NCBI GenBank assembly: GCA_028288625.1
Contig: JAQBNI010000020.1
Location: forward strand, 1 to 38,593
Direction of reading: 5' to 3'
DNA from: Bacteroidota bacterium
GTDB taxonomy: Bacteria > Bacteroidota > Bacteroidia > Chitinophagales > JADIYW01
DNA length: 38,593 nt
The translations under genes and the position numbers were made by a program. The notes below the pieces were generated by a model. The model was not told the origin of the DNA. It made no database searches and saw only the letters and a program-made list of their open reading frames with translations. This document shows positions 1 through 38,593 of the stretch, piece by piece; positions within the stretch are counted from its first letter, which is position 1; the number at the start of each line of letters is the position of its first letter.

Positions 1-1134
1 CAGTTGAAAACAGATGACATGATCGGCGGTTTTGTTTACTACGATGCCAAAACAAATGATGCGCGCCTCGTTAATGATGTAATACAGCAAGCGTGTGATC
101 TCGGAGCCATTGCGCTTAATTATTTCGAACTGACTGAATTTGAAACTTCAGATAAAAAAATAATTGCCATAAATTGTCGTGATAGGATTTCAAATCATTC
201 TTACAAAATCAGATCAAAGATCTTTGTTTCTGCTACCGGTGTGTGGACAGATGAATTATTAAAAAAATTTGAAAATCAGGAGACAAAAAAATATATGATG
301 CCCAGCAAGGGAGTTCATCTCGTAATGTCTTCTGATCATTTTCCAAAAGACTGTGTGATGATATTTCCAACTGCATCTGGAGATAAGCGCATGATATGGT
401 CTATGCCCTGGGAAGAGAACCTGAGTATTGTTGGTGCTACCGATACGGAATATACAGAGAGCAATGATCGCATCGATATTCTTGAAGATGAGGTAAAATA
501 TATCCTGGATAGTGTAAATGCGCAACTGAAAAAACAACTCACAGAACAGGATATTTTAAGTGTATATGCCGGTATTCGCCCCCTGCTGAATGACAATGAT
601 GAAGATAAATCAAGCAGCCAGCGTTCACGTGATTATCGCATATGGTGGAACAACGATAATCTCCTCACTATATCGGGCGGAAAACTGACTTCCTTTTTGT
701 CGATGGCTGAAAACTGCATTAAGGCTATTGAAGAAAAATATACGATCGACACAATTCTCAACGAATCTACTGAAAATGAATTAGTTGAAAATGAAATACT
801 AATTGATAGATTTAAGATCAAATACGGTAAAAAAAATGCGGTCCGAATCGCTAACATTACAAAAGAGAATCCTGTTTTAACCAACACCTTCGAAAATTAT
901 GCTTATTGCCCCGCAGAGATGATTTTTTTTATCCGGTTCCAGAATGCACAAAAAATTGATGATCTCCTCACCCGGCGTACTTCCATCACGCATCAAATGA
1001 AAACGTTCGACGAAGTTTTAGTACAAACAGTTTCTGAAATCATGGCAAAAGAGTTAAATTGGTCTCACGAACAAATTACGGAAGAAATTAAATCGTACAG
1101 GAATTCATGGAAGCTGATGCATTCATGGAAGTGA
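1..1134 (+). CDS. glpD: Glycerol-3-phosphate dehydrogenase, 5'-truncated
   Basis: This is the C-terminal ~377 residues of an FAD-dependent glycerol-3-phosphate dehydrogenase, which oxidises glycerol-3-phosphate to dihydroxyacetone phosphate at the inner membrane and passes electrons to quinone. The frame is open from base 1, so the FAD-binding N-terminus lies upstream of the window. The TTG at position 4 is an internal Leu codon, not a start. Family features seen are the GGFVYYDAKTNDARLV stretch near the start, the PSKGVHLV segment, and the SGGKLTSF flavin-contact motif encoded around 673-696, followed by the helical C-terminal domain. The lipid kinase gene follows after 54 bp on the same strand, so the two may be co-transcribed and both touch glycerolipid metabolism. 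Identification is firm; only the missing start limits it. Confidence 0.92.
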   Translation, partial: QLKTDDMIGGFVYYDAKTNDARLVNDVIQQACDLGAIALNYFELTEFETSDKKIIAINCRDRISNHSYKIRSKIFVSATGVWTDELLKKFENQETKKYMMPSKGVHLVMSSDHFPKDCVMIFPTASGDKRMIWSMPWEENLSIVGATDTEYTESNDRIDILEDEVKYILDSVNAQLKKQLTEQDILSVYAGIRPLLNDNDEDKSSSQRSRDYRIWWNNDNLLTISGGKLTSFLSMAENCIKAIEEKYTIDTILNESTENELVENEILIDRFKIKYGKKNAVRIANITKENPVLTNTFENYAYCPAEMIFFIRFQNAQKIDDLLTRRTSITHQMKTFDEVLVQTVSEIMAKELNWSHEQITEEIKSYRNSWKLMHSWK

Positions 1135-1188
1135 GTTAAATGTGAAATAATACATTTAACGAAAACTGATAACCTATAACCATCAACT

Positions 1189-2133
1189 ATGAAACTTGCT
1201 TTTTTGGTAAACGGAACTGCGAAGAACCTTGAAAAACTGACTAAGAATATTGAAGCTGCATTTAAAGAGCACGATCCCAAACTATTTATTTCTGAAAAAG
1301 CAGGGCATGTTACACAGCTTGCACAAACTGCCATTTCCCGCGGTTATGATACGATCATCGTATGCGGAGGCGACGGCACACTTAACGAAGCCATCAACGG
1401 TGTTATCGAATCCTTTAAAACAGGTTTAGGTTCAACACATGAAGCTTATGACTGGAGAAAAATTGCAAATATAAAAGTGGGTGTGCTCCCATCAGGAAGC
1501 GGAAACGATTTTGCAAAAACAGTTCACGTCACAAAGGAATTATCTTATTTAAAAAATCTCCTCTCACAGCAACGCTCCCAGTTAATTGATATCGGATGGG
1601 TTTCATTTTTTCAATCTGACAAAGAACCTTCTCACCGTTTCTTTATCAATATTACGGATGTCGGAATGGGCGGAGAAACAGTTTTAAAATTGCAAAAGAA
1701 AATTCCGCTTGTTGGTCCGGACATCAATTATTTCTGGGCGATCACATCAACATTAGCTACTTATGAAAAAGTACAAATAAAAGCAACGGGCGATAATTTT
1801 TTCTGGGAAGGAAAGGCTATTAATTTTGTTGTGGCAAACGGAAAATATTTTGGAAATGGATTAGGCGTTGCACCGGATGCTTCCGTAACCGATGGTAAAT
1901 TCGAGATCGTAATTATAGGTGACGTTAACCTGCTCGATTATTTTAAAAATCTAAGCGCCGTGAAAAAATGCCAAAAGGTAATTCATCCACAGGTGCATTA
2001 TCACCAGCTGGATAAAGTCACGATCGAATCTATGGAAACGCGAAAGATATCAATTGATATGGATGGAGAGTTTATTGGCTATGCGCCGATGACGCTTATC
2101 AACCTTACACAAAAAATAAATTTTATTATGTAA
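1189..2133 (+). CDS. YegS/DAGK-type lipid kinase
   Basis: A 314-residue protein of the diacylglycerol kinase catalytic family, which also contains sphingosine and ceramide kinases. The ATP-site glycine motif GGDGTLNE is at residues 60-67 and the second family motif PSGSGNDFA is at 101-109. The C-terminal half has the beta-sandwich typical of YegS/DgkB proteins, with GKYFGNGLGVAPDA and a final MDGE motif. The length is normal for the family. It probably phosphorylates a membrane lipid at the cytoplasmic face. Whether the substrate is diacylglycerol, phosphatidylglycerol or a sphingoid base cannot be read from the sequence. It follows glpD by 54 bp and ends just before a strong hairpin terminator. 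Confidence 0.85.
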   Translation: MKLAFLVNGTAKNLEKLTKNIEAAFKEHDPKLFISEKAGHVTQLAQTAISRGYDTIIVCGGDGTLNEAINGVIESFKTGLGSTHEAYDWRKIANIKVGVLPSGSGNDFAKTVHVTKELSYLKNLLSQQRSQLIDIGWVSFFQSDKEPSHRFFINITDVGMGGETVLKLQKKIPLVGPDINYFWAITSTLATYEKVQIKATGDNFFWEGKAINFVVANGKYFGNGLGVAPDASVTDGKFEIVIIGDVNLLDYFKNLSAVKKCQKVIHPQVHYHQLDKVTIESMETRKISIDMDGEFIGYAPMTLINLTQKINFIM

Positions 2134-2151
2134 AAATCTTTCGTGTAAATG

Positions 2152-2183
2152 AAAAAGATCCTTCGAGTTGAAGGATCTTTTTT
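2152..2183. terminator. Bidirectional rho-independent terminator
   Basis: A near-perfect stem pairs AAAAAGATCCTTC (2152-2164) with GAAGGATCTTTTT (2170-2182) around the loop GAGTT. The A-run before and T-run after the stem let it work for both the lipid kinase on the plus strand and the convergent lipoprotein gene on the minus strand. Confidence 0.85.
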
Positions 2184-2199
2184 ATTTAATATTGTTGAA

Positions 2200-4110
2200 T
2201 TAATTTTTTATGCAGCGCACACTAAATCCATAACTCTGGTCATAGTTACCTGCGATACCGCTGCTGATAAATGCATCGTCACCGAATGAACCCATTTTCA
2301 TTACACCTCCAAATGTTGTATTATGGACTGTTGTTGACCACCAAATTCCTTGATTTCCTAATCCCCCGTTACCAGTATTAAAAGTTCCCAGATGCGATCG
2401 GTCGCTCCCTGGTAATCCTGTAAATCCACTGCTGTTATCACCTGCTGAAAATGTTGTATTCCAATGTGAAGATCCCGCTTCTTTTAAATGTTTTCCGGCA
2501 GTTGACTCTCCCCCGAGATAATTGACAAGCGTAGCCCATTCTGCATCTGATGGTGCATGCCAGCCAGAAGGACATAAATTCCTGCTGTCTGTTACAGCAT
2601 ACCAATTGTACAAATTTCCGTAAGTAGCCGCTATACCGGCATCATTATTATAATAGCAGTATTTTCCGTCAGAGCCATTCCATGAAGTATTTCCATCTAT
2701 CACGGGATCTCCATTATTGTATTTTTTCACTTTCAGGTTTTGCTTTAACCAGCATTGTGTTCCGATCTCTACAACATTATAAATATTCCCGTCAATATCC
2801 GTAACGTTAGGTCCGCAGCTACTGCCTGCACTCGTCGCAAAGCTCACTTCATTTCCATAAGCAGTTCCTGCACTATTGGTTGCATACGCGCGAACATAGT
2901 AAGTTGTACCGGATGCTAAGCCTGTTAAAAAACTGGTAAAGCTCCCTGTTCCAGTACCGTTTGTTGTTTTACTGTTTACAATTGTCGGACCCGGAGTGGT
3001 GTTCCAGCAAACTCCGCGAGTTGTAACTGCAGCACCGCCATCAGAAGAAATATTTCCTCCGCTACTTGCAGATGCAGTGGTAATACTGCCAATCGGGTTT
3101 GTTGTAAGTGTAGGAACAATAGCTGCGCTTGTCATAAACGTTATTTCGTTTCCATAAGATGTTCCTGCGCTATTGGTTGCATACGCACGAACATAGTAAG
3201 TTGTATTCGCACTTAATCCTGTCAACGAACTGCCAAAGCTACCTGTCCCCGTTCCGTTCAGCGTTAAGTTATCTGCAAGAGTAGGACTTGTATGTGTCGC
3301 CCAGCATACACCCCGCGAAATAACTGTTGTACCTCCTTGTGATGTTACGTTTCCTCCCGACGCAGCATGATCAGAAAAAATACCAGTAACAGGAGAAGTA
3401 ATTACCGTAGGCGGCGCGGATGTTACATTCAAAGTTGTTAATGAAAATTCACTTCCATAAGCTGTACCCGCACCGTTTGTTGCATATGCTCTTACATAAT
3501 AAGTTGTATTTGGAGTTAACCCCGATAGCACACTTGTAAATGTACCTGTGCCTGTTCCATTTGTAGTTTTACTATCTGCAATTGTTGGATTATGACTGGT
3601 ACTCCAGCAAACACCGCGTGCGATCACTGCAGATCCGCTGTCAGTTGTTACATTGCCCCCGCTTTGCGCAGAAGTATTGGTTACATTCGTGATTGCAGTA
3701 GTCGTTACGACCGGGAAAGCGTAAGGCGTTAACGATGTTATGAATTTCACCTGTGTACCATACGTTGTACCTTTTTTTGTAGTCGCATAAGATCTTACAA
3801 AATAATAGGTAAGCGGCGTTAAACCGGTCATCGAGCTTACAAAATTTCCGGAACCCCATCCATTGCTCGTTTTGCTGTTAGAAACTGTAGGTTTTTCTGT
3901 TGTACTCCAGCATACACCTTTTTCAAGGATAGAATCTTTTCCATAAGATAAGAATTCTCCTCCCGTTGCCGCGGAAGTTAATGTCAGGTTACTGATCGCC
4001 ATTGTTTTGAGGTCGAGCTTTACATCATTGCTCGTAATAGTATCTCCCTTTTTACATCCTGCAATAATTCCCAGTAAAACAACCAACGTTGTAAGTATAA
4101 TTCTCTTCAT
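2200..4110 (-). CDS. Lipoprotein with four ~100-aa repeats and C-terminal FISUMP domain
   Basis: A 636-residue predicted surface or periplasmic lipoprotein. A signal peptide ends in a lipobox with Cys19 (IIAGC). Four tandem fibronectin-III-like repeats follow, each with a GVCW motif at residues 65, 166, 267 and 366 (period 101, 101, 99) and a conserved TYYVRAYATN-type strand. From about residue 435 there is a FISUMP domain (Fibrobacter succinogenes major paralogous domain), recognisable by DIDGNIYNVVEIGTQCW, the NLYNWYAV segment, CPSGWHAPSDAEW and the final SVRCIKN. Proteins of this build are common in Bacteroidota; their function is unknown, though adhesion or glycan binding is often suspected. 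It has its own promoter-like element upstream and is transcribed away from the small lipoprotein and barrel genes behind it. Confidence 0.85.
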   Translation of the reverse strand: MKRIILTTLVVLLGIIAGCKKGDTITSNDVKLDLKTMAISNLTLTSAATGGEFLSYGKDSILEKGVCWSTTEKPTVSNSKTSNGWGSGNFVSSMTGLTPLTYYFVRSYATTKKGTTYGTQVKFITSLTPYAFPVVTTTAITNVTNTSAQSGGNVTTDSGSAVIARGVCWSTSHNPTIADSKTTNGTGTGTFTSVLSGLTPNTTYYVRAYATNGAGTAYGSEFSLTTLNVTSAPPTVITSPVTGIFSDHAASGGNVTSQGGTTVISRGVCWATHTSPTLADNLTLNGTGTGSFGSSLTGLSANTTYYVRAYATNSAGTSYGNEITFMTSAAIVPTLTTNPIGSITTASASSGGNISSDGGAAVTTRGVCWNTTPGPTIVNSKTTNGTGTGSFTSFLTGLASGTTYYVRAYATNSAGTAYGNEVSFATSAGSSCGPNVTDIDGNIYNVVEIGTQCWLKQNLKVKKYNNGDPVIDGNTSWNGSDGKYCYYNNDAGIAATYGNLYNWYAVTDSRNLCPSGWHAPSDAEWATLVNYLGGESTAGKHLKEAGSSHWNTTFSAGDNSSGFTGLPGSDRSHLGTFNTGNGGLGNQGIWWSTTVHNTTFGGVMKMGSFGDDAFISSGIAGNYDQSYGFSVRCIKN

Positions 4111-4133
4111 CTCTTATGGTTTGAGTTAAATAA

Positions 4134-4164
4134 CAAATTAAAATTGTGATATAGTTTGTAACAA
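4134..4164 (-). promoter_or_regulatory. Bacteroidota-type promoter for the FISUMP lipoprotein
   Basis: Read on the minus strand this is TTG (4164-4162), 20 bases, then TTAATTTG (4141-4134), one mismatch from TAnnTTTG. It lies 24 bases before the ATG at 4110. Confidence 0.5.
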
Positions 4165-4291
4165 ATGCTAAAATAAGTATAAAAATTATAACATCAAATA
4201 AATGAGGACAATTAATATGTGTTCTTATGTAAAAAGAAAAAATGATCCACTTACCTTAAAAAGCGGGTTGAAATAAGCATGAAAATAAGTG

Positions 4292-4750
4292 TTATTTGAT
4301 CTTTGTAGCTTTTCCGCTGAACCAGCTGGTATCCCCTGTGCCATTAACTTTATAATAGCTGTAATCCAGGATACTTTTGTTTTCCGATTTGATCTCTATG
4401 TTCCTGAAAGTGGGTAACGCAACTGAAGTAAAGGGATAAATATTAGTGTAAGTTGCATTTGCATCAATTGTTGTACCTGAACCCAGAAAATTGTCTATCG
4501 TGAGTCGTGATTCTATAAATTCTGAATCACCCGGCGCACCGGTGTTCGCCATCTTAGTGATCACCATATCAAACGCATCGTCTGAGGTAGTGGTATCAAT
4601 GCCAATTCGATAGCGTATCTGTGAGCCTGATGCAGTATAATACCCCGAATACTTTTTATAAACTTCTCCTGCGGTATCTTCGTTAATTGTATTTTTTGTA
4701 CAAGCAAATAATATAAACGAAAAAAAGAAAAAAGGTATAACTGCTTTCAT
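4292..4750 (-). CDS. Small lipoprotein, function unknown
   Basis: A 152-residue protein from the ATG at 4750. The frame is open to an earlier ATG at 4774, but that adds a polar stretch in front of a good signal peptide and overlaps the upstream gene, so 4750 is preferred. The signal sequence is MKAVIPFFFFSFILFAC with the lipid-attachment Cys at residue 17. The mature part is beta-strand rich with no recognised motif and ends in WFSGKATKIK. In size and layout it resembles the two small lipoproteins near 34.2 and 34.9 kb, though the similarity is weak. It follows the barrel gene after 17 bp and is probably co-transcribed with it. Confidence 0.7.
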   Translation of the reverse strand: MKAVIPFFFFSFILFACTKNTINEDTAGEVYKKYSGYYTASGSQIRYRIGIDTTTSDDAFDMVITKMANTGAPGDSEFIESRLTIDNFLGSGTTIDANATYTNIYPFTSVALPTFRNIEIKSENKSILDYSYYKVNGTGDTSWFSGKATKIK

Positions 4751-4767
4751 ATTGTTTAATTCTAAAA

Positions 4768-5805
4768 TTACCATTTAGGACAAGAGAATTTATGATGGTA
4801 TGGATTTCTTTTTCCGCATGCACCAAATCCAAGATTTTTACCACCCGCGCCGAGAGAAAAAGTAAAGGTTAACTGAACATGCAGAAACTGATCATTATCT
4901 TTTTTGTCGCCGCGTTGCTGACCTACAGCATTAGGATCTGTGATGATTTGTCCGTACCGTGCTTCTGTCGGATTGGAATATCGCTGTCCTTCAACAAAAT
5001 TAAATTGGTCGCTCGGGTATCTTCCTGAATTCGCCCTGTTTTGTAATTGCTGTCCTTCCGGAGATAATTTGGAAATATCTGTAGGATTGATATAATTTCC
5101 ACTCACATCATCGAGATAATCGGTAAACGTCTGGTGATATACACCTTCCAGCGCAACAGAAAATTTTTCAGTGATATTATATTTTACACCGATCATTGCA
5201 ATGAGGTCAAATTGAAAATTGCTGTAAGTTTTTTTGTAACCGATATTTTGTCCTTCTGTTCCTAATGGTTTTAATTTAACTTTTTCACCATTCAGTTTGG
5301 TATAAGGATCAAACCAGAAGAAACCAACACCTCCGCCGATATACGGCGCCCATCTTTCCTTTTCCCCTTTCCCGGCGTCGTGTACATATTTTTTCAAATT
5401 TATTTCCGCCATTCCCTGGAACTCTACAATGTGTGTAATAAAATTCAGGTTCCGTCTCGCCCTGTACCAGCTGTCTGTTGGTCCATTTGGTCCCGGTGGC
5501 GTACCATCTGTATTTTTATCATCAGCAGCCAACATGCCGTACATCAGGTTTCCCCTTACAGCAAGCCATTTATTTACATTATACCTGTAAAAAACAGAAA
5601 TACAAAAACGTGTTGCCTGGAAATCTATATCGCGGATAAACGGTGAACCAATTTTTTTCGCTCCGCCAAGGTCTGTTAATGCAAAATTCGGACCGAAGGA
5701 AAAGCCAATATCATGTCCACTACCTTCCCCTTCAGCACCTTTTGCGACAAAGTTTGAGATAGACAGCATTAAGACCAATAGGCTATAATAGACGATTTTC
5801 TTCAT
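4768..5805 (-). CDS. Outer-membrane beta-barrel protein
   Basis: A 345-residue protein with a signal peptide (hydrophobic residues 5-20, likely cleavage near residue 22). Alternating hydrophobic/aromatic strands follow, beginning HDIGFSFGPNFALTDLGG and including FCISVFYRYNVNKWLAVRG and WAPYIGGGVGFFWF. This is the pattern of the DUF6089/PorT-like outer-membrane barrels of Bacteroidota. The tail after the last clear strand (from FTFSLGAGGK) carries two cysteines and several basic residues, an unusual end for a barrel, where the final residue is usually an aromatic closing a strand. Substrate and role are unknown. It is the first gene of a likely two-gene unit with the small lipoprotein. Confidence 0.75.
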   Translation of the reverse strand: MKKIVYYSLLVLMLSISNFVAKGAEGEGSGHDIGFSFGPNFALTDLGGAKKIGSPFIRDIDFQATRFCISVFYRYNVNKWLAVRGNLMYGMLAADDKNTDGTPPGPNGPTDSWYRARRNLNFITHIVEFQGMAEINLKKYVHDAGKGEKERWAPYIGGGVGFFWFDPYTKLNGEKVKLKPLGTEGQNIGYKKTYSNFQFDLIAMIGVKYNITEKFSVALEGVYHQTFTDYLDDVSGNYINPTDISKLSPEGQQLQNRANSGRYPSDQFNFVEGQRYSNPTEARYGQIITDPNAVGQQRGDKKDNDQFLHVQLTFTFSLGAGGKNLGFGACGKRNPYHHKFSCPKW

Positions 5806-5844
5806 CGTAAAAGTTTAGTTCATCGTTAAAGTTATAAAATTAAT

Positions 5845-6480
5845 CTATTTTTCCATTAATTTCCTACCCACCTTTGAACAAATTATGCATTTTTTTATAT
5901 CGTGACCTCTTGCTGTACAATGCTCCCTTCCGTAATAAATAATCTGCAAGTGTAATTTATTCCATGTTTCTTCCGGAAAGAGTTTTTTCAGATCTTTTTC
6001 TGTTTGTTCTACATTTTTTCCTGTACTCAGGTTCCACCGGTATGCGAGCCTGTGAATGTGCGTATCAACAGGAAATGCAGGATAACCAAATGCCTGGCTC
6101 ATTACTACACTTGCTGTCTTATGTCCTACTCCCGGTAATTCCTCTAATTCTTCAAACGTTTGCGGAACGTTTCCATTGTATTTTTTTACAAGTATTTTAG
6201 AAAGGTCAGAGATCGCCTGCGATTTTCTCGGAGATAAACCACATGGTCGTATAATTTGTTTAATCTTTTCAACAGAAACTTTACTCATCTTAAACGGATC
6301 ATCTGCAAGTGCAAATAAATGCGGAGTAACGATGTTTACGCGCGCGTCTGTACATTGCGCAGATAACAGCACAGCGATAAGCAATGTATACGCATCTTTA
6401 TGATGTAAGGGTATCGGTGGATCCGGGTACATTTTATCCAGTGTCTTTACGATAAAATCCGTTTTCTCTTTTTTAGTCAC
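5845..6480 (-). CDS. nth: Endonuclease III with incomplete Fe-S loop
   Basis: A 211-residue DNA glycosylase/AP lyase of base-excision repair that removes oxidised pyrimidines. The family segment LLSAQCTDARVN is at 38-49, the helix-hairpin-helix LPGVGHKTA is at 115-123 with catalytic Lys121, and the catalytic Asp139 lies in VDTHIHR. The C-terminal cluster loop is odd: only Cys188, Cys198 and Cys201 are present, spaced C-x9-C-x2-C, instead of the usual C-x6-C-x2-C-x5-C. The fourth Cys is absent and the protein ends ten residues later. The start is a GTG at 6480; no ATG is available at the family's usual N-terminus. It is divergent from rnhA across a 114-bp gap. Confidence 0.9.
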   Translation of the reverse strand: MTKKEKTDFIVKTLDKMYPDPPIPLHHKDAYTLLIAVLLSAQCTDARVNIVTPHLFALADDPFKMSKVSVEKIKQIIRPCGLSPRKSQAISDLSKILVKKYNGNVPQTFEELEELPGVGHKTASVVMSQAFGYPAFPVDTHIHRLAYRWNLSTGKNVEQTEKDLKKLFPEETWNKLHLQIIYYGREHCTARGHDIKKCIICSKVGRKLMEK

Positions 6481-6594
6481 GTCGTGAAAATAAGCGGAAA
6501 TGATCAGATTCTATATTGCGTTTTTGCTAAATATCCGGACCGTGTGCAACTTAAGATTCCGTTTTTAATGATTACTCTTATATTCGTCGTGTAT

Positions 6595-7071
6595 ATGGTT
6601 GAAATTTATACTGACGGTGCATCGCGCGGAAATCCCGGACCTGGAGGTTACGGTGTTGTTTTGCTTGCCAACGGGCACCGCAAAGAATTATCGAAAGGTT
6701 TCCGGTTAACTACTAACAACAGGATGGAGCTGATGGCAGTGATTGCCGGGCTTGAAGCATTAAAAAAGAATGACCTTGATATTACGATCTATTCAGATTC
6801 GAAATATGTTGTTGAATCTGTGGAAAGAGGCGGGGTATTTCAATGGGATATAAAGGCTGATTTTGCGAAGAAAAAAAACCGCGATCTCTGGAAGAAGTTT
6901 CTGAAATTATATGAATATCAAAACATCACTTTTGTATGGGTGAAGGGACATGCATCAAACAAAGAAAACAACCGCTGCGATATACTTGCTACAGAAGCTG
7001 CAGATGGATTTGAACTGGATAAAGATGAAGGATACGAGAAAGAAATGAATATTAAAAAAGGAATGTTTTAA
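6595..7071 (+). CDS. rnhA: Ribonuclease HI
   Basis: Cleaves RNA in RNA-DNA hybrids. The ATG at 6595 is chosen because it places the first RNase H strand (VEIYTDGASRGNPGPGGYG) at the N-terminus and gives 158 residues, the usual length. The frame stays open upstream to a GTG at 6484 and an ATG at 6568, but those extensions match nothing in the family. The four catalytic acids are visible as Asp7, Glu45, Asp68 and Asp129, and the catalytic-site His119 lies in KGHA. There is no N-terminal hybrid-binding domain. The permease gene follows after 9 bp and may be read from the same message. Confidence 0.93.
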   Translation: MVEIYTDGASRGNPGPGGYGVVLLANGHRKELSKGFRLTTNNRMELMAVIAGLEALKKNDLDITIYSDSKYVVESVERGGVFQWDIKADFAKKKNRDLWKKFLKLYEYQNITFVWVKGHASNKENNRCDILATEAADGFELDKDEGYEKEMNIKKGMF

Positions 7072-7080
7072 AGAAAAAAT

Positions 7081-7812
7081 ATGCCGGCTGATGCATTGGT
7101 TCCTGTAGTAATTTTTTTCGGTGCATTGATCTATGCAACTTTCGGGTTTGGCGATGCACTGTTTGGAATGCCTATACTTTCCGTGATCATCGGAATAAAA
7201 ACGGCTACTCCGCTGATGACGATGAACGGCTTTACTTTAGCTACGATCATGTTCATCAGGCATTACAGAGAGATTGACTGGAAATCCGCAAGACGCCTTG
7301 TTTTTGCTTCTCTCTTTGGCATCCCAATTGGAATTTATTTTTTAAAAAATGGAAATGAGCAGTTCACAAAACTCATTTTAGGGATCGTGATCACCGGCGT
7401 TTCAGTTTATAATTTATTTCTGAAAAAAGAAAGTATTCGCATCGGAAAAAACTGGGCGTATGCATTCGGATTTATAGGAGGTGTGCTCGGAGGAGCTTTT
7501 AATACAGGTGGACCGCCGATAGTGATCTTCGGAACATTAAGTGGATGGACACAACAACAATTTGTGGGAACGCTGCAGGGATATTTTTTGCCGAATGATA
7601 TTTTTATTTTGATCTGCCAGTTTGTTGCGGGCTTACTCACGTTAAAAGTTTTGCATTATTACCTGATCAGTTTGCCGTTTTTGCTAGTGGGTTTATTTTT
7701 TGGAAGCAAGCTGCATGCAAAAATACCGGTGAAAAAATTCAACCAGTATGTTTTTGTTTTACTGCTGATGATCGGGATACTGTTTATTTTCCGGACACTC
7801 TTATCTGCCTAA
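7081..7812 (+). CDS. Sulfite exporter TauE/SafE family permease
   Basis: A 243-residue inner-membrane protein with about eight hydrophobic segments. The two-fold internal repeat of the family is recognisable: an N-terminal FGALIYATFGFGDALFGMP motif and, in the second half, FIGGVLGGAFNTGGPPIVIF. Members move sulfite, sulfoacetate or other organosulfur anions; the substrate here is unknown. It begins 9 bp after rnhA. The last 12 bp overlap the end of the convergent small membrane-protein gene, so no separate terminator fits between them. Confidence 0.85.
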   Translation: MPADALVPVVIFFGALIYATFGFGDALFGMPILSVIIGIKTATPLMTMNGFTLATIMFIRHYREIDWKSARRLVFASLFGIPIGIYFLKNGNEQFTKLILGIVITGVSVYNLFLKKESIRIGKNWAYAFGFIGGVLGGAFNTGGPPIVIFGTLSGWTQQQFVGTLQGYFLPNDIFILICQFVAGLLTLKVLHYYLISLPFLLVGLFFGSKLHAKIPVKKFNQYVFVLLLMIGILFIFRTLLSA

Positions 7813-8148
7813 TTCGCCCGCTTTTATTTCGGCTCCAAAACCGACTTCTACCTGGTTATATTTTTCTCTTGAAAAAGGCTGCTGTAATTCAAATGTAGTA
7901 GAACGCACCTGGTTTGGATTTTCAACACTTACGCGCACTTGTCTCTGATATGGAGCGAATATAGAAAGATGGATCACCTGCTGGTCTTTTACTTTTAGTA
8001 TGATCTTATTTTTCCATTTAGACTGGATAACCAGTTTATCAATTGTCTGTCCTGAATTATTATAAATAACACACTTATAGCTCGATGATACATATCCAAA
8101 CAGGAATAATACTAATACAATTAAAAATATGGCGACGTTCCTTGTCAT
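7801..8148 (-). CDS. Small membrane-anchored protein, unknown function
   Basis: A 115-residue protein with one N-terminal transmembrane segment or uncleaved signal (about residues 5-22). A predicted beta-rich extracytoplasmic domain of about 90 residues follows (YKCVIYNNSGQTIDKLVIQS at its start). I recognise no family. Its 3' end overlaps that of the TauE-like gene by 12 bp in the convergent orientation. It lies 49 bp downstream of fbp on the same strand, separated from it by a short repeat-rich stretch. Confidence 0.6.
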   Translation of the reverse strand: MTRNVAIFLIVLVLFLFGYVSSSYKCVIYNNSGQTIDKLVIQSKWKNKIILKVKDQQVIHLSIFAPYQRQVRVSVENPNQVRSTTFELQQPFSREKYNQVEVGFGAEIKAGELGR

Positions 8149-8153
8149 GGTTT

Positions 8154-8207
8154 AATGTTGAATGATGAATGAAAATGTTGAATGATAATATTATTGACTA
8201 TTGACTA
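8154..8207. repeat. Intergenic short repeats running into the fbp stop codon
   Basis: The 13-mer AATGTTGAATGAT occurs at 8154-8166 and again at 8174-8186. It is followed by two head-to-tail copies of the heptamer TTGACTA (8194-8200, 8201-8207). Read on the minus strand, the AGTCAAT-type heptamers supply the last two codons and the stop of fbp. Confidence 0.7.
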
Positions 8208-9187
8208 ACCTTTTCCTGCAACATTTCTACTAAATTTTTAGAACCGATATATACGGGCGTTCTTTGATGCAATTTTTGAGGTTGTATTTCCAATATCCTT
8301 TGCGCTCCATTCGTTGCCTTGCCTCCTGCCTGCTCTTGTAAAAAAGCCAAAGGGTTACATTCATACATCAGTCGTAATTTGCCTGTCTTTGAATCTGATG
8401 TAGAAGGATATAAATAAATTCCACCTTTTAATAAGTTGCGGTGAAAGTCTGCAACCATCGACCCAATATATCTTAAAGAAAATGGCTTACGTGTTGTCCC
8501 TTCCATGCAATGCGAAATAAAATCTTTCACATCATCGGGAAATGAATTGTAGTTACCCTGGTTTAACGAATATGTTTTAGCATCTTCCGGAGTCTTCATT
8601 TCAGGATGTGATAAACAAAATTCGCCAATGGAAGGATCCAGCGTAAAGCCGTTCACGCCTTGTCCTGTTGTATATACCATCACCGTAGAAGAGCCATAGA
8701 TCACATATCCTGCGGCAGCCTGCTTATCTCCTCTCTGCAAAAAATCTTCCAGTGTACATTTTTCACCTGCTTTCGAAATCCGTTCATACACAGAAAAAAT
8801 CGTGCCTACAGGCGCAACACAATCAATATTGCTGGAACCGTCTAACGGATCGAACAGCACAACGTATTTAGCATCCTTCCTGTTTTCAAAACACACAATG
8901 TCTTCTTCTTCTTCACTTGCAATACCGCAGCATTCACCGCTGTTTTGCAAACATTTTTTCAAAATCTCATTCGCAAATTCGTCCAGTTTTTTTACCTCCT
9001 CGCCCTGCACATTTGTTTTTTCCGCATCACCTAAAATTGTATCCACTAAACCTGCTTTACTAAGATCGCGGTGCACTATTTTACAAGCCAGTACAATATC
9101 GCGCAGCAAACCGGACAATTCACCTGTCGCATCTTTATGCTTTTCCTGGTTAACCGCTATAAATTCGTCTAAAGTAATCAACTGCAT
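8198..9187 (-). CDS. fbp: Class I fructose-1,6-bisphosphatase
   Basis: Hydrolyses fructose-1,6-bisphosphate to fructose-6-phosphate in gluconeogenesis. The ATG at 9187 gives 329 residues beginning [10 protein letters not shown], in line with the family; a further in-frame start at 9217 would lie upstream of the best promoter match. The metal-binding motif DPLDGSSN is at 113-120, preceded by the acidic SEEEE at 91-95. The C-terminal half shows GGIYLYP and [14 protein letters not shown], the substrate-pocket segment. The extreme C-terminus (EKVSQ) is partly encoded by a short heptamer repeat. It is divergent from the GNAT gene. Confidence 0.93.
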
Positions 9188-9205
9188 ACTATAAATTAAA
9201 GTATT

Positions 9206-9236
9206 CAAAGATAACAAGATGCAGGCTAATTTTCAG
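9206..9236 (-). promoter_or_regulatory. Promoter for fbp
   Basis: On the minus strand TATCTTTG (9213-9206) is a perfect TAnnTTTG element. CTG sits 20 bases upstream (9236-9234), one base off the TTG consensus. The distance to the ATG at 9187 is 18 bases, which supports that start. Confidence 0.55.
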
Positions 9237-9258
9237 CGATTAGCTGATAATCATTTTA

Positions 9259-9274
9259 ATTATTAATTAATAAT
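9259..9274. promoter_or_regulatory. 16-bp AT-only palindrome between fbp and the GNAT gene
   Basis: ATTATTAATTAATAAT is a perfect inverted repeat. It ends three bases before the TTG of the GNAT promoter and lies upstream of the fbp promoter, so it sits where an operator for a divergent pair would. In AT-rich DNA such palindromes also arise by chance. Confidence 0.3.
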
Positions 9275-9276
9275 CT

Positions 9277-9310
9277 TTGACCTGCACGAATAACTATTTA
9301 ATTATCTTTG
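9277..9310 (+). promoter_or_regulatory. Promoter for the GNAT gene
   Basis: TTG at 9277-9279, a 23-base spacer, and a perfect TATCTTTG at 9303-9310. The ATG at 9322 follows after 11 bases, implying a very short leader. Confidence 0.5.
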
Positions 9311-9321
9311 CAGTCCGCAAA

Positions 9322-9795
9322 ATGAAAGGTCAACAGGAAATTATTATCAGGAAAGCAGAACCAAGTGATCTCATACAAGTGTATGAACTGATCAGGGAAC
9401 TTGCTGTATTCGAAAAAGAGCCGGATGAACCTTCAAATCCTTTAAAAAAATTTATCGCGGAGGGCACGTGCAAAAATCCACGCTTCCATGTTATCCTGGC
9501 GGAAGAAGCCGGAAAAGTTATCGGCATGGCTTTATATTATTACGGTTATTCTTCATGGAAAGGTTCTATGATCTATCTTGATGATCTCGTGATAAAAGAA
9601 AAGTACAGGAAACTGGGTATCGGGAAAAAATTAATGGATGAACTGATCGCGATCGCAAAAGAAGAAAAGATCACACAGTTGAGATGGCATGTTCTGGACT
9701 GGAATGAAAGTGCGATCAATTTTTATAAAAAATATCCTGTAAAATTTGATCCGAGCTGGATAACGGTGAAACTGGAGAAAGAAAATCTGCAATAA
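9322..9795 (+). CDS. GNAT-family N-acetyltransferase, SAT-like
   Basis: A 157-residue acetyl-CoA-dependent N-acetyltransferase. The start at 9322 (MKGQQEIIIRKAEPSD) is chosen because it begins at the first GNAT strand; the frame is open back to 9277, but that would include the promoter. The layout IRKAEPSDL...ELAVFEKEPDE, then LYYYGYSSWKG, YLDDLVIKEKYR and the acetyl-CoA loop LGIGKKLMDEL matches the spermidine/spermine and thialysine acetyltransferase branch (SSAT/SAT2). The true amine substrate is not determinable here. The aspartate kinase gene follows after 34 bp in the same direction. Confidence 0.85.
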   Translation: MKGQQEIIIRKAEPSDLIQVYELIRELAVFEKEPDEPSNPLKKFIAEGTCKNPRFHVILAEEAGKVIGMALYYYGYSSWKGSMIYLDDLVIKEKYRKLGIGKKLMDELIAIAKEEKITQLRWHVLDWNESAINFYKKYPVKFDPSWITVKLEKENLQ

Positions 9796-9829
9796 GTTAT
9801 TGTTGATGGTTGAATAAAAATAAAACACA

Positions 9830-11089
9830 ATGAAAGTTTTCAAATTCGGAGGGGCGTCAGTGAAAGATGCAGAAGGTATAAAAAATGTTGCGTCTATTAT
9901 TCAAAAATACGGAGAGAAAAATCTAGTCGTAGTGGTGTCTGCTACCGGAAAAACAACGAACGCGCTGGAAGCCGTAGTGAATGCATACTTTAAACTTTCA
10001 GGTGCTGAAGCGATCGCAGCTTTTGAAATTGTAAAAGAAAATCACAATAAAATCTGCAAGGATCTTTTCGAAAATGATGCTCATGAAGTGTTTGATAAAC
10101 TCGAAAATATTTACGCGGAAGTTGCATGGCAATTGGAAGAAGAAAGAAAAGAAACTTACAATTATGTGTACGACCAAGTGGTTTCTCAGGGCGAATTAAT
10201 TTCTTCTGTAATATTGAGCACCTACCTGAACGAAGTGAATGTAAAAAATAAATGGCTCGATGTGCGCGACGTGATGAAAACAGATGAGACGTATCGCGAA
10301 GCAGTTGTTGACCAGGAAAAAACACAATCTTTAATTAATTCTGTTGTCATACCTGTAATAAAAGATGGCATCATCGTTACGCAGGGTTTTATCGGGAGTA
10401 CGGCGCAAAACTGCACGACTACCTTAGGAAGAGAAGGTTCAGATTACACGGCAGCAATTTTTGCAAACATGCTCAATGCAGAAAGTCAAACGATCTGGAA
10501 GGATGTCCCGGGCGTAATGAATGGCGATCCGCGCGTTTTTGATGATGCAGTTTTTATAGATGAAATATCTTTTAACGAAGCTGTGGAAATGACATTTTAT
10601 GGCGCAACGGTCATCCATCCGAAAACGATTAAGCCTTTGCAAAACAAAAATATTCCGCTTCTTGTAAAATCATTTATTCACCCTGAAGGAAAAGGCACAA
10701 CGGTTGGCGGCAAAGATAAAGATCTGCCGCCTGTGAGAATTGTGAAAGATAACCAGGCATTGATCACCTTGCATACAAAAGATTTTTCTTTCGTGGAAGA
10801 TGGAGTAGTTGCTCAGATATTTTCCGCATTTTTTAAAGCAAACCTGAAACTGAATATGATGCAGCAGGGTGCAATTTCCTTTGAAGCAGTAGTGGATAAT
10901 ATCCCTGAGAAAATTGAAAAGATAAAATTATCGTTACAGGATAAATTTGATTTTGTAATCGATGAAAATCTAACCATTCTTACGATACGTCATTACACAG
11001 GTTTTGATTACATCAATAAATTTAAGAATAACAAAACTACAATCCTCGAGCAGCGGCGCCCGAGCACTTACCAGGGATTGCTTGCATAA
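9830..11089 (+). CDS. lysC: Aspartate kinase (monofunctional)
   Basis: Phosphorylates L-aspartate, the first step toward lysine, threonine and methionine. The 419-residue protein begins MKVFKFGGASVKDAEG with the kinase KFGG motif. Further signatures are VVSATGKTTNAL, SQGELISS and the GREGSDYTAA loop, with IWKDVPGVMNGDPR closing the amino-acid kinase fold. The C-terminal ~120 residues form the ACT regulatory region, so allosteric control by an end product is likely. No homoserine dehydrogenase domain is fused. Confidence 0.92.
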   Translation: MKVFKFGGASVKDAEGIKNVASIIQKYGEKNLVVVVSATGKTTNALEAVVNAYFKLSGAEAIAAFEIVKENHNKICKDLFENDAHEVFDKLENIYAEVAWQLEEERKETYNYVYDQVVSQGELISSVILSTYLNEVNVKNKWLDVRDVMKTDETYREAVVDQEKTQSLINSVVIPVIKDGIIVTQGFIGSTAQNCTTTLGREGSDYTAAIFANMLNAESQTIWKDVPGVMNGDPRVFDDAVFIDEISFNEAVEMTFYGATVIHPKTIKPLQNKNIPLLVKSFIHPEGKGTTVGGKDKDLPPVRIVKDNQALITLHTKDFSFVEDGVVAQIFSAFFKANLKLNMMQQGAISFEAVVDNIPEKIEKIKLSLQDKFDFVIDENLTILTIRHYTGFDYINKFKNNKTTILEQRRPSTYQGLLA

Positions 11090-11131
11090 TTTACATTGCA
11101 CACTTAACAGAATTTAGGTTATTTTTATTAC

Positions 11132-12028
11132 ATGGATTATATAGATTATTATAAAATTTTAGGCGTTAATAAAAATGCAACACAAGACGAAATAAAAAGT
11201 GCGTACAGGAAATTAGCGCGAAAATTTCACCCCGATCTTAATCCGGATAACAAAGAAGCACAAAATAAATTTCAGCAGATTAATGAAGCTAACGAAGTAT
11301 TGAGCGATCCGGAAAAAAGAAAAAAATACGACAAATACGGCAAGGACTGGAAACATGCGGAAGAATTTGAGAAACAACAATCACAAAGACAACAGTCTTC
11401 AAACTTTGGCGGACAGCAAACTTATTCCGGTGATTTCGGCGGGGGAGACTTTTCTGATTTTTTTGAATCGATGTTTGGAGACGGACGTGGTGAACGAAGT
11501 TCGCGCAATGCAAAATTCCGCGGCGAAGATTTTAATGCAGAACTCCATTTAAATCTTACGGACGTTTTTAATACACACCAGCAGACACTCACAGTAAATG
11601 GCAAGAAGATCCGCATCACCATACCTGCCGGAGTTGAAAACGGGCAGGTGATCAAATTAAAAGGTCATGGCGGTGCAGGTGTAAATGGTGGTCCAAACGG
11701 AGATCTGTATATCACTTTTGTTATTGCGAATAATACAAAGTTTAAGCGTTCAGGAAATGATCTTTATCTTCCTGTAGAACTTGATTTGTATACTGCAATC
11801 CTTGGCGGCGATATTACCATTGATACCTTAAGCGGCAAAGTAAAATTGAAAGTAAATCCGGAAACACAAAATGACACGAAGATCCGCTTAAAAGGAAAGG
11901 GATTTCCTTTGTATAAAAAGGAAGGACATTTCGGAGATCTCTTTATCACCTACCAAATTAAAATTCCTACACATTTATCTGAAAAGGAAAAAGAATTATT
12001 TATGGAATTGTCAAAATTAAAATCTTAA
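11132..12028 (+). CDS. cbpA: DnaJ-like co-chaperone CbpA
   Basis: A 298-residue type II J-domain protein. The N-terminal J domain has HPD at 33-35 ([10 protein letters not shown]). A Gly/Phe/Gln-rich linker spans about 75-125 and a substrate-binding C-terminal domain spans about 135-298 ([16 protein letters not shown], then [18 protein letters not shown]). The DnaJ zinc finger is absent, which separates CbpA from DnaJ. It stimulates DnaK ATPase and in E. coli also binds curved DNA. The next gene, 2 bp downstream, is its modulator CbpM, as in the classic cbpAM operon. Confidence 0.92.
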
Positions 12029-12030
12029 TT

Positions 12031-12327
12031 ATGGAAGACGATCAATTGATACCACTGGAGATATTTTGTGTTCACCACGAGATCGATTTTTCTTTTATTG
12101 ATTCTCTTGAACAATATGGATTAATAGAAGTAGTGAAGATAAAAGAAACAGGCTTCATCCCTGAAAGCCGCGTGAATGAACTTGAAAAACTGGTAAGACT
12201 GCATCATGAATTGGATATTAACCTGGAAGGAATTGAAGCCATTACGCATTTGCTGCAAAGAGTAAAAGACCTGCAACAGGAAATAATAACGTTAAAAAAT
12301 AAGCTGAATCTCTACGAAGATTTTTAA
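12031..12327 (+). CDS. cbpM: Chaperone modulator CbpM
   Basis: A 98-residue helical protein related to MerR-type helix-turn-helix folds. The N-terminal part (LIPLEIFCVHHEIDFSFIDS, then LEQYGLIEV) resembles the CbpM family, followed by a long C-terminal helix rich in Leu and charged residues (HLLQRVKDLQQEI). In E. coli CbpM binds the CbpA J domain and inhibits it. The 2-bp spacing behind cbpA supports the assignment and indicates co-translation. Confidence 0.85.
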   Translation: MEDDQLIPLEIFCVHHEIDFSFIDSLEQYGLIEVVKIKETGFIPESRVNELEKLVRLHHELDINLEGIEAITHLLQRVKDLQQEIITLKNKLNLYEDF

Positions 12328-12460
12328 TACACGCCTGCTTTACACTTTTATAATCTCTATTTAACTTTGTAGCAGTACCCATAAACCAGTAGCATTTACT
12401 GAAGCTCCCAACCATTTACAGTACATGCAAATCTTATAACGATTAAAAGAAATTATGTAA

Positions 12461-12505
12461 GGCATATCAAGCATGTGCACTATAATTTTGTGTCTACATA
12501 ATTCC
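12461..12505 (+). promoter_or_regulatory. Upstream module A (promoter-like), similar to 13594-13640
   Basis: It contains ATATCAAGCATGTGCACTAT followed by TAATTTTG (12483-12490), a perfect TAnnTTTG element, then TGTCTACATAATT. No TTG is placed at the usual distance. The stretch lines up with 13594-13640 over ATCAA-CATGT-GCA-AATTTTGTG-CTAC, so the two look duplicated. It lies 51 bases before the 29-aa reading frame. Confidence 0.45.
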
Positions 12506-12541
12506 CTACTAACTATTATTTAAGATTTTTAATTATTACTT

Positions 12542-12631
12542 ATGGAACAAGTAGGCGTAATATTTATTTCAGTATGCTTATCATTAACGATGCTCACAGC
12601 CTTTACCTTATCTACCAAGAAGAGAAGATAA
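12542..12631 (+). CDS. 29-aa membrane microprotein (candidate)
   Basis: The frame encodes MEQVGVIFISVCLSLTMLTA followed by FTLSTKKRR and a TAA stop: one hydrophobic helix (residues 4-23) ending in a basic tail that would stay cytoplasmic. It lies between cbpM and the next small gene and has promoter-like module A just upstream. Its size alone gives no statistical support. The case rests on the clean transmembrane-plus-basic-tail design and on neighbours of the same kind. The remaining sequence of the 426-bp gap after cbpM shows nothing else I can name. Confidence 0.45.
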   Translation: MEQVGVIFISVCLSLTMLTAFTLSTKKRR

Positions 12632-12753
12632 AAATCGTCCGGCTATCATTAATCTTAGTGTGAATCATGTAACTGTTTGGGTTAATTATATAACCTCAAG
12701 GGGAATATATATTTTAATTTTATCAAAATATATTTTTCTCTTTAACAGACATT

Positions 12754-12963
12754 ATGAAAACAGCAGGCATTTCAATTATTATCATCGGGCTTTTGCTAAC
12801 AGCGGTTACTGCCTTCACTTTCTTTACAAAGAAAAAGGTGGCAGATTTTGGAGGAGTTGAGATCACAAAGGACCAACCCCACAGAGTTAAATGGTCGCCG
12901 CTGATAGGCTTGGGAGTAACTTGTATAGGTGGTGTTGTTTTATGGCAGAGCACAAAAAAATAA
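12754..12963 (+). CDS. Small two-helix membrane protein, 69 aa
   Basis: Two hydrophobic segments (about residues 5-24 and 48-63) flank a short charged loop (TKKKVADFGGVEITKD). The design is like that of the three 61-63-aa proteins downstream, with a Gly/Leu-rich first helix and an ending of the type VLWQSTKK. The sequence match to them is weak and the loop is longer. Function unknown. It is separated from the next member by 22 bp and may be co-transcribed with it. Confidence 0.65.
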   Translation: MKTAGISIIIIGLLLTAVTAFTFFTKKKVADFGGVEITKDQPHRVKWSPLIGLGVTCIGGVVLWQSTKK

Positions 12964-12985
12964 TTTTTCAGCAAAATCAGAAAAT

Positions 12986-13177
12986 ATGAATATCAAAAGA
13001 ATCTTTGGCTCTATCCTTACGGTATTGGGTATTGCAGGTCTGGTGTACGCTGCTGTAATGTTTGCAAATTCATCCGGTATGCATAATGTAAAACCCCTCA
13101 TCATTTACAGTGTACTTGGACTTATTTTTTTTATTTCCGGTATCGGTCTTGTAAAAGCAACAAAGGACGAATCATAG
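12986..13177 (+). CDS. Small two-helix membrane protein, paralog 1 (63 aa)
   Basis: Starts at the ATG at 12986 (MNIKRIFGSILTVLGIAG), which matches the starts of the two paralogs downstream; the frame is open to 12929 but that would overlap the preceding gene. It has two transmembrane helices (about 8-27 and 38-56) joined by a short polar loop. The signature shared with its paralogs is N-x-K-x-x-x-G-x-x-L-T-x-x-G-I-x-G at the N-terminus and SGI-x-x-V-K/R-x-T followed by an acidic tail at the C-terminus. I know of no assigned function; the setting beside cbpAM suggests a stress or envelope role. Confidence 0.75.
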   Translation: MNIKRIFGSILTVLGIAGLVYAAVMFANSSGMHNVKPLIIYSVLGLIFFISGIGLVKATKDES

Positions 13178-13293
13178 CACGTATCTTTTATTTCAATCTA
13201 GACTTGTGCATGAGAACTATGTAATATTTAAAATGGATTCTATAATTCATTATTCGAATATTTTCAGCAACTTTTATCAATAAAATTTTTGTC

Positions 13294-13482
13294 ATGAACA
13301 GTAAAAGAATGATCGGTTTATTATTAACGGCGATTGGGATCATGGGTGTAATTTATACCGCAGCAGCACTCACTGCAGGCGGACATCACCATACAGTATT
13401 ACGCATTATTTATATTATTGCGGGTGTAGCATTGTGTGTTTCCGGTATCCGTATGGTGAGATCTACACGGGAAAATGCATAA
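13294..13482 (+). CDS. Small two-helix membrane protein, paralog 2 (62 aa)
   Basis: MNSKRMIGLLLTAIGIMGVI opens the first helix; the second ends in SGIRMVRSTRENA. It shares with paralogs 1 and 3 the N-terminal K-x-x-x-G-x-x-L-T-x-x-G-I-x-G-x-x-Y pattern and the SGI-x-x-V C-terminal pattern. The loop between the helices holds three consecutive histidines (GGHHH), absent from the other two, which might bind metal. A 33-base leader before the ATG resembles that of the lipoprotein gene at 14169. Confidence 0.75.
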   Translation: MNSKRMIGLLLTAIGIMGVIYTAAALTAGGHHHTVLRIIYIIAGVALCVSGIRMVRSTRENA

Positions 13483-13593
13483 AAAGCCTTCGCTCAAAAC
13501 TATTTTTTGAAGATGTGCATTTATTTTTTTCTCTGAATATCCTACAAGCGGGGCATTTTAGCTCTTGTCTGGCTGACTCTGCGCATTAAGTGG

Positions 13594-13640
13594 TAATTAT
13601 CAACATGTTGCATAATTAAATTTTGTGCTACTCTCCTAAT
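13594..13640 (+). promoter_or_regulatory. Upstream module B, similar to 12461-12505
   Basis: ATTATCAACATGTTGCATAA is followed by TAAATTTTGTGCTAC. The order of conserved blocks (ATCAA, CATGT, GCA, AATTTTGTG, CTAC) is that of module A, with a few small gaps. It lies just upstream of the stronger promoter at 13646 and may be an operator rather than a promoter. Confidence 0.4.
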
Positions 13641-13645
13641 AATTA

Positions 13646-13676
13646 TTGACAACAACATGTAAATTATATAACTTTG
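13646..13676 (+). promoter_or_regulatory. Strong Bacteroidota-type promoter for paralog 3
   Basis: TTG at 13646-13648 (in TTGACA context), exactly 20 bases, then TAACTTTG at 13669-13676. It is a full match to TTG-N20-TAnnTTTG and leaves a leader of about 75 nt before the ATG at 13760. Confidence 0.7.
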
Positions 13677-13759
13677 TATGGAGTTAATGTAATAATACTA
13701 ATTACTTGACAAATTAAATTTGATCAAAATAATTTTTAAAAAAAACTAAATCTTGATTT

Positions 13760-13945
13760 ATGAATATGAAAACTACACTCGGACTCATTTTAACAATGCT
13801 TGGAATTATCGGAGTTATTTACCCGGTTTCTGTTTTAACAAGCACTAAGGAACACAATTTCAGTCTTCTTATTGTTTATGCTGTTATCGGAGTAATTTCC
13901 GTTATCTCCGGCATAACTATGGTAAAGACAACCCAGGACGCATAA
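13760..13945 (+). CDS. Small two-helix membrane protein, paralog 3 (61 aa)
   Basis: MNMKTTLGLILTMLGIIGVI opens helix 1 and SGITMVKTTQDA closes helix 2. It is the third member of the tandem family, with the same length, helix spacing and end motifs as paralogs 1 and 2. It stands apart from them by a 277-bp gap that holds module B and a strong promoter, so it is probably its own transcription unit. Function unknown. Confidence 0.75.
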   Translation: MNMKTTLGLILTMLGIIGVIYPVSVLTSTKEHNFSLLIVYAVIGVISVISGITMVKTTQDA

Positions 13946-13968
13946 TATTTTAAGCGTTTAATTCTGTA

Positions 13969-13983
13969 ACCGGTTTCGCCGGT
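13969..13983 (+). terminator. Weak hairpin after paralog 3
   Basis: ACCGG and CCGGT pair around TTTCG, 23 bases after the stop codon. The downstream stretch is T-rich but interrupted (CCTCTAATTTATTTTTTATT). This is a plausible but weak terminator. Confidence 0.3.
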
Positions 13984-14168
13984 CCTCTAATTTATTTTTT
14001 ATTGTAATGCCCATTATTCTCTACAACAGCTTCTGTTTTAAATTTCTTTCTAATTTTTTATAGATATTATTTTTCGCATTAACATGTGAATGTTATAAAT
14101 GAAGGAGATAGTTATATAATGCAGCAAATATAGGGTTTCAACAACTTTATTATAATAAAACTATTTTT

Positions 14169-14354
14169 ATGAAAACTCTTAAATCTACTATTCTTGCACT
14201 ATTCTGTGCAGGGTTACTGACCACCACCACAACATCTTGTAACAGGAGTACCGGCTGCGGAACCTGGGGAAAAGTAAAAAGCAGTAAAAAAATATATGGC
14301 GTTAAGCCGAAAAATAATAATCAATATTCGCCATATAGGAAATTTAATTCGTAG
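14169..14354 (+). CDS. Small lipoprotein, 61 aa
   Basis: Signal sequence MKTLKSTILALFCAGLLTTT runs into a lipobox-like TTSC, giving a mature peptide of about 38 residues. That peptide is basic and rich in Ser, Lys, Asn and Tyr, with one further Cys (TGCGTWGKVK). No transmembrane segment other than the signal is present. The 222-bp gap upstream contains a CATGTGAATG segment and a leader (14135-14168) resembling that of paralog 2, which suggests shared control with the small membrane proteins. Unknown function. It ends 12 bp from the convergent 1163-aa gene. Confidence 0.7.
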   Translation: MKTLKSTILALFCAGLLTTTTTSCNRSTGCGTWGKVKSSKKIYGVKPKNNNQYSPYRKFNS

Positions 14355-14366
14355 TAACATACATAA

Positions 14367-17300
14367 TTAAAATACAGCGCGTAATTGGGCTCTGCCCGTA
14401 TTGATCAATTTTGCCGTACCTGTTTTCCTACCTTCATACGTAAGGCTTAACTCGAGATTCTGGGAAATATTACGCGTATAACTTGCACTCCATAAATAAT
14501 TTTTACCGGGCTGCAATCCTTCTAAGATCGTATACGATTTTGTCGTACCGTTCTCGCCGGTAAATTTCACAACAGCTAGAGTAAACTTAGTTTCCAGTGT
14601 ATTTTTTGCTGCTTTGTTGTAACGAAGCTCCAGTTCCATTTTATTGGCTATGGTACGTTCTCCCCCGAGGTCTGATCTGTTTTTCTTTTCTGTAAATCCG
14701 TAGCTGACAGACGTGCGCAGGCTGGTTTTAAAGTTATAAGTAAACTTCGGTTCCAGGTAATATCCATGAATGTTGTAATCATTCGGATGGAAATAATCGG
14801 AGATCAGAGATAACCTCGATTGTATAAATTTCATGTTCAAAGTAAACATGGTATTCAGGTTGTAATATCCTTCCAGGATATTGTCCATTCTTTTTCTTGT
14901 ATCAAAGCCATTTATGAGTAAAACTTTATCATTCACTAATTGGTTTGTAAATGAAAATGAATAGATCGGATCCCCGGAATTAAAAATAAAAGTATTCCGG
15001 ATATTCGAGTTTAAAGTGATCGTATTCGAGTCAGAAGTTCGGAAAATAAATGGGTTGAAAGATCTTAGTGCGTTGCTCTTATATGTTTTTCTTTTGATCT
15101 GCAAGTAAGATTGAAAAGTAAGCTTCGACATAAAATTCTTAAATCCTTTTTCATTAAACCAAATTGCTTTGGGTTGAATCGTTATATTTTGTGTATACGC
15201 TGTCGAATTGGATCGTACATATTCATTCAGATCTGTTAAGACCCTTACATATTGCGCGCTATCATTAAATTGCGAAGGAACAAACTCATTTAATTCAGGA
15301 ATACTGTTCTGGTTCTGATCTATCCATTTATAATAACCTTGTCCCGAAGGCACTTGTATATAGGTGAACTGCCGTACTTTTTCCCTGCCTCCGCCCAGCT
15401 CATAAATAAAATTTAAACGCAATACTCCTTTCTTTATTCGTGCGCCATACTCAGTTCTTCCCAGGTATGTTTTCTCCGATTGAGCCTGTATTGTGGTATC
15501 TTTTACAACGAGATCCCTGAAAGTGAATGTCCAGTTGAAAGTTTGATTTTTAATTTGATTCGCAGTTCCGTGGAAGTCCAGTGTATGAGCAATTGTTGAG
15601 TCTTTAAAAGATCCGTTCACCACTTCAATATCTTTCCTGTATTTATATTCAAGCATGAAACTCCATTTTGCAGTGTCGGGTAAAAAAAATTGCGCGGATA
15701 AATTATTATTTCTAAATGAATTTTGTTGCAGCACATTTGTAGATTTTGTTTTGAAAATATTATTCTCCTGGAAAAAGCCAACCCCAAAACCTAATCCGCG
15801 TACCTTTGCAATAGAATAAATTACATTCACCAGCGGTCTGAAGAAGATAGATTTATACAGAGAGTCGCGCGTATTTAAAACCCGCGCTTCCATGATAATG
15901 CGCAGCCCTTTAAATTCGTTTGCAAAATTTAACCGGTTTTCATAACCCTGATATTTTTGCTGCCGTATAAAAGTAGAAAACTGGTAACCCACCTGTATCT
16001 TATGTTTGATATCGAATAAACCAGTCATATACCGCGCAATATGCTCAGTTAAATTTGCCTCGTTAGTAATGTTCCAGTCGCGGCTGAACTCTACATTCCG
16101 ATAAGGCTCGATCTGCGTAAAGCGGCGATCTTTAAATTCATAATCCACTGCGTTCGTAAATACAAGATTATGCTTGAAAGAATCAACACGACTTACCTGG
16201 AGATTGGCTGCATAGCCTTTATTTTCTTTATTCCCGACGGAAGAAAATAAATTCCTGTCATAATTTGAAAATGCCATCTCTGTGCGGATCTTCATTTTAT
16301 CGTTGATCTGGTAGCCTATGCCAAACGTAAACAGCAACTGACTTTTCGGAGTTACGATCAAAGTAACCGGCTCATAGCTGCCTTGTGGAATTCCGTTCAG
16401 AGGCTCTATCCATTGATACACGCGAACATTATTAGGATTTTTTGTCGGAATATAATTTCCTTTATTTTGTCCAAGATAGGAAAACGATAAAGAGAATTTT
16501 CCACTATCTGGATTTGTTTCATAAACAAAGACGGAATCGTAGGTAACTGAATTTATGGTCGAATCCACTTTGCGGTATTGCACGCGGTTCGGATCGAAAG
16601 TAGTTTCGTGAACACCGGAAATATAAGCATTGCTAATATCATTGCCAATGGTTGATAAATAGAGCTTGGTGCTATCGGAAAGTGAATTAGTGATCGGTTT
16701 ATTTTTTGCATCCTGTTCGGAATAAACCTGTGTAAAAATATTCAGCTTTTTGTAATTGAAATTAATTCCTTCATGAACTGTAGTTCGAAAATAATTTTTA
16801 TCGGAATACTCAAACTCCACTACGATCCGCGAATCTTTTGTAATTAAAAAACGTGGCATGAATAATACTTCACCGCTGTTATAATCCATCACATAATCGA
16901 GCAACTCTCCTCTTTGCAGGCGAACGCCGTCAACATACACTTTTTCACTTCCTGCAAGCACGATGATAAAAGATTCATTGTTACTTCCTGTTAACCTGTA
17001 AGGTCCCTGGTTGCCTTCACTTCCCTGGAAAATATTCCGCGTAAATTTCCCCCTGCTTACGGCGAGTGATGTAGATGTTTGTAAGCGGATGCCTTTTTTA
17101 AATACTAGATTATTCGCATAACTCGCTCCCTGCAATTGCTTTGAAAATCTCATAAAATAACTGTCAAAGCTTTTCAAATTATAATCTCCGGCAATAATTA
17201 TATGCGGATCTTTTTTGAGTTGGATATATACCTTATCAAAATCCTGCAGCTGCTGTGTTGTTCCATCAGGCTGCAAGGGAATATTGTTATCAGTTAAAGC

Positions 17301-17858
17301 AGCAGTGATTTCTATTCCATTGGCTATTTTTCCGCTTAAGCGAAGATCGAGTGTTGAATTTAAAGTAAGATCCTGGTTGGAACCGAACTGGATGCCGCGC
17401 GCAAAATTTCCACTGTAATTCAAGCCTCCAAAATCTAAAAAAGATGCAGATTCCACAGATAACGGCTGATAGTAATAACTTTCATAAAAAGCAGAATCTC
17501 CCTTCCTGATGATGTTGCGGCTTTTATGCTGCACCACTGTCGCGAGATGTATAGGAAAAGAGCGGTAAGTGATCAGCACAGAATCGGGCTTCGGACTTGT
17601 AAAGAACAATTTCCCATTCGCATAATCCAGCTTATAATTTTCTTTAGGAATGATTTCATTAGTTTTCATATCCCTGATCACCAATGTACCCGGGAAAATA
17701 CTCGATGTATCTATTTTCATCGTATCCCGTACAGTTGGAAATATTTTCGCCCGTAAATTGGAATAGGAAAAATCGCGCGGAGCCAGTAGTTGAGCATCAG
17801 CCAAAAAATAGCTGAAACACATAGTGAAAAAAATTACTATTTGTTTTCTAATGGTCAT
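14367..17858 (-). CDS. Large outer-membrane beta-barrel protein, 1163 aa
   Basis: A signal peptide (residues 1-22, ending ADAQ) is followed by a short N-terminal domain. Then come long alternating strands to the very end (RAQLRAVF), the design of a large outer-membrane barrel. Stretches such as LDLRLSGKIANGIEITAAL, DFDKVYIQLKKD and DYNSGEVLFMPRFLITKDSR recall repeated segments of SprA, the giant T9SS translocon protein. SprA is about twice as long (roughly 2,400 residues), so this is not SprA but perhaps a shorter relative. Asn/Tyr-rich strands such as NRNLFSSVGN are common throughout. No partner gene is adjacent; both neighbours are read in other directions. Function unknown, export or surface assembly possible. 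Confidence 0.75.
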   Translation of the reverse strand: MTIRKQIVIFFTMCFSYFLADAQLLAPRDFSYSNLRAKIFPTVRDTMKIDTSSIFPGTLVIRDMKTNEIIPKENYKLDYANGKLFFTSPKPDSVLITYRSFPIHLATVVQHKSRNIIRKGDSAFYESYYYQPLSVESASFLDFGGLNYSGNFARGIQFGSNQDLTLNSTLDLRLSGKIANGIEITAALTDNNIPLQPDGTTQQLQDFDKVYIQLKKDPHIIIAGDYNLKSFDSYFMRFSKQLQGASYANNLVFKKGIRLQTSTSLAVSRGKFTRNIFQGSEGNQGPYRLTGSNNESFIIVLAGSEKVYVDGVRLQRGELLDYVMDYNSGEVLFMPRFLITKDSRIVVEFEYSDKNYFRTTVHEGINFNYKKLNIFTQVYSEQDAKNKPITNSLSDSTKLYLSTIGNDISNAYISGVHETTFDPNRVQYRKVDSTINSVTYDSVFVYETNPDSGKFSLSFSYLGQNKGNYIPTKNPNNVRVYQWIEPLNGIPQGSYEPVTLIVTPKSQLLFTFGIGYQINDKMKIRTEMAFSNYDRNLFSSVGNKENKGYAANLQVSRVDSFKHNLVFTNAVDYEFKDRRFTQIEPYRNVEFSRDWNITNEANLTEHIARYMTGLFDIKHKIQVGYQFSTFIRQQKYQGYENRLNFANEFKGLRIIMEARVLNTRDSLYKSIFFRPLVNVIYSIAKVRGLGFGVGFFQENNIFKTKSTNVLQQNSFRNNNLSAQFFLPDTAKWSFMLEYKYRKDIEVVNGSFKDSTIAHTLDFHGTANQIKNQTFNWTFTFRDLVVKDTTIQAQSEKTYLGRTEYGARIKKGVLRLNFIYELGGGREKVRQFTYIQVPSGQGYYKWIDQNQNSIPELNEFVPSQFNDSAQYVRVLTDLNEYVRSNSTAYTQNITIQPKAIWFNEKGFKNFMSKLTFQSYLQIKRKTYKSNALRSFNPFIFRTSDSNTITLNSNIRNTFIFNSGDPIYSFSFTNQLVNDKVLLINGFDTRKRMDNILEGYYNLNTMFTLNMKFIQSRLSLISDYFHPNDYNIHGYYLEPKFTYNFKTSLRTSVSYGFTEKKNRSDLGGERTIANKMELELRYNKAAKNTLETKFTLAVVKFTGENGTTKSYTILEGLQPGKNYLWSASYTRNISQNLELSLTYEGRKTGTAKLINTGRAQLRAVF

Positions 17859-17981
17859 TCTGTTATCCAGGCAATAGCTGAATCTTAATTTAGCAGTTTC
17901 TACAGGTCCTTTGGGACAGCAGGTAAAAATAAAGACATTATTGAATAGAAATGCGTTGTACGTATCTTTTTACTCATTTAT

Positions 17982-18012
17982 TTGTATCTGTATTTAGTTA
18001 AACGTTTATTTG
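17982..18012 (+). promoter_or_regulatory. Promoter for the nitroreductase gene
   Basis: TTG at 17982-17984, 20 bases, then TTTATTTG at 18005-18012 (one mismatch from TAnnTTTG). It leaves 17 bases to the ATG at 18030 and argues against the earlier in-frame ATG at 17982. Confidence 0.45.
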
Positions 18013-18029
18013 CAGACAATTATATATTT

Positions 18030-18617
18030 ATGAGCAATAAAACCGCGATTTTAAAGGAAATAATCGAGAACAGGAGAATTATTAAACCTGAAGAATTCAA
18101 CGGGAAAATAATACCGGAAAGTATGATACGTGAAATTCTTCCTGCTGCAAACTGGGCTCCTACACATGGGTTAACCGAACCCTGGAGATTTATTATTTTT
18201 TCAGGAAAGGAAGGTGTTCAAAAATTCGGGCAGCTGCATGCAGATCTGTATAAGCAAGAAACTCCGGAAGAACAATTTCTTCAAAAAAAATACGATAAAA
18301 TTCTTCATAAACCCGATCATGCATCTCACTTAATAGTTATCGCAATGAAACGAGGAAAACAAGAAAATATTCCCGAACAGGAAGAGTTAGCCGCTACGGC
18401 ATGTGCTGTACAGAATATTCTTTTAACGGCTTCTACGTCTGGACTGGCAACATATTGGGGAACAGGTGGCATGTGTTATCACCCTTCTTTAAAAAAATAT
18501 TTTGGTTTAGGTGCTGAAGATAAGATCATGGGATTTTTATACATGGGTTATTCTGATAAGGAACATCCAAAAGGATTCAGGCATACGGGTATTGAAGAAA
18601 AGATAACCTGGATGTAA
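18030..18617 (+). CDS. Nitroreductase-family FMN oxidoreductase
   Basis: A 195-residue protein of the nitroreductase fold, which uses FMN and NAD(P)H to reduce nitroaromatics, quinones or enones. Visible family features are ENRRIIKPEEF near the N-terminus (the usual ERRS/R FMN-phosphate motif), the ILPAANWAPTHGLTEPWRF block, AVQNILLTASTSGLATYWGT and the closing GFLYMGYSD. This pattern fits the YdjA-like short nitroreductases. The ATG at 18030 gives a normal N-terminus and follows a promoter match. It is convergent with chrA across 14 bp. Confidence 0.88.
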   Translation: MSNKTAILKEIIENRRIIKPEEFNGKIIPESMIREILPAANWAPTHGLTEPWRFIIFSGKEGVQKFGQLHADLYKQETPEEQFLQKKYDKILHKPDHASHLIVIAMKRGKQENIPEQEELAATACAVQNILLTASTSGLATYWGTGGMCYHPSLKKYFGLGAEDKIMGFLYMGYSDKEHPKGFRHTGIEEKITWM

Positions 18618-18631
18618 CTTCGCTATAATTC

Positions 18632-19792
18632 TTAATGCAAAAATGTTTTGATCACAACTCCGGCAACTGCTGCAATTAAGACAATATGCGGCTCCTGTAT
18701 CTTTTTAAATTTATATAAAACAATTCCGCTGGCAATGGCAATAAATGCTGTGGGAATATCGACGATAGAGCGAAGCGCGAGAATACCCACAGCTCCTGCA
18801 ATTGCTCCTATCGCGGCTGCTGTTACACCATCTACAAATGCTTTTATGTACATATTTTTTGCGATCTTCTTAAAGTATGGCGCGGGCAAAACCGTGAAGA
18901 CATAACAAGGAAAGAAAACACCAAATGCTGCTAATATTGCGCCCTTAATTCCTGCGACTATGTAACCGATAAACCCGACAGTGATTACTACGGGACCGGG
19001 AGTGATCATTGCCACGGCGACAGCATCGAGGAATTGTTTTTCAGTAAGCCAGTGATATTCTTTTACGACACCTCCATACAAAAACGGAACAATTGCCAGA
19101 CCACTTCCGAATACAAATGTTCCGGCTTTTGCAAAGAAGAAAAATATTTTCCAGAGTTGATTGTCCGCCATTGAAACAGTAACAGCTTGCAGAAAAACGG
19201 AAGGATAAAAAAATGGAAGAAAAACAGAGACGGGAATGTTTTTTTTGAATGGATAGACACGAACGATGATCGTTAAAAAACCTGCACCTAAAATGAGATA
19301 AATATTTTCTGATTTAGTTATGAAAGTAGCAATAGCAAGCACGATAAAGATCAGCCAAAGAAATTTATCTTTCCCGATTGTCTTATTCGTTAAACGATAA
19401 CTACTAATTGCAATAATGCCGATCACAGCTGCACTTACACCATAGAACAATGATTGCATGACAGGCAATCCATTGTAATAAACGTAGACAGCACCAAGCA
19501 ATACGACTATGATGAATGAAGGCAATACAAATGCAAGACCGACCAAAGTAGCACCAACAAATTTATAATCTACATAACCTAAATAGATTGCCAACTGCGT
19601 CGCAAGTGGACCGGGCATTAATTGCGCTAAAGTTATGCCCTCTTTAAAATCCTGTTCAGATATCCATTTTTTATCTTCTACCAGATCTCTGTGCATATAA
19701 CCGGTTAATGCAACAGGACCGCCAAAACCTATTGATCCAAGCTTCAGGAAATACAGTATTAATTGCCATATAGAGTATCCCGGTTTTCCCAT
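18632..19792 (-). CDS. chrA: Chromate transporter ChrA (two-domain form)
   Basis: A 386-residue inner-membrane protein of the CHR family with about ten to twelve hydrophobic segments. The two homologous halves are both seen. The first carries GFGGPVALTGYMHRDLVE, KKWISEQDF and LAQLMPGPLATQLAIYLGY. The second carries FGSGLAIVPFLYGGVV, YHWLTEKQFLDAVAVAMITP and GPVVITVGFIGY. Characterised members export chromate by proton antiport and give resistance; others may carry sulfate-like anions. The gene starts 18 bp after prmC and is probably read from the same message, with no obvious functional link. Confidence 0.92.
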   Translation of the reverse strand: MGKPGYSIWQLILYFLKLGSIGFGGPVALTGYMHRDLVEDKKWISEQDFKEGITLAQLMPGPLATQLAIYLGYVDYKFVGATLVGLAFVLPSFIIVVLLGAVYVYYNGLPVMQSLFYGVSAAVIGIIAISSYRLTNKTIGKDKFLWLIFIVLAIATFITKSENIYLILGAGFLTIIVRVYPFKKNIPVSVFLPFFYPSVFLQAVTVSMADNQLWKIFFFFAKAGTFVFGSGLAIVPFLYGGVVKEYHWLTEKQFLDAVAVAMITPGPVVITVGFIGYIVAGIKGAILAAFGVFFPCYVFTVLPAPYFKKIAKNMYIKAFVDGVTAAAIGAIAGAVGILALRSIVDIPTAFIAIASGIVLYKFKKIQEPHIVLIAAVAGVVIKTFLH

Positions 19793-19810
19793 GCAATAAA
19801 TATATCGCTT

Positions 19811-20704
19811 TTAAATTTTATTTTGACAACACAACATCCTTTCCTTCCCTGCAAGATCTTTTCTGATAACTATATTTTTAAATCCTTTTTGTTCTATTAA
19901 ATTTCTTACTTCATTGGCATTAAATTCATTCAATTCAAAATATAATTTTCCGTTTGGTGTAAGATGACTTAACGAATACTCAGCAATTCTATCATAAAAC
20001 AGCAATGGATTATTATTCTTTACAAATAATGCCAGGTGAGGTTCGAATTGTACTGCTGATGATGACATTTGATCCTGCTCGCTATTAAGTATGTATGGTG
20101 GATTGCTTACGATGATGTTGTAGAGTCCACTGTCCACTGCCCACTGTCCACGGCTTACATCTTCTTGCTGTGGACTGTCGTCCGTGGACCGTGGACTTTT
20201 CAAAATATCATCTTTAATAAACTCAACAGCTACTTCATTATCTCTTGCATTTTTCTTTGCAACTTTTAAAGCTTCTTCTGAAATATCCAATGCAAAAACA
20301 TTCCAACCGGGTTTATTTTTCTTAACTGCAACAGCAATACAGCCGCTTCCTGTCCCAATATCCAAAAGACTTAGATTATTTTCTTGATTATCTTTTATGA
20401 TCCAGTCCACGAGTTCTTCTGTTTCCGGTCGCGGGATCAGCACGTTTTCATCTACATACAATTCAAGTCCATAAAAATGTGCTTTATTAAAAATATACTG
20501 AACAGGATAGTGATTTGATATTTTTTCATAAATAAAATTTAATTCTTCCACTTCATCATCGCCTAGAGAAAATTCCTTCACATCATAATATCTCTTCTTA
20601 AAATAATCTTCCATCACATACTTAAATAAATTCTCCGCTTCCCTTTCGTCAAAAGCTTCCGTTAATAAAGGCACAATGATATTTCTATAGTGTTGTACGA
20701 GCAA
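19811..20704 (-). CDS. prmC: Release-factor glutamine methyltransferase, with an in-frame repeat insertion
   Basis: Methylates the Gln of the GGQ motif in release factors RF1/RF2 using S-adenosylmethionine. The 297-residue protein has an N-terminal helical domain, the VLIPRPETEELV segment (88-99), the SAM motif LLDIGTGSGCIAV (113-125) and the catalytic NPPY at 201-204. The only start at the right place is a TTG at 20704; the first ATG is 30 codons further in and would remove conserved sequence. Residues 170-194, between DDIL and YNIIVSNPPY, are an extra ~25-residue loop (SPRSTDDSPQQ...AVDSGL) encoded entirely by a 74-nt heptamer hairpin. The loop sits at the surface-connection before the catalytic strand, so the enzyme is probably still active. 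Confidence 0.9.
   Translation of the reverse strand: MLVQHYRNIIVPLLTEAFDEREAENLFKYVMEDYFKKRYYDVKEFSLGDDEVEELNFIYEKISNHYPVQYIFNKAHFYGLELYVDENVLIPRPETEELVDWIIKDNQENNLSLLDIGTGSGCIAVAVKKNKPGWNVFALDISEEALKVAKKNARDNEVAVEFIKDDILKSPRSTDDSPQQEDVSRGQWAVDSGLYNIIVSNPPYILNSEQDQMSSSAVQFEPHLALFVKNNNPLLFYDRIAEYSLSHLTPNGKLYFELNEFNANEVRNLIEQKGFKNIVIRKDLAGKERMLCCQNKI
20124..20197. repeat. 74-nt hairpin of heptamer repeats inside prmC
   Basis: The left arm at 20124-20151 is four heptamers (AGTCCAC, TGTCCAC, TGCCCAC, TGTCCAC). The right arm at 20170-20197 is the inverted counterpart, whose complement reads AGTCCAC, GGTCCAC, GGACGAC, AGTCCAC. The arms match at 23 of 28 positions around an 18-nt loop. Both outer heptamers are perfect. 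It is open through all 74 bases in the prmC frame. Confidence 0.85.
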
Positions 20705-20753
20705 TTTTGTATTTTTGTGAAAATAGTTATTTGTTAGAAGTTATTCTCCGCAA

Positions 20754-21749
20754 GTGAAAGAAAATAATCTGTCCAATCATGAAAATTACATGCGCCGCTG
20801 CTTTGAACTGGCAAAGCTGGGGGGAAGCTTTGTGGCGCCAAATCCAATGGTTGGTGCAGTCTTAGTGTATGGTGAAAGAATTATTGGCGAAGGTTACCAT
20901 CAGAAATTCGGTGAAGCGCACGCAGAAGTAAATTGTTTGCGTTCAGTGAAAAATGAAGACCGTCATCTCATTTCAAATTCTACTTTATATGTGAGTTTGG
21001 AACCTTGCACTCATTATGGAAAAACTCCACCGTGCACTGACCTGATCATTCAAAATAAAATTCCAAAAGTCGTGATCAGTGTGAAAGATAATTTTCATTT
21101 GGTAAAAGGAAAAGGAATTGAAAAACTTATAAAAAATAATGTTGACGTTATACAAGGCATTTTGGAAAGCGAAGGAAAAGAATTGATCAAGCATTTTTTA
21201 TTTTTTCATCAATATAACAAGCCTTATATCACATTGAAGTTTGCACGATCCAAAGATGGCTTTATTGGAATTAAAGGCGAAAGAGTTTTAATAAGTAACG
21301 ATCTCTCGCAACGTCATACACACAGGTTGCGCGCCGAACATCAATCTATATTAGTTGGAAAAAATACTGTGCTTACAGATAATCCATCGTTGACTGTACG
21401 TTACTGGAACGGCAAAAATCCAATCAGGATTATTTTGTCGGATGAAGCAGCAATCCCTGAAAATTATCATGTAAAGAATAGCGAAGCGAAAACCATTTTT
21501 ATAAATGATGATATTCAAACAGCAATAAAAAAAATTGGTGAAAAAAATATTATTTCTGTTTTGGTGGAAGGCGGCGCAAATACTCTGCAACAATTTATTG
21601 ATGCAGGCTTATGGAATGAAACGCATGTGATCACTTCAAACACAGAGCTAAAAACAGGAATAAAGGCGCCTTTAATTCATGATGAACTGCTAACAAACAT
21701 TCAACTGGAAGATAATACTGTACAAGTATTTAAAAACACACAAGCCTGA
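20754..21749 (+). CDS. ribD: Riboflavin biosynthesis deaminase/reductase RibD
   Basis: A bifunctional enzyme for steps two and three of riboflavin synthesis. The N-terminal zinc deaminase has HAEVN (56-60) and the PCTHYGKTPPC cysteines (Cys85, Cys94). The C-terminal reductase begins at about YITLKFARSKDGFIG and carries the LVEGGANTLQQFI motif. The 331 residues are slightly short of the usual ~350. The start is a GTG at 20754, preferred over the ATG at 20790 because family N-terminal sequence (ENYMRRCFELA) precedes that ATG. A lone TATTTTTG at 20710-20717 could be its -7 element. Its stop overlaps the next gene's start as TGATG. Confidence 0.92.
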   Translation: MKENNLSNHENYMRRCFELAKLGGSFVAPNPMVGAVLVYGERIIGEGYHQKFGEAHAEVNCLRSVKNEDRHLISNSTLYVSLEPCTHYGKTPPCTDLIIQNKIPKVVISVKDNFHLVKGKGIEKLIKNNVDVIQGILESEGKELIKHFLFFHQYNKPYITLKFARSKDGFIGIKGERVLISNDLSQRHTHRLRAEHQSILVGKNTVLTDNPSLTVRYWNGKNPIRIILSDEAAIPENYHVKNSEAKTIFINDDIQTAIKKIGEKNIISVLVEGGANTLQQFIDAGLWNETHVITSNTELKTGIKAPLIHDELLTNIQLEDNTVQVFKNTQA

Positions 21750-22618
21750 TGCTGTACCTATTGCTAAGTATTATATGCGCAACTTCCTTAACGATCATTC
21801 TTCGCCTTTTTGAAAAGTGGAATATCCGCACCGAATATGGCATTGTTTTGAATTATCTCGCATGCTGTATTACCGGATTACTTGTGATGCCGGAGAAATC
21901 CCTGCTAATGCAAATTCCTTCCTGGAACGGCTGGTGGATCTGCCTGTTACTTGGTCTTGGCTTTATGTTTGTATTTATCATGATCGGCAAATCGGTAAAG
22001 CTATTGGGCATTACAACAACAAGTATCGCATATAAATTGTCATTCATCATTCCTGCAATGGCAGCGATCTTATTTTACGGGGATTCACTCACTGCATATA
22101 AGGTGTGCGGAATAGTTCTCGCAATATTTGCGATCTACTTTATCACCAATCAACGTGAAGAAAGGAATAAAGAAAATCAAACTTATCTTAAAAACTTATG
22201 GCTGTTGCCTGTTATTATTTTTGTAGGTGCAGGAAGTCTCGATGCACTTTTTAATTTTATTCAACGCAACTACGCTCCTCCCGGCTTCGATCATATCGTC
22301 ACTATTACTGTATTTGCAGGTGCATTTTTATCAGGCATACTGCGTTTTGGTATGCAAAGAGAAATGTATCGATGGAAAAATTTTATCGGGGGAATTATTT
22401 TAGGCATTCCGAATTATGGCTCCTTATATTTTTTATTGCAGGCGTTAAAACATCCCGTATATCCGCCATCAACATTATTTCCTTTAAATAATCTGGGTAT
22501 CGTTTGTCTTTCTGCAATTGCAGGATGGTTGTTATTTAAAGAACGATTTACTTTTTCAAAAATCATAGGATTTATACTCACAGTTGCTTCAATCATCATC
22601 ATTGGATTTCTCAAATAA
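21749..22618 (+). CDS. DMT-superfamily (EamA-like) transporter
   Basis: A 289-residue inner-membrane protein with about ten hydrophobic helices in two five-helix halves, as in EamA/RhaT drug-metabolite transporters. The first half ends around ILAIFAIYFITN and the second opens after the hydrophilic REERNKENQ linker. Its ATG overlaps the ribD stop by one base (TGATG), so translation is coupled. That pairing makes a flavin-pathway or nucleotide-related substrate conceivable, but the sequence does not show it. Confidence 0.8.
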   Translation: MLYLLLSIICATSLTIILRLFEKWNIRTEYGIVLNYLACCITGLLVMPEKSLLMQIPSWNGWWICLLLGLGFMFVFIMIGKSVKLLGITTTSIAYKLSFIIPAMAAILFYGDSLTAYKVCGIVLAIFAIYFITNQREERNKENQTYLKNLWLLPVIIFVGAGSLDALFNFIQRNYAPPGFDHIVTITVFAGAFLSGILRFGMQREMYRWKNFIGGIILGIPNYGSLYFLLQALKHPVYPPSTLFPLNNLGIVCLSAIAGWLLFKERFTFSKIIGFILTVASIIIIGFLK

Positions 22619-22633
22619 ATTCTGCAGAAATAA

Positions 22634-24184
22634 TTATTTCAGTTTTTTAGGAAATCGGAAATTGAATTGTGTCGTCATGCCTAATTGAAAACTCATTGGT
22701 TGCCCTTTTTTCAAAGTAGATCCGAAACCCGCGCGCGCGCCGACAGTCAGGCACATAAAGCGTGTGAGGAAAAGATCGTAATCAAATCCACCTGTTAAGC
22801 CGAGCTCTGTTTTATTATATCCCGGTGCATTCTGCATACGCTCTCCATCGAACAATACTTTTTGCTTTACCAGGATCGACATTTGCGGACCGAATAAAAA
22901 ACTCACCGCCATCGGTCTTGTATTAAAATTATTGATGAAAGTATGTTTGTATTTCACCATTAGTGGCAGTTTTGTATACATCAGATTCACACTTTTGCTA
23001 TGAGGACCATCCTGCTGTTCAACCAGGTATTTCTGACCCTGTTCAGAAACCTGCAATTCCAGCTCAATTCCCCATCGATCGGTGTAGTCGTAACCGATGT
23101 TTATGCCATAAGCTTTTCCTATTCTCATTTGCGGCTTGATGGAAGTTGTGTTTTCATCAGCACTGTAATATTTGTTCGTGAGCCAGTTATTATTGAGGTT
23201 GAAAAACGCACCGATGTGAAAACCTTTGTTGATATCGTATCCGTTAAATTGTTTTTTGATCCTCAGCATTTTTGCTTTTTTAGGATCCAGGTTAATGCTA
23301 CCTGACTTTGATTCCAGCTTTAATTTCTCAAGTTTTTCCGGCTTCACCAGCGACTCTAAAACCTGTCTTGAACTCAACGGAGAAGCTTGTGCTTTAACCG
23401 GCGACATGGAAACAGTCAGTGGTTCAGCTTCTGTTTTTCTCATCGGTTCTGCAATTGGAGTAATATCTTCTGCTGCTGTAATTTCAGAATTGGTATTATC
23501 ATTTGATGCTGCTAAAGTATTACTTCTTCCCCCATCAATTTCAACAGAAATATTTTTTACATTTTTTTCTGCATCTGAGTTGTCTGAAGTAACATTATTT
23601 TTTAAGTTTGCCTCTATACCTTGCGAAGAATTTGTTGAAATAGAAGAAGCAATAAATGCATTTACTTGCTGCGGATTATCAACATTAATTTTTTCTACAG
23701 AAACTTGTTTTACTTCAAAGCGTTTTAGTCTTTCCTGTCTTTTAGTATTAAACACATCATCTTTCTTTGACGCATTATTTTCAGGAATATAAAATGATGC
23801 AACAGAAGCATTGTTCTGAACATTTGAACCTTTATTTTTTGAAGAAGTTTTATTTTCTACAGTGGTTGCTGAAGTATTTAGTGCAGTTGTAATGGCGGGA
23901 TGAATAGTTCCCGAAGCTAATTCATCTTTCAACAATCTTTTTTTGATCGCGATCTTGCTTACATTATTTTTAAGAAAAAGTGTTTTGTATATGAAGATAC
24001 TTGTGGAAGATGAAAAGCCCAATATACCGAGCAACAGCAAATATTTGTATTTACTATACCATTTCGTATTTGCAGGTAACTGTTTTTCAATGCGGTCCCA
24101 CAAAAACCTTGGCGGCTCTGCAGTTGCATCTTCCAGTGTCCTCTTTACAAATTGGTCAAACCTGTTATTTGACGATCGCAGCAC
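22634..24184 (-). CDS. Putative trans-envelope sigma regulator: IM helix, long linker, OM-type barrel
   Basis: A 516-residue protein of unusual layout. Residues 1-45 are charged with a short FDQFVKRTLED...PPRFLWDRIEKQL pattern seen at the N-terminus of membrane-bound regulators paired with Bacteroidota ECF sigma factors. Residues 47-70 form one transmembrane helix. Residues 71 to about 318 are a polar, Ser/Asn/Lys-rich linker of low complexity. From about 320 to the end there is a PorT-like beta-barrel (GFHIGAFFNLNNNW, GINIGYDYTDRWGIELELQV, GLTGGFDYDLF, final FNFRFPKKLK). There is no cleavable signal peptide. The start is a GTG at 24184, 20 bp inside the end of the sigma gene, so the two are translationally coupled. 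Anti-sigma activity is an inference from position. Confidence 0.75.
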   Translation of the reverse strand: MLRSSNNRFDQFVKRTLEDATAEPPRFLWDRIEKQLPANTKWYSKYKYLLLLGILGFSSSTSIFIYKTLFLKNNVSKIAIKKRLLKDELASGTIHPAITTALNTSATTVENKTSSKNKGSNVQNNASVASFYIPENNASKKDDVFNTKRQERLKRFEVKQVSVEKINVDNPQQVNAFIASSISTNSSQGIEANLKNNVTSDNSDAEKNVKNISVEIDGGRSNTLAASNDNTNSEITAAEDITPIAEPMRKTEAEPLTVSMSPVKAQASPLSSRQVLESLVKPEKLEKLKLESKSGSINLDPKKAKMLRIKKQFNGYDINKGFHIGAFFNLNNNWLTNKYYSADENTTSIKPQMRIGKAYGINIGYDYTDRWGIELELQVSEQGQKYLVEQQDGPHSKSVNLMYTKLPLMVKYKHTFINNFNTRPMAVSFLFGPQMSILVKQKVLFDGERMQNAPGYNKTELGLTGGFDYDLFLTRFMCLTVGARAGFGSTLKKGQPMSFQLGMTTQFNFRFPKKLK

Positions 24185-24743
24185 TTCTTTTTACTATTTC
24201 AGACTTTTTAACCATATCCATTAACAAGTATCTTGCCCTGGATAACTGTGATTTCGAGGTGCCTTCGCTGATCTCAAGGAGTTCTCCTATCTCTCTGTGC
24301 GAATACCCTTCTACCACATACAAGTTAAATATCGTTCTATAACCCGGTGATAATTTATTGATCATATTCATGAGATCCTCCAACTGAAGGTCGTCTCCTG
24401 AATCTTCCCAGGTTATATTTCTGTTTACATCCTCCACATTGACCATCGGATACATTTTTGTGGATTTCCTGTAATGTTCTACTGCGGTGTTCACCATGAT
24501 CCTTCTCACCCAGCCTTCAAAAGAACCTTCTCCGCGGAATTTATCAATATTGACAAAAACCTTGACGAAACCTTCCTGTAAAAGGTCTTCTGCGGCTTCG
24601 CGGTTTTTGGCGTAGCGCAGACAAACGGAAAACATCCTGGCTGACAATAAATTATACAGCTTATACTGAGCTTCCCGCAGATTGCGCCTGCAACCGGCAA
24701 TGAGCTCGTTATATAGTGTTATTTTTTCGTCCTGGGGTTGCAT
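24165..24743 (-). CDS. ECF-type RNA polymerase sigma factor
   Basis: A 192-residue sigma-70-family factor of the extracytoplasmic-function group. Region 2 spans about residues 25-95, with CLRYAKNREAAEDLLQEGFV and FRGEGSFEGWVRRIMVN. Region 4 spans about 120-175, with LSPGYRTIFNLYVVEGYSHR and EIGELLEISEGTSKSQLSRAR, a clear helix-turn-helix. Regions 1.2 and 3 are absent, as expected. It directs transcription in response to an envelope signal. The overlapping downstream gene is the obvious candidate regulator. I did not find an autoregulatory promoter by eye. Confidence 0.92.
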   Translation of the reverse strand: MQPQDEKITLYNELIAGCRRNLREAQYKLYNLLSARMFSVCLRYAKNREAAEDLLQEGFVKVFVNIDKFRGEGSFEGWVRRIMVNTAVEHYRKSTKMYPMVNVEDVNRNITWEDSGDDLQLEDLMNMINKLSPGYRTIFNLYVVEGYSHREIGELLEISEGTSKSQLSRARYLLMDMVKKSEIVKRSAAIVK

Positions 24744-24793
24744 ATCCGTTATAAAAAGCGTGTTTTTTAAAAAAATTGCGATCTTCTTTAAAT

Positions 24794-25372
24794 TTAATAG
24801 TATTCAGACAAATATGTAATTAATTTTTTTGTGGCAATGCCGCGATGGCTAATGGCAGATTTCTCTTCCAAAACCAGTTCTGCCAGCGTTCTTCCGTCGG
24901 GTAAAACAAATACGGGATCATAGCCAAATCCATGTAAACCCGTTTTATCGAAACCTATTGTTCCCTTCAGTATGCCGGTGAACTGATGCTGTACACCATC
25001 AATGATCAATGTGATCACCGTTTTAAACTGTGCTGCCCTGTTTTTTATCCCCTTCATATTTTGGAGTAATTTATCCATGTTTTTATTTGCATCCTTTTCT
25101 TCACCTGCATAACGTGCACTATATACACCCGGTTCTCCATTCAATGCTTCAACTTCCAGCCCTGTATCTTCAGAAAAACAATTCACTTTAAACTTTTGAA
25201 AAATGTATTCCGCTTTTTCTATCGAATTATCTTCGATTGTATCGTGTGTCTCAGGTAACTCCTCATTACATCCGATCTCATTCAGTTTTTTTATCGTAAA
25301 TTGTCCGGAAAGTAAGATCTCTATCTCCCTGATCTTGTTCTCATTGTTGGTTGCAAAAACAATTTCTTTCAT
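24794..25372 (-). CDS. rdgB: XTP/dITP pyrophosphatase (RdgB/HAM1)
   Basis: Hydrolyses non-canonical purine triphosphates (XTP, dITP, ITP) to the monophosphate and pyrophosphate, keeping them out of nucleic acids. The 192-residue protein shows all family motifs: FATNNENKIREI at the N-terminus, CFSEDTGLEVEALNGEPGVY, SARYAGE, GFGYDPVFVLPDGRTLAEL and KSAISHRG. The length is normal. Its ATG overlaps the upstream gene's TGA as ATGA, so it is translated together with that small unknown protein. Confidence 0.93.
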   Translation of the reverse strand: MKEIVFATNNENKIREIEILLSGQFTIKKLNEIGCNEELPETHDTIEDNSIEKAEYIFQKFKVNCFSEDTGLEVEALNGEPGVYSARYAGEEKDANKNMDKLLQNMKGIKNRAAQFKTVITLIIDGVQHQFTGILKGTIGFDKTGLHGFGYDPVFVLPDGRTLAELVLEEKSAISHRGIATKKLITYLSEYY

Positions 25373-25797
25373 TTTGCAGGCTTAAAAGATAGTTGTATTT
25401 GTTCCCAAAGCCTGTTTTTTAAGTCCTTTTTTTGCTCTAAAATTTCCGGTGCGTCTACTTTTAAAAATTCTATATTGGAAACATTTAATATCTTATATGG
25501 AGTAGCATCAAAATTTATTCCAATCTCATTTTCTTTCACCCCAAATAAAAAACATTTTTTAAGTGTCAACGTTTTTTTCAATTCTGAAAGCCTTACAGGC
25601 TGTTCGGAAATATCTATGAAAAGAAAATTTTCGAGCTTAAGCTTTAATCCGTTACAGATCATTTTTTCCAGCAGACTGCGTTGAATTTCCGCTATAGCCG
25701 CATCCTTATCTTTTTTATAAAAAACGACGTAACCTGCGAATTCTGCCGGCACCAGAATGCCGCCTGAGTTTTTTAGAACGAAAAAGTTATTCATCAA
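25369..25797 (-). CDS. Unknown 142-aa protein coupled to rdgB
   Basis: A soluble, mixed alpha/beta protein without signal peptide or membrane segment. Notable stretches are GGILVPAEFAGYVVFYKKDK near the N-terminus, KCFLFGVKENEIGINFDATP in the middle and a basic, helical C-terminus. The central FGV...IGI pattern is distinctive, but I cannot tie it to a named family. It is the first gene of a two-gene unit, with a 4-bp overlap into rdgB. Either of two adjacent ATGs (25797 or 25794) could be the start. Confidence 0.65.
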   Translation of the reverse strand: MMNNFFVLKNSGGILVPAEFAGYVVFYKKDKDAAIAEIQRSLLEKMICNGLKLKLENFLFIDISEQPVRLSELKKTLTLKKCFLFGVKENEIGINFDATPYKILNVSNIEFLKVDAPEILEQKKDLKNRLWEQIQLSFKPAK

Positions 25798-25874
25798 TTC
25801 AATTTAATCTTAATTTATCAATTGGATTCCAATTTAAAACGCTTTTTTCGTTACTTTGCAATTAAATCGATTTT

Positions 25875-26957
25875 ATGTCAACTCAAGTTATGGAATTGGA
25901 AACATTACCTATAGTGATCGAAAAAGTAAAAGAGAGTAAATTGTCAAAGATCGACTTTAACAATCTGCCTTTCGGTAAAACTTTTTCAGACCACATGATG
26001 GTTTGCGAATACTACGACGGCAAATGGCAGTCTGCAAAAATTCAGCCTTACGGAAATATATCCATCAGCCCGGCATGTAATGTTTTTCATTACGGGCAAG
26101 CGGTTTTTGAAGGCATGAAAGCATATTATAAGGAAGATGAAAGCGGCATTGTTTTATTCCGTCCGGAAGAAAACTGGAAGCGCTTAAACAAGTCTGCAGT
26201 GCGCATGTCTATGCCTCAGGTTCCCGAAGAATTATTTATGGAAGGTATCAAGCAATTGATAGAACTGGATAAGGCATTTATTCCTGCACAGGAAGGAAGC
26301 TCACTATACATCCGACCGTTTATTATAGGCACGGAACCGTTTATCGGCGTAAGAACTTCTGACCGTTATTTATTTTGCATCATCATCGGTCCTACCGGTC
26401 CGTATTACGGAGAACCTATTTCCGTTTTGGTGTACGATACTTTTATCCGCGCAACAAAGGGCGGCTACGGCAATGCAAAGGCTGCAGGAAATTATGCAGG
26501 CACTTTATATCCTGTGGAGCAGGCAAAAAAATTAGGTTATAAAGATGTGTTGTGGCTCGATGGCGAACATAAAAAATATGCGAATGAAGTTGGCACAATG
26601 AATATCTTTTTTGTGATCGATGGAAAACTGATCACTCCTGAAACCGATGGAACAATACTGGAAGGTATTACAAGAGACAGTGTAATTAAAATCGCAAAAG
26701 ATTTCGGGTATACTGTTGAAGAGCGCCCGATCTCTATTGATGAAATTGTTGATGCGCATGACAGCGGGAAGCTCACTGAAATGTTTGGCGTAGGAACTGC
26801 AGCGGTAATAAATCCTATCAATCGCTTTGGATACAAGGGCAAAGATTATTTGCTGGATGAAAATAAATTTGTCATTGCGCAGCAATTAAAAAAAGAACTG
26901 GTATCCATTCAAAAATGCATTATCGAAGACCGCTTCGGATGGGTTGTGGAAGTGTAA
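25875..26957 (+). CDS. ilvE: Branched-chain amino acid aminotransferase
   Basis: A PLP-dependent fold-type IV transaminase that interconverts leucine, isoleucine and valine with their 2-oxoacids. At 360 residues it belongs to the longer, mitochondrial-BCAT-like class. Lys202 in GNAKAAGNYA is the PLP lysine, equivalent to CKMGGNYG in the human enzyme. Other family segments are NVFHYGQAVFEGMKAY, LYIRPFIIGTEP and EVGTMNIFFVIDGKLITP. It stands alone, divergent from the rdgB pair, with the protease gene 41 bp behind it. This enzyme also supplies the oxoacids for iso-branched fatty acids typical of Bacteroidota. Confidence 0.93.
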   Translation: MSTQVMELETLPIVIEKVKESKLSKIDFNNLPFGKTFSDHMMVCEYYDGKWQSAKIQPYGNISISPACNVFHYGQAVFEGMKAYYKEDESGIVLFRPEENWKRLNKSAVRMSMPQVPEELFMEGIKQLIELDKAFIPAQEGSSLYIRPFIIGTEPFIGVRTSDRYLFCIIIGPTGPYYGEPISVLVYDTFIRATKGGYGNAKAAGNYAGTLYPVEQAKKLGYKDVLWLDGEHKKYANEVGTMNIFFVIDGKLITPETDGTILEGITRDSVIKIAKDFGYTVEERPISIDEIVDAHDSGKLTEMFGVGTAAVINPINRFGYKGKDYLLDENKFVIAQQLKKELVSIQKCIIEDRFGWVVEV

Positions 26958-26998
26958 TTCTCTCTTATAAATTTTACTGTCACGAATATTTTAATCAT

Positions 26999-28846
26999 AT
27001 GAAGCTTTTTACCTTCTGCATCATTGCATTTGTATTTGGTTGTGTGTTTCCGTTATTTTCTCAGGATAATTTACCATGCGCAAATGAAAAATTTCAGCAA
27101 CAGCAATTAATTGATCCAGTATATAAAAAGGAATTTGATAAAGTAAATAATGCGATCATTAGCGGAATGAACAAACCTGCTGCAGGCCACCCGGTTTATA
27201 CTATTCCAATCGCAGTGCATGTTTTACATTTAGGTGAACCTATTGGAACCGGTAGCAATATCTCTGATCAGCAAATTATTGATGCAGTTCGCGGTGCAAA
27301 TGAAAGGTGGCGACATGTGATCGGCAATGGCTTGGATATGGAAGTGGAGTTTTGTCTCGCACAATTCGATCAGCATGGCAACCCGAGTACGGGAATTGAC
27401 AGGATCGATGCAAGTTCAATGCCGGATTATAAAGATTACGGCATCAGTTATGTTGGAGCATTAGGCGAACCGGGTTCCAATGAAGAGAATACAAAAAACC
27501 TGCTGAACTGGCCGCACAATTATGTTTTTAATATCTGGGTGGTGCACAGGATCGCGGGAGACTGGGGCGGTTACGCGTTTTTTCCTTTCACTTTTAATTA
27601 TCCGACGGATGGCGTGGTGATCACTTCGAATTCTACAACTTATTCGAGCACTACCCTCGCACATGAGCTTGGACATGGCATGGGGCTTTTTCATACTTTC
27701 CAGGGTGATGAAAATGGCTGTCCTGCAAATGATCTTTGCTTTCTCCAGGGTGACTGGGTTTGCGATACACCGCCGCATAAAAAACCCGATTGTGGTGCCA
27801 GCGCTAATTGCTCCAATAACCCGGACAGCGTTTTGATCAATGCATACAAAAACTATATGAGTTATTGCGGCGGTAGAGACCGTTTTACGCCGGGACAAAA
27901 AGAAAGATCGCGTCTTGCGATTAAATCTTCTACACGGGTTGACTTGCTTCGCTCATATGCGTGCAGCGGTCCGCCTTGCGATACTGCTTTTACACAAATT
28001 AATTCGAGAACCTGCAATCCGGCAAATGCAGGTATTCACATTGATACATTATTAACTTCAAAAGGCTGCGATAGTATTGTGAAAATAATTACAGCTTATA
28101 TTCCGCCTGTTGCCACGCAGCTTTCTGCGCAAACTTGCGATGTTTCAGCTGCGGGAATACATTTTGATACTTTAACTTCTTCAATGGGATGTGACAGTAT
28201 TGTGAAAACAACGACCACTTTTATTTCACCCGTAACCACACAGCTTAGCGCGCAATCCTGCGATGTTTCGGCAACGGGGATACACGCTGATACTTTAGCA
28301 GCTTCAAGGGGATGCGACAGTATTGTAATCACAACTACTTCTCTTATTTCTGCCGCTGTTGCAGATTTTAATTTTTTACAAAATGTATTTACTGTGACGT
28401 TTCATAACAACTCACAAAATGGAAATAATTATTACTGGAATTTCGGGGATGATTCTACTTCAACAGAAGCAGAACCTGTTCATCAATATCTTCAGGCAGG
28501 TTCTTACAATGTTTCATTGATCGCACAAAATACCTGCGGAACAGATACAGCTCATTCTACCGTAGACATATTCTTAACCGGTATAAAAAACCACCACAAT
28601 TTAAATTCGCTTCGTATTTACCCCAACCCCAATAGCGGAAGCTTTACGTTTGATATGGATATTAAAGAATCTTTCATTGCAGAGATCATTAATACGCTTG
28701 GGCAAATTGTTGAACGCCAATTTTTATCTGCAGGAAAACAACATAACATATCACTTCACAAAATTATTCCGAAAGGAATTTATCAACTTCGCATAAGAAG
28801 AGATAATGGGGAGATCTCAGGTGAAACTCAATTCAGTATTCATTAA
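26999..28846 (+). CDS. T9SS-secreted M43 (pappalysin-like) metalloprotease
   Basis: A 615-residue secreted protein starting at the ATG at 26999, which opens a good signal peptide (MKLFTFCIIAFVFGCVFPLF). The frame is open back to 26915 but that overlaps ilvE. The zinc motif HELGHGMGLFH begins at His222, with His226 and His232 as further ligands and Glu223 as catalyst; the Met-turn is YMSYCGG near 287. Three ~41-residue repeats follow (about 335-455), each with C-x8-G-I-H and GCDSIV, then a PKD domain with YYWNFGDDSTS. From about 537 there is a type A T9SS sorting domain (RIYPNPNSGSFTFDM to the end). Expected to be cut and anchored or released at the cell surface. Confidence 0.9.
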   Translation: MKLFTFCIIAFVFGCVFPLFSQDNLPCANEKFQQQQLIDPVYKKEFDKVNNAIISGMNKPAAGHPVYTIPIAVHVLHLGEPIGTGSNISDQQIIDAVRGANERWRHVIGNGLDMEVEFCLAQFDQHGNPSTGIDRIDASSMPDYKDYGISYVGALGEPGSNEENTKNLLNWPHNYVFNIWVVHRIAGDWGGYAFFPFTFNYPTDGVVITSNSTTYSSTTLAHELGHGMGLFHTFQGDENGCPANDLCFLQGDWVCDTPPHKKPDCGASANCSNNPDSVLINAYKNYMSYCGGRDRFTPGQKERSRLAIKSSTRVDLLRSYACSGPPCDTAFTQINSRTCNPANAGIHIDTLLTSKGCDSIVKIITAYIPPVATQLSAQTCDVSAAGIHFDTLTSSMGCDSIVKTTTTFISPVTTQLSAQSCDVSATGIHADTLAASRGCDSIVITTTSLISAAVADFNFLQNVFTVTFHNNSQNGNNYYWNFGDDSTSTEAEPVHQYLQAGSYNVSLIAQNTCGTDTAHSTVDIFLTGIKNHHNLNSLRIYPNPNSGSFTFDMDIKESFIAEIINTLGQIVERQFLSAGKQHNISLHKIIPKGIYQLRIRRDNGEISGETQFSIH

Positions 28847-29001
28847 ATTTTGCAGGTTAAAACTTCGCTGCTATTATTCTCACAACTATTTTATTTTTAG
28901 ATCATTAATTTAAATAAGGCAATAAATACCTTAATAACGTTACTTATTTGTATTTTATTTAATGAAGGAATTGCGCTATATTTCTAATTCAAGGTAAATT
29001 T

Positions 29002-32000
29002 ATGAAGCGCTATCTTATCCTGGTTATTTTATTTTCTGTTACAACTGAAAAAATTCATGCACAATATGTAATTCCCGATTCAGCGTTTGCTGCCTATTTA
29101 ACTTACCTGTACCCCGATTGCATGAGCGGAAAAACACTTGATACGAATTGCAGTGCATTGGTTGATACGGCTCAATTATATGTCAGTTTGTATTCCGCCA
29201 TTCATTCGTTGGATGGAATCAAATATTTAAAAAAGCTGAAGCGGTTGCAGTGCAGCAGCATGGAACTTACTGAGCTGGCGGAACTACCGCCTTCCCTCGA
29301 GGATCTTGAGGCATATGCCAATCACTTAACTTCGTTACCGGATCTTCCGCACACATTAAAAATATTAAATTGCGGCGACAATTTGTTGACTGCCATACCC
29401 GCACTACCTGATTCTCTAGACTATATCCAATGCTATCAGAACTTATTGACTTCATTCCCTGCATTGCCAAACACAATCCATCATTTAAGATTCGAAAAAA
29501 ATCAAATTAGCGTTCTGCCTGTCTTACCTGATTCTTTATACTTTTTGGGTGCCCGGGAAAATAAAATTACAACGTTGCCGCCGCTCCCGTCACACCTTCA
29601 TGATTTAGACGTGAGTGAAAATCAGCTAACATCATTGCCGGCATTACCTCCTTTGTTGGTCAATTTTTATTTTGATCACAATAATATCAGCAGTTTACCG
29701 GTGTTGCCTGACAGCATTGTTAATTTAAACGGAGCACGAAACCATCTGACATCATTACCACCTCTGCCGGTCAATCTTGAAAATTTATATTTAGTCCATA
29801 ATGACCTGACGAGTATTCCAACGCTGCCAAATAAAATATACAGGTTGATTCTTGACAGTAACTATATCACATCATTACCATCTTTACCTGAATCATTAGG
29901 GTGGTTATATGTAAATAATAATGAACTGATCAGCATACCCACGTTGCCTTCACGCTTCAGTGACCTCTATTGCAACCATAATCATCTTACTTCATTACCT
30001 GCTTTGCCAACTTCCTTGCTTGATCTCGATTGCAGCTACAATAATATTGCGGAACTTCCAACGTTACCTCCATATATATTAACGCTCTATTGCCAGCATA
30101 ACCAGCTTAGCGATCTGCCTCTTTTGCGAAGTGAAATGTGGAACCTTGACTGCAGTAATAATAAAATCACACATCTCAGTAGTATTCCGTCGCTTGAATT
30201 TTCAGGATTTAAATGCGATTCAAATTTACTGACCAGTCTTCCTGCGATCCCTATGTATACAACGAGCATTTCCTGTAATCATAATCTATTGACCTCTTTG
30301 CCTGAATTTCCTGACGGTATGACTTTTATATCGTGCAACGACAATCAATTGACGAGTTTAATATTACCTGTTTCAGGAGTAACCTATTTGAGCTGTGCTT
30401 ATAATAAACTAACGTCGTTGCCTGCTTTGCCACCTATGAGAGTTTTGGATTGCAGTCACAATTTACTCAGTACGTTACCAGATCTGCCCGATTCCCTGCG
30501 TGAATTAAATTGCACTTATAATCCGTTAAGCTGCTTACCTGAATTTCCTCCGTTTCTTGGTATTCCGGGTGAATATTATTTTCCGGATTACATCAGATCC
30601 ATTGGAGGGCTTTATGTAAAACACACAAACATAAGCTGTTTTGCTCGCGTACCTGATGTTACTGCAGTTGTAGATACGTTACTTCCTGTTTGCACAAACC
30701 TCTCCGATATTTGTAATGTGCATCCTACCATGAGCGGAAGAATTTACTGGGATAAAAATTACAATAATCAATATGATTTCCCGGAACCATTCCTTTCTGA
30801 CCAAATAATAAAAGTGAGCCCGGGCAATTGGACAAGCAATAGTGATCAGAATGGACTATATCACGTGAAGCTGGATACGAATATAGAAAACACCATCAGG
30901 TGTTATTCTACACTGAATTATGCTAGTATTTTCCCTTCCAATTATAGTATATCTCCAACCACTCTGGAGAATGTACCGGGATCATATGATTTTGCAATTC
31001 AGATACCCCCGGGAATTTATGATCTCGAAGCAGGACTCGCATCCGGAGTTGCACGCCCCGGGTTTCTTACGAATGTAACGGTGACCATCAGTAATACGGG
31101 AACTGAAGATCAATCTGATATTATTTTAAAGCTGAAAAAACCCACAGGCTTTGATGTTTACAGTTCAAGTATAACACCATCATTGATTGTTGACGATACA
31201 CTTATTTGGGAAAACTTTTCACTGGAACATTTTAAAAACACTTCCTTCCAGGTTACGTTACAGGTTCCTCAGAATGCAACAATCAATTCTCTGGCAGAAT
31301 ATGAAGCATGGGCATATGGTGTAAATGGAGATACGACACCCGCGAACAATTATGCGCGATGGACAGAAGCAATACGAGGCTCGTATGATCCGAATGATAA
31401 GGTCGTTAATAAAAATGTTTTATCATCAACTTATTCGGATTCAGACAGACTTATATATACCATTCGATTTCAAAATACCGGCACAGATACAGCATTCACA
31501 GTAATTGTCCGAGATACCATTTCTTCTATGCTGGATATTTCGTCATTAAAAATAATTAATGCGAGCCATCCGTATCAATTGATCATAAGAGATAAAAATA
31601 TAGTCGAAATAGCATTTTCGAATATTCAATTGCCCGATTCAATCCACGATGAGACAGCTTCTCATGGTTTTGTTCAATTATCTTTAAAACCACGAAACGG
31701 TCTGCAGGTAAACGACGAGATTAACAACTCCGCATCCATTTTATTTGATTATAACTCTCCGGTAAAAACTAACACTGCACGCACGAGTGTACAAATTATT
31801 ATTGGGGTGATGAATATGTCCAAACTCTCATTCAAACTTTTTCCTAACCCTGCTGCGGAAAAAATTATTGTGGAATTACCTTCCTCTGAAAATTGCAATT
31901 GGCAGTTAACGGATATCAGCGGAAAAATGATATTGCGAAATTCTATAAACGGCAAAAAACAATTTGATATTAATGTTGCTGGTATTCACGAGGGAACTTA

Positions 32001-32061
32001 TATTTTATCAATGGAAGTAAACGATAACTTCTCCTCATCAAAAATTATTATTGTGCGATAA
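29002..32061 (+). CDS. T9SS-secreted protein with ~21 IpaH/YopM-like leucine-rich repeats
   Basis: A 1019-residue secreted protein with a signal peptide ending IHAQ near residue 21. From about residue 92 to 519 there are about 21 leucine-rich repeats of 20 residues, of the form LPxLPxxLxxLxxxxNxLTS, the short bacterial class known from YopM and IpaH. Next comes a SdrD-B-like or CNA-like segment (GRIYWDKNYNNQYDF at about 578), a DUF11-like beta-sandwich (VTVTISNTGTEDQSD) and a DUF7619-like domain opening GSYDPNDKVV at about 793. The final ~77 residues (FKLFPNPAAEKIIVELP onward) are a T9SS sorting domain. No catalytic domain is evident, so it is probably a binding or adhesion protein. A hairpin terminator follows immediately. 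Confidence 0.88.
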   Translation: MKRYLILVILFSVTTEKIHAQYVIPDSAFAAYLTYLYPDCMSGKTLDTNCSALVDTAQLYVSLYSAIHSLDGIKYLKKLKRLQCSSMELTELAELPPSLEDLEAYANHLTSLPDLPHTLKILNCGDNLLTAIPALPDSLDYIQCYQNLLTSFPALPNTIHHLRFEKNQISVLPVLPDSLYFLGARENKITTLPPLPSHLHDLDVSENQLTSLPALPPLLVNFYFDHNNISSLPVLPDSIVNLNGARNHLTSLPPLPVNLENLYLVHNDLTSIPTLPNKIYRLILDSNYITSLPSLPESLGWLYVNNNELISIPTLPSRFSDLYCNHNHLTSLPALPTSLLDLDCSYNNIAELPTLPPYILTLYCQHNQLSDLPLLRSEMWNLDCSNNKITHLSSIPSLEFSGFKCDSNLLTSLPAIPMYTTSISCNHNLLTSLPEFPDGMTFISCNDNQLTSLILPVSGVTYLSCAYNKLTSLPALPPMRVLDCSHNLLSTLPDLPDSLRELNCTYNPLSCLPEFPPFLGIPGEYYFPDYIRSIGGLYVKHTNISCFARVPDVTAVVDTLLPVCTNLSDICNVHPTMSGRIYWDKNYNNQYDFPEPFLSDQIIKVSPGNWTSNSDQNGLYHVKLDTNIENTIRCYSTLNYASIFPSNYSISPTTLENVPGSYDFAIQIPPGIYDLEAGLASGVARPGFLTNVTVTISNTGTEDQSDIILKLKKPTGFDVYSSSITPSLIVDDTLIWENFSLEHFKNTSFQVTLQVPQNATINSLAEYEAWAYGVNGDTTPANNYARWTEAIRGSYDPNDKVVNKNVLSSTYSDSDRLIYTIRFQNTGTDTAFTVIVRDTISSMLDISSLKIINASHPYQLIIRDKNIVEIAFSNIQLPDSIHDETASHGFVQLSLKPRNGLQVNDEINNSASILFDYNSPVKTNTARTSVQIIIGVMNMSKLSFKLFPNPAAEKIIVELPSSENCNWQLTDISGKMILRNSINGKKQFDINVAGIHEGTYILSMEVNDNFSSSKIIIVR

Positions 32062-32064
32062 AAA

Positions 32065-32090
32065 AATCCCGGACCAAGCCGGGATTTTAT
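32065..32090. terminator. Rho-independent terminator between the LRR gene and the aldehyde dehydrogenase gene
   Basis: AATCCCGG (32065-32072) pairs with CCGGGATT (32079-32086) around ACCAAG. An A-run lies before it and a T-rich run after it. Its position between convergent genes lets it serve both strands. Confidence 0.8.
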
Positions 32091-32119
32091 TTGTAACCAT
32101 TTTGTTTCGGGTTTGCCCG

Positions 32120-33544
32120 TTACATAAACCAGCCAATCATTTTTTTAATGAATTTTGTTCCTCCTGCAGAATAAGGCGGGAATCGCTGTTTGAAATCACT
32201 TAATGTAGATTTTTTAAGAACCCCTTTTAAATGACTGAAGGTATCGAAGCTCAATTTACCGTGATATGCACCAATGCCACTCTCTCCTACTCCGCCGAAT
32301 GGCAATTCAAACTGACCGACATGCATTAAACATTCGTTAATAGAAGCATTTCCTGATGATGTTTCATTGAGAATTCTATCCTGGTAATTTTTATCGCCTG
32401 AGAAAATATACAATGCGAGCGGCTTATTGCGGGAGTTAACAAAATTGATGGCTTCATCTAATTTTTCATAAGTGATTATAGGTAATATGGGACCGAAGAT
32501 CTCTGCCTGCATGATCGGATCATCCACATTCACGCCATCAATTAAAGTGGGTGCAATGTAAAGATCTTTAATATCTGTTTGTCCGCCCATCAGCACGTTT
32601 CCTTTCTCCAGTAATTTCGTTAAACGTAGAAAATGTTTTTCATTGATGATCCTGCCGAGATCATTGCTCAGCTGCGGATTTTCTCCAAAAAATTCCTTTG
32701 TAGTTTTCGTGAATTGCTCTACAAATTTTTGTTTTGCTTTTTTATCTACCAAAACATAATCCGGCGCTACGCAGGTTTGTCCTGTATTCGTAAACTTACC
32801 CCACACCATTCTTTTAATTCCCCAGTTTGTATTAAATGTTTCATCTACAAACAATGGACTTTTCCCTCCGAGCTCCAAAGTGACCGGCGTCAGATGTTTT
32901 GCAGCTGCCTGGTAAATCTGTCTTCCCACTTCAGGACTTCCTGTAAAAAATATGTAATCGAATCGTTGCTCTAATAATTCGTTGCTTTGAGAAATATCGG
33001 TCAGTACAACTTTAAGAAATTTTTCCTCAAAATTTTCATTGATCATTTTTTCCATGATCTTCGCGGTATGCTCTGACATGCGTGAAGGTCTGATCACGCA
33101 GGTATTCCCGGCAGATACAGCTCCGATCACGGGCGATAAAGCCAGCTGTAAAGGATAATTCCACGGAGCAATAATATAGGTTACACCATAAGGCTCTGCC
33201 TGTATCCATGAACTTCCGATCTGGTGAAACAGCGGCGTTTTTACTTTACGCGGTTTTGCAAGCGATCTTATTGAACTCAGTGTATGATCAATATCGGCGA
33301 TCAGGAAACCGATCTCCGTTCCGTACGCTTCCATAGGAGATTTATTCAGATCTTTTTTCAGCGCATCCATAATGCCTTGTTCATTGTCAACAATTATTTG
33401 TCTTAATTTTTTTAATTGCTGAATTCTGAATTCTACATCCTTTGTTTTTCCGGTATTAAAAAAAGCTCTTTGTTTTGCAACCAGTGCTGCGGCATCAAAG
33501 GCTACCTGTACGGGACGTTCCATTGTTGTTGACATATTTTCCAT
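32120..33544 (-). CDS. ALDH3-like NAD(P)-dependent aldehyde dehydrogenase
   Basis: A 474-residue aldehyde dehydrogenase that oxidises an aldehyde to the acid. The motifs are complete: APWNYPLQL (126-134), FTGSPEVG (200-207), the general base Glu224 in ELGGKSP and the nucleophile Cys258 in NTGQTCVAPDY. The compact length, the absence of the long N-terminal arm and a hydrophobic C-terminal end (FIKKMIGWFM) fit the ALDH3 class, which includes fatty aldehyde dehydrogenases such as yeast Hfd1 and human ALDH3A2. The neighbour 24 bp upstream is an Mpo1-like protein, suggesting long-chain lipid aldehydes as substrate. The start could also be the ATG three codons in. Confidence 0.9.
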   Translation of the reverse strand: MENMSTTMERPVQVAFDAAALVAKQRAFFNTGKTKDVEFRIQQLKKLRQIIVDNEQGIMDALKKDLNKSPMEAYGTEIGFLIADIDHTLSSIRSLAKPRKVKTPLFHQIGSSWIQAEPYGVTYIIAPWNYPLQLALSPVIGAVSAGNTCVIRPSRMSEHTAKIMEKMINENFEEKFLKVVLTDISQSNELLEQRFDYIFFTGSPEVGRQIYQAAAKHLTPVTLELGGKSPLFVDETFNTNWGIKRMVWGKFTNTGQTCVAPDYVLVDKKAKQKFVEQFTKTTKEFFGENPQLSNDLGRIINEKHFLRLTKLLEKGNVLMGGQTDIKDLYIAPTLIDGVNVDDPIMQAEIFGPILPIITYEKLDEAINFVNSRNKPLALYIFSGDKNYQDRILNETSSGNASINECLMHVGQFELPFGGVGESGIGAYHGKLSFDTFSHLKGVLKKSTLSDFKQRFPPYSAGGTKFIKKMIGWFM

Positions 33545-33568
33545 TTTAATTGTATTGATGTAAATTGT

Positions 33569-34036
33569 TTAATTATACTTTATTCCCATTTTTTTAAAAA
33601 CAAAATGCATAAGCCATGCAGGACCGATCAACAGGAATTGCATGTCTTCAAAAAAAGAAGGTTTTTGTCCTTCAATTTTATGACCGATAAATTGCAGTAT
33701 CCAGGCAAAGACAAATACACCGATCAATATATATAGATAAGTTTCTGCTCCGATCGAATTGTATAAAAGTGAATTCAGGTATAACATGATTCCGCCTATC
33801 ACTAAAAATCCTGCGAATAAAGGAATAGAAAGCCGCAAGTAGAAGATTAATGCGAATGCATAAAAAATGGTAGCTGCATTGATCCAACCACTTGTGCCAT
33901 AGTGCAAAGGAATACACCATAGCAATCCTAAAACGGTGAACATAATAACAGGCACACAAAACCAATGGATCAGTTTATTCGTGGGATTCTGGTGGTCGCG
34001 ACCATATAAAAGCAACCAATCATCAACAGTTTTCAT
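33569..34036 (-). CDS. Mpo1-like (DUF962/YGL010w) membrane protein
   Basis: A 155-residue inner-membrane protein with four to five hydrophobic segments. It has the two conserved blocks of the DUF962 family: YGRDHQNPTNKLIHWFCVPV (His15 and His24) near the N-terminus, and WILQFIGHKIEGQKPS (His119, Glu122) near the C-terminus. In yeast, Mpo1 of this family is an iron-dependent dioxygenase that removes one carbon from 2-hydroxy fatty acids during phytosphingosine breakdown. The blocks holding the conserved histidines are intact here. It is the first gene of a probable operon with the aldehyde dehydrogenase. Activity in this bacterium is inferred only. Confidence 0.85.
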   Translation of the reverse strand: MKTVDDWLLLYGRDHQNPTNKLIHWFCVPVIMFTVLGLLWCIPLHYGTSGWINAATIFYAFALIFYLRLSIPLFAGFLVIGGIMLYLNSLLYNSIGAETYLYILIGVFVFAWILQFIGHKIEGQKPSFFEDMQFLLIGPAWLMHFVFKKMGIKYN

Positions 34037-34148
34037 ACTTCAGGAAACTTTGTACTAAATTACCTTTTTTTTCAATACCCTGTGATCAGACCGATATTAA
34101 AAGTCCGTTATATGTGATACTTATCTTAAGTAAAAAAGCAATAAAAGT

Positions 34149-34179
34149 TTGTGAATTAATGATTTTGGCAATATCTTTG
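34149..34179 (+). promoter_or_regulatory. Promoter for the 166-aa lipoprotein gene
   Basis: TTG at 34149-34151, exactly 20 bases, then a perfect TATCTTTG at 34172-34179. The ATG is 23 bases further on. Confidence 0.7.
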
Positions 34180-34202
34180 CGGGCTACTTATAAAAACACA
34201 AA

Positions 34203-34703
34203 ATGAAAAAAATCAACTTACCGCTTGCTACATGCATGCTCTTAACGCTTGTATCTGTTCTTGGATGTAAACCGACACCTGATCCAACCATAGATGAAAG
34301 CAGCTATATAGGAATTTATTACGGAAAGCATTATTTAGCCGATAGTGTAAGTTTAAGAACTATAGTAGGAAATGAGAATATGATCTATGATGACACACTT
34401 GAAGTGACCAACGGTGCCAGTGCTACAGATGGAAAAGTAAATGCAAAAAGTATACTTTTAGGTGGGAAAACTATTGAGATTGATGTATCTACAGGAATTA
34501 TTACACCGGTGTATATAGGAAACATCACGGTTTTGTCAACCACATTAAAGGATTCAAAATTTAACACCGGCAGCATTGCTACATGGGATGCTTCAAAAAC
34601 TACTGTGACTACACACCTTACTGCAACCGTAACCTATGTTTTAGGCAGTACGGATATTCCTATAACACCTGTAATCATAAACGGCAGTTTTGTAAAACAC
34701 TAA
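34203..34703 (+). CDS. Small lipoprotein, 166 aa, unknown function
   Basis: Signal sequence MKKINLPLATCMLLTLVSVL ends in a lipobox with Cys22 (VLGCK). The mature part is predicted to be all beta: a YIGIYYGKHYLADSV strand pair, alternating Thr/Val strands and a C-terminal strand ITPVIINGSFVKH. The Cys is followed by Lys, compatible with outer-membrane or surface sorting. It seems distantly paralogous to the next gene, which has a similar size, a Thr-rich middle and an ending GTFIHR. It has its own strong promoter. No function can be assigned. Confidence 0.7.
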   Translation: MKKINLPLATCMLLTLVSVLGCKPTPDPTIDESSYIGIYYGKHYLADSVSLRTIVGNENMIYDDTLEVTNGASATDGKVNAKSILLGGKTIEIDVSTGIITPVYIGNITVLSTTLKDSKFNTGSIATWDASKTTVTTHLTATVTYVLGSTDIPITPVIINGSFVKH

Positions 34704-34811
34704 TTCGATTTTAAATAATTGATGTTGCAACCATTTTTGGAAAAATGCATTCTAATCATTAATAAATTGAAGCTTTTATCATCATGATCTAAAAAATAAC
34801 AGGAAAAGCTT

Positions 34812-34840
34812 TTGATTTCAGTTTTTTGATAATATCTTTG
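34812..34840 (+). promoter_or_regulatory. Promoter for the 180-aa lipoprotein gene
   Basis: TTG at 34812-34814, an 18-base spacer, and TATCTTTG at 34833-34840. The ATG at 34874 lies 33 bases downstream, after an A-rich leader of the kind favoured for translation starts in Bacteroidota. Confidence 0.65.
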
Positions 34841-34873
34841 AAAAATACATTCGTTAACTAAAAAAAAAATAAA

Positions 34874-35416
34874 ATGAAAAGTAAATTATTATTCTCTTTT
34901 GCAGTAGTAGCAGCATTCGCTGTTGTAATGTTCTCAGGTTGCAGTAAATCTTCAACCACTAACAACAATAATAACGGCTGCTTCGACTTCGCGACTGCAT
35001 CAGATACAGGTCAACATACTGTTTATGCAGGTACTGTTGCCTTACCTCTAAGCAAGATCCACGATTCTTTAACAGCTGCAGTAAGTGGAACTACAGTGAC
35101 TATTCATACGCAGGCACTTAATAGAAATTTAACTGGTACTATTAATGCTTCTGATTGTAACCAGATCGATTTGGATTCAATTATTTTTGGCGTTAATGAT
35201 TCTTTATTGATACCTACAACCCTTTCTGGTCTTGGCGGTTTTGTAAGAATTAAAAATGTACGAGCTGGCGGAACAGGTAAGATTGATGCTAACGGTGTTA
35301 TTACTACCAAAATCAATGTGGTAAGTGGAACTACTAATATTAGCACTCCAATTGATTTAACAAATATTACACCTGCGATTGGGTTAAACCTTCAAGGTAC
35401 TTTTATTCATCGTTAA
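34874..35416 (+). CDS. Small lipoprotein, 180 aa, unknown function
   Basis: Signal sequence with hydrophobic residues 5-20 and lipobox FSGC (Cys23), followed by a Ser/Thr/Asn linker with five consecutive Asn residues. The mature domain is beta-rich (VTIHTQALNRNLTGTINAS, then FVRIKNVRAGGTGKIDANGV) with a C-terminal strand LNLQGTFIHR. Its layout parallels the preceding 166-aa lipoprotein, suggesting a duplicated surface lipoprotein pair. A strong promoter in front and a perfect terminator behind make it a single-gene unit, probably well expressed. Confidence 0.7.
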   Translation: MKSKLLFSFAVVAAFAVVMFSGCSKSSTTNNNNNGCFDFATASDTGQHTVYAGTVALPLSKIHDSLTAAVSGTTVTIHTQALNRNLTGTINASDCNQIDLDSIIFGVNDSLLIPTTLSGLGGFVRIKNVRAGGTGKIDANGVITTKINVVSGTTNISTPIDLTNITPAIGLNLQGTFIHR

Positions 35417-35437
35417 TTTATTAAAGTATATCATATA

Positions 35438-35466
35438 AACTCCCCTCCTTTGAGGGGAGTTTTTTT
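35438..35466 (+). terminator. Strong rho-independent terminator
   Basis: AACTCCCCTC (35438-35447) pairs perfectly with GAGGGGAGTT (35452-35461) around CTTT and runs into seven T bases. It isolates the lipoprotein gene from the receptor gene. Confidence 0.93.
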
Positions 35467-35514
35467 GTGGGAAAATTTTTAGATCAATACACGTTTTCTT
35501 ACATTAAATTAACA

Positions 35515-35522
35515 TACATTTG
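35515..35522 (+). promoter_or_regulatory. -7 element of the first TonB-dependent receptor gene
   Basis: TACATTTG is a full match to TAnnTTTG, 44 bases before the ATG at 35567. No TTG lies at the usual distance (the nearest is TTT at about 35494), so the promoter may depend on an activator or another sigma factor. Confidence 0.4.
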
Positions 35523-35566
35523 CATTTGCTAAAAACAACACAGATTTACAAATCAAAAAAAATCAC

Positions 35567-37984
35567 ATGAAGAAAATTTTCCTGTTTCTTTTAATCAGTA
35601 ATTTTATTCAAATGTATGCCCAGAACGCAACTGTGAAGGGTGTATTAAAAGATTCAAAAACCAATGAAACATTGATAGGTGTGAATGTCGCTTTAAGCGA
35701 TAGCAGTACCGGTACCACATCAGATGTGGATGGAAAATATGAGCTGTCCGTTAAGCCCGGCAATTACAAAATCACTTTCAGTTATGTTGGATATGATAAT
35801 ATTACAAAGGACTTTTCCTTAAAAGCAAACCAAACAGTGGAAATGAATATCATGATGGGCGAATTGCAAAGTATGCTCGATGAAGTGGTTGTTACCAGCA
35901 GTAAATTTGAAAGAAAGATCGGCGAAGAAAGCGTTTCCATAGATATTATTAAACCCGCAACATTTGAAAGGCAAAACCTCAATAATGTAGGCGAGGCTTT
36001 ACAAAAAAGTTCCGGAGTTACGATTGTGGACGGGCAAGCCAACATCCGCGGTGGCTCAGGATATTCTTACGGCGCAGGAAGCCGTGTGTTATTGCTGATG
36101 GATGACCTACCAATATTACAGGCAGATGCAGGTTTTCCAAGCTGGACAAGTCTTCCTGTTGAAAATATCGGGCAGATCGAAGTGATCAAAGGTGCGGCAT
36201 CTGCATTGTATGGTTCTTCCGCTATGAACGGTATTGTAAACGTCCGTACTGCTTATCCTACTTCAAAACCTTATGCAAAGTTTTCTATTTTTGGTTCAGT
36301 CATAGATAATCCAAATTCAAAAGAATATACCTATGATCCTGCATCGCAAACGATTACCGGCACAACCAATGTCAGCAAACAATGGTGGAAACTTGATAGT
36401 GTTACATTACATGCAGACAGCCCTATTTTCGGTAAAGATACTACAGTTGCTAACACCAATCACAATCGTCCGTATGATGCAGGTTTTTCCTTTTCTTATC
36501 GTGAAAAAATAAATAAGCTCGATGTTGTCGCCGGTGGAATGTTTTATAAAAAACAAGGTGCTAAATGGGGAGATGTTGAAACTCGCGGGAGGTTTAATAT
36601 GAATCTTGGGTACCATGTAAACGATAAGCTGATTGTTGGTGTGAATACGAATATTGCAACATCTAAAAGCCAGACGTTTTTTTTATGGGGTGGGCTTGGG
36701 TTAAACAAATACATTCCGAGTGCTGCTACAGGAGTTCCAACACTTTCGCGAAGTTTCCGGGTGAATGTTGACCCGTATGTGAGATATGCTGATGCGAAAG
36801 GCAATGGTCATAAACTCCTGGGAAGATACGTTCGCACAAACATCCAGAATACGAACAATCAGGATAATTCCAATCATTATATTTACCTCGAGTACCAGTA
36901 TCAGCGCAAAATTGAAAAATGGAATTTTGTAGTTACCGCGGGAGCAGTAGGTTCTTATGTATATTCAACTTCGCAGTTGTTCAATGGTAAGCATAAAGGG
37001 ACAAATATTGCGGGATATTTTCAATTGGATAAGAAATTTTTTAAGATCCTGAATCTTTCTTATGGATTCCGATTTGAAACCAACCATATCGATAAACAAA
37101 AATGGGAAACAAAAACAGTATCTAGGGGTGGAATTAATATACAGGCAGCCAAATACACATATATACGTGCTTCCGTTGGGCAAGGTTATCGTTATCCTAC
37201 TGTTGCGGAAAAATACATCCAAACACAACTAGGCCCCGGATTTTTTATATTTCCAAATCCAAATTTAACTTCTGAATCTGGACTTAGTACAGAATTAGGA
37301 ATAAAGCAGGGTGTTAAACTGGGTAAATATGTACGTGGTTTTGTTGATGTAGCAGGATTTTATTCCCAATATAACAATATGATGGAATTTGGTTTTGTTG
37401 TAGATCCAGCACTTGGATTTAAAGACAGCAATATTGGGAACACAAGAATTTATGGCACGGAAGTAACTATAGGTGCAGAAGGTAAATTATTCGGCAAATT
37501 TCCAACAACAGTAACGCTTGGATATACCTATATCATGCCGCAATACAGGGGATATAATGAAGCTAAAGAAAAAGCAAACGTATATTCAGACATCGCTAAC
37601 TACAATATATTGAAATATCGTATCCAGCATCAGTTTACCGGTTCATGGGATGTAGATTTTAAAGGTTTTACATTTGGTGTTACGGGACAATACTATAGCT
37701 TTATGGAAAACATAGATAATATATTCCAGCTTATACTACCAAGTTATACGGCTTATCAGGCAGCTCACTTAAAGAAAGGTTCTTCATTGAGCGACAAGAA
37801 ACCGAAATTTAAAGGTGATTTTATTCTTGATCTGCGTGTGGGCTATCACTTTACCGTTGAAAACCGTGACTTCAATTTTTCATTCCTTGTAAAAAACGTT
37901 ACAAACAGGGAATATACACTGCGTCCGACATTGCTGGAGCCTCCGCGTTCCTTTGGATTTAGAATGGATATGACGTTTTATTAA
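35567..37984 (+). CDS. TonB-dependent outer-membrane receptor
   Basis: An 805-residue receptor for energised uptake across the outer membrane. The signal peptide ends QMYAQ near residue 19. Residues ~20-110 are a carboxypeptidase-regulatory-like domain (VKGVLKDSKTNETLIGVNV, DGKYELSVKPGNYKITFSYV). The plug domain follows at ~120-225 with VDGQANIRGGSGYSYGAGSR and IEVIKGAASALYGSSAMNG, then a 22-strand-type barrel to residue 805 ending FGFRMDMTFY, with the usual terminal aromatic. No SusD-like partner follows, so this is not a standard Sus locus; the substrate (siderophore, cobalamin, peptide or other) is unknown. A second receptor of the same build starts 119 bp downstream. Confidence 0.92.
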   Translation: MKKIFLFLLISNFIQMYAQNATVKGVLKDSKTNETLIGVNVALSDSSTGTTSDVDGKYELSVKPGNYKITFSYVGYDNITKDFSLKANQTVEMNIMMGELQSMLDEVVVTSSKFERKIGEESVSIDIIKPATFERQNLNNVGEALQKSSGVTIVDGQANIRGGSGYSYGAGSRVLLLMDDLPILQADAGFPSWTSLPVENIGQIEVIKGAASALYGSSAMNGIVNVRTAYPTSKPYAKFSIFGSVIDNPNSKEYTYDPASQTITGTTNVSKQWWKLDSVTLHADSPIFGKDTTVANTNHNRPYDAGFSFSYREKINKLDVVAGGMFYKKQGAKWGDVETRGRFNMNLGYHVNDKLIVGVNTNIATSKSQTFFLWGGLGLNKYIPSAATGVPTLSRSFRVNVDPYVRYADAKGNGHKLLGRYVRTNIQNTNNQDNSNHYIYLEYQYQRKIEKWNFVVTAGAVGSYVYSTSQLFNGKHKGTNIAGYFQLDKKFFKILNLSYGFRFETNHIDKQKWETKTVSRGGINIQAAKYTYIRASVGQGYRYPTVAEKYIQTQLGPGFFIFPNPNLTSESGLSTELGIKQGVKLGKYVRGFVDVAGFYSQYNNMMEFGFVVDPALGFKDSNIGNTRIYGTEVTIGAEGKLFGKFPTTVTLGYTYIMPQYRGYNEAKEKANVYSDIANYNILKYRIQHQFTGSWDVDFKGFTFGVTGQYYSFMENIDNIFQLILPSYTAYQAAHLKKGSSLSDKKPKFKGDFILDLRVGYHFTVENRDFNFSFLVKNVTNREYTLRPTLLEPPRSFGFRMDMTFY

Positions 37985-38050
37985 CAGGCTGAAATACTGA
38001 TCGTTATTCTACTTATTAATAGTGATGTTTACAAAAAATTATTGTAACTA

Positions 38051-38083
38051 TTGTGTTTTAACGAATCAGTCGGGGTATTTTTG
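38051..38083 (+). promoter_or_regulatory. Promoter for the second TonB-dependent receptor gene
   Basis: TTG at 38051-38053, a 22-base spacer, then TATTTTTG at 38076-38083, which also overlaps the first copy of a 14-nt direct repeat. Confidence 0.5.
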
Positions 38084-38108
38084 CGTATGAATTTTTTTTG
38101 CGTATGAA
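38078..38108 (+). repeat. 14-nt direct repeat over the start of the second receptor gene
   Basis: TTTTTGCGTATGAA occurs at 38078-38091 and 38095-38108, a period of 17. The second copy holds the receptor ATG (38104). The first holds an ATG at 38087 that opens a six-codon frame (MNFFCV) whose TGA overlaps the receptor ATG as ATGA. Confidence 0.7.
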
Positions 38109-38593
38109 GTATATAAGGTTTACTCTATTTAGTTTTTTATTTATCATTTCTTCCGTTCATCTTTTAGCTCAGGATGCAGTAATAAAAGGAAAGATAATTG
38201 ACCCAAAGACAAATGAAGGATTAATCGGGGTAAATATTTCAACCGATAAAAATATAGCCACTGTATCCGATCTGAATGGTTTGTATGAATTAAGATTGCC
38301 TGAAGGAAATTATTCCGTTACTATTTCCTATGTAGGTTACAAAGATTTTAAAAAAGACCTCAGCGTAAAATCCGGTGATAGCGTTCAGTTAGATTTTCCC
38401 ATGGAAGAAGAAGCGAGGAATGTGCTCGGTGATGAACTCGTGATCACAGGCTCTTTATTCCAGAAAAAAGCAAGTGAAGAAGTTATTTCCATTGAAGTCA
38501 TTCAACCAAGATTAATTGCAAATACCAACGCTACCCGTATTGACGAAGTGATCCGGAGAGTGTCGGGCGTAAATGTAGTAGACGGGCAGGCGA
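38104..38593 (+). CDS. TonB-dependent receptor, 3'-truncated by window end
   Basis: The first ~163 residues of a second receptor. The signal peptide (MKYIRFTLFSFLFIISS to LLAQ) is followed by a carboxypeptidase-regulatory-like domain (IKGKIIDPKTNEGLIGVNIS, YELRLPEGNYSVTISYVGYK). The start of the plug domain follows, ending at VSGVNVVDGQA at the window edge. It closely parallels the receptor upstream in order and motifs, so the pair is a tandem duplication that has diverged. The gene continues beyond base 38593 and no stop is visible. Confidence 0.88.
   Translation, partial: MKYIRFTLFSFLFIISSVHLLAQDAVIKGKIIDPKTNEGLIGVNISTDKNIATVSDLNGLYELRLPEGNYSVTISYVGYKDFKKDLSVKSGDSVQLDFPMEEEARNVLGDELVITGSLFQKKASEEVISIEVIQPRLIANTNATRIDEVIRRVSGVNVVDGQA

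Follow-up and report, generated by a model that had tools for sequence, protein, structure and literature searches.

The locus described here raises the question of whether an outer-membrane barrel, a periplasmic tether and a cytoplasmic anti-sigma end can be joined in one chain that is encoded directly behind the sigma factor gene, and whether such a chain is a new kind of signalling device. The window, by which we mean the whole stretch of DNA that was analysed, is the 38,593-nt contig JAQBNI010000020.1 of assembly GCA_028288625.1 (Bacteroidota bacterium, Chitinophagales). The features that bear on the question are collected in Table 1.

Table 1. The sigma/barrel gene pair and the parts of the 516-aa protein, with their positions in the window.
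Feature	Position	Strand	Basis
ECF sigma factor gene, 192 aa, ATG start	24165..24743	minus	Sigma70_r2 and Sigma70_r4_2 matches
Candidate anti-sigma/barrel gene, 516 aa, GTG start	22634..24184	minus	ORF, Pfam, alignment
Overlap of both reading frames, 20 nt	24165..24184	minus	ORF coordinates
Residues 1-40, N-terminal anti-sigma-like module, two predicted helices	24065..24184	minus	Alignment, AlphaFold2
Residues 48-66, single transmembrane helix (predicted)	23987..24043	minus	Hydropathy maximum 1.62; AlphaFold2 helix 41-58
Residues 67-318, periplasmic linker, 252 residues, predicted disordered	23231..23986	minus	pLDDT mostly <50; 25% ILVFWYMC
Residues 319-516, 8-stranded outer-membrane beta-barrel (predicted)	22637..23230	minus	PF13505, AlphaFold2, fold comparison

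The sigma protein carries sigma-70 regions 2 and 4 (Pfam, E 2.2e-16 and 1.4e-17, respectively), and the 20-bp overlap with the next gene that was claimed in a first-pass annotation agrees with the coordinates found here (24165-24184), so that the sigma and barrel genes may be translationally coupled through it. The GTG of the barrel gene is almost the first codon of its open frame (518 versus 516 aa), and GTG with an overlap of 17-20 nt is also found in three of the four same-genus relatives with a visible start (L031-L033), the fourth (L044) having an ATG start and an overlap of 20 nt. Directly upstream of the sigma gene lies a Ham1-family gene (24794-25372, minus strand). Since a similar Ham1-family gene occupies the same spot in three same-genus relatives (L108, L109, and L111), the sigma/barrel pair may be co-transcribed with it. 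The same-genus regions upstream of the sigma gene consist mostly of the end of the Ham1-family gene, and no shared promoter before the sigma gene was evident by eye in four of them.

Up to E 1, the sole Pfam match in the 516-aa protein is the barrel, to PF13505 (OMP_b-brl) over residues 322-504 (E 1.5e-6, 29.0 bits, just above the cut-off of 28.7), and no NCBIfam model matches at its cut-off. AlphaFold2, given the full-length window protein and four relatives from metagenome-assembled genomes (three labelled Chitinophagales and one Bacteroidota, one of them partial), placed helices at 7-19, 26-35, and 41-58 and eight strands at 321-512, with a mean pLDDT of only 46.8 and low-confidence blocks of 45-53 in the N-terminal and helix parts. 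In the N-terminal module, the alignment of 31 members of the family reveals the pattern D..F...L.......P....W..I...L with an invariant W29. The single transmembrane helix that had been placed at 47-70 is borne out by the hydropathy peak at 48-66 together with the modelled helix. Less in line with the mechanism proposed below, positive charges are equal on either side of it in the window protein (4 and 4), although over the 31 members they average 3.5 on the N-terminal side versus 1.9 on the other. Two members have weak hydropathy peaks (L058, 0.96, and L051, 1.27), and the same two have the shortest linkers. That the protein has no cleavable signal peptide, as had been claimed, is judged probable from hydropathy and from the conserved N-terminal module.

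The linker, put at about 247 residues in the first-pass annotation and at 252 by the definition used here, is indeed long and predicted to be disordered. Over the 31 members, window included, its length ranges from 95 to 286 residues (median 162). These linkers contain on average 26% strongly hydrophobic residues, versus 37% in the barrels, and only 2 cysteines in 5550 residues. An extended polypeptide covers about 0.36 nm per residue, so that even the shortest linker could stretch about 34 nm. Modelled alone, the barrel gives a much firmer picture (pLDDT 81.3, pTM 0.72, eight main strands), and it was this model of the barrel alone that served as the query in the structure comparison reported here. 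In the full-length model the three turns on the presumed periplasmic side are short, at 4-6 residues, and both barrel ends would face the periplasm if the barrel is oriented like OmpA, which is what a tether from below requires.

Among the solved structures listed, the best matches of the barrel model are integral outer-membrane barrels at Z 15-18 (OmpA, OmpW, NspA, OprG, and PagL); the individual scores include Legionella porin III (Z 18.5, 3.6 A over 190 residues), OmpA (Z 17.1, 3.1 A over 173), NspA (Z 16.8, 3.1 A over 152), and OmpW (Z 16.6, 3.1 A over 173). These matches bear on the idea that the barrel is never inserted and is instead kept in the periplasm as the sensor domain of an anti-sigma factor of the normal inner-membrane kind. 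Soluble barrels do exist, and chains of the PsbO type appear in the structure list, but they stand lower, at about Z 9-10.5, in a range that also holds some true outer-membrane barrels. At E 0.01, moreover, 24 of the 31 members match PF13505 and 23 match PF13568, and we regard a soluble periplasmic barrel as extremely improbable. The barrel had been called PorT-like. This is only partly borne out. An outer-membrane barrel it appears to be, but a relationship to PorT found no support: what it resembles are general OMP barrel families and folds of the OmpA/OmpW/NspA type, and no PorT model, should the Pfam and NCBIfam libraries contain one, is among its matches there.

The pairing of the barrel with a sigma gene, which the first-pass annotation had proposed to look for elsewhere in Bacteroidota, recurs both within the order and beyond it. 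The search of the order covered 60 genomes, the source genome included, and returned 60 rows that correspond to 57 distinct places, with matches in 42 genomes. We examined 42 of the 57 places, in the window and 40 fetched regions; of the remaining 15, 14 are frames of 122-293 aa and the last is an N-terminal fragment located at a contig end. Of the 42 proteins, 34 have the N-terminal module and helix, six are barrels with a signal-peptide-like start, as judged from hydropathy, and two (L034 and L043) are cut by contig ends and stand in neither count. L044, which is cut before the barrel, was counted for its N-terminus, and L057, which starts at a contig end, was left out of the pairing count. 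An ECF sigma gene lies directly upstream on the same strand in 31 of the 33 module-and-helix proteins with upstream DNA in view, and the 31 are spread over 30 of the 60 genomes and 13 families. The sigma gene overlaps in 25 of the 31 pairs, by 8-26 nt, and is spaced by 5-87 nt in the other six. Recurrence at this frequency argues that the pairing of sigma and barrel genes is not due to chance. The two exceptions (L045:4466-5821 and L047:4541-5893) are both full-length, Dma-like and from a single genus; the DNA fetched around them shows no sigma gene, and their target may be a sigma factor whose gene lies elsewhere. As possible evidence of binding, covariation between sigma factor and N-terminus was considered and set aside, the correlation of their distances beyond that of the barrel being too weak (28 members, partial r 0.12, with 205 of 2000 permutations as high).

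The same survey speaks to a second alternative, namely that the protein is a common outer-membrane barrel whose signal peptide is cleaved and merely of unusual length, and that the sigma gene merely keeps it company in an operon, without regulation. The hydrophobic stretch before the barrel does resemble a signal peptide and is followed in the window protein by serines, and extended signal peptides are found in autotransporters. Against this explanation stands a conserved pattern with an invariant tryptophan in the first 40 residues, a pattern that is matched at the dma2-like loci described below. Within the same barrel family, moreover, there are members that begin with a short signal-peptide-like stretch, and none of the six has a sigma gene alongside. 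With the barrel as the only Pfam match in the chain also counting against it, we consider this explanation very improbable.

Across the phylum, a profile of the family matches 76 of 198 genomes, a number that includes matches to the N-terminus only in frames of about 250 aa. Seventeen distant loci were picked for an N-terminal match and a long frame, and so do not form a random sample; a sigma gene adjoins in all 17. Pfam was run on eight of these 17 proteins, of which five match an OMP barrel family (one below cut-off) and three are without a barrel match.

An arrangement of this kind is already on record in gut Bacteroides. The portions of PMC13088901 on which we draw describe the Dma family of dual membrane-spanning anti-sigma factors, defined by an N-terminal anti-sigma domain, a transmembrane helix, a long disordered tether and a C-terminal beta-barrel, with genes that adjoin those of ECF21 sigma factors and a distribution given as Bacteroidota only. 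Loss of Dma1 or Dma2 leads to more vesicle production via Das1 or Das2, Dma3 has the sigma domain within the same chain, and Dma1 was first described in a 2024 PNAS paper, cited via PMC13088901. Dma1/Das1 and Dma2/Das2 of Bacteroides thetaiotaomicron thus have, from that account (PMC13088901), the same four parts in the same order as the protein of the window, an adjoining sigma gene, and Bacteroidota as their home. Phocaeicola vulgatus offers a further likeness by description, in a different order of bacteria and with the same anatomy: in the portions of PMC9308784 used here, the pair M0N98_03760/03761 consists of a sigma gene followed by that of a large anti-sigma factor which is predicted to span the periplasm and to end in an outer-membrane barrel, a toxin that damages the envelope induces the sigma gene, and the pair is likely triggered by envelope stress. 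EcfO and its anti-sigma factor in Bacteroides fragilis, linked to oxidative stress and cited in PMC13088901, are called a similar pair in those portions (PMC9308784), again a likeness by description.

The comparison with Dma was made through dma2-like loci rather than through the named Dma sequences, the loci being located with DUF4943 as a marker (BT_1557, the neighbour of dma2). DUF4943 was found in three of 99 genomes of the class and is absent from the source genome. Two of these three genomes, both of one genus and hence not independent, have the order sigma gene, 351- or 356-aa anti-sigma gene and DUF4943, with a sigma overlap of 17 nt, and this is the order implied by the BT locus numbers; the third had no sigma gene within the 12 kb fetched. 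The N-termini of the two dma2-like anti-sigma factors align with those of the present family in a profile comparison, which speaks to homology only, at E 4.8e-8 and 9.6e-5, versus 0.18 for a control, an unrelated gene behind another sigma gene of the source genome. This comparison aligned the N-terminus only, and the link between the barrels rests on Pfam, with PF13505 matched by the dma2-like barrels at E 2.6e-7 (above cut-off) and 1.5e-5 (below cut-off).

Our tree of sigma factors contains 58 of them (48 paired, two dma2-like, and eight other ECF sigmas of the source genome), one further sigma on L150 having been left out by hand. All 48 paired and both dma2-like sigmas fall on one side of a branch with support of 89/82, and the same group plus a paralogue of the source genome, C152, is separated from the seven other ECF sigmas of that genome with support of 100/93, with a long-branch warning for these other sigmas. 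N-terminus and sigma factor of the window are related to those of the dma2-like loci but distant from them, the protein is longer (516 aa, against 351-356 aa), and the DUF4943 neighbour is lacking from the genome.

Taken together, the four parts of a Dma protein, the recurrent pairing with a sigma gene and the homology to loci of dma2 order make it highly likely, in our analysis, that the two genes encode a sigma/anti-sigma pair of the Dma type in which a single chain runs from the barrel to the sigma factor. The proposal that one chain holds barrel, tether and anti-sigma end finds support in the architecture, which is conserved together with the sigma gene, and in the homology to loci of dma2 order, but the novelty that it implied is not supported: a one-protein device of a new kind is rejected in view of what PMC13088901 and PMC9308784 already describe. 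Very probably, the pair is the Chitinophagales representative of the known Dma kind and not a new device. No paper on the Chitinophagales pair was found in the literature that we searched.

In the TonB-dependent cell-surface signalling of FecA/FecR/FecI, the receptor and the anti-sigma factor are separate proteins. The outcome resembles the one proposed here, as a surface event activates an ECF sigma factor, but here there is one chain with a small 8-stranded barrel, and neither a FecR nor a TonB-receptor domain was found in the 516-aa protein with Pfam at E up to 1.

One such sigma/barrel pair was found in the source genome, in which the whole 516-aa protein matches itself only. None of the other PF13505/PF13568 barrel loci of the genome is beside a sigma gene of this type, and no barrel was seen among the genes behind eight other sigma genes that are matched by this sigma, for some of which the next gene is unclear. 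The nearest sigma paralogue, C152 (L100:3496-4068), overlaps a gene (4052-4585) for a single-helix anti-sigma factor. Like the window protein, it has a sigma overlap (17 nt) and a short N-terminus with W..L...L before the helix; unlike it, it has 190 aa and no barrel, and its N-terminal match is weaker (E 6.7e-4). The 190-aa gene is possibly like the form that preceded the gain of the barrel. A weak second N-terminal match in the genome lies on C80 (frame 326). Elsewhere in the window are a second PF13505/DUF6089 barrel with a signal-peptide-like start (4768-5805, minus strand), an M43-type metallopeptidase with a PKD domain and a leucine-rich-repeat protein (26915-28846 and 29002-32061, both plus strand), each with a type 9 secretion tail (Pfam Por_Secre_tail), and a 1163-aa open frame without a Pfam match at E 0.001 (14367-17858, minus strand).

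We propose the following mechanism for the pair. The N-terminal ~40 residues would lie in the cytoplasm and, on the model of the Bacteroides work, hold the ECF sigma factor inactive. One helix would cross the inner membrane, the flexible linker of ~250 residues would cross the periplasm and the cell wall, and the C-terminal 8-stranded barrel would sit in the outer membrane with both of its ends toward the periplasm, the arrangement seen in OmpA. Any disturbance there, whether of the barrel or the surrounding outer membrane, would then be passed down the chain by pull, by proteolysis or by loss of assembly, and the sigma factor, freed in the way that the Bacteroides work suggests, would transcribe its regulon. 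How a barrel could be inserted while the N-terminus is anchored in the inner membrane had been regarded as a puzzle. There is no contradiction in this if the helix serves as a signal anchor that is not cleaved and the linker provides slack, and linkers of 95 to 286 residues, or ~34 nm and more when extended, may do so.

Such a resting span would not exist if the chain were cut in the periplasm during normal growth, leaving an inner-membrane stub and a free barrel. A long, poorly conserved linker that is predicted to be disordered would be an easy target for a protease, and many helices in the alignment carry small residues midway along their length, a trait common among intramembrane-protease substrates. 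Helix, linker and barrel nevertheless stay fused across 13 families, in a search that began from the fused protein and is blind to split versions, and the Dma domains are described as reaching from the outer membrane into the cytosol (PMC13088901, in the portions drawn on here). We therefore consider a chain cut as a matter of routine improbable and continue with the intact chain of the Dma type.

As to what the barrel would respond to, envelope stress has been suggested in one of the described cases (PMC9308784) and a surface glycan in the other (PMC13088901). A conserved ligand-binding loop, which would be evidence for surface sensing, was looked for here and rejected, as the predicted outer loops are less conserved than the strands over the order (0.09-0.16 versus 0.22-0.44 identity to the window protein). 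Among the five closest sequences, the identities of loops (0.42-0.61) and strands (0.46-0.82) overlap, with a stretch of loop 1 (S.DENT) conserved throughout this set. The poor conservation of the outer loops across the order leads us to favour slightly the general state of the envelope over one shared ligand. A bolder proposal, which we hold to be unlikely, is that the pair keeps watch, as an old and phylum-wide system, over outer-membrane assembly, with the barrel's own insertion as the signal: as long as the barrel is correctly folded within the outer membrane, the anchored N-terminus would hold the sigma factor, and failed insertion or pull-out of the barrel would release it. If true, the low conservation of the outer loops across the order and the puzzle of the anchored barrel would both be explained.

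The Dma family has already been placed across Bacteroidota in PMC13088901 and PMC9308784, and even the spread of the family may thus be known. To this family, known from work on gut Bacteroides, the present analysis adds a sigma/anti-sigma pair that occurs in 13 families of Chitinophagales and their relatives. With linker lengths between 95 and 286 residues, the 31 aligned members would allow a test of the minimum length of the tether, and they would also allow one to ask whether it is a ligand or the condition of the outer membrane that the barrel senses.
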